From contig JAJRSO010000072.1 in the NCBI GenBank assembly GCA_024278755.1, positions 1 to 55,003 of the forward strand: DNA of 55,003 bases, written 5' to 3'. Positions 1 to 55,003 of this stretch are shown piece by piece. The translations under genes were made by a program, and so were the position numbers. This stretch comes from Calditrichota bacterium. Its GTDB lineage: Bacteria > Calditrichota > Calditrichia > Calditrichales > Calditrichaceae. Under the pieces are notes generated by a model. That model was not told the DNA's origin. It ran no database searches and saw nothing but the letters and a program-made list of their open reading frames with translations. The first letter of the stretch is position 1. Each line of letters opens with the position of its first letter.

Positions 1-647
1 TACGGCATAAGGGTAAGCAGTAGCAACACTCCAAATAAAATATTTACCAGTACGATCGCCGGTTTTAATCCGACTCTTCCGGGAAAGGTAACGGCATTGT
101 TTTGCAAATCCCCTTCCATATCCTGCATATCTTTTATAATTGCCCTGCCAAGATGAAAGAAAAACGCAAACACTGCGGGAATGATTCCCGCCTGCCAGTC
201 GAATACGGCCATCGCACCGTAAATAAACGTAAGTCCGGCGGCAAAACTAACCAGTAGATTTCCCAGTAAAACCGTGCGTTTTAAATGAGCGCTGTACCAG
301 ACAAGCAGAGCGGCAATGAGTACAGCTATCAAAAAAAAACGGAGGCCTGCAACCAGCGAAAGCGATAAGCCCGTTAAATATAAAAATGCAAACCAGCGCC
401 AGGCTTGTTTAATGCTAAGCGCTTTGGAGGCCAGGGGACGTTTGGGACGATTGACACGGTCGATTTCGGCATCATAAATATCATTGATCACATTGGCGCC
501 CGCCAGAATAAGCACGGCGGAAAATGCAACCGGCAATAACAGAGGCGTGACAAAAAATTGCGGGGAAATAAACGCAGCCAGCCAAACGCTTATAAACGTA
601 AGCGTTACATTTAACGGACGGATTATCTTAAAAAAGGCCAACAGCAT
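1..647 (-). CDS. UbiA-family prenyltransferase (3' end outside window)
   Basis: This membrane enzyme should transfer a polyprenyl group from its diphosphate to an acceptor, within the UbiA superfamily. Reading from the ATG at 647, 215 residues are visible. They carry the first aspartate-rich motif NDIYDAEID at about residues 55-63 and the second, KDMQDMEGD, at about 172-180, separated by hydrophobic helices. The start has a GAGGT ribosome site at about 653-657, overlapping the end of the upstream gene, which stops 3 nt before this start, so the two are co-transcribed. The acceptor is not clear from sequence. The motif spacing resembles geranylgeranylglyceryl-phosphate-type members found in archaea and FCB bacteria, but a quinone or haem role cannot be excluded. 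The C-terminus is missing. Confidence 0.85.
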   Translation of the reverse strand, partial: MLLAFFKIIRPLNVTLTFISVWLAAFISPQFFVTPLLLPVAFSAVLILAGANVINDIYDAEIDRVNRPKRPLASKALSIKQAWRWFAFLYLTGLSLSLVAGLRFFLIAVLIAALLVWYSAHLKRTVLLGNLLVSFAAGLTFIYGAMAVFDWQAGIIPAVFAFFFHLGRAIIKDMQDMEGDLQNNAVTFPGRVGLKPAIVLVNILFGVLLLLTLMP

Positions 648-650
648 GCT

Positions 651-1406
651 TTACCTCAGAGAATCGATAATATGTATTAGCATGCGAAATTTTTGCTTGT
701 TTCCCGATGTAAAACTCTCGTTGTGCAAAGACTCCGATAAAAGCTGTTTTACTTTTTCCTTTTTTTCGGCAGGGAAATACAAAGACGGCGCTTTTTCTTG
801 CGTTTTTATTTTTAAAATGTTTAAATCGGTAAGCGCCGAAAGCTCTTTTTGTAAAATAACAACCGTTCGGCCGTTTTTAATGGCTGCGTTTTCATACAAC
901 TGAAAGGCGGTTTGTGGAGCACGCTGCCACAAGGCTTTTAAAATGGGGAAAAAGTTTTCATTAACCAGATAATCCGTAGCTGTACGTTCCGGCATATGGC
1001 CGCTATTCATATACTGTATGGCAATACTGGCAGCCAGAACTGCCGCCGTAAAAACAGGCGCAACCTCATTGGAAGAGGGCCGGTTCATTATATGCGTCAG
1101 CTTATCGCCGACCTGCCGGGGTACATAATAAGAACTACTGCGCGTATCAAGAAAAAGTCTGTTCTTGGGTATTGCTACCCGGGAATCATAGTAGGCAGGT
1201 TTGTTTTTAAAGGAGGAAGGCGCCGTTATTTCGATACTGAAAGAAGATGAATCTGGTGCGCCCAAAATAAGATAATTCGGTTGCCAGAAAAGCGAATCTT
1301 TCACTCCGGCTGCCCCTTTAAATCCCGGATTGCCGAGCTGGGCGCCAAGGAGCTGAGCAGTGAATAACAATAAAATAAAGAACGCCGGCCTGCCGTTTGT
1401 TTTCAT
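651..1406 (-). CDS. exported protein of unknown function
   Basis: I do not recognise this family. The 251-residue product from the ATG at 1406 begins with a typical Sec signal peptide (basic start, hydrophobic stretch FFILLLFTAQLLGAQ, probable cleavage near residue 22). The rest looks soluble and mixed alpha/beta, with a basic, helix-rich C-terminal third. There is no twin-arginine motif despite the neighbouring tatA. The reading frame is open further upstream, to about 1535, but that extension runs into tatA on the same strand, and a GGTAAAGAG ribosome site sits just before 1406, so the shorter start is preferred. It lies 46 nt after tatA and 3 nt before the UbiA gene, in the same operon. 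A periplasmic location is inferred. Confidence 0.7.
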   Translation of the reverse strand: MKTNGRPAFFILLLFTAQLLGAQLGNPGFKGAAGVKDSLFWQPNYLILGAPDSSSFSIEITAPSSFKNKPAYYDSRVAIPKNRLFLDTRSSSYYVPRQVGDKLTHIMNRPSSNEVAPVFTAAVLAASIAIQYMNSGHMPERTATDYLVNENFFPILKALWQRAPQTAFQLYENAAIKNGRTVVILQKELSALTDLNILKIKTQEKAPSLYFPAEKKEKVKQLLSESLHNESFTSGNKQKFRMLIHIIDSLR

Positions 1407-1452
1407 CTCTTTACCTTTGAAATACGCCAAAGCGATAATAAAACCGATGCTG

Positions 1453-1665
1453 TCAGGCTTTGGGTTCGGTTTTATTATCCTCTTTATTGGGCTCGGACAA
1501 AGGTTTATTGATATCCAGTTCTTCCTGAATATCATTGGTGGCTTTTTTAAATTCCCGGATTCCCCGGCCCAAACCCTGTGCTAATTCGGGTAATTTTTTT
1601 GAACCGAATACCAGTAAAATAATAAACAAAATAACCAGTAATTCTGTTGTGCCGATTCCAAACAT
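1453..1665 (-). CDS. tatA: Sec-independent protein translocase TatA
   Basis: TatA forms the pore-like oligomer of the twin-arginine translocase, which exports folded proteins across the inner membrane. The 70-residue protein has the standard layout: a short N-terminus, one membrane helix (about residues 5-21), the hinge [14 protein letters not shown], an amphipathic helix, and an acidic/basic hydrophilic tail. Length and motif are typical of TatA/TatE. No tatC is visible in the window, so the rest of the translocase must be encoded elsewhere. It is 21 nt downstream of the DUF4321-like gene in the same operon. Confidence 0.93.
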
Positions 1666-1686
1666 TTTATCCCTCTTTTCTAAAAA

Positions 1687-1950
1687 TCATTTCATCCAGC
1701 GCAGTGCATAGGCGGCAATTAAAACGCCGATTACACCCATTATATTTATTTTAATCGTAAATCCCAGCGTAAGGCTAAGGATAATAATATTCACGGTTCC
1801 CGGACCGAAAGAAGCGGTGGCAGATTTTAAAAAAAACTGCTGCACAACTCCGGCAGGAATAATATACGCAGCTATCTCTCCTAAAACCGAGCCGATTAAA
1901 GCACCGAGAAACAGTACCACAATGTAATAAATCCAACCTCTTTTTGTCAT
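1687..1950 (-). CDS. small DUF4321-like membrane protein
   Basis: This 87-residue protein consists of a short basic N-terminus (MTKRGW) and two or three hydrophobic helices with glycine-rich turns (FLGALIGSVLGEIAAY, then a C-terminal pair). The layout resembles the small DUF4321 membrane family, whose function is unknown. A TTG five codons upstream is also in frame, but the GCAGGAG ribosome site lies between the two and points to the ATG at 1950. It sits between pssA and tatA, as such small membrane genes often do in envelope operons. Family assignment is by resemblance only. Confidence 0.7.
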   Translation of the reverse strand: MTKRGWIYYIVVLFLGALIGSVLGEIAAYIIPAGVVQQFFLKSATASFGPGTVNIIILSLTLGFTIKINIMGVIGVLIAAYALRWMK

Positions 1951-1988
1951 AATAAACTCCTGCAAATTATGTTGCAGGTCCCTCCGAA

Positions 1989-2714
1989 TTACGTTTTCCG
2001 AAGTCCTTTTCCGAGACCAATTCGAAAAATAAAACGGCCAAGCCCGCTAAGCACGTAGATTAAAATATATGGAAACAATAATGTTTTCGGAAAAATAATC
2101 GCGCTGATGGCCATTAAAATCATCAACACAAATAAACCTGCCTGCAAGCCCCCTCCTTTAAATGTAAAAGGCGGCAACACATCGTATCGAATGGTACTGA
2201 CCATCAGCACCGAAACGGTAACGGTAACTAAAAGCAATACCCGTGGAAACACTTCCCCCTGCGGAAAATGCATTCCGGCAAACAACACATAGGTGGCAAG
2301 CGTAATAGCGGCAGCCGGTGAAGGTAAGCCTACAAATTCACTCTTATCAAAACCCTCGAGCTGAACATTAAAACGGGCCAAACGAATACTGACAAATAAG
2401 AGCGGAAAAAAACTGATAAAAATTCCGGCGTTGCCCCAGTTATAAAAAAAGAAACCATAAATCAGTGCAGAAGGCGCCAGACGAAAGGAGATATTATCGG
2501 CCAGAGAATCGTATTCCACTCCGAATTTACTGGAAGCATTCGCCAGCCGGGCCACCTTTCCGTCCATGGCGTCAAAAAAAGAAGCCAGCAGAATCATCCA
2601 GGCGGCAAAGGTAAAATCTTTAACATACAAAGCCAGAACCGCAGACATAAAACCGCAGAACATATTGCCCATTGTAAAAAAATTTGGCATGATGGAACGG
2701 GGAATTTTAATCAC
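1989..2714 (-). CDS. pssA: CDP-diacylglycerol--serine O-phosphatidyltransferase
   Basis: The enzyme condenses CDP-diacylglycerol with L-serine to give phosphatidylserine, the first committed step to phosphatidylethanolamine, in the inner membrane. The 241-residue product has six or more hydrophobic helices and a complete CDP-alcohol phosphatidyltransferase motif: D48, D51-G52, A55-R56, G65, D69 and D73 (DAMDGKVAR then GVEYDSLAD). Its start overlaps the stop of psd by 4 nt (ATGA), which implies translational coupling with the next enzyme of the pathway. Length is normal for the short, Bacillus-like PssA class. Confidence 0.93.
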   Translation of the reverse strand: MIKIPRSIMPNFFTMGNMFCGFMSAVLALYVKDFTFAAWMILLASFFDAMDGKVARLANASSKFGVEYDSLADNISFRLAPSALIYGFFFYNWGNAGIFISFFPLLFVSIRLARFNVQLEGFDKSEFVGLPSPAAAITLATYVLFAGMHFPQGEVFPRVLLLVTVTVSVLMVSTIRYDVLPPFTFKGGGLQAGLFVLMILMAISAIIFPKTLLFPYILIYVLSGLGRFIFRIGLGKGLRKT

Positions 2715-3358
2715 GATGTAAACTCTCCAATAATGGTTTCCCCCGCTCTAACCTTGTCTTTTAACGACACATTAATTTTTGCGGAAAGCGGCAGAAACAA
2801 GTCCACCCGCGAACTGTACTTAATCATCCCAAAACGTTCGCCAGGTTTGATGGTATCGCCGGGTTTCAGGCGACAGACAATGCGTCTGGCAATGAGGCCG
2901 GCAATCTGAACAAAGAACACTTTTCCGAATTTGGTAGTGACGCCAATTTCTGTACGTTCGTTTACATCCAGCGCTTTATCGGCAAACGCCGCAAGGAACT
3001 GCCCGTTTTTATGCTCCAAAAACTCTACGGTTCCATCTACAGGATTTCGATTGATATGCGCATTGAATACGGACATAAATATCGCCACACGCCGAACTTT
3101 TTCTTTAAGATACACGGGTTCTTCGATTTCATCAATTTTAATTATGGTGCCATCTGCCGGAGAGATGATTAGGGCGTCTCCGTCAGGCGTTTTACGTTGC
3201 GGATCGCGAAAGAAAAAAAAATGAAAAATAAACAAAACGCCAATAATTCCCGTTACTATCCATAAAGCAACAGAAGGTTTAATGCACGAGGCTGCCAGTA
3301 AAAGCGCTTCGAGCAGTCCCGTGAAAAAGATAATTTTATAGCCGTCTTTTGTAATCAT
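2711..3358 (-). CDS. psd: phosphatidylserine decarboxylase proenzyme (short type)
   Basis: Psd decarboxylates phosphatidylserine to phosphatidylethanolamine with a pyruvoyl group made by self-cleavage. The 215-residue protein is of the short class, with an N-terminal membrane region (about residues 9-50), SPADG at 66-70, and the NAHINR stretch holding a conserved histidine near 101. The self-cleavage site normally reads Gly-Ser (as in FGSR). Here it reads Y-S182-S183-R, so the serine that becomes the pyruvoyl group is kept but the preceding glycine is replaced by serine. The start codon directly follows the purC stop (TAAATG), and the stop overlaps pssA. The family is clear; activity with the altered site is inferred. 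Confidence 0.9.
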   Translation of the reverse strand: MITKDGYKIIFFTGLLEALLLAASCIKPSVALWIVTGIIGVLFIFHFFFFRDPQRKTPDGDALIISPADGTIIKIDEIEEPVYLKEKVRRVAIFMSVFNAHINRNPVDGTVEFLEHKNGQFLAAFADKALDVNERTEIGVTTKFGKVFFVQIAGLIARRIVCRLKPGDTIKPGERFGMIKYSSRVDLFLPLSAKINVSLKDKVRAGETIIGEFTS

Positions 3359-4075
3359 TTATAGGTTCCTGTCCCCGGTAAGATGTTTTAAAATCGCACG
3401 AAAGGATTCTTCCGCCTTATTATTTGCCAGTCGGAAATAATTTTGCTTTAGTGCGCCATTGTCCTCAATATACCATAGCCGGGAATTATCCGGTGAAATT
3501 TCATCCGCAAGATAAATCTGATTTTGCAAACGTCCGAATTCCAGAGTGTAATCAACCAGTTTCAATTTCCGCCGTTCCATAAAGGCTTTTAAAACGGCAT
3601 TTACCTTGGAAGACAATCGTGAAATATGCTTCATCTCATCGGGACTGCAACGGTCAAAAGCATACGCATGGGATTCGGAAATCATCGGATTTCCCAAAGA
3701 CTCGTCTTTTAAATAGTATTCCAGCACAGGATATTTTAACGGAGTTCCTGCTTTAAGATTAAATCGTTCGCATAAGCTGCCGGCGGCAATATTGCGGATT
3801 AGAACCCGGATGGGCAGCATCTCCAGCTTTTTAACCTGTACCCGGTTTTCTCCGAGAATTTTACCCCAATGCGTAGGGATATTATAACTTTCAAGATATT
3901 CGAAAACAATCTTGGTTAAAGCAAGACGAACGGCTCCCTTTCCCTTAAATTCAGCCCGCTTTTCTCCGTCAAAAAGGGACTTGCTGTCCTTGAACTCTAA
4001 AACAACCTGATTGTCCGTTTCTGCCTGAAGTACCTTTTTTGTAGTGCCCTCAAACAACACTGTTTCACCTGCCAA
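3359..4075 (-). CDS. purC: phosphoribosylaminoimidazole-succinocarboxamide synthase
   Basis: PurC joins CAIR and aspartate with ATP to form SAICAR in purine synthesis. Visible family signatures are the N-terminal LFEGTTKKVL, FDGEKRAEFKGKG, the RVLIRNIAAGSL signature, and LADEISPDNSRLWY near the C-terminus. An ATG at 4096 is in frame, but it has no ribosome site. A GGGAGG lies inside the extension it would add, 7 nt before a TTG at 4075, and the shorter protein (238 residues) starts where the family usually does. TTG is therefore preferred. It sits in an envelope operon with no other purine gene nearby, so its presence here looks like co-transcription rather than a pathway cluster. Confidence 0.88.
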   Translation of the reverse strand: MAGETVLFEGTTKKVLQAETDNQVVLEFKDSKSLFDGEKRAEFKGKGAVRLALTKIVFEYLESYNIPTHWGKILGENRVQVKKLEMLPIRVLIRNIAAGSLCERFNLKAGTPLKYPVLEYYLKDESLGNPMISESHAYAFDRCSPDEMKHISRLSSKVNAVLKAFMERRKLKLVDYTLEFGRLQNQIYLADEISPDNSRLWYIEDNGALKQNYFRLANNKAEESFRAILKHLTGDRNL

Positions 4076-4104
4076 CGCACTTCCTCCCGGTTCCATATAT
4101 TTAT

Positions 4105-5292
4105 TTAATGCGGATATTTTTCAAGTATGATTAATTTTTCCTGTATTTTTCCATTCCGCCAGATCTTAACCTTTAGTTTGTCTCCCACCAGCAGTTCCAA
4201 AGACTGAATAACATACCCCACCGCCTGCGTATTGGAAACGTCTATTCCATTTAGGGCTAAAAGCACATCTCCCAACTTAATTCCGGCTTTCTCGGCCGGG
4301 CTGTTCTTTTCTATCCGTTTTATCAGAACACCCTGAGTGGAATTATAATGGATCATACGGGCGATATACGGATTTATATCGGTTCCGTACAGGCCAATCC
4401 AAATTTCGGCGTCACCCTTCCCCCGGGTTTTAAGTTTCTTAATAACCTGTTCAATATAATTGGCAGGAATGGCAAAGCCCACGCCTACCGAGCCGGACGA
4501 ACCGGACGAACCGGTATAAATAAACGTATTCATCCCCACCACTTCTCCCGCGGCATTACACAGCGGCCCCCCGCTGTTTCCCGGATTGATAGCGGCATCC
4601 GTTTGCAGCATATCTTCGTATACCCGGCCTTCCATCGGTGAAAAATCACGGTTTATCGCGCTGATTACCCCTACCGTAACCGTGGGTGAATTATTTACAA
4701 AAAGGCCAAATGGATTTCCGAGAGCAATGGCCCATTCGCCAATCAGCATCTTATCCGAATCCCCAAATTTTACCGATGGCAATCCTTTTTTATCTATTTT
4801 TAATAAAGAAATATCCGATACGTGATCGCTGCCGATAAGTTCTGCCGAAAGCTGTGTGCCGTCGCTCATAACGACAATAATCTCTTCGGCGTTGCCGGCC
4901 ACATGTTCATTGGTCACTACATATCCGTCTTCGGAAATGATAAACCCGGAGCCAAGCGACTGGATGGGCTGCTCAATAATGCGATCACCATAGATTTCCG
5001 GAAAATAACGGCTAAAGAAGGGATCGTTTCCAAATGGAGAACGCTGAATATACTTTTTAACTTTTGTTACATTAATAGATACCACCGCGGGCCGAACCAT
5101 CTTTACCGCTTCTGTAATGGCGTTGCTGCGGCTGGTCGCAATTTGTGTTTCCTGAACCGGTTTTGCATATACAGCTGCAACCGTAGTCGTATCTGTTTGT
5201 TGTCGCGTATGCGGACCAAATTCCTGATACAGATAAATACCGGCCATAATGCCGATAATAATAGTTAAAATGGGTCGTACTAATTTTGACAT
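4105..5292 (-). CDS. HtrA/DegP-family serine protease with one PDZ domain
   Basis: This is a membrane-anchored or periplasmic quality-control protease of the S1C family. The 395-residue protein has an N-terminal membrane segment (about 8-24), a trypsin-like domain with catalytic H130 (TNEHV), D160 (SDISLL) and S240 (PGNSGGPL), then a single PDZ domain (about 295-390; GVLIKRIEKNSPAEKAGI). One PDZ domain and an anchor make it closer to DegS or the Gram-positive HtrA group than to two-PDZ DegP. It lies 6 nt after tal in the long operon. A role in an envelope stress signal cannot be read from the sequence. Confidence 0.92.
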   Translation of the reverse strand: MSKLVRPILTIIIGIMAGIYLYQEFGPHTRQQTDTTTVAAVYAKPVQETQIATSRSNAITEAVKMVRPAVVSINVTKVKKYIQRSPFGNDPFFSRYFPEIYGDRIIEQPIQSLGSGFIISEDGYVVTNEHVAGNAEEIIVVMSDGTQLSAELIGSDHVSDISLLKIDKKGLPSVKFGDSDKMLIGEWAIALGNPFGLFVNNSPTVTVGVISAINRDFSPMEGRVYEDMLQTDAAINPGNSGGPLCNAAGEVVGMNTFIYTGSSGSSGSVGVGFAIPANYIEQVIKKLKTRGKGDAEIWIGLYGTDINPYIARMIHYNSTQGVLIKRIEKNSPAEKAGIKLGDVLLALNGIDVSNTQAVGYVIQSLELLVGDKLKVKIWRNGKIQEKLIILEKYPH

Positions 5293-5298
5293 AATCTG

Positions 5299-5946
5299 TT
5301 ACCGGTTTTTAACTTTTTCCCAATCCTTTAAAAAACTTTCAATTCCTTTATCGGTCAGAGGATGTTTCATCATCTGTTCAATCACTTTAAAAGGAATGGT
5401 AGCAATATCCGCTCCTATCATCGCTGTTTCGACCACATGCATGGTATGGCGGATGCTGGCCACAATAATTTCGGTTGAAATGGCATAGTTTTCAAATATC
5501 TGCTGTATTTGCTCAACCAGTTGCATTCCTTCCGTGGCGATATCATCGAGACGGCCCACAAAAGGACTTACAAATGAAGCGCCCGCACGCGCTGCAAGCA
5601 GGGCCTTAATCGGTGAGAAAATCAGGGTTACATTGGTTCGGATTCCTTCTTCCGCCAACTGCTTAACGGCTTTTAATCCGTCCTTGGTCATGGGGATTTT
5701 TACAACAATATTAGAATGTATTTTTGCCAGTTCACGGCCTTCGTTAACCATTCCTTCCCAATCTAATGAAACCGCTTCGGCACTTACCGGGCCGTCCACG
5801 ATTTCGCAAATGGCGTTAAAAATTTCTTTTGGATCGCCCTTTTCGCGGGAAATTAAAGTGGGATTTGTGGTAACTCCGTCCAGAATGCCGATACTGGCCG
5901 CTTCCCGAATTTCATCCAGATTGGCGGTATCAATAAAAAATTTCAT
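5299..5946 (-). CDS. tal: transaldolase (small, TalC/F6P-aldolase-like)
   Basis: Small transaldolases move a dihydroxyacetone unit between sugar phosphates in the pentose phosphate pathway by a Schiff base. The 215-residue protein starts with the typical [13 protein letters not shown], has [10 protein letters not shown], and the active-site lysine K83 in [10 protein letters not shown]. Length matches the class that includes bacterial transaldolase and fructose-6-phosphate aldolase; the two activities cannot be told apart securely here. It is read between truA (31 nt upstream) and the HtrA gene (6 nt downstream). Confidence 0.92.
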
Positions 5947-5977
5947 TTGTTTTACTTTAATAGCTGGTTAAATTTTT

Positions 5978-6703
5978 CTAATAACTTACTTCTTCCAGAA
6001 CCAGTCCTTTTGCCGGTACGGACAGGGGCACCTTGCGACGGTCACCGGATTCAATTATTCGACGCATATCAGACAAAGTAATTTTTCCGCGTCCAAGTTC
6101 GATTAGCGTACCGGTAATGGCCCGCACCATGCCGTGCAAGAAGCGATTGGCCTTTATTTCATAAATAAAAACGTCTCCTGTCCGTAGCCAACGGCTGCTT
6201 AGTATATTGCAACGGTGGTGTTTTACAACACTGTTAACTTTACAAAAAGCCTTAAAATCTTCATATTCCAAAACAAGTTTTGCACCGGCCTGCATGAGGG
6301 TAAAATTCAACGGATAGTGGACAGTCCAGGAATAGAAGCGGTTTAAAGCGGTTACGTCGGTCGTAATGGTATAGCGGTATCGCCGCGCTGTGGCATCAAA
6401 ACGGGCATGAAAACCAGCGCTTGCCGTGGTAATTGTTTTTACCGCTATCGCTCTGCAAAGTATGCCGTTTAAAGAACGCTTTAGTTTATATATATCAAAG
6501 TCCGGTATATCACAATGTACTACCTGGTTGCGGGCATGAACCCCTGTATCGGTACGACCTGCAGCCGTAACACGGATGTGTTGTTTAAAAAGTACAAACA
6601 GAGCGCGTTCAAGTTCTTCCTGTACCGAGATTTGTCCCTTTTGTATTTGCCAGCCGCTAAATCCGCTACCGTCATACTCCAAAACAAGCTTTATTCGCTG
6701 CAT
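5978..6703 (-). CDS. truA: tRNA pseudouridine(38-40) synthase TruA
   Basis: TruA makes pseudouridine at positions 38-40 of the anticodon arm. The 241-residue protein has the N-terminal KLVLEYDGSGFSGWQ, and the catalytic aspartate D52 in AAGRTDTGVHARNQ. The frame stays open to 6772, but that extension (MAQLEMK...) has no homologous look, and a good sigma-70 promoter (6734-6762) lies inside it. The ATG at 6703 is therefore the start. It is the first gene of the ten-gene minus-strand operon. Confidence 0.93.
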   Translation of the reverse strand: MQRIKLVLEYDGSGFSGWQIQKGQISVQEELERALFVLFKQHIRVTAAGRTDTGVHARNQVVHCDIPDFDIYKLKRSLNGILCRAIAVKTITTASAGFHARFDATARRYRYTITTDVTALNRFYSWTVHYPLNFTLMQAGAKLVLEYEDFKAFCKVNSVVKHHRCNILSSRWLRTGDVFIYEIKANRFLHGMVRAITGTLIELGRGKITLSDMRRIIESGDRRKVPLSVPAKGLVLEEVSY

Positions 6704-6733
6704 ATCTGCTTTAATATTTAAAATATAGTGTTC

Positions 6734-6762
6734 AATATACAGTATTCTTAATTTCATTTCAA
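6734..6762 (-). promoter_or_regulatory. sigma-70-type promoter of the truA operon
   Basis: On the minus strand TTGAAA (6762-6757) is followed after exactly 17 nt by TATATT (6739-6734), close to the sigma-70 consensus. Transcription should begin near 6727, giving a leader of about 24 nt before the truA ATG at 6703. There is no other gene start between it and the ccm terminator, so it probably drives truA to the UbiA gene. Confidence 0.65.
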
Positions 6763-6803
6763 GTTGAGCCATTCGCCCCTAAGTACTGTATATTCAATTA
6801 CTT

Positions 6804-6836
6804 TCAAAAAAAAACCGCCGGAAATGCGACGGTTTT
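6804..6836 (-). terminator. rho-independent terminator after ccmF
   Basis: On the minus strand a 10-bp stem (AAAACCGTCG with CGGCGGTTTT, one mismatch, 6-nt loop) is followed by a run of T residues. It lies about 95 nt beyond the ccmF stop and just before the truA promoter, so it separates the two operons. Confidence 0.8.
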
Positions 6837-6931
6837 ACGATAGTTTTATACTTTTTGATCTTTGTATGCTCTTTTCAAAAACGGAACAAACGGATTTTGA
6901 TGGCAGATTATTTTTACTCGGCTAAAACAGG

Positions 6932-9160
6932 CTATGTTGTTTCCGTGATTCTTTTTCGCCGGTATTGATAAATGGTTAAAAGGAAACCCATAACCAGCAG
7001 GACTGTTCCTAACCATAAAATGCTGATCAATGGTTTAACCGAAATTTCTGCGGCTAATAATTCTTTTCCCGCATATATATCATTGGGGGTGCTTTCGCCG
7101 GTCACGGCAAGCGTAAGCGAACCGGTATCCACATTAATTCCTTTAATCATTACCTTCTGTTTTTTATTCGGCAAATCGGCTGCAAGAATCTCTTTTTTCT
7201 GGCCGCGCATAACCATAGCCGGTTTGATAAGGCCAAGACTGGTTCCGGTTTTGTCATACACGTTAATCTCCGCAGCGAGATGAATATCACCGGCCTGCAT
7301 ACCATGGTTGCCCATATCATACTTTAAAAACTCGAACTGGTACTTGCCAAAAGAGACCGTACGACCCTTTCTCAGCTCTATTTCTGCCGTATTGGTCCAG
7401 CTTTTTTCCGGCGGAATAATCTGGATGGGCGATATGTAAAAATCACGCATAAATGTATTTTGAACCGCCGGACCAACCATGAAGGCCTGACTGTATTCAC
7501 TCCAGTAGAATTTGGCAATTTCCCGTTTGTTATCCACCATCAATAAAACTTTATCTTTGCCGTCGGGCGAGGGCACTTTTCCATTATATTCCACAACATG
7601 ATCCATAATTTTTATGGGTGTATCCATGGGTAAAGTTACCCGTTGTGCACTATCGTATACGGATGAGGTGATTATTCCGATAAGCATTAATCCCAATCCG
7701 GTATGGGTAAGGTAGCCGCCGAACTTATAGTTTTTACGGCGCAGCATACGGTACACCAGTTCACCGTTTACCAGAATCATAAAAAAGGCAATGATTGTAA
7801 TTAACAATGGAATAAGATGTGTGTTTCCAAAAAATATTGTGATTACGCCAAGTACAAGGGCTCCAGCGGCATGCCAGACAATCTGTTTAAGCTTTTCAGC
7901 GCTGTTTCGTTTCCAGGTCATGCGTGGAGCAAGAGAGATTAATAAACCCATTAACAGAACCAGCGGTCCGGCCAGAGTGTTATAATAATCCGTCGAAACA
8001 TTGGATGCCTTGCCAAAAAGCCCGGAAATAATAGGAGAAGAGGTGCCGAGAAACGTAAGGATTGCAAAAATCAATAGGACTAATACGCCGAACAGGATAA
8101 ATGATTCTTTAGAAAAAAGAGCCGATTGTACTTTTTCACTTTTAACTTCATTGATGCGGAACAAAAAGGTTAACAGACTGATGGCCAGAAATAAAACCAC
8201 AAAACCGGTTAAAAAGAGATTTAATTCCGAGCTGCCAAAAGAATGAACGGAAAAATCCGTTAACACACCGCTACGGGTAAGAAAACTACCATAGAGTACC
8301 AAAACAAAGGTAATCAGGGCTAAAAAGATATTCGTTTTTTTTACACCGCCCTGGGTTCGCTGGATCACAATTCCGTGAATAAGCGCCAGAGAAGTAACCC
8401 AGGGAATCAGCGAGCTGTTTTCCACCGGATCCCAGCCCCAAAATCCGCCCCAGCCCAGAGTTGTGTAAGCCCAGTATCCGCCAAGGATAATCCCCGTTCC
8501 CAGCATGGCGCTGGTAAACAGAACGTACGGATAAACCGGTTTTATCCAGTTGGAATAGTTTTTTTTTATTAACGCCGTCATGGCAAAAGCAAATAAGATC
8601 ATTGTAGCCGAATATCCGGCAAACAGAATAGGCGGATGAATCGTCATCCAGGGATCCTGTAGCAAGGGGTTTAGTCCGGTTCCGTCCGGCGGAATAATAC
8701 CCGGTGCAAAAGCAGACGGATTAACCTGCCATACAAAAGAGAACGGATTCTTTTTAATCAGAATCATCACAATAAAAGCCTGCACCAGGCTCATAAAGCT
8801 CATAATTAGCGCTTCGTCTTCTTCTTTTTTACGAATGATAAAGAGGCCGTAAAGCGAACCCATCAGCGTCCATAACAAAAAAGTGCCTTCCTGGCCGGCC
8901 CAAAAGGTGGAAATTAAATAGTAAAGAGTTAAATCGCGCGACGAATAGCTGAAGACATAGGACCATTCGAAATGGTGCGTTAAGATCCCCCACATCAGCA
9001 TTGCCGATTGCAAAACAATAAGCAAAGAGGATGTATAAAAGCTGAAGCGCGCTAAGGTAAGCAGATCTTCACTTTTACGCTGATAATATAAAAAATAGGA
9101 AACAATGCTAATAATGAGAGCAGTAAACGTGAGCGCGGTTGCAGCAAGGCCGATGATCAT
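6932..9160 (-). CDS. ccmF: haem lyase component CcmF
   Basis: CcmF takes haem from holo-CcmE and ligates it to the CXXCH cysteines of apocytochrome c at the outer face of the inner membrane. The 742-residue protein has about 15 hydrophobic helices. It carries the tryptophan-rich WWD motif (WGGFWGWDPVENSSLIPW, about 237-254) and the flanking conserved histidines (IHPP near 175, ALIHG near 262). The C-terminal part holds a periplasmic domain before the last helix. Its start overlaps the ccmE stop by 4 nt. It is slightly longer than the usual 650 residues. It is the last gene of the ccm operon, and a terminator follows. Confidence 0.95.
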   Translation of the reverse strand: MIIGLAATALTFTALIISIVSYFLYYQRKSEDLLTLARFSFYTSSLLIVLQSAMLMWGILTHHFEWSYVFSYSSRDLTLYYLISTFWAGQEGTFLLWTLMGSLYGLFIIRKKEEDEALIMSFMSLVQAFIVMILIKKNPFSFVWQVNPSAFAPGIIPPDGTGLNPLLQDPWMTIHPPILFAGYSATMILFAFAMTALIKKNYSNWIKPVYPYVLFTSAMLGTGIILGGYWAYTTLGWGGFWGWDPVENSSLIPWVTSLALIHGIVIQRTQGGVKKTNIFLALITFVLVLYGSFLTRSGVLTDFSVHSFGSSELNLFLTGFVVLFLAISLLTFLFRINEVKSEKVQSALFSKESFILFGVLVLLIFAILTFLGTSSPIISGLFGKASNVSTDYYNTLAGPLVLLMGLLISLAPRMTWKRNSAEKLKQIVWHAAGALVLGVITIFFGNTHLIPLLITIIAFFMILVNGELVYRMLRRKNYKFGGYLTHTGLGLMLIGIITSSVYDSAQRVTLPMDTPIKIMDHVVEYNGKVPSPDGKDKVLLMVDNKREIAKFYWSEYSQAFMVGPAVQNTFMRDFYISPIQIIPPEKSWTNTAEIELRKGRTVSFGKYQFEFLKYDMGNHGMQAGDIHLAAEINVYDKTGTSLGLIKPAMVMRGQKKEILAADLPNKKQKVMIKGINVDTGSLTLAVTGESTPNDIYAGKELLAAEISVKPLISILWLGTVLLVMGFLLTIYQYRRKRITETT

Positions 9161-9531
9161 ACGCCGGCCCCTTCCTCCTGGTACTTAGAAGGACATTTCA
9201 CCAGCAGGTCTTTTGCATAAAAAACGCCGTCTTTGTATTTACCAACACATACGATCTGAACAGCCTGATCAAAATTACCGGGTTTAGCGCCGTCGTAAAC
9301 AACTTTAACAACATCGCCAAATTCATCCCGAATTTTAAAAACAAACAGATTGCTCTGCACATTGAATTCCCCTTCGCCAAGACGCTCTCCCTTAACCTGT
9401 ACGGTGGAAGAAGAGGCTTTAGCATCGGCGATTGATACATATGGTGTGAGGGTGGCATTAAAAGAAATACCCGCCCACACGGTAAAAACTATGATGATAA
9501 TACCACCAATTATATATTTAGAGCGCATCAT
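9157..9531 (-). CDS. ccmE: haem chaperone CcmE, CxxxY variant
   Basis: CcmE carries haem covalently from the CcmABCD complex to CcmF. The 124-residue protein has one N-terminal membrane anchor (about 7-24) and an OB-fold periplasmic domain. The usual haem-binding HxxxY motif is replaced by C113-P-S-K-Y117. This CxxxY form is known from a variant System I of archaea and some bacteria, which also lacks CcmH, and no ccmH is found in this cluster. The start at 9531 has a second ATG directly after it. The gene overlaps ccmF by 4 nt and follows ccmD by 25 nt. Confidence 0.9.
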   Translation of the reverse strand: MMRSKYIIGGIIIIVFTVWAGISFNATLTPYVSIADAKASSSTVQVKGERLGEGEFNVQSNLFVFKIRDEFGDVVKVVYDGAKPGNFDQAVQIVCVGKYKDGVFYAKDLLVKCPSKYQEEGAGV

Positions 9532-9556
9532 GCGTTCCTTTCCGATTATTTGTTTC

Positions 9557-9694
9557 TTATCCGTTCGATTCTTCGGATATTTTATTTAGCTTTTTTTTAA
9601 GCGTTTCAATCTTTTTATCGGTTATAAGCAAATAACTGAAAATGCCTGTCCAGATAATCAAATTTATAACTAATACAACGTAAATCGGCTGCAT
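9557..9694 (-). CDS. ccmD: small CcmD-like membrane protein
   Basis: This 45-residue protein has one membrane helix followed by a charged coil: MQPIYVVLVINLIIWTGIF, then a lysine-rich tail with KKIETLKKKLNK. That is the layout of CcmD, which binds CcmC and CcmE and helps release holo-CcmE. The start at 9694 lies one base after the ccmC stop, with a GGAG ribosome site inside the last ccmC codons, so translation is coupled. Position between ccmC and ccmE is the classic ccmD slot. The protein is too short for sequence similarity alone to be decisive. Confidence 0.8.
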   Translation of the reverse strand: MQPIYVVLVINLIIWTGIFSYLLITDKKIETLKKKLNKISEESNG

Positions 9695-9695
9695 T

Positions 9696-10358
9696 TTAAT
9701 TCTCCATTTGTTTTAATTGTAATTGGATTCGGATAATATCAATGCGCTGTTTCAACAGCCAGACAAAAGCGGCTGTATATGCCGCTAACGAGCTTAAAAA
9801 GACCAGTAGCATTTTCCCGTCCATATGAATTTTCCCCTGGGTATTTACCAGAGGATCGGGATGCAGCGATTCATAAATCCGCGGTACGACAAATACAAAA
9901 AAAGGCACCGTTACAAAAGCGAGCAGGTCGTACACGGCCGAAAGCGCGGCACGGCGGTCGGCCTGCTCTACGGCAGAGCGCAAGGCAAAATAAGCTGCAT
10001 AAATGAGCAATAGAATAAATATTGACGTTTCGCGGGGATCCCAGTTCCAAAAAGAGCCCCAGCTCATTTTGGCCCAGATAGAACCGGTAATTGTTGCCAA
10101 AACGCCGAAAAGCAGACCTATCTGATTGGCCGCTTCCGCCCATAAATCATATTTAAGAATTTTCTTTCTGAGATAGAGACCGCTAAACAAAGCGCCCACG
10201 GCAAATGCGATAACCGTTATCCAGGCCGTTGGCACATGGAAGTAAAGCACCCGAGTATATTCGCCCAAACCTTTGGCCAGGGGCGCATAAAAAAAGGCTC
10301 CGTAAATGACGGAAGACAGTACAAAATACAAGATAAATTTAAGTAGTTTTACTAGCAT
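9696..10358 (-). CDS. ccmC: haem exporter/handling protein CcmC
   Basis: CcmC presents haem to CcmE. The 220-residue protein has six hydrophobic helices, the WWD motif (WGSFWNWDPRETS, about residues 100-112) and a conserved histidine at about 41 (YFHVP) before it. The frame is open 17 codons further upstream, but AAGGGG lies just ahead of the ATG at 10358 and MLVKLLKFILYF is a normal start for a first membrane helix. It follows ccmB after 93 nt and is coupled to ccmD. Confidence 0.93.
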   Translation of the reverse strand: MLVKLLKFILYFVLSSVIYGAFFYAPLAKGLGEYTRVLYFHVPTAWITVIAFAVGALFSGLYLRKKILKYDLWAEAANQIGLLFGVLATITGSIWAKMSWGSFWNWDPRETSIFILLLIYAAYFALRSAVEQADRRAALSAVYDLLAFVTVPFFVFVVPRIYESLHPDPLVNTQGKIHMDGKMLLVFLSSLAAYTAAFVWLLKQRIDIIRIQLQLKQMEN

Positions 10359-10451
10359 TTTTTCCCCTTCAAAAAGTGTAAATTTACTGTATCCCTGAGG
10401 AAAGAGCAAAAAATCCGACGCTTCTGTTTCATCTTAAACTATTCATTAGAC

Positions 10452-11111
10452 TTATTCATTCCAAATAAAATCAAAAAGCAAAATACCGGCGGTAATAATA
10501 ACCACCGCAAAGGCAAACAAGGCCTGCAGCTCGGAAGTTGCCGATACGAAAGGCGCATTGGTTGCCGCTTTTTTTGCTGCGCTTATTCCGCTTACGATAA
10601 CCGGCAGGAGGATGGGAAATGCCAGAACAGTAAACAAAGCTCCCTTTGTATTACTTTTAGAAATTATTGCCGCAACGATGGTTCCCCCACCGGCCAATCC
10701 AAAGCTGCCAAAAACAAGGCTGAGCACAAAAACCAGACCATCATAAACAACAAAATTCATTACACCTATGAAAAGCGGAACGACCAGTAGTTCCACTGAA
10801 AAGAGCAGTATAATATTAAACAGTAGTTTTCCTAGAAAAACGCTGGAAGAGGTCGTAACCAGTTTAAGCGTATCCGCTGTGTGTGTTTCTTCTTCACGTA
10901 CAAAAATATGCGCCAAACCGGACATGGAAGAAAAAAACAAAATTATCCACAACAGTGCGGAGAGTATTTCGGGGCCGGCTGAAAAGGCGCCAATGGAAAA
11001 TGAAACCGCTGTAAGCGTTACAATGGCAAACAAAAAAATGGCATTCAGAGCATAGCGCGTTTTAAATTCCTGCTGTATATCTTTTCTGAAAACAAGCCAC
11101 GCTTTATACAT
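10452..11111 (-). CDS. ccmB: haem exporter permease CcmB
   Basis: CcmB is the membrane partner of the CcmA ATPase; the CcmAB complex drives release of holo-CcmE from CcmC. The 219-residue protein is very hydrophobic, with about six helices, and starts with the CcmB-like FRKDIQQEFKTRYALNAI followed by a first helix. Its first codons overlap the ccmA end by 8 nt, which indicates coupled translation. Length is typical of the family. Confidence 0.9.
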   Translation of the reverse strand: MYKAWLVFRKDIQQEFKTRYALNAIFLFAIVTLTAVSFSIGAFSAGPEILSALLWIILFFSSMSGLAHIFVREEETHTADTLKLVTTSSSVFLGKLLFNIILLFSVELLVVPLFIGVMNFVVYDGLVFVLSLVFGSFGLAGGGTIVAAIISKSNTKGALFTVLAFPILLPVIVSGISAAKKAATNAPFVSATSELQALFAFAVVIITAGILLFDFIWNE

Positions 11112-11718
11112 TTACCTGCACTCTCATATCCGCCAGTTTCAAATCATCGATATCATTAGTGGCCATTATTAGTAAACGATCTTTTTTATAGTCCTGCAAT
11201 ACATCGTACACAAGGCGAATTCCTTCTTCGTCCAGATTCGAGCGCGGTTCGTCCACAAACAAAATCTTAGGCTCGTGCAGCAACGCAAACACATATTTCA
11301 AACGCTGTTTCATTCCGGAAGAATAGGTTTTTACGGCGTCTTCTTCGCGACCTTTTAAACCGAAACGTTCCATCAGTTTAAAAATTTTGGGTTCAAAATT
11401 TTTCATACTCCGGATTTTAGAGAAAAATTGTAAATTTTCCATCGCACTTAAATCCTGATACAATTCAAGGTAGGGGCCTAAAAAACCGATATGCTGAAAG
11501 ATCCGTTCCGCGGGAATGGACCTTTCATGTTCAAAATATTCTATAGTACCGGAGGTAGGTAAAATTAAATGGCTGAGGATACGCATTAAAGTGGTTTTGC
11601 CCGATCCGTTTGGCCCGAGGACAGCAAGGCAAGTGCCGCTTTCGGCTTCAAACGTAAGATTTTTAAAAACCGCCTTTTCGGCAAAATCTTTTGATATTTT
11701 CTTTGCAGATAGTTTCAT
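11104..11718 (-). CDS. ccmA: ABC transporter ATPase CcmA
   Basis: This is the ATP-hydrolysing subunit of the CcmAB complex. From the ATG at 11718 it has 204 residues, with Walker A LGPNGSGKTT (about 34-43), signature TYSSGMKQRL, and Walker B ILFVDEPRSNLDEEG. The signature reads SSGMK rather than LSGGQ, and the region where the switch histidine is expected reads MATND, with no histidine. Both deviations deserve attention. An open frame to 11754 begins with TTG and adds no recognisable sequence. It is the first gene of the ccm operon; its identity rests partly on context. Confidence 0.85.
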   Translation of the reverse strand: MKLSAKKISKDFAEKAVFKNLTFEAESGTCLAVLGPNGSGKTTLMRILSHLILPTSGTIEYFEHERSIPAERIFQHIGFLGPYLELYQDLSAMENLQFFSKIRSMKNFEPKIFKLMERFGLKGREEDAVKTYSSGMKQRLKYVFALLHEPKILFVDEPRSNLDEEGIRLVYDVLQDYKKDRLLIMATNDIDDLKLADMRVQVNV

Positions 11719-11823
11719 ACGTAGTAAGCTATTAAAAAAACAGAATCCGGGCAACTGTTTGCTTGTGTTTATTTTAATTTAAGAAGCATTCGCTGTCTTT
11801 ATTCATACCCTTTGAATTTAGGA

Positions 11824-11846
11824 ATGAATTAACTATGTTAATTCAT
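11824..11846. promoter_or_regulatory. inverted repeat upstream of the ccm operon
   Basis: ATGAATTAAC and GTTAATTCAT form a perfect 10-bp inverted repeat around a 3-nt centre, about 105 nt upstream of the ccmA start. Beside it the 8-mer TCGACACA occurs twice in tandem with a 9-nt period (11852-11868). Both lie between the receptor terminator and ccmA, where a regulator of the ccm operon could bind. An operator role is inferred. Confidence 0.4.
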
Positions 11847-11896
11847 CTGTATCGACACAGTCGACACACTCCTAAAAAACGCTCTTAAATACAAAC

Positions 11897-11930
11897 AAAA
11901 AAAGGCCGCCCGGAACGGACGGCCTTTTTT
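11897..11930 (-). terminator. rho-independent terminator after the TonB-dependent receptor
   Basis: A 9-bp GC-rich stem (GGCCGTCCG with CGGGCGGCC on the minus strand, one mismatch, 3-nt loop) is flanked by A and T runs on both sides. It lies 19 nt after the receptor stop. The flanking runs would let it act in both directions. Confidence 0.85.
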
Positions 11931-11948
11931 AGAACTAAAAAACACGGA

Positions 11949-14669
11949 TTAGAAACCGAGGACTAAGTTAAACAATGCGTTTCTTTCCGCTCCGGGCAAT
12001 AAACCGTATTCGTTACCGATTTGCCAGAATTCTTCATTCAGAACATTATTGATATGTAAAGAAGCATTCAGATTAAACATACCAACATTTTGCTGCCAGC
12101 CGATAATCACATCAACAACTGACCATGCCGGAAGAACATCGCCTTCTTTTACATAGTTTTCAGTTTGTGTATCATATTCCAAACCTACAAATTCATTTCC
12201 CGGAAGAATATAATAATCTTTATAATGACGGGCAGCCATCGAAACATAAAGCGGGCCGTTATTATAGCTAATAACATTAGACATCATAAACTGAGGAGCG
12301 CCCGGTTCGATATTGCCTTTTTTAATACCAAGCTGTTCTTTTGCTTCTTCGGAAACGCCGCCGTTCCAGGAGTTTTCCATACGGGAAACAGAAGTGCCAA
12401 GTTTTAAGTGTTTGCTTATCATAATATTGCTGTTAAATTCGATACCGCGGTAGGTAGCGTCTCCAACCGGAATATAACGACGTCCTTTATAATCATAACC
12501 CGGCTCGTTTGCTTTGGTCGGATCCGTAATTCTGTACGCTTTATTCTGGAATTCAATATTGTATAAGTTCAGTTTAGCGTTAAAATTAGCAACCGCAAAG
12601 CCCATACCCAATTCAAAATCATCAGAAATTTCAATATCCAGTTCATCATTAGGCTGGCCATAGTTAAAGAAATATTTTACGCGGGGTTCATTGTATACGC
12701 GGCTGTAATTTGCGAATACATTCAAATGGTCTGTCAGGTTGTAGTTTGCGCCCAATTTAGGAGAAACAAACTGATAGCTTTTTGTAAAATCAACCAGATT
12801 AAATTTCACATTGGCGTTATTCACAAAACCATCGTTATTTCCACCTTCGAGATTCTGAGTCATTACATACGTTCCGTCTGCAACCGGACGGTTGTTTGAG
12901 GACGGGAAGTCTTCTTTAATATGATACATACGTAATGAATACTGCAAATCCGTCATAACATTCAAATCGCCAAAATTCCAAAGCGCATGCCCAAATATCG
13001 AAAAATTCGGTTTGGTATTGGTGTTATCATAATACACATCACCTTCGCGAAAAATGGATTTTGCTCCACCGACTTTGATTTGCGCATTATCAAGCGCTAC
13101 ATTGGCATCGGCTTTATTTCCAAACGTATTGATTATCAAACCGTAATGGCGCGCCCACCAGTAACGGCCTTCGGCACCAACTGAAAATTCATGATTGTTC
13201 CATTTGGTATTATACGTGGCAACAGCGCCAAACTGGTTATGGATGGAATGTGCACGGTATTGATACACACCTTTTCTGAGAAAGTTATAACCGCCATTGG
13301 CAAAAGTAGAATTAGCGCCCATATCTACAATATCCTGCATCGTAATCTGACCGCTGGCATCTCTGTAGCCCATACTGGTAAAAGCCCAGGCATTACTGAT
13401 ATTTTCACCATATCCGCGTCCCATTGTACCAAATGAGTTAATTTGCAGATAACTGTCTTTATTGATATCCCAGGTATAATGCAACTCTAACTGCGGTTTA
13501 TGAAAAACATTGTTATCAAAAGAAACATTGCCGTTTCCGATAACTTCACCGCCCTTGTCCTTATCAACATGGCCAAAATAGAGCATATCTATCAGGCTGG
13601 TACCGTCTTTTTCACGGCTGGTTAAACCGGCGTCATTATCGGCAACATAAGGATGGCTGTTGAAATCACGTCCCCACTTGGCGTAAGTATCTGCCGAATT
13701 CGAATAGTATGAATAGGCGTGGAACTGAGGAGCGCCATGCAGAACCAGACGGAAGGTGTGGTTTTCATTCATAAAATAGGACAGGCCAAAGTAATATGAC
13801 ATTCCCTGGTAATACGTGTCTTTTCTCCAGCCGTTTCCATTCATATAGTTGATACGGGTTAAAAAAGACATTTTATTGTCAGCAAATAAACCGGTGTTGT
13901 AATCAAAACCCAGTTTATAAGTATTGTACATACCCGCTGTCGTATTGATTTTAAAACTCGAAACAGCCGGAGCGTCTGCTGTTAAAACATTAATGGAACC
14001 GCCGAAAGCGCCGGCGCCGTATAATGAAGAACCTGCGCCACGCTGTACCTGAATGGACTGGGAGCCACTGGGCAGTGCGCCCCAGTTTGACCAGTAAACT
14101 TTTTTCGATTCGGGATCATTTACTTCGATATTGTTAATCATTACACTCATACGTTGTTCATCGAAACCGCGGATATACACTTTAGAGTCACCCAGGCCGC
14201 TTCCACCGTCGGAAGTAACATAAATACCCGGTGTATTTACGAAGAGATGTGGAACATCCTGTACGGTAAAACCTTTGGAAATTTCATCGGCTGTAATATT
14301 GGTAAAAGCAACCGGTGTCTCACGTTCTTTCGCACGGCTGGCTTCTACGATAATATCACTCGTTTTTAAGATATTGGCCTTTAATGCAAAATCAACCACT
14401 GTCTTTGCTCCGGACACGGTTACGCTTTTGCGAACTTCATTATAACTAACGAATGAACATACAAATGTATATGTTCCATCGTCAATTTCAAAGAAGAACA
14501 TACCGTCTTCGTCGGTTGCCGCGCCTACTGATGTGCCTTCAACAAAAACATTAGCGCCTGCCAAAGCTACGCCGGTCGCCGCATCTGTAACCTTACCGGC
14601 TACACTACCTGCAAACACGCTGCTTACAGCAAACATAAGGACTGAAATAAAAAGTATGATTTGTTTCAT
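11949..14669 (-). CDS. TonB-dependent outer-membrane receptor
   Basis: This should be an active transporter in the outer membrane powered by TonB. The 906-residue precursor has a signal peptide (about 1-20), a carboxypeptidase-regulatory-like beta domain (about 22-105; GKVTDAATGVALAGANVFVEG), a plug domain (about 118-230; VYIRGFDEQRMSVMINNIEV) and a long beta-barrel ending in phenylalanine (NLVLGF), as outer-membrane proteins do. The start has a GGAGG site. The domain order is that of the FCB-type receptors. No SusD partner, ABC transporter or riboswitch is seen nearby, so the substrate (siderophore, cobalamin, peptide or glycan) is unknown. It is a single-gene unit. Confidence 0.92.
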   Translation of the reverse strand: MKQIILFISVLMFAVSSVFAGSVAGKVTDAATGVALAGANVFVEGTSVGAATDEDGMFFFEIDDGTYTFVCSFVSYNEVRKSVTVSGAKTVVDFALKANILKTSDIIVEASRAKERETPVAFTNITADEISKGFTVQDVPHLFVNTPGIYVTSDGGSGLGDSKVYIRGFDEQRMSVMINNIEVNDPESKKVYWSNWGALPSGSQSIQVQRGAGSSLYGAGAFGGSINVLTADAPAVSSFKINTTAGMYNTYKLGFDYNTGLFADNKMSFLTRINYMNGNGWRKDTYYQGMSYYFGLSYFMNENHTFRLVLHGAPQFHAYSYYSNSADTYAKWGRDFNSHPYVADNDAGLTSREKDGTSLIDMLYFGHVDKDKGGEVIGNGNVSFDNNVFHKPQLELHYTWDINKDSYLQINSFGTMGRGYGENISNAWAFTSMGYRDASGQITMQDIVDMGANSTFANGGYNFLRKGVYQYRAHSIHNQFGAVATYNTKWNNHEFSVGAEGRYWWARHYGLIINTFGNKADANVALDNAQIKVGGAKSIFREGDVYYDNTNTKPNFSIFGHALWNFGDLNVMTDLQYSLRMYHIKEDFPSSNNRPVADGTYVMTQNLEGGNNDGFVNNANVKFNLVDFTKSYQFVSPKLGANYNLTDHLNVFANYSRVYNEPRVKYFFNYGQPNDELDIEISDDFELGMGFAVANFNAKLNLYNIEFQNKAYRITDPTKANEPGYDYKGRRYIPVGDATYRGIEFNSNIMISKHLKLGTSVSRMENSWNGGVSEEAKEQLGIKKGNIEPGAPQFMMSNVISYNNGPLYVSMAARHYKDYYILPGNEFVGLEYDTQTENYVKEGDVLPAWSVVDVIIGWQQNVGMFNLNASLHINNVLNEEFWQIGNEYGLLPGAERNALFNLVLGF

Positions 14670-14973
14670 ACTGCCTCCATTTAATTAAACGGTTAGTGAA
14701 TTATATGAGTTAGTGATTTTTTGTAAATATAGGAATGTATTAAATGTACGGGACGATTGATGCCAAGCAAAGTTCTTGTCCGTATGTAACGAGCAAACGA
14801 TCATTATTCGCACTATCCACTATTTTTTAATATGAGAAAATTAAATGAATCGGGTCGTTTTTTGATCACTTAATCAGGATGCAAATGTATCGCAAATATA
14901 TGATGTATGTCAAATATTTTTTATTAAAAATATGTTAGGAAGGTGTTAAAGGGGGGGTAACTTCTATAAAATA
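14670..14973. other. intergenic region upstream of the receptor
   Basis: AT-rich region of about 300 nt with no supported gene. It contains the putative receptor promoter (14882-14914) and a run of seven G residues (14951-14957) just beyond the end of the FlgM-like gene. No cobalamin or other riboswitch core was recognised. Confidence 0.5.
14882..14914 (-). promoter_or_regulatory. putative promoter of the TonB-dependent receptor
   Basis: On the minus strand TTTG (14914-14911) and TACATTTG (14889-14882) are 21 nt apart, the form of Bacteroidota promoters (TTTG ... TAnnTTTG). The same spot also reads TTGACA (14913-14908) with TACATT 18 nt on, a weaker sigma-70 match. It is 210 nt upstream of the start, so the leader would be long. 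Confidence 0.4.
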
Positions 14974-15183
14974 TTATTTATAACGTACATCATGTTCATA
15001 CATTTCCTGTACGACTTTACGTAAAATTTCGTCTCTTTCGTAAAATTTATTACGAATACGCATACGAACCAACTCCAATTTCTGCGCCTCAATACCCTGA
15101 GAAGCGGATTTGGTTTTTATTGTTTTAGCCTTGTTTTGCACCTGGCTACCTGTATAGTTTAGCTGACTGTTTTCTACTCTCAT
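14974..15183 (-). CDS. FlgM-like putative anti-sigma factor
   Basis: This 69-residue basic protein has a polar, probably disordered first half (MRVENSQLNYTGSQVQ, then a lysine/serine linker) and a helical second half, LELVRMRIRNKFYERDEIL to the end. That resembles the C-terminal FlgM pattern (L..IR..I..G.Y.....I...ML) that clamps sigma-28. FlgM keeps the flagellar sigma factor inactive until it is exported. Context supports the idea: a FliA/WhiG-like sigma gene lies two genes upstream and a sigma-28-type promoter directly precedes this gene. The glycine usual in the FlgM motif is an asparagine here. The ATG at 15183 is used; a TTG at 15189 is in frame. Similarity is weak, so the call is provisional. 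Confidence 0.6.
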   Translation of the reverse strand: MRVENSQLNYTGSQVQNKAKTIKTKSASQGIEAQKLELVRMRIRNKFYERDEILRKVVQEMYEHDVRYK

Positions 15184-15191
15184 TAACAAAA

Positions 15192-15218
15192 CTATCGGAT
15201 AGCTTGATACAAACTTTA
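15192..15218 (-). promoter_or_regulatory. sigma-28-type promoter
   Basis: On the minus strand TAAAGTTT (15218-15211) is followed after exactly 11 nt by TCCGATAG (15199-15192). The consensus for FliA-type sigma factors is TAAAGTTT-N11-GCCGATAA, so the -35 is perfect and the -10 matches 6 of 8. Transcription would start near 15186, giving an almost leaderless message for the ATG at 15183, which indeed has no ribosome site. Confidence 0.7.
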
Positions 15219-15255
15219 ATACAGGTAAAGAAAGAGGTAAAAAATAACCAATATA

Positions 15256-16395
15256 TCAGGAGAGGGGGAATTTCATAATGAAACGGTTGCCAACTTTATT
15301 GTCCGCATCAACCTGTAAGCTACCGCCATGCGCTTCCACAGCCAACTTACTAAAGGTTAATGTCAATCCACGACCCAGGCGAAAACCTTCGTTTTTAATT
15401 TCGACCTGGCTAAATTTATCAAAAATACTTTCACTGTATTTTATGGGAATCTGAATACCAAAGTCGTGTAGTATCACTCCAACTTCGGTTTCCGTTATAA
15501 ACGTTTGTATTTCAATCTTCCCATCGGATCCAACGTTAGAAGCCGCAAATGTCAGCATATTATCAAACACCCGTTCCATAACGGAAGTATCCAGTTTGAT
15601 AAACGGCATTTTATCGGCCAGTATAAGTTCTATCTGCTTCTTTTCATTTTCCGGATAATCCATTATCCGTTCATGAGCTTTTTCAATCAATTCATTCAAA
15701 CCAATAAGCTCTTTACTCAGTTCTATGGAACCGCCTTCAATTTTAAAAACGTCAATTAAATTAAGCACCATGCGCAATAAGTTTTGTGTACTGCGATCAA
15801 TACGGCCCAGGTATTTCTGAACCATTGGCGAAATGGAATCTCCAAGACCCATTTCCATCATTTGTAAATTCCCCTGGATTACAAAAAGCGGGTTCTTCAT
15901 ATCATGAACAATCAGATGGTTCAGTTCTTCTTTAAACTGATCCATCTTTAATAACGCTTTATTTTTTTCTTCTAGCTCGAGGTTTTTTTCTTCCAGCTGG
16001 TCGTGGTAGCGTTTTATACGCAAAAGTGATTTAACCCGTGTCAGTAATTCCACATTTTCGAAAGGTTTCGAAATAAAATCATCGGCGCCCACTTCCAAGC
16101 TGCGGATCTTGTCCTTTAATTCTTTAAGAGCGGTAATCATAATGACCGGGATAAAACGGGTCTCGGCATTCTTCTTTATCCGTTCACAAACCTGAAACCC
16201 ATCCATTTTGGGAAGCATGATGTCCAGTAAAATAATATCCGGTTTTGTATTTTCGACCTGCGTTAAAGCCTCTACACCATCTGTGGCTGTATAAATTTGA
16301 TAATTCTGAGGCTTTAAAAAATAAGCAATTAAATCGATATTTTCTTTATTGTCATCTACAATGAGGATTTTAGGATTATTAACTTCCGAAACCAT
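15256..16395 (-). CDS. receiver-histidine kinase fusion protein
   Basis: This soluble 379-residue signalling protein begins with a receiver domain (ILIVDDNKENID; phospho-acceptor aspartate in IILLDIMLPKMDG) followed by a coiled coil and a kinase core with the H-box VHDMKNPLFVIQGN. The ATP-binding domain is altered: the G1 box reads HDFGIQIP instead of DxGxGIP and the G2 box reads GRGLTLTF where GLGL is normal. ATP binding may thus be weak, and the protein may act by dimerisation or as a phosphatase. The start at 16395 has AAAGGA ahead; an upstream in-frame extension lacks one. It lies 104 nt after the sigma gene and 72 nt before the FlgM-like gene, which suggests a shared regulatory role. Confidence 0.82.
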   Translation of the reverse strand: MVSEVNNPKILIVDDNKENIDLIAYFLKPQNYQIYTATDGVEALTQVENTKPDIILLDIMLPKMDGFQVCERIKKNAETRFIPVIMITALKELKDKIRSLEVGADDFISKPFENVELLTRVKSLLRIKRYHDQLEEKNLELEEKNKALLKMDQFKEELNHLIVHDMKNPLFVIQGNLQMMEMGLGDSISPMVQKYLGRIDRSTQNLLRMVLNLIDVFKIEGGSIELSKELIGLNELIEKAHERIMDYPENEKKQIELILADKMPFIKLDTSVMERVFDNMLTFAASNVGSDGKIEIQTFITETEVGVILHDFGIQIPIKYSESIFDKFSQVEIKNEGFRLGRGLTLTFSKLAVEAHGGSLQVDADNKVGNRFIMKFPLS

Positions 16396-16499
16396 CGTTA
16401 TCCTTTTCTTTGCGGGAAGAAATACGGCCTGTTCTTGAGTCCGATTCAATATACCTTTATACAAAATAAGAACGCAACAAAATTTTATTTTTGTATGAT

Positions 16500-17255
16500 T
16501 TAGGCATACGTCATTTTATTAATTTCACGTTTGAGCCGGGCCATTGTTTCAGAATGAATCTGAGAAATTCTGGACTCGGAAACATTGAGTATTTTGCCTA
16601 TTTCTTTAAAGGTAAGCTTTTCGTAATAGTACAGGGTGATGGCGAGCCTTGTTTTTTCCGGAAGCTTTTTAATAGATTTTAACAAAATGCGTTTCATTTC
16701 CTCTTCTTCGATTTTATCATCTGCCTGAACATAAGAACCGTCTTCCAAAACATCATACAAGTTTTGCTTACTTGTTTCATCAAGCGGACGGTCTAATGAA
16801 TAGAGATTTGCCGAATTATAATTTTTCTTCCAGTTATTCAAATTTTTCATTTCAATACCCAAACCCGCGGCCATTTCTTCATCGGTATAGTTTCCCGAAA
16901 ACTTTTGTTCCAACTGGATCGATTTATCGCGCATGGAATTCAGCTTAGCGCGCAGAGAACGGGGAATCCAGTCCAGTTTTCGCAATTCATCAATTATGGA
17001 GCCTTTAATACGCGGAATGGCATAGGTTTCAAATTTAATTCCATATTCCGGATCAAAACGTTCGATGGCTTCGGATAAACCAAGAATGCCAATCTGATAT
17101 AGATCGTTTTCTTCAAGAGCCTGTGGATAGTTTTTTATCATCTTTCGTACCACATATTTCACCAATCCGACATATTTCAGCATCAGGGCTTGTCGATGAC
17201 GAATACTATTGGTGTTTTTGTATTCAAACCAGATTGGGTCAACAGCTCTTTGCAT
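16500..17255 (-). CDS. FliA/WhiG-family RNA polymerase sigma factor
   Basis: The 251-residue protein is an alternative sigma factor of the sigma-28 group. Region 2 contains YVVRKMIKNYPQALEENDLY and the core-binding helix GILGLSEAIERFDPEYGIKF; then come FETYAIPRIKGSIIDELRK and WIPRSLRAKL, both typical of FliA, region 3, and region 4 (TFKEIGKILNVSESRISQIH) which reads the -35 element. The start has AGGA in front. The class usually drives flagellar, chemotaxis or developmental genes. No structural flagellar gene is in the window, but the FlgM-like gene and its promoter downstream fit this sigma. Whether it is the true flagellar sigma cannot be decided here. Confidence 0.92.
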   Translation of the reverse strand: MQRAVDPIWFEYKNTNSIRHRQALMLKYVGLVKYVVRKMIKNYPQALEENDLYQIGILGLSEAIERFDPEYGIKFETYAIPRIKGSIIDELRKLDWIPRSLRAKLNSMRDKSIQLEQKFSGNYTDEEMAAGLGIEMKNLNNWKKNYNSANLYSLDRPLDETSKQNLYDVLEDGSYVQADDKIEEEEMKRILLKSIKKLPEKTRLAITLYYYEKLTFKEIGKILNVSESRISQIHSETMARLKREINKMTYA

Positions 17256-17599
17256 GGCATCCTCACTTTAACTTTAATTGATGGAATTACTGCGGTTACG
17301 GCTCGCTTATTTGCATCTACTGTGCCAAAATCCGGTACCCCTCTTAAAAATCACATTTAATACCTTTAATATCAGTAGGTTACGCTTATTTCCCGACCAT
17401 TAAAAGGAGAAAAAATTTCCCTATAAAACATCCGGATTGATTTCTTTTTCAACTATTTTTTGTATAATTTTTCACCATAGATATGTTTTTACCAGTATGA
17501 CCGTCGGCACTATTTTATAACCCTTCTATTTTTATCTTGCAGAAATCAATTGTTTTTACTAATCTTAGATGAACTATATCTGACCCGGAAGGAGCTACT
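17256..17599. other. divergent intergenic region
   Basis: This region separates the sigma gene (minus) from the outer-membrane protein (plus). A perfect TATAAT lies at 17463-17468 on the plus strand, without a good -35 at 17 nt. A weaker pair, TTGCAG with TAATCT 17 nt on, is near 17538-17566. No small gene or structured RNA was recognised. Confidence 0.4.
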
Positions 17600-18901
17600 A
17601 TGAAAATGTTAAAAACGATTCTTATCAGCCTGTTTTTAGTGCAAATATTATTTGCCCAGGGGCTGGACCCATTTGGCGATGAAAATAACAGCCGTGTAAA
17701 CGGAGGTGTGGGGATGACCTGGATTAACGGCACTGCTTATACAACCCTCACTATTTCTCCGGAATTCGCTTTTGGAAAATTCGGTATGGGTTTAAACCTG
17801 GAACTTCTCTTTAATAATTCGGAAGGCTTTAAATTCCGGGACGATGGCTGGAAAACCGGCGCCGGCGCCCTGCGTATGATTCGCTATCTGCGCTGGGGAA
17901 TAAAACACGACCCGTTGTATATTCGCGTCGGTTCCCTGCAAACAGCGCTTATTGGCAATGGATTTATTATGGGGTATTATAGTAATGAAGTAAACTATGA
18001 TTATCGTAAAATCGGCCTGGTAGTGGATGTTGATTTTAACAGTTTTGGCATCGAAACCATGACCAGCAATCTGGGACGGTTGGAAATTATCGGCGGTCGT
18101 CTATACTACCGTCCTTTAAGCGGCTCAGGCCTCCCCGTATTTAAAAACCTGGAATTCGGCGCCAGCTATGTAACCGACGTAGACCCCGATGATTCGCGGG
18201 CAACAGACGACGCCGTTGCCGAGTGGGGTGTTGATGTGGGCCTGCCCATCATTAAAACCAGTTTTTTTAATACGACTGTTTATGGTGATTTTGCCCAGAT
18301 ACTCGACCACGGCCATGGAATGGCTGCCGGAATCAGAGCTGAGATACCAAGTTTCCTCGGTATCTTTAGTATTTATGCTAAACTCGAACGACGTTTTTTG
18401 GGAGATAATTTTATTGCCAATTATTATAACACCATGTATGAACTGGAACGGGGCCCCCTGGACGCATCTCATTACGGATTTGCTGACGGCGCTCTTGGTA
18501 CTCTTACGAAAGAGGGTTCATTAAAATATATTAAAGCGGCGCAAGGTGTGTTTGGTGAACTGGCCGGACAAATTCTCGGTAAAATTCGTCTCGCGGGAAA
18601 TTACCAACATTCCAACGGGATTAAGAACAGCGGCATTTTACACCTCGAAGCGCGAAGTGTGGATTTGATTCCCAATGTTCAGATGAAATACGCTTACGAT
18701 AAGGTAGGCATTGAAACATTCACCGACGCCCGTACGCTTGATTACCGTTCTCTGGCCATTGCCGAATTCGGATACCGTACATACCAGTTTATCTACCTGT
18801 CGCTTCAGTACCGCTGGAACTTTGTATGGGATGCAAAAAAACAAACGTATAAACCGCAAGAACGCTTTCAGCCCAGTATTTCATTTTCTATGAATTTTTA
18901 A
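17600..18901 (+). CDS. putative outer-membrane beta-barrel protein
   Basis: I do not recognise a named family. The 433-residue precursor has a signal peptide (KTILISLFLVQILFAQ, cleavage near residue 19-20). It is then rich in alternating aromatic/polar strands with tight turns, and ends in NF after a strand with FSMNF, as expected for an outer-membrane barrel. The start follows GAAGGAG. The sequence includes glycine-rich strand starts such as GGVGMTWINGTAYTTLTISP and a probable strand repeat throughout. It is a single gene, with a hairpin (18922-18958) after it. A transporter, channel or surface role cannot be separated from sequence alone. Confidence 0.75.
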   Translation: MKMLKTILISLFLVQILFAQGLDPFGDENNSRVNGGVGMTWINGTAYTTLTISPEFAFGKFGMGLNLELLFNNSEGFKFRDDGWKTGAGALRMIRYLRWGIKHDPLYIRVGSLQTALIGNGFIMGYYSNEVNYDYRKIGLVVDVDFNSFGIETMTSNLGRLEIIGGRLYYRPLSGSGLPVFKNLEFGASYVTDVDPDDSRATDDAVAEWGVDVGLPIIKTSFFNTTVYGDFAQILDHGHGMAAGIRAEIPSFLGIFSIYAKLERRFLGDNFIANYYNTMYELERGPLDASHYGFADGALGTLTKEGSLKYIKAAQGVFGELAGQILGKIRLAGNYQHSNGIKNSGILHLEARSVDLIPNVQMKYAYDKVGIETFTDARTLDYRSLAIAEFGYRTYQFIYLSLQYRWNFVWDAKKQTYKPQERFQPSISFSMNF

Positions 18902-18921
18902 TTTTTTCTTTTTAGCGCTCT

Positions 18922-18958
18922 TTAAAGCTTCCGGGTTTAACACGCCCGGAAGCTTTAA
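18922..18958. terminator. perfect 14-bp hairpin between two genes
   Basis: TTAAAGCTTCCGGG and CCCGGAAGCTTTAA form a perfect 14-bp stem with a 9-nt loop, 21 nt after the outer-membrane protein stop and 22 nt before the ComF-like ATG. There is no T-run on either strand, so it is either a terminator of unusual form or an RNA-stability or regulatory element. Confidence 0.5.
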
Positions 18959-18979
18959 TAAAAACCATTGGTCTGCAAT

Positions 18980-19729
18980 ATGGAACGGCAACCGTCTTTG
19001 TTATTTCTAAAACAACATCTTCTCGACCCGTTACTCTCCTTTGTTTTCCCTTCGCTCTGCGTCGTTTGCAGCACTCCTCTGAAAAACAATGACGCTTGTC
19101 TTTGCAAAACCTGTCTAAACGACTTAACTCTGTTGGACCCGGGTTACGTCTGCGCAATTAAAGAAGAAATTAAATCACCTTATTTTGATAAACTTTATAT
19201 CATATATGAGTTTGATACCGTTTTCCAAACATTGATCCATTTACTAAAATATCAGCATTTTACGGATATTTCCCGATTACTGGCAAAGGCGTTGCTAACC
19301 GAAATCACCGGAAAGTATGATTTTACCAGCGCGGTTCCCCTTAATTCTGTACGGCTTCGTGAACGGGGCTATAATCAGAGCGCGTTAATTGCCGGATATT
19401 TTGCACAGGAACGCGCTTTGCCGTTTAGTGCGGATTTGATAGAACGCATCAAAAACACCCCATCTCAGACAAAACTAAATCGCGAACAGCGCATCGAAAA
19501 TATGAAGGATGCTTTTATTTGCCGCCAAAATTTAAATGGCCGAAATATATTATTAATTGATGATGTGATTACAACAGGAAGTACGTTAAATGCCTGTGCG
19601 CAGGTTTTAAAAGCGGCAGGAGCAAAACGTGTCGATATCGGCGCCCTGGCAACACCTGTAGGTATTTTTCAAAAAAATATGGAACGTGCAGGAATAAAAA
19701 ATTTAGAGATTAGCAACAAAAGTTCGTAA
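18980..19729 (+). CDS. ComF/GntX-family phosphoribosyltransferase-like protein
   Basis: Members are used in DNA uptake (ComF) or related processes; the biochemical role is unclear. The 249-residue protein has an N-terminal zinc-ribbon-like cysteine set (C27, C30, then C40, C42 and C45) and a C-terminal phosphoribosyltransferase domain with the PRPP loop ILLIDDVITTGSTL. RERGYNQSALIA in the middle is a ComF hallmark. The ATG at 18980 has no clear ribosome site; an in-frame TTG lies four codons upstream. The last 27 nt overlap the convergent HPt gene. No other competence gene is adjacent. Confidence 0.88.
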   Translation: MERQPSLLFLKQHLLDPLLSFVFPSLCVVCSTPLKNNDACLCKTCLNDLTLLDPGYVCAIKEEIKSPYFDKLYIIYEFDTVFQTLIHLLKYQHFTDISRLLAKALLTEITGKYDFTSAVPLNSVRLRERGYNQSALIAGYFAQERALPFSADLIERIKNTPSQTKLNREQRIENMKDAFICRQNLNGRNILLIDDVITTGSTLNACAQVLKAAGAKRVDIGALATPVGIFQKNMERAGIKNLEISNKSS

Positions 19730-20038
19730 TTCATCCGTACCGGTGCGTATCTCGGAAATTAAAACTTCGGCGCCATCTACCGTTTCGCTTTCGGCTTGTT
19801 CCTCCAGCTTTTTAAACAGATGAAACAGACGCGTAATATCCAAATTTGCCGAAGCGCCTTTTAAACCATGCGCAATACGTTGTACATTTTTAAAATCCGA
19901 ATTTTCTACAGCTTCTATAAGCGTTTCCATATCCGAATCAATCTGCCCAAGCATCTCGCCTAACAGTTCGTGTAAAAAATCCGTATCGCCCCCCAAACGG
20001 TCTAATGCACTTTCATAGTTTATTAAATCATTTCCCAT
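19703..20038 (-). CDS. stand-alone histidine phosphotransfer (HPt) protein
   Basis: HPt proteins relay phosphate between the receiver of a hybrid kinase and a response regulator. The 111-residue protein is almost all helix and has the phospho-accepting H57 in RIAHGLKGASANL. GAGGGG precedes the ATG at 20038. It stands alone between the ComF-like gene, which it overlaps tail to tail, and the OsmC gene. The hybrid kinase at 30.8-33.4 kb ends in a receiver but has no HPt, so it is a possible partner; that link is inferred. Confidence 0.88.
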   Translation of the reverse strand: MGNDLINYESALDRLGGDTDFLHELLGEMLGQIDSDMETLIEAVENSDFKNVQRIAHGLKGASANLDITRLFHLFKKLEEQAESETVDGAEVLISEIRTGTDELRTFVANL

Positions 20039-20105
20039 GGGCCCCTCAAGATTAAATATAAAGATGTATGATTTTACTCGGCTGGAAATTAGAAATGTTT
20101 AGAAT

Positions 20106-20145
20106 AAAAAAGGCAGATACAAAAGAATGCACAGCTGTACCTGCC
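20106..20145 (-). terminator. terminator after the OsmC gene
   Basis: On the minus strand GGCAGGTAC pairs with GTATCTGCC (one G-T pair) across a 16-nt loop, followed by six T residues. It lies 23 nt beyond the OsmC stop and upstream of the HPt gene. Confidence 0.65.
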
Positions 20146-20167
20146 CGTAAACAAAGACAAATATATC

Positions 20168-20596
20168 TTATTCTGCAGGATTAATTTCAAGCGAATCCGT
20201 AATTTTAACCGAATCTTTTAACATTGCCGTAACACCGCAATATACATCGGCAGAAAGCTGCATTGCCTTTTTTACATTGGCTTCTTTGATACCCTCTCCC
20301 CATACTTTAAAAGTAAGATGAATAGACGAATAGACTTTGGGGTGGGTTTCCGTCATTTCGGCGTCTACATGCACTTCAAACCGCGTAAACGGTTCGCGCA
20401 TTTTAGTCATAATAGAAGCCACATCACTTCCGGTACAACCTGCTAATGAGAGCAGCAGTAACTCTTTGGGACGGATTGCAGCCTCGGAACCACCAAACTG
20501 TTCCGGACCGTCCATAGGCACCCAGTGGTTACTGTCGGTTAGCCCGTTAAATGTAACTCCTTTGATATTCACAACTTTCGCTTTATGTTTCGACAT
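20168..20596 (-). CDS. OsmC-family protein (thiol peroxidase-like)
   Basis: OsmC/Ohr proteins reduce organic hydroperoxides with a pair of cysteines. The 142-residue protein has both, C54 in LSLAGCTGSD and C120 in SADVYCGV. It has the FGGSEAAIRPKELLLLSLAG stretch before the first cysteine, typical of the general OsmC branch rather than Ohr. The ATG at 20596 has GGAGA ahead; an in-frame extension to 20692 has none. It is a short unit, with a terminator after it, downstream of the buk gene but separated by about 150 nt. Substrate is unknown. Confidence 0.88.
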   Translation of the reverse strand: MSKHKAKVVNIKGVTFNGLTDSNHWVPMDGPEQFGGSEAAIRPKELLLLSLAGCTGSDVASIMTKMREPFTRFEVHVDAEMTETHPKVYSSIHLTFKVWGEGIKEANVKKAMQLSADVYCGVTAMLKDSVKITDSLEINPAE

Positions 20597-20749
20597 GGTT
20601 CTCCTTTCCTGTAATTTCCAATAAAATAGAGTTAGATGACGTTTACATCCGAATGATACAGTATGAACAACCCGCCGTAAGCAGCGGAGCATTCAGATTG
20701 ATTTTTTATTTCGATCCAAAGACCGAAGAAAGAAATCTATTAATAGGAT

Positions 20750-21832
20750 TTAAAACCGGTATTCTTTTGCCTTTTCTTCTTTTTTAAGCACGCGCAACCC
20801 GCCAAGGGCCAGGGCGCGCATTTCCTGCTCACCGGGGAAAATAAGAACAGGCGCAATAAAATCAACCCGGGTCTTAATCCGGTTTATAAATCTTTCGCTA
20901 AAAGCAATTCCGCCGGTTAAGGCGATGGCATCGACCTTTCCGCTTAATACCGCGGCCATCGCGCCAATCTCTTTTGCCACCTGATAGGCCATTGCATTAA
21001 AAATAAGCGCCGCTTTTTCATCTCCTTTTTTAATTCGCTTTTCCACTTCACGCATATCATTTGTTCCGAGATAGGCAACCATACCACCCAATCCTTTGAT
21101 TAGTTTTTTCATTTCAGGCAACGTGTATTCTCCCGAAAAAGCAGCTTTAACCAAATCGCCGATGGGTACCGCTCCGGAACGCTCGGGACTGAACGGACCG
21201 TCACCGTCCAACCCGTTGTTCACATCAATCACCCGGCCGTTTTTATGCGCGCCAACGGTAATTCCGCCACCCAGATGCACGACAATCAAACTGGATTCAA
21301 AATATGTTTTACCCAGTTGTTTAGCGGCGTCACGGGCAACCGCTTTTTGATTTAAGGCATGGAAAATACTTTTCCGGGTGATGAGCGGCATTCCGGAAAT
21401 CCGGGCTTCGGGTTCCAGCTCGTCCACCACCACCGGATCCACGATAAAAGCGGCGCAATCCAATGCTTTGCTGAGCGTTGAGGCAATCAGTCCGCCACAG
21501 TTTGAAGGGTGATCGCCCAAAATCCCCTTTTTAAGATCGGCGGCCATCTGTTCATTTATTGTGTACGTTCCTCCTTCGATAGGGCGTAATAGTCCTCCGC
21601 GCCCCACCACGGCATCCAGTTTTTCCACGGCGATATTTTGTTCACGCAGCTCCCGGACGAGAATCCCCATTCGATAAATATCCTGATCCGAGGCTTTGTT
21701 AAAACGAGAGAGTTCTTCGATTTTATGGTTAATATTTTTCGAAAATATCTCTTTTTCATCCATAAATACAGAAATCTTTGTAGATGTGGAACCCGGGTTC
21801 ACCACTAAAATCATATATTCTTTATCAGGCAT
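20750..21832 (-). CDS. buk: butyrate kinase
   Basis: Buk converts butyryl (or branched-chain acyl) phosphate and ADP to acid and ATP. From the ATG at 21832 it has 360 residues, with VVNPGSTSTKI for phosphate binding near the start, VVHLGGGITVGAH, and ALTGGIAFSERFINRI, as in acetate and butyrate kinases (ASKHA fold). The frame is open to 22021, but that extension overlaps ptb in another frame; GGAG in front of 21832 supports the later start. It follows ptb after 4 nt, so acyl-CoA to acyl phosphate to ATP is encoded as one unit. Confidence 0.93.
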   Translation of the reverse strand: MPDKEYMILVVNPGSTSTKISVFMDEKEIFSKNINHKIEELSRFNKASDQDIYRMGILVRELREQNIAVEKLDAVVGRGGLLRPIEGGTYTINEQMAADLKKGILGDHPSNCGGLIASTLSKALDCAAFIVDPVVVDELEPEARISGMPLITRKSIFHALNQKAVARDAAKQLGKTYFESSLIVVHLGGGITVGAHKNGRVIDVNNGLDGDGPFSPERSGAVPIGDLVKAAFSGEYTLPEMKKLIKGLGGMVAYLGTNDMREVEKRIKKGDEKAALIFNAMAYQVAKEIGAMAAVLSGKVDAIALTGGIAFSERFINRIKTRVDFIAPVLIFPGEQEMRALALGGLRVLKKEEKAKEYRF

Positions 21833-21836
21833 AACA

Positions 21837-22769
21837 CTATCTCCGCTTTCCGCTAACCGCCAGAGCGGCCGCAATGGACAGAAACTTTGCGTTTTCCGAA
21901 TCGGCCCGTGAGGTAAGAACAACAGGAACCGATGCGCCCAGAATAACGCCGGCAACCAAAGCATTACCGAGAATAGTAAGTAATTTATAAAAAACATTGC
22001 CCGTTTCGATATTGGGAACAATGCACAAATCGGCGTCTCCGTTAAGAGATGATTTTAACCCCTTTATTTCATTGGCCTTGGGTGAAAGCGCATTGTCGAG
22101 GGCCAGCGGACCATCAATGAGTACATTTTTTATTTGTCCCCGTTCGGCCATTTTGGATATCAAAGCGGCGTCTGCCGTCGACGGCATCAGTTCCGGATTA
22201 ACTTTTTCCACAGCAGAAATCATAGCTGTTTTAGGCGTTTTATATCCCAGGGCATGGAGCGCTGAAATGGCATTTTGGGTAATAGCAATTTTATCATTCA
22301 GCTCCGGCGCAATGTTCATGGCCGCATCAGACATAAACAGAAGTTTATGATAATTGGCGCTTTCGAATATGGCCAGATGAGAAAGTACTTTTGCCGAACG
22401 CAACCCTTTTTCTTTATTCAAAATTCCTTTCAGAAAAGTCGCGGTACTGCACAAACCTTTCATAATAACCTGGGCATCGCCCGAGCGGACAATTTCAACC
22501 GCCCTCCGTACCGTTTCCGATTCATCCCCAACATCGATAATTTCGTAATTATTAAGAGAAATTTGCTGTGCATCTGCAATTTTTTGCAATTTTTCTTTAG
22601 AACCGATTAAAACTCCATCGGCAAGTCCCGCCGAATGGGCCGCATCGATAGCCATCAATACATCCGTATCCTGAGCCATTGCAACGGCAATGCGTTGTTT
22701 TTCCCGCTTACCAACCAGTCCCAACAATTGTTTAAAATCTTTTAAAGCCATATTTTTTCCCGCTGTCAT
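21837..22769 (-). CDS. ptb: phosphate butyryltransferase
   Basis: Ptb swaps CoA for phosphate on butyryl-CoA or related short acyl-CoA. The 310-residue protein belongs to the phosphotransacetylase/Ptb superfamily, shown by AQVIMKGLCSTATFLKGIL, LLFMSDAAMNIAPELNDK and CIVPNIETGNVFYKLLTI. Length and adjacency to buk favour Ptb over Pta. The start may be at 22769 or at the ATG at 22751; neither has a strong ribosome site. The chain length used in the cell (butyrate, isobutyrate or isovalerate) cannot be told. A terminator lies upstream, after the malic enzyme gene runs out (22833-22864). Confidence 0.92.
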   Translation of the reverse strand: MTAGKNMALKDFKQLLGLVGKREKQRIAVAMAQDTDVLMAIDAAHSAGLADGVLIGSKEKLQKIADAQQISLNNYEIIDVGDESETVRRAVEIVRSGDAQVIMKGLCSTATFLKGILNKEKGLRSAKVLSHLAIFESANYHKLLFMSDAAMNIAPELNDKIAITQNAISALHALGYKTPKTAMISAVEKVNPELMPSTADAALISKMAERGQIKNVLIDGPLALDNALSPKANEIKGLKSSLNGDADLCIVPNIETGNVFYKLLTILGNALVAGVILGASVPVVLTSRADSENAKFLSIAAALAVSGKRR

Positions 22770-22832
22770 TTTATGTTACTGTCAAGGCAGCTTAGTCTGC
22801 TTATTTCAATGCTATATAATTCCTTCATAAAG

Positions 22833-22864
22833 AAAAAAAAGCCCGGAAAGATATATTTCCGGGC
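22833..22864 (-). terminator. rho-independent terminator after the malic enzyme gene
   Basis: On the minus strand GCCCGGAAA and TTTCCGGGC form a perfect 9-bp stem with a 6-nt loop, followed by eight T residues. It starts 12 nt after the stop of the malic enzyme gene and blocks read-through towards ptb. Confidence 0.9.
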
Positions 22865-22875
22865 CTGTATTTTCC

Positions 22876-25128
22876 TTATTTATCGCTGTCTGCCGCAGCA
22901 ATGGCGGCCATACGTACAATCGTATCCACATCGGATCGGCGTTGCAGTACGTGAACGGATTTACCCATTCCCACAAGGATAGGGCCAATCGTTTCGGCGC
23001 CGCCAATTTGGCCCATCAGTTTATAGGCTATATTTCCGGCATCCAGGTTCGGAAAGATAAACACATTGGCACGGCCTTTCAGGCTGCTGAATCCAAAATT
23101 TTTTGTTCGGCGTTCCACATCCAGGGCCAAATCGACCTGCATTTCACCGTCGATATTTAAATCCGGACGCAATTCTTTTACTATCTTGGTGGCTTTGGCC
23201 ATTTTCCTAGAGCTGGCGTTTATCGAGCTTCCAAAATTACTGAAAGATAACATGGCAATACGGGGCTCCACATCAAACGTACGGCTAACTTCTTCCGCCG
23301 TTAAAATAGCGGTTTGTGCAATGGTTTCGGCGGACGGATCCACGTTTACCGTTGTATCCGCAAAAAACAGCATCTCGGTCTTTAAAATTACCGCATACAA
23401 CCCGGCTACAACCCGTTTTTCATCTTCACTGGGCAGAACCTGCAAAGCCGGACGGATAACTTCAGGATAATAATGACTTTCACCGGAAAGCATGGCGTCG
23501 GCAAAACCCATTTTGACCATCATGGCACCCATGTAATTATTGTTGCTTTGTAACAATTGTCTGGCCGCCCTGCGGGTAATCCCTTTCCGATTACGGAGAC
23601 GATGCAGTTCATCTACATAGGCCTCCATTTTATCAAACTCAGCCGGTTCCACAATTTCCGCTTTTTCGATATGTAAACCGTTTTTTTCGGCTCGTTTCAA
23701 TATGCTTTCTTTGTTTCCAAGCAGGATTACATCCGCAATGCCTTCATCCAATAAAATCTGCGCGGCTCTCAGAATTTGCTGACTACCGCCTTCGGGTAGC
23801 ACCAATCGTTTTTTGGCCAGTTTAGCCTTATTAATAATACCCCGCATAATGGAATTGGATTTACCCAAACGGCCTTCCAGTTCATTTCGGTATGCCTCCC
23901 AATCAGTAATCGGTTTACGGGCCACACCGGTTTCTACGGCCGCTTTGGCAACAGCCACCGCTTCCCAGGTTAAAACACGGGGATCAAAGGGTTTAGGAAT
24001 AATATAATCACTGCCAAAATGAATCGGTTGGCCGCCGTAAGCCTTCAGCACAGAGTCCGGCACATCTTCCTTGGCCAGACTTGCCAGCGCCTGTACAGCG
24101 GCAATTTTCATTTCCTGATTAATAGTACGGGCATGCACATCCAAAGCACCGCGAAAAATAAAAGGGAACCCCAATACATTATTCACCTGATTCGGGAAAT
24201 CCGACCGTCCGGTTGCCATAATCACATCGGCGCGCACCGAGGCGGCTTCTTCGTACGAAATTTCCGGTGTAGGGTTTGCCATTGCGAAAATAATCGGCTT
24301 CTCATTCATATCGGCGACCATCTCTTTTGTTACCAGTCCGCCAACCGAAACACCGGCAAAAACATCGGCGCCTTTCATTACTTCTGCCAGCGAAGCAGGT
24401 TCCGTTCCGTTTGCCAGCCGTTCTTTATAGGGATTCATCCCCTCTTTACGGCCTTTATACACCAAACCTTTCGAATCGATAAGATACAGGTTTTCCTTTT
24501 TAACACCCAAACTGATATACAGGGTTGCACAGGCGATTCCGGCAGCGCCGGCGCCGCTGAAAACTACTTTCACATCCTCTGCTTTTTTACCCTGAATTTC
24601 CAGAGCATTGATAAGCGCCGCCCCGGAAATAATGGCCGTTCCGTGCTGATCGTCATGAAACACAGGTACATCCATCATTTCTATCAGTTTTTCTTCGATA
24701 TAAAAACATTCGGGCGCTTTGATATCTTCTAAGTTTACGCCGCCCACCGTTGGTTCTAACAGCTTAACAAAATTAACAATTTCATCCGGGTCTTTGGTAT
24801 TCACTTCGATATCAAAGACATCAATATCGGCAAAGCGTTTAAACAAAACGCCCTTTCCTTCCATTACCGGCTTTCCGGCTTCCGGTCCGATATCTCCCAA
24901 ACCTAAAACAGCGGTGCCGTTCGAAACCACAGCGACCAAATTTCCTTTTGCCGTATATTCATATACTTTACTTACATCCTCATGAATTTCCATACAGGGA
25001 TCGGCGACGCCCGGCGTGTAGGCCAGCCCCAAATCACGTTGTGTTACACAGGGTTTGGTGGCAACCACCTCAATTTTCCCTTTTCTGCCTTCGCTGTGGT
25101 AGCGCAGGGCATCTTCTTTGCGAATCAT
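22876..25128 (-). CDS. maeB: NADP-dependent malic enzyme with phosphotransacetylase-like C-terminus
   Basis: The enzyme decarboxylates malate to pyruvate with NAD(P). The 750-residue protein has the malic enzyme domain (about 1-160; [28 protein letters not shown]), the NAD(P) domain (about 161-420; [12 protein letters not shown]) and a C-terminal phosphotransacetylase-like domain (about 430-750; [34 protein letters not shown]). That fusion is the usual form in proteobacteria; in MaeB the C-terminal domain is regulatory, binding acetyl-CoA, and has no transferase activity. The ATG follows AAGGAGAG. It is a single-gene unit next to ptb, whose product is homologous to its C-terminal half. Confidence 0.95.
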
Positions 25129-25151
25129 TTTTCTCTCCTTTTGAGATATAA

Positions 25152-26498
25152 TTATTTTATTTGTAACTCGTCCATCTTACGATATAAAGACGACAAACTA
25201 ATTCCTAATATCCGGGCGCTCTCTTCCTTGTTATTAAGCGTCCGTTTTAAAACCGATGTTATATGTTCTTTTTCGAATACCGCGGTGGCTTCTTTTAATT
25301 TATCCGGAATCAGACTGCTATACTCCCGGTCAATAAAGTTCGGAGGAAGGTCTTCATATGTAATATAATTGCCTTCGGATAAAATCAGAGCGCGTTCGAT
25401 GATATTTTCTAACTCGCGGATACCGCCTTTCCAGGGATAATTCATTAATATACGCATGGTATCGTTATCGGCATTTACAACGCGGCGATTGAGTTCGCGG
25501 TTGTAACGGCGGATAAAATGTTCTACCAAGAGCGGAATATCTTCCCTGCGTTCGCTTAACGCCGGCAGTTTAATTTCCACTACATTAAGGCGGTAATACA
25601 AATCATCCCTAAAAATTCCCTCTTCCATATCTTTAAGCAGATTACGGTTAGTGGCCGCAATGATACGCACATCTATTTTGATGGGCTGGGTACCGCCCAC
25701 CGGCAGGATTTCCGATTCCTCAATCGCCCGTAGCAGCTTTACCTGCAAATGAAGCGGAATGTCCCCCACTTCGTCTAAAAACAGTGTGCCACCGTCAGCC
25801 AGTTTAAAATGGCCGTCTTTATCGCGCACGGCGCCGGTAAAAGAGCCTTTAACATGGCCGAAAAATTCGCTTTCCATTAACGTATCGACGATAGCGCCAC
25901 AATTAACCGCAATAAAGGGCTTTCCCGCCCGATCGCTATTATAGTGAACGGCCTTGGCAGCCAATTCTTTTCCTGTTCCGCTTTTTCCGGTAATCAGCAC
26001 ATTGCCTTTTGTTTTTGCCACCTTTTCAATCAGCCGGAACACCTCTTTCATTTGCGGACTCTGACCGATAATATTGCTGAAATCAAATTTCTGATCCACC
26101 GCACGACGCAGCGCCAGGTTTTCCATGGCAAGTTCTTTATGCTGCAGCAGACGTTTTATCTTTAAAAGTACCGCATCAAAATCAAACGGTTTTAAAATAT
26201 AATCATACGCGCCCTGGCGCAGCGCTTCTATGGCAGAATCCAGGCTGCCGTGCGCGGTAATGATAATTACCGATGTTTGCGGACAAATTTTCTGGCATTT
26301 ATGGAGCAGGGCCATGCCATCCATTTCGGGCATTTTAAGATCGGTAATTATCACGTCAAAAGCCTTTTCGGAAGCCGCTTTTAACGCCTCTCTTCCATTG
26401 GAGGCAGTAACGGTGTTATATCCTTCTTCGTTTAAAATTAATTCCAGCGATTCACGGATTGTCCGCTCATCGTCAACAATTAATATATCAGCTTTCAT
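25152..26498 (-). CDS. sigma-54-dependent response regulator (NtrC/ZraR type)
   Basis: This 448-residue transcription activator has three parts: a receiver ([15 protein letters not shown]53 in [12 protein letters not shown]), an AAA+ domain (Walker A GKSGTGKE near 170, GSFTGA in place of GAFTGA for sigma-54 contact, Walker B LFLDEVGD) and a C-terminal Fis-type helix-turn-helix (about 405-448; [18 protein letters not shown]). The GSFTGA change keeps the loop TGA. It overlaps its kinase by 11 nt. I found no clear -24/-12 promoter in the neighbouring divergent region, so its targets are probably elsewhere. Confidence 0.94.
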
Positions 26499-28182
26499 CG
26501 TTCTGCTCCGCTGTGTTAACCGGTATTTCTATTATAAAGGTACTGCCTTCGTTAAGTCGGCTTTTCACAATAATCCTTCCGTTTAAATTTTTTATAATAC
26601 CATAGCTCACGCTTAAGCCGAGCCCGGTGCCTTTACCAACTTTTTTGGTAGTAAAAAAAGGCTCGAATATTTTAGGCAGATGCTCATCGGGAATTCCCGT
26701 TCCATTGTCGGTAAAGTAAATATAAACATTACCGTTTTTCGAAAAGGAACGGATTTTCAAACGGCCGGTATTCTCGGAACAGGCATCCATGGCATTTATC
26801 AGAATATTTATAAATACCTGCAACAGTTGATCTTCCACCAGAAAAAGAGCCGGTAAATCACTATCCAAATTCATCTGCAGATCGATATTTTTAGCTCGTT
26901 TATCGTAACGGGCAATACCAACGGCGCTTTTAATGACTTCATTAGGATCCACATTTGCCGCTTCGTAACTGGAGGGACGGGTAAAATCGACCAGTTCGCG
27001 CACGATGCGCGAAATACGATCGATATTGGATAAAATGGTACTTATATAGTCTTCGATTTCCGGATCTTTTATCCGGCGTTTAATTATTTGCGCCATAGAA
27101 GAAATTCCGGTAAGCGGATTTCCAATTTCGTGGGCGACTCCGGCCGCGAGCAAACCGAGGCTGGCCATTTTTTCCTGGTGTGAAATTTGAAACTGAGCCT
27201 TACGCAGAGCTTCGGTACGTTCCTCGATTTTTTCTTCAAGGTTCGAATACGATTCCAGCAGTTTGCGGCGCATTACTTCAAACTCCCGCGATAAAATATT
27301 AATTTCCTCACTGCCCTTCACGGCCACCGGCGAGCTTAAATCGCCTTCGCTAAATTTATTGGCCGCAACCACAAGCTCTTCGATGGGCCCCGCAATGCGC
27401 CTGGCAAGAAATACGGCAATGGCAAACATCAGTAATCCTATAATAATATTCGCCACAAAGATATACATTAAAAAATGTTCCAGTTCACCGTATACGCCCT
27501 GTGCCGAGCGCACCGCGGTTACCGTCCAGTTTTGTACCAGTGGAATCCGGTATTCAAAATTTTCATCGTTGCGCAGGATGGAAAAGACAGATCGCTTTTC
27601 TTTAACATTGCTGATTACCTGTTCGCCTTCTACGGTTATGGACGTATTTCCGGAATTCGTTTTAATACAAAACTTTGTATGCGGGTCTTCCGAACGCAGC
27701 AGCCTGCGGATTACGTTTACCGGCAAGGCGGCCCATACCAAGGCCTTTTTAGCGGGGGAACTATTAAAAAAGAGTTGGCCGTTTTTAGCGTCAAAATATA
27801 AAATTTCACCTGCATCCGATTTTTTTTTCAGTTTCCAGGCCAGCGAATCGGATATATTTTTAAGCGGAATTAAGCGATCTTTTTCCCAAAGAGCGGCAGA
27901 CAAAATTTCCGGCAAATGATCCTTTTGACTCTTCAAATGTCCGATGTCGTAAAGCTGTCGTATTTTTTCTTTTTTAAGCGCAAAATAATCCAGCAGGTGG
28001 CGGCCGGTTTTTTTACAGAGAATTTCGATGTTTTGTTCATGCATCTGCCGGATAAGACGCTTGTTGAGGTGGTACCCGATAATACTGAAAGAGAGCAGCG
28101 GGAGGTAGGCAAACAATAAAAAATAGGCGATAAACTGAAGATTTAATCCGCCTATCAGGCTTTTCCACTTCTGACCAGACAT
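26488..28182 (-). CDS. sensor histidine kinase partner of the NtrC-type regulator
   Basis: The 564-residue membrane kinase has an N-terminal helix (about 13-35), a periplasmic sensor region of about 200 residues, a second helix (about 235-262), HAMP, the dimerisation domain with phospho-accepting histidine in [18 protein letters not shown], and an ATPase domain with [17 protein letters not shown] and [13 protein letters not shown]. The sensor domain has no motif that names a ligand. The gene overlaps the downstream regulator by 11 nt, so the pair is co-produced. It diverges from the tetraheme cytochrome gene 224 nt away; a link is suggested by position only. Confidence 0.93.
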
Positions 28183-28406
28183 GAGACGTACAGCTCGAAA
28201 ATTTTTAATAAAACAGATGGCAAGTTATCACTATTTTTTAAGAGTAGCAATAAAAAGAATATTTGATTTTATCTTTTCCGGAGACTAATTCGATGCAAAC
28301 AAAAAACGAATTCTCTGTTTTATTACTTGCCTGAATTATTTTCAAATTGTAAATTCAAAATGAAATTTAACGCGAACTTAAACTTTTTATACAAAACGGA
28401 GGTATT

Positions 28407-28952
28407 ATGGTAAGAATGATTTTCAGATCAGCGGTATTGGTGCTCGTTTTGTTTTCGATGACAACCGTATCGTACGGTAAAGATTTTAAATATGTCGGCG
28501 TAAAAAAATGCAAAACCTGTCATAAGTCAAAAAAAATCGGCAATCAGTATAAAATTTGGTCAGAAGCCAAACATGCCAATGCCTTAAAATCGCTTTCCAG
28601 CCCCAAGGCTTTGGAGTATGCCAAAAAGAACGGCATTGCCGATCCTTCCAAAGATGCAAAATGCTTAAATTGCCACGCAACCTATGCCACTATCGATCAT
28701 AAATTACTGGATCCCAAAACAAAAATGACGGTGGACGAAGGCGTATCCTGCGAGTCCTGCCATGGACCGGGCAGCGCTTACAAGAAAAAAAGCATTATGA
28801 AGGACCACAAAAAATCTCTGGCAAACGGCCTGAACATGCCGGATGAAAAAACCTGTGTTCAATGCCATAATAAAAAAAATCCTTTCTTCAAGCCCTTTGA
28901 TTTTAAAAAGATGGTTGCAAAAATCAGCCATCCTGTTCCCGGCAAAAAATAA
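28407..28952 (+). CDS. tetraheme cytochrome c (c554-like)
   Basis: An exported electron carrier or terminal reductase subunit. The 181-residue precursor has a signal peptide (about 1-24) and four haem c sites: CKTCH (35-39), CLNCH (86-90), CESCH (115-119) and CVQCH (150-154). The wording YVGVKKCKTCHKSKKIGNQY and EGVSCESCHGPGSAY is characteristic of the cytochrome c554 family. The ATG follows GGAGG. Haem insertion would depend on the ccm operon at 7-12 kb. A terminator and an NhaC antiporter gene follow. A redox partner is not visible. Confidence 0.9.
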   Translation: MVRMIFRSAVLVLVLFSMTTVSYGKDFKYVGVKKCKTCHKSKKIGNQYKIWSEAKHANALKSLSSPKALEYAKKNGIADPSKDAKCLNCHATYATIDHKLLDPKTKMTVDEGVSCESCHGPGSAYKKKSIMKDHKKSLANGLNMPDEKTCVQCHNKKNPFFKPFDFKKMVAKISHPVPGKK

Positions 28953-28975
28953 TTTTTTTAATACACGATTTCCAT

Positions 28976-29012
28976 AAAGGCTTTGCGGCATTTTCTGTAA
29001 AGCCTTTTTTTT
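28976..29012 (+). terminator. rho-independent terminator after the cytochrome gene
   Basis: AAAGGCTTT and AAAGCCTTT form a 9-bp stem with a 14-nt loop followed by a T-run. It starts 23 nt after the cytochrome stop and separates it from the antiporter gene, which has its own start 61 nt further on. Confidence 0.8.
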
Positions 29013-29073
29013 AATTGTTCCGTTTTTTTCCGGAACAGCCTTCATCCAGACAGTCAAATAAAAAGAGGACACT

Positions 29074-30555
29074 ATGGAACACTATGGAATTTGGTCACTG
29101 TTTCCCCCGGTTTTAGCCATTGTTTTAGCTATCAAAACCCGGCAAGTGTTTCTATCGCTCTTTTTCGGTATTTGGATTGGCTGGGTAACATTAAGCGGCT
29201 GGAATCTTTTGGATGGCACCATTGCCTCTATTCAGGCCTTAGTGGATGTCTTTAAAGAACCGGGGAACACGCGAACCATCATGTTCAGTTCACTCGTAGG
29301 CGCCCTGATTGCCTTTATCCAGCATTCGGGCGGTGTGGAGGGATTTGTAAAATATATCAACCGTTTTCTCGAAAAAATCGACTCCCGGCCGGGCGGCAGC
29401 AGCAGACGGGTAGTACAGGTTCTGGCCTGGCTTACCGGAACGGCTATTTTTGTAGAATCAAGCATTAACGCACTTACCGTGGGTACTATTTTTCGTCCTA
29501 TTTTTGACCGCTTAAATATCCCACGGGAAAAGCTGGCCTACATTGCCGATTCCATTTCTGCGCCTACCTGTATTTTAATTCCATTGAATGCCTGGGGCGC
29601 CTATATTATGGGATTGCTTGTGGCGCAAGGACTTACCGATCCGCTGACCATCATGATCAAGGCCTATCCGCTTAATTTATATCCTATTTTAGCGATGCTG
29701 ATGGTCGTTATTATTATCATTAGTCAGCGTGATTTCGGCCCTATGCGCAAAGCGGAAAAACGGGCTCGCGAAACAGGAAAAGTAATCGCCGACGGTTCGG
29801 TGCCCATGATTTCGACCGAAGTTGTTTCGCTGACAAAAAAAGAGGGCGTTCCTGCCCGGGCACGCAATATGCTCATTCCTATTTTTATCATGGTATTCAT
29901 GATGCCGGCGGGACTTATTTTTTCAGGTTGGAGTCAGGTGAAAAATATCAATTCCCTGCCTGCTTTCGAAGCGGTTTTTAAAGCATTAAGCAGCGGCTCC
30001 GGTTCAACCGCGGTTTTATGGGCCGTATTAACCGCCATCCTCAGCGCAGCTATTTTATACCGTAGTCAAAAGATATTTAAGTTAAAAGAAATTATCGATT
30101 TGGCGTTTAAGGGCATCGGCGGTCTCATTCCGCTGGCGCTTTTAATGATGCTGGCGTTTGCCATCGGCAAGGTATCGCGGGAACTGGGCACCGGGCTTTA
30201 CGCGGCTGAACTGGCAAACGCATGGTTAAACCCGCATTTTGTGCCGCTGGTGCTTTTTTTGCTTAGTGGCTTTACGGCTTTTTCCACCGGGACTTCATGG
30301 GGTACTTTTGCCATCATGCTGGCCGTGGGTATCCCCATGGCCCAGAACATGGGAATTAGCATTCCACTGGCCGTTGGCGCGGTTTTGGGCGGCGGCGTAT
30401 TTGGCGATCACTGCTCTCCCATTTCGGATACGACGATTATTTCATCTATGGCTTCGGCCAGTGATCATATCGATCATGTTAAAACTCAATTGCCCTATGC
30501 GTTGACAGCCGCAGCCTTTGCGGCGCTCATCTATTTGATTCTCGGTTTTGTTTAG
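29074..30555 (+). CDS. NhaC-family Na+/H+ antiporter
   Basis: A secondary transporter of the NhaC type, exchanging sodium for protons across the inner membrane (other substrates such as carboxylates or amino acids are known in this family). The 493-residue protein has about 12 helices, the conserved LTGTAIFVESSINALTVGT stretch, DSISAPTCILIPLNAWGAY, and the C-terminal GGGVFGDHCSPISDTTIISS, which is a family hallmark. AGAGGA is found ahead of the ATG. It lies after the tetraheme cytochrome gene but after a terminator. Confidence 0.88.
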   Translation: MEHYGIWSLFPPVLAIVLAIKTRQVFLSLFFGIWIGWVTLSGWNLLDGTIASIQALVDVFKEPGNTRTIMFSSLVGALIAFIQHSGGVEGFVKYINRFLEKIDSRPGGSSRRVVQVLAWLTGTAIFVESSINALTVGTIFRPIFDRLNIPREKLAYIADSISAPTCILIPLNAWGAYIMGLLVAQGLTDPLTIMIKAYPLNLYPILAMLMVVIIIISQRDFGPMRKAEKRARETGKVIADGSVPMISTEVVSLTKKEGVPARARNMLIPIFIMVFMMPAGLIFSGWSQVKNINSLPAFEAVFKALSSGSGSTAVLWAVLTAILSAAILYRSQKIFKLKEIIDLAFKGIGGLIPLALLMMLAFAIGKVSRELGTGLYAAELANAWLNPHFVPLVLFLLSGFTAFSTGTSWGTFAIMLAVGIPMAQNMGISIPLAVGAVLGGGVFGDHCSPISDTTIISSMASASDHIDHVKTQLPYALTAAAFAALIYLILGFV

Positions 30556-30597
30556 TTTCCTTCGGAGTTGCGGAAAAATGAACAACCTCGCGCTACC

Positions 30598-30671
30598 AAC
30601 TGGGTATCCGGAATTACTTAATCTTTATCACGGCCCAAGAGCAGGAATAGAATCCATCCGGATAGGATTTA
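30598..30671. repeat. dispersed intergenic repeat, copy 1
   Basis: This stretch between the antiporter and the hybrid kinase is similar, at roughly 80% by eye over about 75 nt, to 44886-44961. Shared blocks are GGTATCCGGAAT, ATCTTTATCAC, CCCAAGA and AATCCATCCG. In this copy TATCCGGA and TCCGGATA form an inverted pair. Weaker similarity may continue to about 30741. No gene is apparent in it. Confidence 0.6.
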
Positions 30672-30755
30672 AAAATCAAAACACGCGTTTTATAGATTCG
30701 TTAAATTAAAAAGATAAGTTAAAGCCGTTTCGGCCCATCCCCTTTATGGATTAGG

Positions 30756-33404
30756 TTAATTGAGGGGGGCTTCAAGAAGCGAACGAATTTTTTGCGTGAG
30801 GCTGTGCAGCGAATACGGTTTGTGGATAAAATTAATCCCTTCCTGTAAAATTCCATCCTGCACAATATTGCTTTCGGTGTATCCGGAAGCAAACAAAACC
30901 TTTAAATGATCCATCTGATTTTCCAGTATGTCGGCCAGTTCCTTTCCGCTCATTCCGGGCATTACCAAATCGGTTACCAATAAATCGAAACGTATTTTGG
31001 CGTTGTTTACAAGATGCAAAGCCTGAGAAGCATCTCCGGCCTCGTGGATAGTGTAACCGAGGGCGCGCAATGCGGAAACGGCAAATTCACGTACACCGCT
31101 GTCGTCTTCCACAAAAAGCAACGTTTCGTCGCCTTTTAGCGGTTTATCCTGTTGCGGTTGTGTTTTATAATCGGTTTCTACTTCGGTCTCTTCTACGGCG
31201 GGCCAATAAATTTTAAACACCGAACCATGGCCGGGCTCGCTGTAAACATGAATGCTGCCGGCATTTTGCTTAACAATCCCATAAATGGTCGAAAGCCCTA
31301 AACCCGTTCCTTTTCCGGTTCCCTTCGTGGTAAAAAACGGCTCAAAGATTTTTTCTTTCGTCTCTTCATCCATTCCGTTTCCCGTATCTTCAACAGAAAG
31401 CACAACATATGCTCGGCGTTCCTTTATGGAGATAGTCAAATCATTATGCGCATCCAGCTCTTCCCGGGCGGTCTGAATAAAAATCTGCTTTTGCGCGTCT
31501 GTTTTTTTATTCTCACGAACAGCGTCTCGGGCATTGATCACAAGATTCATCAGAATCTGTTCCAACTGTCCGGGATCGGCTTTAATGAGAGGAATCGATT
31601 CGTCCGGTAAAAGATGGATTGAAATATCTTCGCCTATCAGGCGATTTAGCATACTATCCATTTCACGGATAATGTCATTCATGTTCAGAGTTTTGCGTTC
31701 GATGATTTGTTTGCGGCTAAAAGCCAGTAGTTGCCGCGTAAGGTTTTGTGCCCGTTTCCCGGCTTTTTCAATTTCCGAAATATGGCGGATCAAGGGATCT
31801 TCCTCAGACAGTTTTAACAGGGACAACTCCGTATGTCCGCTAATAACCGTTAATAAATTATTAAAATCGTGCGCCACACCGCCGGCCAGCGTACCGATGG
31901 CTTCCATTTTTTGTGACTGATGCAATTGTGCTTCGAGATGTTTTTGGCGGGTAATATCGCGTAGCATTCCCAGAATGGCCGGCTGACCGTCCCAGTTTAT
32001 TTCGGACAGATTTGCTTCCAGATCAATGGTCATGCCGAGACGGTTTTTCCCTTTAAACTGATATTGACTTGGAACGGGTTTCCCGTTGACAAACGCCCGC
32101 TGATGGTCTAAAACCAGTTGTCTGTATTCTTCGGTCACCAGAGCCATCGGATTAAAACCCGGGGTCGAAAATTCCTCTCTCGAATAACCGAATAATTCTA
32201 CCATTTTCGGATTCACCAAAACAAAGCTCTTCTTAATAATCACATACATGGCGTCATTCGATTTTTCGATAATCTGGCGGAAACGCGCTTCGCTCTGCTT
32301 TAAGGCTTGCTCGGCTTTTTTAAACTCCGTAATATCCTGTAAAACCGTCAGAACCGTTTTATTTTTTTTGCCGCCGAACATAACCGCCGCAACCAGAGCA
32401 TCCAGCACTTCACCATTACGTCGGATATATTTCTCTTCGATGGCAGGCAGTCTACCGCCAAACTGCTCCAGTTCCGTAAGACGTTGTAATACCTTGGCTT
32501 TATAATCGGGATGCACAAAGTTGTAAATGGTAACCCCAATCAGATCTTCCGGTTTACTGAAACCGGTAAGCTCTGCCATTTTTTGATTTGCATAAATAAT
32601 GATTCCCTCTTTATGCAGGATAATCGCGTTTGGCGAAAGTTCGGCTACATTGCGGTAGCGCTCTTCGCTTTCGCTAAGGGCCTGCATCACCTGACCGCGC
32701 TGCAGCTCGCGTTGATGAATCTGGTCGAGCATCACATTAAAACTGTCATACAAAAGACCTATTTCATCATTCCCCATTTTTTTTACCTTAACCGAGTAAT
32801 CTTCCAAACCGGCAATTTCGCGGGCTGTATCGGCTAACCGTAAGATGGGTTGGGAAATATATTTTTGCAGGGTAAGTGAAATAAAAAGAGCGGCGGACAT
32901 CAGAAGCATAAACAGTAGAGACATGGTGATTAAATGGCCGGTGATTTTCTGATTTAAAGTCGCCGTTGAAAAAATAAGATAAACGGCTCCGTCATTTCTT
33001 CCGTTAAAAAAAATCGGCCGGGTTACATAAAAAAATTCTTTTAGATAAAACTGATGAGAGTATGCCGTAATATACTTGGGCGGAAGTACAGACGAATCTT
33101 CCGAATAGAATGTAAACAATCTTTTCCCCCGCGTATAGATACCTGCTGCGATAAATTCCGGAATATTTTTAAGTGTTTTTAGCTTTTGTATAATCCGGTT
33201 TTTATCTCTGTTTAGGAGGTCTCCATAGCAATACTCGGCAATCAACTGGGCGGTAAAATTTGCCTGCTGCTGCAGGTCTTGTTTATATCCGGAAATCGTT
33301 TTAACCGATACGACGGTAATACTAAGAATCAACATGGTTAATGAAACGGCGATTATGATAACCTGCAGTTTCAGTTTGATCGATAAGTCGGAGAATTTTT
33401 TCAT
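30756..33404 (-). CDS. hybrid PAS-domain sensor histidine kinase
   Basis: The 882-residue protein has a first helix (about 10-32), a short periplasmic sensor region (about 35-160), a second helix, HAMP, two PAS domains ([33 protein letters not shown]), a kinase core with histidine in [18 protein letters not shown], an ATPase domain ([32 protein letters not shown]), and a C-terminal receiver ([16 protein letters not shown]). The start at 33404 is chosen since the in-frame extension upstream is polar and unlike kinases. The family is common and phosphate is expected to move from the receiver to an HPt, which here could be the protein at 19.7-20.0 kb. No partner regulator is adjacent. Confidence 0.9.
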
Positions 33405-33681
33405 TTTCGTGAGAAAACCGGTCCGGGTTAAATTCCGTTTTTTATAGTTGCATGCGGATGCATCCGTCACAAACAGTTTGAAAGAACCTATCCGCGCCTA
33501 ACCCACCTTTTCACTTTTTTTAAGAGACTCAGGGCAGTTATAAACACGCTATATTTCATAAATTAAAACAGAATAATCGTCATACTTAAAAAAAACATTA
33601 GTCTGCATCGACCTTCTTATGGTAAAGACTGGATTTTTTTATTTTAAAATCCCTATATTCGAAATAAACAGAAAAAGAATT

Positions 33682-35664
33682 ATGAATACATTTAAACTTG
33701 TCTCCAAATACAAACCGCAGGGCGACCAACCCCAGGCCATTGAAGAGCTGGTAACGGGTCTACAAAAAGGACAAAAATTTCAGACACTACTCGGCGTTAC
33801 CGGCAGTGGAAAAACCTTTACCATGGCCAATGTCATTGCTGCCGTGAACAGGCCTACCCTAATTCTTTCGCATAATAAAACTCTGGCCGCACAGTTATTT
33901 GGCGAATTCAAAAGTTTCTTTCCCGAAAACGCCGTCGAGTTTTTTATCAGTTATTATGACTATTATCAACCCGAAGCTTACATTGCTTCGAGCGACACCT
34001 ATATTGAAAAAGATTCGTCTATCAATGACGAAATAGATCGGTTACGTTTAAAAGCGACCAGTTCTCTATTAGCCCGCCGGGATGTAATTGTGGTGGCCTC
34101 GGTTAGCTGTATTTATGGAATCGGTTCGCCCAATGATTATAAAGCGATGCATATTTCCATAGAAAAAGGCGCTCGCTTAAACCGCAACGGATTTCTGCTG
34201 CAACTGGTAGATATTCATTACACGCGCAATGATTTCGATTTTCAGCGCGGTACGTTCCGTATTCGCGGAGATGTGGTTGATATTTTTCCGGCTTACGAAG
34301 AGACGGCTTTTCGAATCGAATTTTTCGGAAATGAAGTGGATTCCATCCGCACTATCGATCCCCTAACCGGAAAGACCATTCAGGTGCAGGACAGAATTAT
34401 CCTCTTTCCGGCCAAGCATTTTGTTACCACCCCCGAAAAGCTGAAGCAGGCCCGCGAAGAGATCCGGCAAGAATTGGAGCAGCAGTTACAATACCTGCGC
34501 AAAGCAAACAAACTGCTGGAAGCCCAACGTCTGGAAATGCGCACCAATTTTGATTTGGAAATGATGGAGGAAATCGGTTACTGCTCCGGCATTGAAAACT
34601 ATTCCCGTTTTCTTTCCGGCCGTAAACCGGGAGAACCGCCCTACACTCTTATTGATTTTTTCCCGGATGATTTTTTAATGTTCATTGACGAATCACATCA
34701 GAGTCTGCCACAGGTGCGGGCTATGTTCAACGGCGACCGTTCCCGGAAAGAGAACCTGGTAAACTACGGTTTTCGCCTGCCCAGCGCCTTAGATAACCGC
34801 CCCTTAAAATTCCCGGAATTCGAACAGCATCTGAACCAGACCATCTTTGTTTCGGCAACCCCGGCCGATTATGAGCTTGAAAAAAGCGAAGGCGTTATTG
34901 TGGAACAGGTTATCCGACCCACCGGACTCATCGACCCCATTATTGAGATTCGCCCCATTGCCACACAGATCGACGACCTGATTGCCGAAATTAAAAGCCG
35001 TGTTAATCAAAACGAACGAACGCTGGTTACAACACTGACCAAACGCATGTCGGAAGATTTAAGCGAATATCTGCAGGCCGCCGGTATCCGTGTGCGTTAT
35101 CTGCATTCGGAAATTGACGCCTTGGAACGGGTGGGCATATTACGGGATTTACGACTGGCCGAGTTTGATGTGCTGGTGGGTATTAATCTTTTACGCGAAG
35201 GATTGGATTTGCCGGAAGTTTCGCTGGTGGCCGTTCTCGATGCCGATAAAGAGGGCTTTTTACGATCCTATATTTCGTTAATGCAAACCGCCGGACGCGC
35301 TGCGCGAAACGCAGGCGGAAAGGTTATCTTTTATGCCGATCGCATTACCGATTCTATGCGCCGAACGATGGACGAATGCAACCGCCGCAGGGAAAAACAA
35401 TTGCTCTATAACACCCAAAACGACATTACGCCAGAAACAATTTTTAAAACGGCAGAAGAGATTATACAGGCCACAGCGGTCGCCGATGTAAATAAAAAAG
35501 CGCCCCAACTTGCCGAACCGCAAATTGAATACGGCAGCCTGGAAGATAAAGAAGAAATTCTGAAACATCTGGAAAAAGAGATGCATGCGGCGGCGGCAAA
35601 CCTGGAATTTGAACGAGCGGCCGTTCTGCGGGATGAAATTGATCGTCTGCAAAGGGCGCCGTAA
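33682..35664 (+). CDS. uvrB: excinuclease ABC subunit UvrB
   Basis: UvrB is the damage-verifying helicase-like subunit of nucleotide excision repair, loaded by UvrA and cut in complex with UvrC. From the ATG at 33682 it has 660 residues: the N-terminal [14 protein letters not shown], Walker A GVTGSGKT, the damage-binding beta-hairpin [11 protein letters not shown], helicase motifs through [14 protein letters not shown] and QTAGRAARN, and a C-terminal UVR coiled-coil domain ([20 protein letters not shown]). An upstream ATG-like extension to 33619 is not family-like. A terminator (35719-35747) follows. No LexA-type operator was recognised upstream. Confidence 0.96.
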
Positions 35665-35718
35665 CCTAATTCTGAAATATAAAAAAGGAATTTTATAAGC
35701 CTGTTTTACGTCATTAAT

Positions 35719-35747
35719 AACAGGAGAGATGCACCCTTCTGTTTTTT
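35719..35747 (+). terminator. terminator after uvrB
   Basis: AACAGGAG and CTTCTGTT form an 8-bp stem (one G-T pair) with a 9-nt loop followed by six T residues. It lies 55 nt after the uvrB stop and 33 nt before the next gene, so uvrB is a separate unit. Confidence 0.6.
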
Positions 35748-35779
35748 AAATAAGTTAAGGTAGCGTTGGAGAATTTCAA

Positions 35780-36493
35780 ATGAATCAAAAAGTATTATTA
35801 ATTGAAGACGATCCGGATATAGGAAAATTGCTGGAAATCCATTTAGAAGATATGGAACTGGAACTGGACAACGCCACCGACGGGAAAAATGGACTGCAAA
35901 AAGCGCTGGAAAACGAATATGAGTTGGTCATTTTAGACATAAACCTGCCCAGACTGGACGGCCTCGAAGTACTGAAAGGCATCCGCGCCCAAAAGAAAAG
36001 CCTGCCTGTTTTAATGCTTAGCGCAAAATCGGAAGAATTTGACAAGGTGCTGGGCCTTGAATTAGGCGCTGATGACTATATGACCAAACCCTTTGGAATC
36101 CGTGAATTAATGGCCCGTATTAAATCCATCCGCAGACGTACCTATTCTATCAAAGAAGAGAATGATAAAAACGGTCAACAAGTATCATTTGATTTTGGCA
36201 GCCTGAAAATTAATACGGAAAAACGTAAAGTTATTTTACACGGACGCGTACTCGATTTAACGGCAAAAGAATTTGATTTGTTAGCGCTATTTGCTTCAAA
36301 TCCGGGAAAAGCTTTTAGTCGCGAAATATTGTTAAATAAAGTATGGGGGTATAATTTTGCCGGTTATGAACACACGGTAAATTCACATATTAACCGGTTG
36401 CGGGCTAAAATAGAAAAAGATCCGGCGAATCCAAAGATTATTATTACCGTGTGGGGAATCGGTTATAAATTTACCGAAGACCAGGTGGTATAA
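35780..36493 (+). CDS. OmpR/PhoB-family response regulator
   Basis: The 237-residue regulator has a receiver (VLLIEDDPDIGKLLEIHL; D53 in VILDINLPRLDG; KPFGIREL) and a C-terminal winged helix (about 135-235; LDLTAKEFDLLALFASNPGK, NSHINRLRAKIEKDP). It is co-transcribed with the following kinase: its TAA stop is directly followed by the kinase ATG. Nothing in the sequence names the signal. PhoB-like resemblance with a PhoR-like partner makes phosphate a candidate, but no pst gene is near. Confidence 0.92.
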   Translation: MNQKVLLIEDDPDIGKLLEIHLEDMELELDNATDGKNGLQKALENEYELVILDINLPRLDGLEVLKGIRAQKKSLPVLMLSAKSEEFDKVLGLELGADDYMTKPFGIRELMARIKSIRRRTYSIKEENDKNGQQVSFDFGSLKINTEKRKVILHGRVLDLTAKEFDLLALFASNPGKAFSREILLNKVWGYNFAGYEHTVNSHINRLRAKIEKDPANPKIIITVWGIGYKFTEDQVV

Positions 36494-37960
36494 ATGTTTA
36501 AAACGCTTTATGCTAAAATCGCTTCTATTTTCCTGCTACTTATTCTGTTGCTCGGTTCCGTGCTATTATTCGTCTCTCTTAATTCTTCCTTAAATTATGT
36601 TTGCGAAGCTTCTCAAAAATTAAACTATAACATCGCCGCACAGTTCGCCCGTCGCTGCCAGCCACTGCTAACCGATAGCATCCATTACAGCGGTTTAAAA
36701 AAAGACGTGATGAATTTTCGGGAGATGAATCCTAACGCCGAAGTGTATATGTTAGATAGCACTGGCTCCGTTATCGCTTCGTCCATTTCCAAAGAAGAAT
36801 TGCAGGTAACAACAATAGATATGCGTCCGGTGCTGCGGTTTATCGAAGCCAATTCTTACGCAAACCTGCCCATCTTTGGAGATGACCCACAGGTAAAAGG
36901 ACGGCGTAAAATTTTTTCCGCCGCTAAGGTTACCATCGGCGAAACAAAGACCGCCTACATCTATGTAACTCTGGCCAGCGCCCGTTACGATCTGGCTTCC
37001 GATAGTATTTTAAGCAGCTATATTCTGCGTTCGGGTTCCATCGCAATTGTTATCACTTTGCTGTTTACGGCTCTCATCGGATTGCTGCTGTTTTTTATTT
37101 TGACAAAACGTATCCGTAAAGTGACTATGGCCGTTAAAGAATTAACCCGCGGAAATTATCAGAAACGTATTGAACTGCAACCTGGGAAAGACGAAGTGGC
37201 CCAGCTGGCTGCCGCCTTTAACGGTATGGCCGAAACAATTGAGAAGAACATTCGGAAAATGAAAAAAAATGACCGGATGCGCAGAGATTTTACGGCCAAT
37301 ATCTCCCACGATTTACGCAGTCCACTGACATCCATCCAAGGCTGCCTGGAAACAATCCAGATAAAAAGATCGGCTTTGTCCCGGTCAAAAAAAGAAGAGC
37401 TCATCGATGTCAGCTTAAAAAACGTGATTCATCTGAGCCAACTGGTGAGCCATTTATTTGAGCTATCAAAATTAGATGCTAAACAAATTCAGCCGCAAAA
37501 AGAATCCTTTTCTTTAACGGAACTTGTGCAGGATGTGGTGCTAAAATTTCAACCACAGGCAAATGAACGCGGGATTATCATGGAAGCCGATTTAAAAGCC
37601 AAGCTGCCGCTTGTAACAGGCGATATCGGTATGATTGAACGGGTGCTTTCCAACCTCATTGATAATGCTCTGAAATACTCCCCGGAAAAAGGGACCATTT
37701 CTATTTTTCTAAGTAAACAGAAAAAAACCGTATCCGTCCGGATTAAAGACAACGGACCCGGAATTCCAAAAGAGGATTTACCGCATATTTTTAACCGTTT
37801 TTATACGTCGGATAAAAGCCGTACAAAGGGGCGGCAGGGCAGCGGACTCGGACTGGCTATTGCACAAAAGATTGCCGAAGCACACGGCAGCCGGGTGAAA
37901 GTGGAAAGCCAAATGCATGAAGGAACCGTGTTTTCGTTTCAGCTCCCTACCATACAATAG
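36494..37960 (+). CDS. sensor histidine kinase paired with the OmpR-type regulator
   Basis: The 488-residue kinase has a first membrane helix (about 7-28), a periplasmic sensor domain of about 140 residues, a second helix (about 180-200), HAMP, the dimerisation domain with histidine in FTANISHDLRSPLTSIQGCL, and an ATPase domain with NLIDNALKYSP, DNGPGIPKEDLPHIFNRFY and GSGLGLAIAQKIAEAHG. All catalytic boxes are intact, unlike the kinase at 15.3 kb. It begins at the base after the regulator stop codon. Confidence 0.92.
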   Translation: MFKTLYAKIASIFLLLILLLGSVLLFVSLNSSLNYVCEASQKLNYNIAAQFARRCQPLLTDSIHYSGLKKDVMNFREMNPNAEVYMLDSTGSVIASSISKEELQVTTIDMRPVLRFIEANSYANLPIFGDDPQVKGRRKIFSAAKVTIGETKTAYIYVTLASARYDLASDSILSSYILRSGSIAIVITLLFTALIGLLLFFILTKRIRKVTMAVKELTRGNYQKRIELQPGKDEVAQLAAAFNGMAETIEKNIRKMKKNDRMRRDFTANISHDLRSPLTSIQGCLETIQIKRSALSRSKKEELIDVSLKNVIHLSQLVSHLFELSKLDAKQIQPQKESFSLTELVQDVVLKFQPQANERGIIMEADLKAKLPLVTGDIGMIERVLSNLIDNALKYSPEKGTISIFLSKQKKTVSVRIKDNGPGIPKEDLPHIFNRFYTSDKSRTKGRQGSGLGLAIAQKIAEAHGSRVKVESQMHEGTVFSFQLPTIQ

Positions 37961-37996
37961 CCGATTTTGTCTTTAGCTCCGTAAGCTCTCTTTGAA

Positions 37997-38019
37997 ATGC
38001 ATTGACTGCGTCAATGCAT
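37997..38019. terminator. inverted repeat between convergent genes
   Basis: ATGCATTGAC and GTCAATGCAT form a perfect 10-bp stem with a 3-nt loop between the convergent kinase and cydC genes (gap of 87 nt). There is no T-run. Its place suggests transcription end or message stability. Confidence 0.4.
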
Positions 38020-38047
38020 AAATCAACACAGCCGATTTACTCCAAAA

Positions 38048-39784
38048 TTACTCCGGAATTTCCAAAAATAAATTCTGCTGCAAGCGAAACATTTCGCGGT
38101 ATAAACCGGGCTGTGCCGCCAATTGCCCGTGTTTACCTTTCTGAACCACTTTTCCTTTATTTAATACATAGATAAAATCAAACTGCTCCAGACCGGTAAG
38201 CCGGTGCGTTATATGAATAATGGTTTTCCCTCTACTGGTCTCGAAAATTGTATTTAATATATTTTTCTCCGTTAGTGCATCCAAACCGGTTGTCGCTTCA
38301 TCCAAAAGCAAAAGCGGCGCGTTTTTCAACAGCGCCCGGGCAATGGCCAAACGCTGGCGCTGCCCCCCGCTGAACTGCATTCCCTGCTCTCCCGCCGAAG
38401 CGTCGTACCGCTTTTCCAACTGTATAATAGAATCGTGAATCTCTGCTTTCCTCGCCGCTTCTGTCATTTGCTGATTGTCGGCATTCAGATCAGCTAAAAG
38501 TAAGTTTTCTTTTAAGCTTTCGTTGAACAGATAGGTATTTTGAGAAACCACCGCCATTCTACGGCGAACCGCATCCTGTGTAAACAGGTGCAATTCCTTT
38601 TCGCCCAGCAGAATTTCGCCCTGTTTATATTCCCAAAAGCGTAGCAATAAATTAAACAGCGTCGTTTTTCCGGATCCGCTTGGACCAACAACAGCCGTCT
38701 TACTTCCCGGCGGAAAGCTCATGTCGATACCATCCAACACGGGTTTCGATTCATATTTAAACGTAAGATTGCGGATTTCCAGTCCGTACCCGGAGACCGT
38801 CTCCGCTGCTTCCGGCCGATCTAAAACTTCGGGCGGAGCGTCAATAATTTCAAATAACCGCTGAGCGGCCCGGGCATTTTTTTCCAAAAACTGCATCGCT
38901 TCCGGCAGCGGCAGCAACGCTTCGAACGACGCCATAATTCCTAGGGAAATAACCGCGAGATAGACACCGTCCAAAAGGCCCTGATGCACCATTGGAACGG
39001 CCAGTATCAGCATTGCCGCCACGGCGCCATTCATTAGCAGGCCAATGAGGGATTCGTGCATGGCGCTCACGTGGGCCATTTTTTGATTCAGCTCTTCCAA
39101 TTGTTCATTGGCCCGCATTATTTTATACCGCTGTGCTTCTTCCTGATCAAAAATCAGTAGTTCACTTAATCCCTGAACCAGATCCAAAAGGAGTACATTC
39201 AGTTCTGCCCGTTTTGCAATGATCCGTCCGCCAATATCTTTGCTGTACAAATAGCTTAAAACCGGAATACCGATTCCGGCCGTCAAATGAAAAAATAGCA
39301 AGACAAAAGCAAATGTAACGCTGTAGCTTCCGATTAAAAACCACATCAAAACGGTAATACCAATGGCCACCAGCGGCGGCGCAATGACGCGTACATAAAA
39401 ATGTTCCAGCGTTTGCACGTCGCTGATAATCCGGTTCAGTAAATCGGCACTACGGTATTTTTGCAGACGGGCCGGCGCCAGGGGCTCCAACGCTTTATAA
39501 AACCAAAACCGGAATCTGCTTAACATCTTAAAGGTCGTATCATGAGAAACCAGCCGTTCCAAATATCGAAACAGACCGCGGCTTATTCCGAAAAAACGCA
39601 CACCGACGATCCCAACCTGGAGCTCGGCCACCGACGGATGCAGGGCTGCTTTTGAAATAATATAAGCCGAAGTCATCAGCAGTCCGATTCCGCTACCGAT
39701 GGTAAAAAATCCCATCAGAGCGGCCAGCAGCATCCACCATTTATAAACCGAGGCCATTTTTAGCAGGCGTAAAATCTGCTTCAC
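38048..39784 (-). CDS. cydC: ABC exporter CydC (cytochrome bd assembly)
   Basis: CydC with CydD forms an inner-membrane exporter for thiols (cysteine, glutathione) or haem, needed to assemble cytochrome bd. The 578-residue protein has six N-terminal helices (about 1-300) and an ATPase domain (about 330-578) with Walker A VGPSGSGKTT, signature FSGGQRQRLAIA and Walker B LLLLDEATTGLD. It overlaps the end of cydD by 4 nt. The operon order D then C and the adjoining cydAB support the name over other exporters. Confidence 0.9.
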   Translation of the reverse strand: MKQILRLLKMASVYKWWMLLAALMGFFTIGSGIGLLMTSAYIISKAALHPSVAELQVGIVGVRFFGISRGLFRYLERLVSHDTTFKMLSRFRFWFYKALEPLAPARLQKYRSADLLNRIISDVQTLEHFYVRVIAPPLVAIGITVLMWFLIGSYSVTFAFVLLFFHLTAGIGIPVLSYLYSKDIGGRIIAKRAELNVLLLDLVQGLSELLIFDQEEAQRYKIMRANEQLEELNQKMAHVSAMHESLIGLLMNGAVAAMLILAVPMVHQGLLDGVYLAVISLGIMASFEALLPLPEAMQFLEKNARAAQRLFEIIDAPPEVLDRPEAAETVSGYGLEIRNLTFKYESKPVLDGIDMSFPPGSKTAVVGPSGSGKTTLFNLLLRFWEYKQGEILLGEKELHLFTQDAVRRRMAVVSQNTYLFNESLKENLLLADLNADNQQMTEAARKAEIHDSIIQLEKRYDASAGEQGMQFSGGQRQRLAIARALLKNAPLLLLDEATTGLDALTEKNILNTIFETSRGKTIIHITHRLTGLEQFDFIYVLNKGKVVQKGKHGQLAAQPGLYREMFRLQQNLFLEIPE

Positions 39785-41526
39785 TGCTCTGCCCCCCGGT
39801 ATGCCGCTAGTAGTTTTACATAGTGTCCGTTTGCCTTCACCAATTCCACATGCCGTCCCTGCTCAATTATTTTGCCCCGATCCAGCACAACAATTTGATC
39901 GGCTTTTAGCATCGAATTTAAACGGTGTGCAATAAGCAATACCGTACGGTTTTTTGATAATTCCCAAATCGTCCTTTGTAGTTCAGCATCTAGATAGGGA
40001 TCGAGATTGGCAGCCGGTTCATCTAAAATAAGCAGCGGCGCATCTTTTAAAAAAGCCCGAGCCAACGCCAGGCGCTGTGCCTGCCCTCCGCTAAAACGCG
40101 CGCCCTGTTCACCGATTTGCGTATTGTAGCCCTCTTCCAAATCGTTAATAAACGGATGTAAACCCGCCTTAAGGGCCGCCTCTTTCATCTCATCAAAAGA
40201 GGCGTCCGGTCTGGCCGCCAAAATATTTTCCGCAACGGTCTGATGAAATAAATACGGTTTCTGAGGCATCCAGCTAACCAGCGCGCGCCATCTGCTTATC
40301 GGGATGGCGCGCAATTCCGTTTCGCCAATGTCTATGGAACCGGAGACGGGTTCGGCAAAACGCAGCAACAGATTGGCGATAGTTGATTTTCCCGCGCCGC
40401 TGGAACCTACAAGGGCGGTAACCGAATTCGGCGGGATTTTAAAACTAATCCTATTCAAAGCAAAATCGTTTATATTTGGATAGCCATAACAAACGTCTTT
40501 AAATTCAATCCGGACGCCGCTCTTTCTCTTTCCAAATTCGGTTTTCTTTTTTTCCATATCTTGCTGTTGCGGTTCAGGCGCTTCGAGAATTTCAAAGATG
40601 CGTTGCGCGGCAGCCACGCCTTCCATTCCTGCATGAAACCGAGCGCCCAACTGACGCATCGGCTGATAAAACTCCGGCGCCAATATTAAAATAAACAGAG
40701 CCGGTTCAAAACCCATCCTGGCATACATCAGGCGCAAACCGATTTCCACCGCTATCACTGCGGTACTGATAGTGGCGGCCATTTCCAGCACCAGGGCCGA
40801 CAAAAAAGCTATTCTCAGCACGTTCATCGTTGAGTGCCGGAATTGTTCACTTACCATAAACACGTTGTCTGCTTCCTGTTTACTGCGTCCAAAAATTTTA
40901 AGCGTTGTAATGCCTTGTAACACATCCAAAAAATGACCGCTCATCCGGCTTAATGATTTCCACTGTTTTGGGGTCATACTTTGGGCTGTCTGTCCAATGA
41001 GCATCATAAACACCGGAATAATAGGCGCTGTCAATAGAAAGACAAAACCGGAAAGCATATCAAAGGGAAATACCACAATTAATATTATAACCGGAATAAC
41101 AGCGGATACAAAAAGCTGCGGAATGTATTGGCTGAAATAGGCATTGAGGGTTTCCACACCCACCTGAATGGTATTGCTGATTTCTCCGCTTTTTTCGCCA
41201 AAAGTAAACAAGGGACCCAGTCGCGCAATTTTTAGACTGAGCGCTGCGCGTAGTTTTTTTTTAATAATTCCGGCCGTGTGCTGCCCCTGTGCATGACTCA
41301 GCGCGCTTGTCGCCGCTTTAAGCACACTTACCAGAACAAAAATCAACAAGAGTCCGGAAATTTCGGTCAAAGATGCCTTTTCCAGAAAAACACGAGTAAT
41401 CATACGCGCCAGCGCCCAGGCCTGGGCAATAGTGGATAATCCGCTAAAAATAGCACTGCCAACGGTAAGACTAAGCGGTAAACGGGCATATTTTAAGAAT
41501 TGCAGTAATCGCTTGTCTAAATTCAT
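39781..41526 (-). CDS. cydD: ABC exporter CydD (cytochrome bd assembly)
   Basis: This is the other half of the CydDC heterodimer. The 581-residue protein has six helices, then an ATPase domain with Walker A VGSSGAGKST, signature FSGGQAQRLALARAFL and Walker B LLILDEPAANLD. Near the start it has HAQGQHTAGIIKKKLR, typical of CydD. The ATG at 41526 lacks a good ribosome site. A terminator (41551-41591) lies between cydB and cydD, so cydDC may depend on read-through or an unseen promoter. Confidence 0.9.
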   Translation of the reverse strand: MNLDKRLLQFLKYARLPLSLTVGSAIFSGLSTIAQAWALARMITRVFLEKASLTEISGLLLIFVLVSVLKAATSALSHAQGQHTAGIIKKKLRAALSLKIARLGPLFTFGEKSGEISNTIQVGVETLNAYFSQYIPQLFVSAVIPVIILIVVFPFDMLSGFVFLLTAPIIPVFMMLIGQTAQSMTPKQWKSLSRMSGHFLDVLQGITTLKIFGRSKQEADNVFMVSEQFRHSTMNVLRIAFLSALVLEMAATISTAVIAVEIGLRLMYARMGFEPALFILILAPEFYQPMRQLGARFHAGMEGVAAAQRIFEILEAPEPQQQDMEKKKTEFGKRKSGVRIEFKDVCYGYPNINDFALNRISFKIPPNSVTALVGSSGAGKSTIANLLLRFAEPVSGSIDIGETELRAIPISRWRALVSWMPQKPYLFHQTVAENILAARPDASFDEMKEAALKAGLHPFINDLEEGYNTQIGEQGARFSGGQAQRLALARAFLKDAPLLILDEPAANLDPYLDAELQRTIWELSKNRTVLLIAHRLNSMLKADQIVVLDRGKIIEQGRHVELVKANGHYVKLLAAYRGAEQ

Positions 41527-41550
41527 AAAACTGTTTCAGGTTAGTAACCG

Positions 41551-41591
41551 GATTATAAAAAAAGCCGCATTCCTTAAAAGAATACGGCTTT
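41551..41591 (-). terminator. rho-independent terminator between cydB and cydD
   Basis: On the minus strand AAAGCCGTATTC pairs with GAATGCGGCTTT (one G-T pair) over a 7-nt loop followed by eight T residues. It starts 18 nt after the cydB stop. It should cut down expression of cydDC relative to cydAB. Confidence 0.85.
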
Positions 41592-41609
41592 AATTTCGGT
41601 TAAGACCAA

Positions 41610-42623
41610 TTAATATTCAAGTTCCGATTTTTTAGTAAGTCTTTGGCGAAATACCCAGTAGGTCCAGCCCTGATAGAGCAGAACGATGGGGACAAAAATC
41701 AAAGCGACAATGCTCATCACCCCCAGCGTATAGGGCGAAGACGATGCATTATAAATCGTAAGATTCCAGGCATCGTTCAAACTGGAAATCATCACATTCG
41801 GAAAGAGCCCGATAAAAATCGTGATGGTCGAAAAAGCAATGGTAATGGCTGTCATGGTAAAAGCCCAACCAATTTTTTCTGCTTTGATAAACCAAAAAAC
41901 AGACAACAGCGCCAATCCGCCAAAAATAGGAATAATACCCGGATTGAGCCCCAGACTCAGGAACATGCTGGTTTCAGCATAGCCGTAAGCGACAAACCCC
42001 AGGGTCAGAATCAAAGCCGGCAGCCAGAGTTTTTGAGCAAATGTTTTAGACTTATCCCGCACCTCATCGGAGGTTTTCAAATTCAGAAATAAAGCGCCAT
42101 GCAGGGTAAAAATACTAAGCGACGCTAAACCGCCCACTAAAGCATAGGGATTGAGCAAGTTAAAAAAACCGCCCACATAGGTCATGTCTCCGTCAATGGG
42201 CACTCCGCGGATAAGGTTGGCCAGAGCCACACCCCAAAGCAGAGCAGGTACAAAACTGCCAAAAAAGATCATCCAGTCCCAAGTAGCGCGCCATTGCGGA
42301 TTTTTATCTTTGCTGCGAAATTCAAACGCCATTGCCCGCACGATTAATGCAACCAACATCAGGAAAAGCGCAATATAAAAACCGCTGAACATGGTAGCAT
42401 ACCAGTTGGGAAAAGCGGCGAAAATCGCACCGCCGGCAGTAAGCAGCCATACTTCGTTTCCGTCCCAAAACGGGCCGATTGCGTTAATTACCATACGTCG
42501 GTCCCTATCGTCTTTGCCGATAAAAGGTAATAGAATACCCACTCCAAAATCGAACCCCTCCAGGATAAAATATCCGGTAAAAAGGACGCCAATCAAAACA
42601 AACCATAGTGTATTTAAGTCCAT
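41610..42623 (-). CDS. cydB: cytochrome bd oxidase subunit II
   Basis: CydB pairs with CydA in the high-affinity quinol oxidase. The 337-residue protein has about eight helices. It starts with NTLWFVLIGVLFTGYFILEG and has the conserved FDFGVGILLPF after it, plus GPFWDGNEVWL. A strong GGAGGG ribosome site is before the ATG at 42623. It lies 13 nt after cydA. Confidence 0.95.
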   Translation of the reverse strand: MDLNTLWFVLIGVLFTGYFILEGFDFGVGILLPFIGKDDRDRRMVINAIGPFWDGNEVWLLTAGGAIFAAFPNWYATMFSGFYIALFLMLVALIVRAMAFEFRSKDKNPQWRATWDWMIFFGSFVPALLWGVALANLIRGVPIDGDMTYVGGFFNLLNPYALVGGLASLSIFTLHGALFLNLKTSDEVRDKSKTFAQKLWLPALILTLGFVAYGYAETSMFLSLGLNPGIIPIFGGLALLSVFWFIKAEKIGWAFTMTAITIAFSTITIFIGLFPNVMISSLNDAWNLTIYNASSSPYTLGVMSIVALIFVPIVLLYQGWTYWVFRQRLTKKSELEY

Positions 42624-42636
42624 TGTTCCCTCCTTT

Positions 42637-44013
42637 CTACGCTTCGGTTACTTTATCTGCTGCGCCGGCAATAGCGTATTTTTTCATCAAATACACATCT
42701 GCCACAATTAATACAGCATATAAAAGAGTGAATCCTATGAGCGAAAACAATACTTCTCCGCTACTGACCGCCGCTTCCGGCGAGACACCAAATTGTGTCT
42801 TTAAAACGCCGTATACAACCCAGGGCTGGCGGCCTACTTCGGCAAATATCCATCCGGTGGAATGGCCGATTATCGGCAGTGCGATAGCCCAGATTAGCAG
42901 TTTCCCAAACCAGGGTTTGAAATCGAAATTGTCTTTGCTTGTTTTAATAACCAAAAAGATTGCGATTAATAACATCAGTACGCCCACACCGGTCATTAAT
43001 CGAAAATTCCAATAGGACAGAAATACAGATGGCACATAATTTCCGCTACCGTATTGAGCCTGAAATTCTTCCTGAAGCTGATTGATACCTTTCACTTCGC
43101 CTTCCAGTGAATTATAGGACAAAACACTGAGCAGGTTCGGAACATGAATGGCAAAAACATCTTCACGTTTTTCCTCGTCACCCCAGGTAAAAAGATAAAG
43201 ACTGGCCGGATTTTCCGTATTCCACAACGCTTCTGCGGCGGCAACTTTCATCGGCTGAGTTTTTATCATGTGCTGCATCTGAGAATGTCCGATTAGGCTC
43301 ACCAAAATAATGCCGATAAGTCCGTAAATGCTGGCAAACTTCATGGATTGCCGGTACACTTCCTGCTCCTTACTCTTCTTCATAATATGGTAAGCGCTGA
43401 TTCCGATTACAAAAAAGCCCGCCGTGGTAATGGCGCCGGTGACCACATGCGGAAACTGTAACCAGACATGGGGATTAAAAACAAGCGCCCAAAAATCCGT
43501 CATTTCGGCGCGGATGACATTACCCGCCGCATCTTTGGCCAGTTTAAAACCAACCGGTTCCTGCATAAATGAATTGGCAATCAAAATCCAGAGCGCCGAT
43601 AAATTGGAACCGATGGCAACCAGCCAGATAGTGGCGGCATGCAGCTTTTTAGAAATTTTATCCCAGCCGAAAATCCAGATTCCCAGGAATGTGGATTCCA
43701 TAAAGAATGCCAGCAGGGCTTCGATGGCCAGCGGAGCGCCGAAAATATCACCCACATATCTGGAATATTCGGACCAATTCATACCAAACTGAAATTCCTG
43801 TACGATCCCGGTTGCCACGCCAATGGCAAAATTTATCAGGAATAATTTACCCCAATATTTCGTCATACGTAGATATACTTCTTTTCCGGTACGCACATAC
43901 ATGGTTTCCAGAATGGCAACAAAGATGGAAAGCCCAAGCGTTAGCGGTACAAAGAAAAAATGGTACACTGTGACAATTGCGAACTGCCAGCGTGCCAGTA
44001 TAAGAGCATCCAT
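42637..44013 (-). CDS. cydA: cytochrome bd oxidase subunit I
   Basis: CydA holds the haems and the quinol site of cytochrome bd, which reduces oxygen to water at low oxygen tension. The 458-residue protein has nine helices and the haem ligand region with H18 (RWQFAIVTVYHFFFVPL). It also has the GRQPWVVYGVLKT motif near the C-terminus. At 458 residues it lacks the long Q-loop insert of E. coli CydA (522), so it belongs to the short Q-loop class. AAGGAGG precedes the ATG. It follows the rrf2 gene by 67 nt, and both probably form one transcript. Confidence 0.95.
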   Translation of the reverse strand: MDALILARWQFAIVTVYHFFFVPLTLGLSIFVAILETMYVRTGKEVYLRMTKYWGKLFLINFAIGVATGIVQEFQFGMNWSEYSRYVGDIFGAPLAIEALLAFFMESTFLGIWIFGWDKISKKLHAATIWLVAIGSNLSALWILIANSFMQEPVGFKLAKDAAGNVIRAEMTDFWALVFNPHVWLQFPHVVTGAITTAGFFVIGISAYHIMKKSKEQEVYRQSMKFASIYGLIGIILVSLIGHSQMQHMIKTQPMKVAAAEALWNTENPASLYLFTWGDEEKREDVFAIHVPNLLSVLSYNSLEGEVKGINQLQEEFQAQYGSGNYVPSVFLSYWNFRLMTGVGVLMLLIAIFLVIKTSKDNFDFKPWFGKLLIWAIALPIIGHSTGWIFAEVGRQPWVVYGVLKTQFGVSPEAAVSSGEVLFSLIGFTLLYAVLIVADVYLMKKYAIAGAADKVTEA

Positions 44014-44031
44014 ATAAGCCTCCTTTCGCGA

Positions 44032-44060
44032 GGTTAGGTTTAGTTGGTTTAGCGGTTTAG
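44032..44060. repeat. GGTTTAG repeat run upstream of cydA
   Basis: GGTTTAG occurs at 44037-44043, 44046-44052 and 44054-44060, with a related GGTTAG at 44032-44037, a period of 8-9 nt. It lies between the rrf2 stop and the cydA ribosome site and could bind a regulator or simply be low-complexity sequence. Confidence 0.5.
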
Positions 44061-44080
44061 TGATTTTACTGCTATTATTG

Positions 44081-44515
44081 TCATAAGAGAACGGGGGTAA
44101 GGTCCTGCTCTCTTATGGCAAGCTCTGAAATCATTTTATTTTTAAATCTGCCGAACAATTCCAATTCTGCTTCCACAAAAAAATCGTGAATGTGGCAAAG
44201 CTTAATCAGCGGGCAATGCCGGTGGTTTTTTATACATTCATTTAAAGATGAATTAAAACCCATCGCTTCCAAAATAGCAAACAGAGAAAGCTTTGCCGGA
44301 TCTTTCTTCAGAAATACTCCGCCGGTTTTCCCCTGAACCGAGCCGGTAATTCCGCTTTTTTTTAGTTGATGTACAATTTTTGTTGCAAACGGTTTGGAGA
44401 CAAATAAGACTTTGGATATCTTCGGTAAAGGAACGGGATTGTTATCTTCCCGGCCTGCTAAATAAGCACAAATCCGAATGGCATAATCATACTCCCGTTT
44501 TATAAGTGAAGACAT
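44081..44515 (-). CDS. Rrf2-family transcription regulator
   Basis: Rrf2 proteins (IscR, NsrR, RsrR) use an Fe-S cluster to sense cluster status, NO or redox state. The 144-residue protein has an N-terminal winged helix (about 4-70; SKPFATKIVHQLKKSGI, GKTGGVFLKK) and three cysteines at 94, 101 and 107 (C-x6-C-x5-C), the usual Fe-S ligands. It is first in the cyd operon, 67 nt ahead of cydA, so it probably controls cytochrome bd in response to oxygen or NO. The signal and sign of control are inferred. Confidence 0.92.
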   Translation of the reverse strand: MSSLIKREYDYAIRICAYLAGREDNNPVPLPKISKVLFVSKPFATKIVHQLKKSGITGSVQGKTGGVFLKKDPAKLSLFAILEAMGFNSSLNECIKNHRHCPLIKLCHIHDFFVEAELELFGRFKNKMISELAIREQDLTPVLL

Positions 44516-44525
44516 TTTTTAAACC

Positions 44526-44568
44526 ATACTTTACTTGTTTAGTATAATATAAATATTTTTTCTGTAAA
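44526..44568 (-). promoter_or_regulatory. promoter and putative operator of the rrf2-cyd operon
   Basis: On the minus strand TTTACA (44568-44563) and TATACT (44546-44541) are 16 nt apart, each matching sigma-70 at 5 of 6 bases. Start of transcription would be near 44535. An inverted repeat ATACT-N10-AGTAT (44526-44545) overlaps the -10 element, which is where Rrf2 repressors bind, so self-control is likely. Confidence 0.55.
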
Positions 44569-44796
44569 TGCAATAGATTTTTTCTCTTTTTTAATCGTTA
44601 AAATAGATCTATGGCAAATGGTGTGAATATCAACAAAGAGGGAAAGAAAAATTCGCATTTACGGCCTAAAAAAATAGTGTTAGAAAATACCAAACGAATC
44701 AAGTTTGAAAGACTTACTTTTAACAGGAAGCCTGATTAATAATTTTGGCTTTATCCCATCCTTGTCTATTCGCATTTGGGGTACCGGGGAGGGTTG

Positions 44797-44831
44797 AATG
44801 AACAACGCCCTTTACCGGGGTTCATTTTTTA
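44797..44831 (+). terminator. terminator-like hairpin in a gene-free stretch
   Basis: AATGAAC and GTTCATT pair across 16 nt, with an inner CCC/GGG pairing, followed by a run of six T residues. No gene ends on its plus-strand side within 280 nt, so it might end an unrecognised small RNA or be a relic. Confidence 0.4.
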
Positions 44832-44885
44832 ACAGTCCTTTGTAATGAGCAACCGCAACAAGTTAAAATATCGATCTATCAGAGT

Positions 44886-44961
44886 AACGGGGTATCCGGA
44901 ATAGCTTCCATCTTTATCACAACCCAAGACCTAAGAATAAAATCCATCCGAATGGAATTTA
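44886..44961. repeat. dispersed intergenic repeat, copy 2
   Basis: This is the partner of 30598-30671, with the shared blocks GGTATCCGGAAT, ATCTTTATCAC, CCCAAGA and AATCCATCCG. A small hairpin TCCAT-ccga-ATGGA is at 44943-44956. No open reading frame is shared by the copies. Confidence 0.6.
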
Positions 44962-45228
44962 ACCGGACCCGTTGTTTTGGTTTTGTTAACCACTTATTGA
45001 ACGTCTTTTTAGCGCATCCCCGAAAATCTGTATAAACTCGCGGTAGTTTTTTTAAGTAGGTTGCTTACCCAATAACCAGGAATACCGTTAAAATAATATT
45101 GCCACACAAATCCGCTCTATAAGCGAACGTATTAAACGGATTGTAAAATTCAGAACTTAGCCGCAGCGTTTGTCCAGGCGGCTGTTTTACCGGAGTACTT
45201 CATCCGAATTGTTCTTTTATTTTTTTTA

Positions 45229-45257
45229 TTGACATTGAAGAGAACCATTCCTATTTT
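45229..45257 (+). promoter_or_regulatory. sigma-70-type promoter of the tetR gene
   Basis: TTGACA (45229-45234) is a perfect -35 element and TATTTT (45252-45257) lies 17 nt downstream. Transcription would start near 45264, inside the operator at 45260-45275. Confidence 0.65.
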
Positions 45258-45259
45258 TT

Positions 45260-45275
45260 GTTAGTTGATACTAAC
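45260..45275. promoter_or_regulatory. putative TetR operator
   Basis: GTTAGT-TGAT-ACTAAC is a perfect 6-bp inverted repeat with a 4-nt centre. It covers the expected start of transcription and lies 16 nt before the tetR ATG. That is the standard place for self-repression by a TetR-family dimer. Confidence 0.65.
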
Positions 45276-45291
45276 TTACCTTTTATGGACT

Positions 45292-45879
45292 ATGGCCAAA
45301 CAGAAAACAGTCGTCCGGCAACAGCAAATTATTGATGCGGCTCTGACATTGATCCGTGACGGCGGTTTAGCCAATTTAACTATAAAAAAAATAGCTGCAA
45401 AAGTGCGAATTTCGGAGCAGGCAATTTACCGCCATTTCGAAAATAAACGTTCAATCCTCGATGCAATAATTCAACATTTTAATCAAACTCTTGGCACACG
45501 CCTACACAACCAGGCAAAATTTGACGATCTTTTTCAGATGCTACACACCACAATCCATACCCATTTAAAATTTTTCAGAGATTTTCCGGAAATGGCGGCA
45601 TTGGTCTACACGGAAGAGATTTTTAAGATGGAACCGCATATCTTTTCGCAAATACAGGAAACCATTTCCAAACGTATTCAGACTATTAGTGAAATGCTGG
45701 AGAAAGGACAGAAAGAAGGAACCGTTTCGGACAGATACAAGGCAGATAACCTGGCGCTTATCATTTTTGGCGCCATACGCGCGCTGGTGTCCAACTGGCG
45801 TTTTTCGGATTTTGGCTTTAACCTTACCGAACGCGGTTTATCTTTAACCGAAGATATGCTTAATATGATAAAACCATAG
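45292..45879 (+). CDS. TetR-family transcription repressor
   Basis: The 195-residue protein has an N-terminal helix-turn-helix (about 10-56; IIDAALTLIRDGGLANLTIKKIA, ISEQAIYRHFENKRSI) and a helical ligand domain. The ATG at 45292 is used; the frame opens at a TTG at 45265, but that falls in the promoter region. Self-control is suggested by the operator at 45260-45275. It is followed 47 nt later by a membrane protein gene that it probably regulates. The ligand is unknown. Confidence 0.9.
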   Translation: MAKQKTVVRQQQIIDAALTLIRDGGLANLTIKKIAAKVRISEQAIYRHFENKRSILDAIIQHFNQTLGTRLHNQAKFDDLFQMLHTTIHTHLKFFRDFPEMAALVYTEEIFKMEPHIFSQIQETISKRIQTISEMLEKGQKEGTVSDRYKADNLALIIFGAIRALVSNWRFSDFGFNLTERGLSLTEDMLNMIKP

Positions 45880-45926
45880 TTTAATCAACGACACACCCAA
45901 CCACTTAACTCAACGAAGGAGGTTTT

Positions 45927-46565
45927 ATGAACCTAATGCTTAACTTTGACGGACTGATTTTATTACTAACCGGTCTGACGGCCATCTACATGATTTATCG
46001 TTTCATGGAAAGGCAGAAGAATCCCGACACAGCCGGGATATGGAATATTTACTATATGGTCGGTTTTCTGGTAATCTTAGTATCCGGATTACTGCTTATT
46101 ATCTTCGGCTGGGGCGCTCTCGCTAATAATTTTGTTGCCGTTGTCGCCGGTCTAATCCCATTTTCTTTAGCGACCGGCCTCATTGCCCAGTTTTATCCGA
46201 AATATGAAAAATCTTATCTGGGATTAATGGTCATCGGCTTAATACTGATCGCTGTTACCCGTTATGGTGGTATGATTTCTTTAGGCAAAATCGTTTATCC
46301 CGCCTTTCATGCTATTGCTGGTTTAACCATCGTTGCCGTACCTTTTTTGGCTTGTAAAGACGGAGATAAAGTACAAAAGGGATTTGGTCTGGTTGCGGTT
46401 GGCGGTATCTTGATTGGCTTAGGCGGCATGGCGCTGGCCTTTTTAAAAGCCGGAAAACAACTGCTCTTTTTCTCGGGCGATGTTGTAATGATGATTCTTG
46501 CCCCGCTGTTGTTACTGATGACCCTGGCCTATACGTTTGGTTTTATGAAAGGCGTTAAGAAATAA
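45927..46565 (+). CDS. integral membrane protein of unknown function
   Basis: No family recognised. The 212-residue protein is mostly hydrophobic with about seven predicted helices, short polar loops and a conserved-looking central motif RYGGMISLGKIVYPAFHAIAG. There is no signal peptide. A very strong GGAGG ribosome site precedes the ATG. Position 47 nt after a self-regulated TetR gene suggests it is the regulated target, perhaps a small transporter or stress-related membrane protein; this is inference. A terminator follows. Confidence 0.75.
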   Translation: MNLMLNFDGLILLLTGLTAIYMIYRFMERQKNPDTAGIWNIYYMVGFLVILVSGLLLIIFGWGALANNFVAVVAGLIPFSLATGLIAQFYPKYEKSYLGLMVIGLILIAVTRYGGMISLGKIVYPAFHAIAGLTIVAVPFLACKDGDKVQKGFGLVAVGGILIGLGGMALAFLKAGKQLLFFSGDVVMMILAPLLLLMTLAYTFGFMKGVKK

Positions 46566-46581
46566 TTTGTTTTTTTTAAGT

Positions 46582-46617
46582 AAGGCAGTGCTCCTTTTTC
46601 GGAACACTGCCTTTTTT
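46582..46617 (+). terminator. rho-independent terminator after the membrane protein gene
   Basis: AAGGCAGTG and CACTGCCTT form a 9-bp stem extended by TCC/GGA, followed by T residues. It lies 16 nt after the membrane protein stop and abuts the end of the convergent HAD gene. Confidence 0.85.
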
Positions 46618-47323
46618 AGAAAACCATTTGCAGCGCTGCAAAATTTTGCAATTCCAAAAACCGCCCGTCCCGCGCCTCAATGGGTTCGTCATCTAATTTC
46701 CAGGTATCCCGATAAGGAATATGAACCGCGTACATGCCCTGACGTAACGAAGGGTTAATATCCGATTTAGGACTATTCCCAACCATGCAGGTTTCGCTTG
46801 GAATCCAGTTATTTTTCTGAAGTAAATCCCGGTAAGCTACATCATTCTTTTCCGGTAAAATAAAATATTCTTTTACACATTCGTGCACACCGGCCCGCAG
46901 GATTTTCCCCTGCTGCTCGGCATAATCCCCTTTTGTTAACACATATAACGCATATTTTGTTTTTAAATAACGCAGGGTATCGATGACCCCGGGAAATAAC
47001 TGCGGGATACTGACCGGATGCTCCTGAAAACGACGGGTGATAAAACGCAGCCTCTCTTCATCCAGCCTTGTTTTGCTTTTTTTATTGAAAACACGAAATA
47101 ATTCTTCCAGAATATATATGAAATTATGGCTGCCATAACCGCGTTCTTCTACAACCCTCACTTCCAGATCGTCAAAGGCTTTTTGGATGTCTGACCGTAC
47201 AAATCCTCCGCTTTCAACCAGATCGATAAAATCGGTTGTCGCCTGTACATAGTAAATATTGTTTTCCCATAACGTATCATCAGCGTCAAAGATGATCTGT
47301 TTTATATGTCGCCACTTATTCAA
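46616..47323 (-). CDS. HAD-family hydrolase
   Basis: A phosphatase-like enzyme of the haloacid dehalogenase superfamily; substrate unknown. The 235-residue protein has motif I IIFDADDTLW with nucleophile D13 and acid D15, motif II YVLTKGD, and motif IV MVGNSPKSDINPSL. DADDTLW is common in YjjG/phosphoglycolate phosphatase-like members. It follows dacB by 14 nt and is presumably co-transcribed. Confidence 0.88.
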   Translation of the reverse strand: MNKWRHIKQIIFDADDTLWENNIYYVQATTDFIDLVESGGFVRSDIQKAFDDLEVRVVEERGYGSHNFIYILEELFRVFNKKSKTRLDEERLRFITRRFQEHPVSIPQLFPGVIDTLRYLKTKYALYVLTKGDYAEQQGKILRAGVHECVKEYFILPEKNDVAYRDLLQKNNWIPSETCMVGNSPKSDINPSLRQGMYAVHIPYRDTWKLDDEPIEARDGRFLELQNFAALQMVF

Positions 47324-47337
47324 ACAACACTCCCTAA

Positions 47338-48792
47338 CTATTTATAATTGCTTAATAAAATACAAATTTTATCCTGCAGATTGTTGATATACGATGTAGG
47401 TACCGAATAATTATTTACCATAATTGAAAATACATACGGTTTTTTATTCTTGCCGCGCACATAGCCCGAAAGGCTGCGCATATGCCGTACATATCCGGTT
47501 TTTGCCCGCACATTTCCCACGGCAGAGCTATTTCGCATACGGTTTTTTAAAGTTCCGTCCACTCCGGCAATGGGCAATGAGTTATAAAATGTTAAAAAGT
47601 CCGGATTATTATACATATATTTCAGCAGGGTTGCGGTCGCAAATGGCGAAACAAAATTTTTCCGGGATAGGCCGGAACCATCGACCATAATAAATTCCGA
47701 CGGCGCCACGCCAATGGTGTGCAGCCATTCGGAAACAGTTTCGGTTCCCTTAATAAAGCTTCCTTCTCCCTTAAAATGTGCGCCCAACGTTTTTACCAGC
47801 TGCTCGGCATACAGATTATGGCTTTTTTTATTAACGGTTTTAATCAAATTATCAAGTGTCGGCGAAAAGTGAATAAAGAGAGTATCCGATACAGGTGTAT
47901 AAATATACCGAATTTCAGCTTCACCATCAACAGCGATACCTTTTTCCTGTAAAACCGCCTGCAACTCTTTCATAAAATATGCAGCCGGGCGTTCTACGGA
48001 AATTGTTTCAAACACCGTATCGGCGCCTACGGGAAGAGAACCTTTTATTGTGGCAATATTCCTGGCCCGCAAACGGGAAACATCCAACTGCGGCAATGAA
48101 TCCACCGGAGAAGTATGCGCCGTATTCAGGACGCTTAAATAGTCAATTCCCGGAAGCTGTGAAACATGAAGCGGCATATCCTGCCGGGGACCCGGAGCGA
48201 CTAAAAATTCAACGCAGTTATCATTAAAACTTAGGGCCGAAGGCTGTGCGGAGTACCAGTAGGGTTCGTCGTCCCAATTCCAGCCGTCCCCAAGAATATC
48301 TGTTTCAAAATAGCTATTGTCGCCAATTAAATTTCCTTTAATCCGGCGAACCCCATTTTTTGTCAGGGAATCCGCCCATTGTTCAAAAACAGCGCGCATA
48401 TTTCCGTTATGAAAACGAGCAGAAATAGACGGATCTCCGCTTCCATGAACGATCAGATTGCCCGAAACCAGACCGTCGGCAATTGTTGAATCCGTACCAA
48501 TAACGGTTTGATACTGAAAATCTTTTCCCAGCTTTACCAGGCTGCCGGCCGTGGTGTAAAGTTTCATGTTAGAAGCCGGTACAAAAAGTTTGTGTTCATT
48601 TTCATGAAAAAGGATGGTGCCATCGTTAAGGGATTCGATATAAATGCCAACATAAGCATTGCCCAGATTGGGGTCATCCAGCAAATACCGGATTTCATGC
48701 TGTAATACTGTCGCGGGTGAGCGCATCGTAAATATGGATGCACATGATTGTAAAACAACGATCGACAAAATAACTGTAATAAGAATTTTCAT
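47338..48792 (-). CDS. dacB: D-alanyl-D-alanine carboxypeptidase/endopeptidase (PBP4, S13 family), putative lipoprotein
   Basis: PBP4 cuts peptidoglycan cross-links and terminal D-alanine in the periplasm. The 484-residue protein has all three penicillin-binding motifs: SNMK (S74-K77), SHN (324-326) and KTG (431-433), with the usual large insert between the first two. Its signal ends in the lipobox LQSC (C17), so it is probably membrane-anchored, unlike soluble E. coli PBP4. The first residue after the cysteine is alanine, so outer-membrane sorting is likely. It is read just ahead of the HAD gene. Confidence 0.93.
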   Translation of the reverse strand: MKILITVILSIVVLQSCASIFTMRSPATVLQHEIRYLLDDPNLGNAYVGIYIESLNDGTILFHENEHKLFVPASNMKLYTTAGSLVKLGKDFQYQTVIGTDSTIADGLVSGNLIVHGSGDPSISARFHNGNMRAVFEQWADSLTKNGVRRIKGNLIGDNSYFETDILGDGWNWDDEPYWYSAQPSALSFNDNCVEFLVAPGPRQDMPLHVSQLPGIDYLSVLNTAHTSPVDSLPQLDVSRLRARNIATIKGSLPVGADTVFETISVERPAAYFMKELQAVLQEKGIAVDGEAEIRYIYTPVSDTLFIHFSPTLDNLIKTVNKKSHNLYAEQLVKTLGAHFKGEGSFIKGTETVSEWLHTIGVAPSEFIMVDGSGLSRKNFVSPFATATLLKYMYNNPDFLTFYNSLPIAGVDGTLKNRMRNSSAVGNVRAKTGYVRHMRSLSGYVRGKNKKPYVFSIMVNNYSVPTSYINNLQDKICILLSNYK

Positions 48793-48817
48793 AAGCGCCT
48801 GCGGGGATTAATTCTGA

Positions 48818-48851
48818 CAAAAAAAAAGGCGAAAACAAATGTTCCGCCTTT
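48818..48851 (-). terminator. rho-independent terminator after the HU gene
   Basis: On the minus strand AAAGGCG pairs with CGCCTTT over a 13-nt loop followed by nine T residues. It lies 20 nt beyond the HU stop, so the HU gene and dacB are separate units. Confidence 0.8.
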
Positions 48852-48871
48852 GGATGATGGACAGTGTAAAC

Positions 48872-49141
48872 TTAAACTGCGTCTTTCAAACCTTTACCGG
48901 CTTTGAAAGTAGGTACATTACGTGCAGGAATATCGATTTCGGCACCGGTCTGAGGATTGCGGCCTTTACGCGCAGCTCTTGCAGAAACGTTGAAAGTACC
49001 AAACCCAATTAAAGAAACACTTTCACCTTTTCCAAGGCTTTCTTTAACACCATTAATAAAAGCGCCTAATGCGTCTTCTGCGGCTTTTTTAGAAATATTA
49101 GCATCGGCTGCCATTTTTGAAACTAAGTCTTGCTTGGTCAT
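48872..49141 (-). CDS. HU/IHF-family DNA-binding protein
   Basis: A small nucleoid protein that bends DNA as a dimer. The 89-residue protein starts [20 protein letters not shown] and has [21 protein letters not shown], the conserved beta-arm with the intercalating proline region, then [19 protein letters not shown]. The frame is open to 49216, but GGAGA before the ATG at 49141 fixes the start. It stands alone in front of a terminator. Confidence 0.95.
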
Positions 49142-49195
49142 TGGTATTCTCCTATTTAGTAAAAATATTTTTCTGTGAATTTTAAGCGAGCAATG

Positions 49196-49227
49196 CAAAT
49201 ATGAGAACTTATCCAATAAAATGCAAA
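49196..49227 (-). promoter_or_regulatory. putative promoter of the HU gene
   Basis: On the minus strand TTTG (49227-49224) and CATATTTG (49203-49196) are 20 nt apart. This resembles the Bacteroidota type (TTTG ... TAnnTTTG), and is 55 nt upstream of the start codon. A sigma-70 reading (TTGCAT-N17-CATATT) is weaker. Confidence 0.45.
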
Positions 49228-49358
49228 TAAAAAGTATATTTACGCACTTGTTTTCGCGCTTTGCAGATTTTAATAAAAATATGGCAGCCCTCTCGAAAAT
49301 TTTGTAAGTTTAGAAAGTTCATAAAGTAAACAAACACAGTTTTTATATCGAGGCCGAA

Positions 49359-51710
49359 ATGCGTAAAAAATATATCCCTTCAAAAGTCGAAGAAATTATA
49401 CTGACAAACACAGGACAACAGATCATATATCCACCCACGGAAAAGATAAACACGCTGATTGTCGATAATTTTCCTGCTCTTGGCAGGCTAACCGCTCTGC
49501 GTTTTTTAGAGTGGGCACCGCAAAATGAAGGCTGGACAATTTCTCTGCCCACCGGAAAGACCCCGGAACATTTTATTAAATGGCTTACCCTGCTGCTAAA
49601 CTCATGGAGCACAAAAAAAACGCAGCAACTTCTCGAAGAAAACGGCGTAAATCCTACCCGCAAACCGGATATGAAGAGCTTCCATTTTATTCAGATCGAT
49701 GAGTTTTATCCCATCAATTCCACCCAGCACAACAGCTTTTACTACTATGTAAATAAGTATTATATCCGTGGTTTGGGGTTGGATCCCAAAAAAGCGTTAC
49801 TGATAAATCCAAATAGTATCGGCATTGACCCGGAGCATACTTTGGAAGATATCTGGCCCGAGCATATCGTAAACCTGAATCTGCGTACCCAATATCCGCG
49901 TACTCTGCTGGAAGAACGCCAAAAGAATGTTCTGGCCGCCGTGGATCAGTTCTGCACCGAGTATGAAACAAAGATTCGCAGCCTTGGAGGCATCGGGTTT
50001 TTCCTCGGCGGTATCGGTCCGGACGGGCATATCGGATTCAATGTCCGCGGTTCGGACCATTACGCCACCACCCGGCTGACACCCACAAATTATGAAACGC
50101 AGGCCGCCGCTGCCGGTGATCTGGGCGGTATCGAAATTTCCGGTAATCGGCTGGTAATCACAATCGGCTTAAAAACCATTACCTACAATCCTAAAACAAC
50201 CGCCATAATTATCGCCGCCGGCGAGGCCAAAGCTCAGGTAATCAAAAACGCCATCCAGTGTGAAAAGAACAACCAGGTACCGGCCTCTGCCCTGCAGGAT
50301 TTACCAAATGCATGTTTCTATATTACAAAAGGCGCGGCAAAATTACTCAACGAGCGGCGTTACCAGGAGTTAAAACAGGCCGATATAATTTCTCAGGAAG
50401 ACACCCATCAAATTTTAACAGACCTCGCTCTGGATAAACGAAAAACCTTAACCAGCCTCACTAAGGCCGACATGCGCAGTATCCGTTCTTCCAAACTCAT
50501 TCTGGAACGAAAGGGCGAAACCTATAAAGAAGCGGCCGAAAAACTACGGGAAGAGTATATTAACCGAATCAATATGACGCTGCACATTCCAAAGGGAAAA
50601 ACATTCCTGCATACGGCCCCCCACCACGATGATATTATGTTGGGTTACCTGCCTTACCTCGTCCGGCTCATGCGCGAATCGAGCAACACCCATTATTTTA
50701 ATTATCTGACCAGCGGGTTTAATGCCGTAACCAATAAATATATGGCCAATCAGTTAGCGATTGCCGAAAGCTATCTGCAAGAGCCGGAATTTAAACGTCT
50801 AATCGAATCCAATTATTTTGAGCCGGGTAATCTGGACTACCGTAACCGGGATATTTTTCAATATCTGGATGGCGTAGCTGCCAATAATCAAGACGCCATG
50901 GAAGAAGGCTGCGCCCGACGACTGCTGCGCAACCTGGTAGAAATTTTTGAAGAAGACTCTTTCGATAATCTGCAGAACCGTATCAATGAATTAAGCAGTT
51001 ATTTTGAAACCCAGTATCCGGGAAAGAAGGATCTGGCCTACATACAGCAACTAAAAGGCATGACACGGGAATGGGAAGCAGATATTTTATGGGGTTATTT
51101 CGGATTTAGCAGCAGCTCGGTAATCCATTCCCGTTTGGGGTTTTATAAGGGTGATATCTTTACGGAAAATCCCACCGTGGACAGGGATGTTTTACCGATT
51201 CTGGAAAACATCAGACGTATAAACCCCGATGTAGTAACGGTGGCCTTTGATCCGGAAGGCAGCGGGCCGGATACGCATTATAAAGTAATGCAGGCGGTTT
51301 CTACCGCATTAAAAATGTACCAGGAAGAAAACGGAAATAAGGAAATTGAAATTTGGGGCTACCGCAATGTCTGGTACCGCTTCCATCCGTCCGAAGCAAA
51401 CCGGTTTGTTCCGGTTACCCATAATACACGCGCTATTTTGGATCATGCTTTTATCCATGCTTTTGGCTCTCAACGGGATGCCTCTTTCCCCAGTTATGAA
51501 TATGACGGCCCTTTTTCGGGGCTGGCGCAGAAGATACAGGTTGACCAGTATCAGAAGATGAAAACCCTTTTAGGCAGAGATTATTTCTATGAGAATTCGG
51601 ATTCCCGTATTCGCTCTACCCGGGGATTTGTATTTTTAAAAGTAATGACTTTAGAGGAATTTCACCAGAAATCAATGGAATTACGCAAGAGTACAGAGAA
51701 TATATCTTAA
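49359..51710 (+). CDS. glucosamine-6-phosphate deaminase-like/PIG-L (LmbE) deacetylase fusion
   Basis: The 783-residue protein joins two sugar enzymes. Residues about 30-345 form a NagB-like domain ([40 protein letters not shown]), which turns glucosamine-6-phosphate to fructose-6-phosphate. Residues about 415-775 form a PIG-L/LmbE domain with the zinc motif PHHDDIMLG and VTVAFDPEGSGPDTHYKVM, typical of N-acetylglucosamine deacetylases. Such fusions are found in FCB bacteria. It is longer than the usual 640-660. The in-frame sequence continues past its TAA stop (51708-51710) for 23 coding-like codons. A canonical NagB is 1 kb away on the other strand. Confidence 0.9.
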   Translation: MRKKYIPSKVEEIILTNTGQQIIYPPTEKINTLIVDNFPALGRLTALRFLEWAPQNEGWTISLPTGKTPEHFIKWLTLLLNSWSTKKTQQLLEENGVNPTRKPDMKSFHFIQIDEFYPINSTQHNSFYYYVNKYYIRGLGLDPKKALLINPNSIGIDPEHTLEDIWPEHIVNLNLRTQYPRTLLEERQKNVLAAVDQFCTEYETKIRSLGGIGFFLGGIGPDGHIGFNVRGSDHYATTRLTPTNYETQAAAAGDLGGIEISGNRLVITIGLKTITYNPKTTAIIIAAGEAKAQVIKNAIQCEKNNQVPASALQDLPNACFYITKGAAKLLNERRYQELKQADIISQEDTHQILTDLALDKRKTLTSLTKADMRSIRSSKLILERKGETYKEAAEKLREEYINRINMTLHIPKGKTFLHTAPHHDDIMLGYLPYLVRLMRESSNTHYFNYLTSGFNAVTNKYMANQLAIAESYLQEPEFKRLIESNYFEPGNLDYRNRDIFQYLDGVAANNQDAMEEGCARRLLRNLVEIFEEDSFDNLQNRINELSSYFETQYPGKKDLAYIQQLKGMTREWEADILWGYFGFSSSSVIHSRLGFYKGDIFTENPTVDRDVLPILENIRRINPDVVTVAFDPEGSGPDTHYKVMQAVSTALKMYQEENGNKEIEIWGYRNVWYRFHPSEANRFVPVTHNTRAILDHAFIHAFGSQRDASFPSYEYDGPFSGLAQKIQVDQYQKMKTLLGRDYFYENSDSRIRSTRGFVFLKVMTLEEFHQKSMELRKSTENIS

Positions 51711-51797
51711 CAATTGCTCCCCGAACTTGCCGAAGGACGCATAGCAAAAGGAAAACTCAACTATCAGATTAAAGAAGGTTGACAAGAGGATTTTACA

Positions 51798-52217
51798 ATG
51801 AAATCATTTCGCAAAGAACTTTGGTTCAACACCACGCAGCGCAGAGAGTATATTAATATTACTTCCGAAATCAATAATTGCCTGAAAGAATCCGGTATCC
51901 GTGAAGGATTGTGTCTGGTAAATGCCATGCACATTACGGCCAGTGTATACATAAACGACGCCGAAAGCGGCCTGATTCAGGATTATGACGACTGGCTGGA
52001 AAAGCTTGCGCCCCATGCTCCCATCTCTCATTATCGGCATAACCACACGGGTGAAGACAACGGTGATGCCCATTTAAAAAGGCAGATTATGGGACGTGAA
52101 GTGGTTGTCGCTATCACCAACGGAGAACTTGATTTCGGCCCCTGGGAACAAATTTACTATGCCGAATTTGACGGCCGGCGCCGTAAACGGGTTTTGGTAA
52201 AAATTATCGGCGAATAA
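51798..52217 (+). CDS. YjbQ/UPF0047 family protein
   Basis: The 139-residue protein matches the YjbQ family, some members of which have weak thiamine-phosphate synthase activity; the true role is unknown. Typical features are the N-terminal [16 protein letters not shown], a histidine-rich metal-site segment ([12 protein letters not shown] and [14 protein letters not shown]) and [20 protein letters not shown]. It is downstream of the NagB-LmbE gene after 87 nt, part of which is a coding-like tail in the NagB-LmbE frame. AAGAGG is the ribosome site. Confidence 0.9.
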
Positions 52218-52292
52218 TAACCGCTCACTTTGTCTTTTCCACCTTTGGGTAGAAAAACTTCGTATCCTAGTTAAAGCATAAAAGAGAGTAAA

Positions 52293-52652
52293 ATGCAAAA
52301 AATTCTACTTGTCGTAAACGATGCGCCATACGGAACAGAAAAAGCCTACAATGCCTTTAGACTGGCAATGAATATTATTAAATATCATAAAGAAGATGTA
52401 AAAATTAAAATATTTCTGCTTGGCGATGCGGTCTTTTGCGTACTGACAAATCAAAGGACGGCAGAAGGGTATTATAACATAGAAAGAATGCTAAAATATA
52501 TCCTTAAAAGAGAAGGAGAAGTGAAAGCTTGCGGCATTTGTGCCGAAGCGAGAGGCATTGCTTCTTTACCATTTCAGGACGGAATAGAATTGAGTACAAT
52601 GGAAGAATTTTCTCGCTGGACGGTTGAATCGGATAAAGTGATATCCTTTTGA
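52293..52652 (+). CDS. DsrE/DsrF-like family protein
   Basis: Small sulfur-relay related protein. The 119-residue product starts with KILLVVNDAPYGTEKAYNA and contains KACGICAEARGI with C80 and C83, as in the DsrE superfamily (proteins that can carry a persulfide). Here it is alone, with no dsr or tus genes, so a general redox or sulfur role is inferred. It follows YjbQ by 75 nt. Confidence 0.85.
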   Translation: MQKILLVVNDAPYGTEKAYNAFRLAMNIIKYHKEDVKIKIFLLGDAVFCVLTNQRTAEGYYNIERMLKYILKREGEVKACGICAEARGIASLPFQDGIELSTMEEFSRWTVESDKVISF

Positions 52653-52668
52653 ACGGTACAACTCGGTT

Positions 52669-52703
52669 CAGGCCTTTCGGGCCTTCTCTTCCCGAAAAGC
52701 CTG
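52669..52703. terminator. hairpin between convergent genes
   Basis: CAGGCCTTTCGGG and CCCGAAAAGCCTG form a 13-bp stem (one mismatch) with a 9-nt loop between the DsrE-like gene (plus) and nagB (minus). No T-run follows on either strand, so a terminator role is not certain. Confidence 0.5.
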
Positions 52704-52710
52704 GACACCG

Positions 52711-53520
52711 CTACATCCCCGGCAGGCTTTCGAGCGCTTCTTTTTCGATATCTTTAAAGTAACGAACGGTTCCCACTTTCAATTCCATAGTGGAATCATC
52801 ATCGCAGACAATCATGGCATGATTGTGCAATTGTAAAACCGATACCGTCCACATATGATTTACTCCATCTTCCACTACTTTCTGCAAAGCCCGTGCTTTG
52901 TTGTAACCGCTGATAATAATTAATAGCTTTTTGGCATCCATTACCGTCCCAACGCCAACGGTTAGCGCTGTTTTAGGCACTTTGTTTATATCATTGTCAA
53001 AAAAACGGGAATTGGCCTGAATGGTATCAAAGGTTAATGTTTTTATTCGTGTTCGTGAAGATAAAGAAGAACCGGGTTCATTAAAAGCGATATGCCCGTC
53101 CGGTCCGATACCACCCAAAAACAGATCGATACCGCCGATTTCTTTGATCTTTTCTTCGTACCGGGCACATTCCGCCTGGAGGTCGGAGGCATTTCCGTTT
53201 AATATATTGATATTTTCTTTTGGAATATCAATATGTGAAAACAAATGATGGTGCATAAAATAATGATAGCTTTCGGGATGATCTTCCGATATCCCCACAT
53301 ACTCATCCATATTGAAAGTCACAACATTTTTAAACGATACTTTCCCCTGTTTATGAAGCTTAACCAGTTCTTTATATGTTCCGATTGGAGAAGAACCGGT
53401 GGGAAGACCAAGTACATATGGTTTATCTGCGGTCGGCGCAGCCTCGTTTATTTTATGGGCTGTATAGTGCGCAACCCATTTGCTAAGTTTGTCATAATTC
53501 TGGTGAATAAGAATACGCAT
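52711..53520 (-). CDS. nagB: glucosamine-6-phosphate deaminase
   Basis: NagB converts glucosamine-6-phosphate to fructose-6-phosphate and ammonia. The 269-residue protein has [16 protein letters not shown] near the start, the catalytic D72-E73 in [29 protein letters not shown] with the catalytic histidine and [18 protein letters not shown] at the end. The length is normal for NagB. AAAGGA precedes the ATG. It runs toward the NagB-LmbE genes on the other strand, giving two NagB domains within 4 kb. Confidence 0.95.
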
Positions 53521-54116
53521 TTGTTTTTCCTTTCCGATTTGGTAAACTGCAATAACTCATTTTAAAGTGTAAAATACTAAAGTGGGTAGTTAGTTAGTTT
53601 TGTAAACAAAATAAATAAAAATATTGGTATGTGAAAGGGAAAAAATATTTTTTCCGGAAGTTTTTTGTTGCTTCTGGGCACATCCGTATTAAATAAATTT
53701 AAAAAACTGTGATCCGGTAATAATACCTACCCTTTCCGGCACAAGCTGTTACCTTCTTTTAGCTACGGATGAACGCGGATGTTCACTGATTAAATTGATT
53801 GTTTCTTTTGCTTATTCGCGTCCATTAGCATATTTTTGCGGCTTTTTTTCACAACACCTGCTTAATAAGATAATTACGGCCCGCCTGTTACTTATGAACT
53901 GATAAAATACAAAGCCTTGATTATTTTGGACAGCTTTGGTTTATGGATTAGAGCAATACGGTTTTATATTGTTTTGTTAAAATTGGCGTTTTAAGTACGA
54001 TAAAACTAAAGCTATTAATGTGCTTAATAATCGGTTTTTTCGGCCTGTCCGCCTCCGGCGTGGTGGTAATCGGTCTTTATTCGTATAATTCGACACGATA
54101 AGACAATACGAACTTA
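53521..54116. other. gene-poor intergenic region
   Basis: About 600 nt with no supported gene. It includes a perfect palindrome of 18 nt (53638-53655; GGAAAAAAT with ATTTTTTCC), 118 nt upstream of nagB, and several A/T-rich runs. A 62-residue minus frame at 53977-54165 overlaps the idi end and looks non-coding. Confidence 0.5.
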
Positions 54117-54674
54117 TTAAAGAGAATATATTTCGCTCAGATACTCGCGCGTTAAACGTTCCCACTCCATTTTAAACCAGGGAGTATATAATTCGGGATT
54201 AAGTAGCATATCGCGATTTAAATCAGTTATGGATATATATTTCCAAGCCATAATTTCCGTATCGTTTATTTTTGGTTTGCTGTTCGCACGGCCAATATAA
54301 ACGGAGCATAATTCATTTTCGCTGCCCTTATCCCCAAACGACGCCTGGTACTGAAAGCGGTACAAATAGTGTAGCGGAACATCCAGTCCCACTTCTTCTT
54401 TTAGCCGCCGCGCCACCGCCTGCGCGTAGCTTTCTCCTTTGCGTGGATGACTGCAACAGGTATTGGACCAGTATTCGCCCCATAACCGTTTATCGGTATG
54501 CCGCTGCTGCAATAGCAGTTCATTTTTACTATTAAAAATAAAGATGGAAAAAGCCCGGTGTAAAACACCATTTCCATTATGGCAGAAATCTTTACTTTCG
54601 TACCCCGTGATATTATCGTATTCATCTACCAAAATGAGCTTTTCATCATCAAATGAGACTACATTACCTGCCAT
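54117..54674 (-). CDS. idi: isopentenyl-diphosphate delta-isomerase, type I
   Basis: Idi interconverts isopentenyl and dimethylallyl diphosphate for isoprenoid synthesis. The 185-residue Nudix-fold protein has the active-site cysteine in WSNTCCSHPRKGES (C73/C74, H76), GGxxx-like RRLKEEVGLDV, and the glutamate pair E119/E121 in GSENELCSVY. Length and motifs are those of E. coli-type Idi. The ATG follows AGAGGA. It may feed the UbiA-family enzyme at the other end of the window. Confidence 0.95.
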   Translation of the reverse strand: MAGNVVSFDDEKLILVDEYDNITGYESKDFCHNGNGVLHRAFSIFIFNSKNELLLQQRHTDKRLWGEYWSNTCCSHPRKGESYAQAVARRLKEEVGLDVPLHYLYRFQYQASFGDKGSENELCSVYIGRANSKPKINDTEIMAWKYISITDLNRDMLLNPELYTPWFKMEWERLTREYLSEIYSL

Positions 54675-54722
54675 TTCATTTCCTCTAATATATCTCGTTA
54701 TTGTTTATGGTTTTATAAGTTA

Positions 54723-54748
54723 AAGTATCAAGTATCAAGTATCAAGTC
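54723..54748. repeat. AAGTATC tandem heptamer repeat
   Basis: AAGTATC occurs three times head to tail (54723-54743) followed by AAGTC, 49 nt upstream of the idi start. On the minus strand each unit gives TTGATA, a close match to a -35 element, and a TAAAAC lies 17 nt after one of them, so it forms part of the likely idi promoter. Confidence 0.8.
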
Positions 54749-54900
54749 AGGCCAGAGTATTTTGGAAATAACAAAATGACAACAAAATATGAACTCATTC
54801 AAAAATCCTGTATATTACGTCTAAATCAATTACACTCAAACAGATAAAAATCGGAAACAAATAGGCGTTATCTTAAAGTTAGTTGAAATTTAGAAGAAAA

Positions 54901-54965
54901 GGTTCCTCCCCAAGAACCAAAAAATTGGTTAAATTCATTTAGCCAAAACAAAAATAGGAGGAACC
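54901..54965. repeat. inverted repeat enclosing the ribosome site of the right-edge gene
   Basis: GGTTCCTCC (54901-54909) and GGAGGAACC (54957-54965) are a perfect 9-bp inverted pair. The right arm contains the GGAGGA ribosome site of the gene starting at 54967. Inside is a second pair AACCAA/TTGGTT (54915-54930). In the message the ribosome site could be paired, lowering translation. Confidence 0.7.
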
Positions 54966-54966
54966 G

Positions 54967-55003
54967 ATGGCAGCAAAGATAAAGTCAAGTTCAATCAACC
55001 GCA
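54967..55003 (+). CDS. start of an unknown gene, possibly a transposase (cut by window)
   Basis: The first 12 codons (MAAKIKSSSINR) follow the GGAGGA ribosome site by only a few bases. Too little is visible to name a family. The strong leader hairpin (54901-54965) and the basic N-terminus are compatible with an insertion-sequence transposase, but this is a guess. Confidence 0.4.
   Translation, partial: MAAKIKSSSINR

Follow-up and report, generated by a model that had tools for sequence, protein, structure and literature searches.

What does a FlgM-like protein do when its gene lies beside an isolated sigma factor? We addressed this question in a stretch of 55,003 nucleotides (the window), one contig of a 3.94-Mb draft genome whose named relatives are members of the Calditrichaceae and other Calditrichia. 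FlgM is the textbook example of an anti-sigma factor that, by being exported through a machine, detects when that machine is complete; its C-terminal half inhibits the sigma factor and its N-terminal part serves export. We propose that the small protein encoded in the window, hereafter mini-FlgM, is a shortened FlgM-family anti-sigma factor acting on a neighbouring sigma factor (sigma A), and that the two would form an autoregulated, flagellum-independent sigma-28/FlgM switch, a reading that we hold with a probability of about 0.78. It draws on the family membership of the protein core, the conservation of its promoter, gene order, co-occurrence, separate promoter classes and persistence in genomes without FlhA or FliP matches, all of which are read from sequence; from these we infer binding, inhibition, promoter activity, a regulon and a mechanism of release.

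The genes concerned lie on the reverse strand. Sigma A (16500-17255), with its canonical segment IDELRKLDWIPRSLR, scores 235.7 bits against the FliA/WhiG model TIGR02479, above the curated cut-off of 189.6, confirming the FliA/WhiG-type sigma gene that a preliminary description of this DNA had placed two genes upstream of mini-FlgM. Between them lies a gene for a protein with receiver, HisKA and HATPase domains (15256-16395), whose position is conserved. The mini-FlgM open reading frame (ORF) occupies 14974-15183, with 69 codons from an ATG at 15183-15181 and a stop at 14976-14974. A TonB-type receptor gene (window 11949-14669) is also found downstream of mini-FlgM in most relatives, at a very variable identity of about 27-93%.

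The encoded protein is basic, as first described, with 15 K/R against 9 D/E, and the disorder attributed to its first half is mirrored in low AlphaFold confidence over the first 30 residues (pLDDT 51-60, against 68-80 beyond). The model, of modest overall confidence (pLDDT 67), predicts helices at residues 7-45 and 50-68 with a break at NKFY. Alignment, profile comparisons and predicted structure together delimit a conserved anti-sigma-like core at residues ~30-64 (IEAQKLELVRMRIRNKFYERDEILRKVVQEMYE). Homologues, weak matches among them, were found in 35 of the 60 relatives searched. Twenty short homologues, drawn from the window genome's own family and order and from the sister family, were extracted with start codons picked by eye, and 18 of these were aligned; K35, R42, I43, N45 and Y48 are invariant in the alignment.

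Searched alone, the window protein gave no FlgM match in Pfam (PF04316) or NCBIfam, whereas PF04316 does match 4 of the 18 homologues, the best of them at E 2.5e-5 and about 23 bits, which is below the Pfam cut-off of 25. When the mini-FlgM family was compared by hhalign with nine full-length FlgMs, the probability was 94.9% and the E value 4.8e-8, over 37 ungapped query columns. An HMM of nine full-length FlgMs, every one above the Pfam cut-off, recovered the window protein at E 9.3e-6 in a search of 12,262 ORFs from the loci, and the reciprocal search of ORFs from the loci with the mini-FlgM family HMM led to FlgM-type proteins. Against solved structures the family profile found no FlgM and gave a spurious match only. 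It is through its homologues, then, that the FlgM-like second half of the preliminary description, and with it the idea of a short, divergent FlgM, gains its backing.

The alignment is confined to one end of FlgM. The homologues of mini-FlgM align solely to the last ~37 columns, in the C-terminal half, and conservation among them is highest at the residues aligned with this end of the full-length protein. The short proteins have no counterpart to the N-terminal half, in which full-length relatives bear a DK(A/L)E(F/I)S..AK segment, and the family does not show the full-length FlgM architecture. The comparisons support the view that mini-FlgM is a shortened FlgM-family protein predicted to retain only the sigma-binding C-terminal half. 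To judge by the title of a work cited in PMC3861889, that half of FlgM gains structure upon binding sigma-28. Mini-FlgM thus resembles FlgM (PF04316) in its C-terminal helix-hinge-helix core and in having its own sigma-28-type promoter, with likely negative feedback (for FlgM, PMC3861889). It differs in being only 49-69 residues long across the short homologues, in lacking the N-terminal half, in the position of its gene next to an orphan sigma factor instead of flagellar genes, and in its retention in genomes without detectable flagellar export genes.

The sigma-28 promoter proposed in the preliminary description is present, with a -35 element TAAAGTTT at 15211-15218 and a -10 element TCCGATAG at 15192-15199, both on the reverse strand and separated by an 11-nt spacer. 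We refer to this type, recognised by sequence and by conservation across genomes, as class A. A near-consensus class A motif occurs once in the 3.94 Mb and the reversed control likewise once, which is not beyond chance within the window genome alone. Yet the promoter lies upstream of mini-FlgM in 20 of 20 short homologues, with a TAAAG-type -35, an NCCGA -10 and a spacing of 11 in all. Promoter scores were 10.8-12.8 in these homologues against 7.4-10.4 in 17 coding control stretches, and Markov-shuffled copies of each homologue's own upstream region reached its score in at most 1% of cases (0/400 for 14 of the 20). Because it is conserved across genomes, we judge the promoter to be well above chance, and that mini-FlgM stands behind a predicted sigma-28-type promoter is supported. 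The same conservation refutes the idea of a chance ORF beside a chance promoter match. The genomic motif count, equal to the control in the window genome, is what that idea would expect, whereas ORF, gene order and promoter are kept in about 20 genomes of three families, and codons 36-69 differ between the window genome and its nearest relative by 11 synonymous and only 2 non-synonymous changes; we regard a coincidence of this kind as extremely improbable.

Where translation begins is less clear-cut. The ATG lies eight bases downstream of the -10 element, and a nearly leaderless message had been suggested on these grounds. That suggestion is not established: an ATG 8-9 nt past the -10 element occurs only in the three closest genomes (G000, G001 and G004), most other homologues start tens of bases downstream, and codons 1-14 are weakly constrained, the two closest genomes differing there by 2 synonymous and 5 non-synonymous changes. 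The start of many homologues lines up with codon 15, a GTG (15141-15139, reverse strand); this codon is also GTG in G001, and G004 has an ATG one codon earlier. Initiation there would give a protein of 55 residues and a leader of roughly 43 nt, similar to the homologues. Both starts, the ATG at 15183 and the GTG at 15141, are possible from the alignment. Just upstream of the mini-FlgM start, loci L014 and L011 contain a nine-codon frame, MIHKVWYGD, after AGGAG. This frame and the mini-FlgM start overlap in G020 and, it appears, in G018, which suggests translational coupling; in G017 the frame is not conserved.

In 15 genomes sigma A, kinase and mini-FlgM follow one another in this order on one strand, in a span of about 2.6 kb. 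Of the clade's 24 genomes, sigma A and mini-FlgM occur together in 19 and are both absent from four (G003, G005, G012, G015); the one exception, G001, has mini-FlgM on a contig that breaks off within the kinase gene. The joint presence is significant by Fisher's test (4.7e-4, shared ancestry being ignored). From this linkage and co-occurrence sigma A is the presumed partner of mini-FlgM, and the sigma/anti-sigma pairing put forward in the preliminary description is supported by the FlgM profiles via homologues, the conserved promoter, gene order and joint presence or absence. It might instead be that mini-FlgM, although derived from FlgM and dependent on sigma A, does not inhibit it and acts as a sigma stabiliser or pairs with the kinase. 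Protection of sigma-28 against proteolysis is a further function of FlgM (reviewed in PMC3861889), the mini-FlgM family is short, and the kinase gene always stands between sigma A and mini-FlgM. We consider this alternative unlikely, as the best-conserved residues match the C-terminal part of FlgM with the query ungapped.

If mini-FlgM is an anti-sigma factor of sigma A, the two could still be the FlgM/FliA pair of the flagellum, and the window genome does have a large flagellar gene set. That set has its own regulators. A flagellar operon on contig 27 (flhF-flhG-FliA) encodes a FliA of its own (sigma B), and contig 77 carries two tandem full-length FlgM-like genes behind fliC-fliS-fliD-flaG (locus L058, ~9619-9950 and 10079-10444), the second of which, flgM3, has its own promoter, TTTAAGTAATCTATCCATCCCACGAC, of a different type (class B). 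In a tree of 48 proteins, sigma A and sigma B fall on two sides of a branch with 100/100 support, at which long branches meet. The class B promoter, TTTAA-N13/14-CCNNCGAC, precedes fliC and flgM3 in the window's family in a nearly constant register, and in the window genome its pattern matches seven places, two of them fliC and flgM3. Both flagellar stretches of this genome are free of class A motifs with up to one mismatch. Sigma A retains the segment DELRKLDWIPRSLR where sigma B has DTLRKEGMIGRDKYE, a difference that fits the existence of two promoter classes.

In view of the second FliA, the two FlgMs of contig 77 and the class B promoter, we reject the reading of sigma A and mini-FlgM as the flagellar pair; gene content and promoter sequence suggest that the flagellin genes depend on a different FliA, different FlgMs and a different promoter class. 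In the Calditrichia a distinct promoter class, TTTAARAA ... CCNACGAC, precedes flagellin and flgM genes alongside a FliA without the DWIPR segment; the sites are L058 14102 (-), L061 4807 and 8897, L065 5532 and 9622, L067 3611 and 4726, L146 10626 (-), and L147 7210 and 10840 (-). Two FliA-family sigma factors per cell, with FlgM-type partners for both, are also known from dual-flagellum bacteria, which have polar and lateral systems (FliA/FliAL of Plesiomonas; PMC11242183). The present case differs in that the window genome has a single FlhA, and therefore one flagellar system, in that the second circuit has no flagellum, and in that the promoter classes are clearly distinct.

The distribution of the locus points the same way. 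Five genomes have sigma A, mini-FlgM and the promoter but no FlhA or FliP match, namely G002 (96% complete), G008 (94%), G022 (92%), G026 (80%) and G011 (73%), although most relatives are draft metagenome assemblies, in any single one of which such an absence is not proof. G012 and G015 show the opposite pattern, with FlhA, FliP and sigma B present and both sigma A and mini-FlgM missing, and across the clade sigma A shows no association with flagellar genes (Fisher 0.61). If the absences of FlhA and FliP are real, sigma A cannot be set free by export through a flagellum in those five genomes; since the arrangement is kept in relatives seemingly without a flagellum, the switch appears to have been freed from flagellum assembly. 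Four further genomes of the same class (G025, G028, G029, G034) also lack FlhA and FliP matches and encode a sigma A orthologue, some with a FlgM-like gene. In the cultured relative Caldithrix abyssi flagellar genes are present, yet electron micrographs showed no flagella (PMC5317091).

These observations also bear on the proposal that mini-FlgM is an extra flagellar brake, binding sigma B alone or together with sigma A and exported through the flagellum. The genome's flagellar gene set would accommodate such a role, and FlgM-family helices could cross-bind related sigma factors. G012 and G015, however, have flagellar genes and sigma B without mini-FlgM, the five genomes without FlhA or FliP matches retain it, sigma B has two full-length FlgMs of its own nearby, one of them under a class B promoter, and mini-FlgM lacks the N-terminal half. 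An additional brake is improbable on this evidence.

An origin for the stand-alone pair of sigma A and mini-FlgM can be proposed from families f3, f5 and f6, where the gene for the sigma A orthologue frequently adjoins flhG, within a flagellar cluster of another kind and a few kilobases from a homologue of the kinase. The window locus therefore looks like a relic of that cluster, and we infer that it was retained after another cluster had replaced it.

The switch we propose would work as follows. Sigma A would transcribe mini-FlgM from TAAAGTTT-N11-TCCGATAG, and mini-FlgM would bind sigma A through its C-terminal helix pair and turn it off, closing a negative feedback loop. With mini-FlgM untied from flagellum assembly in this way, release of sigma A would need a route other than flagellar export, and the receiver-kinase protein encoded between the two genes would be the first suspect. 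A broader scenario, which we put forward tentatively, is that the Calditrichia replaced or lost the flagellar cluster of sigma A and kept the sigma factor and its truncated FlgM as a stand-alone module, released by the receiver-kinase (or by proteolysis) for control of chemoreceptor and c-di-GMP genes. A FlgM-family pair that outlives its flagellum would show that the checkpoint is detachable and reusable, and raises the question of how the sigma factor is freed. Moreover, two FliA-family sigma factors, two types of FlgM and two promoter codes in one cell offer a natural experiment on how specifically sigma factors pair with anti-sigma factors and with promoters, and this in a phylum, the Calditrichota, on which there has been almost no regulatory work.

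Candidate targets of sigma A come from the position of class A motifs relative to genes. With up to one mismatch the motif has 29 genomic matches against 26 for the reversed pattern, hence no excess, and counts per genome in 60 relatives showed no clear excess over the control. As these totals equal the reversed control, they were rejected as evidence and position was used instead: 14 of the 29 matches, against 1 of the 26 reversed ones, are intergenic, with a same-strand ORF beginning 20-180 nt downstream (p 1.8e-4). Among the genes behind motifs with up to one mismatch are two for methyl-accepting-type proteins, one for a Cache-like secreted protein and one for a response regulator; with a stricter pattern that omits the last positions, an HD-GYP response regulator and a hemerythrin join the list. 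All these names come from reading the translations and not from a domain search. In G001 the orthologues of the HD-GYP, hemerythrin and MerR-like genes also have the class A motif in front of them, and G004 and G009 have it before an orthologous lipoprotein gene. Judging by these motif positions, the regulon of sigma A may comprise genes for chemoreceptors, an HD-GYP-type regulator and hemerythrin, along with similar signalling genes.

Such targets recall WhiG and its c-di-GMP-dependent anti-sigma factor RsiG in Streptomyces and Rubrobacter (PMC8325347), where a FliA/WhiG-family sigma factor likewise acts outside flagella under a small helical anti-sigma factor and the targets are also c-di-GMP-related. 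An RsiG-type identity for mini-FlgM would suit the good scores of sigma A against WhiG models and the c-di-GMP-type proteins among the likely targets. The homology of mini-FlgM, however, is to FlgM, from which it derives, and the RsiG c-di-GMP signature, E(X)3S(X)2R(X)3Q(X)3D (PMC8325347), is absent from the 69-residue sequence; an RsiG-type protein is disfavoured to the point of being very hard to credit.

One further ORF behind a sigma A-type promoter deserves mention: the downstream ORF of L154 (contig 44:7927) encodes a methyl-accepting-type protein that apparently ends in a zinc-binding (CZB-like) segment at its C terminus.
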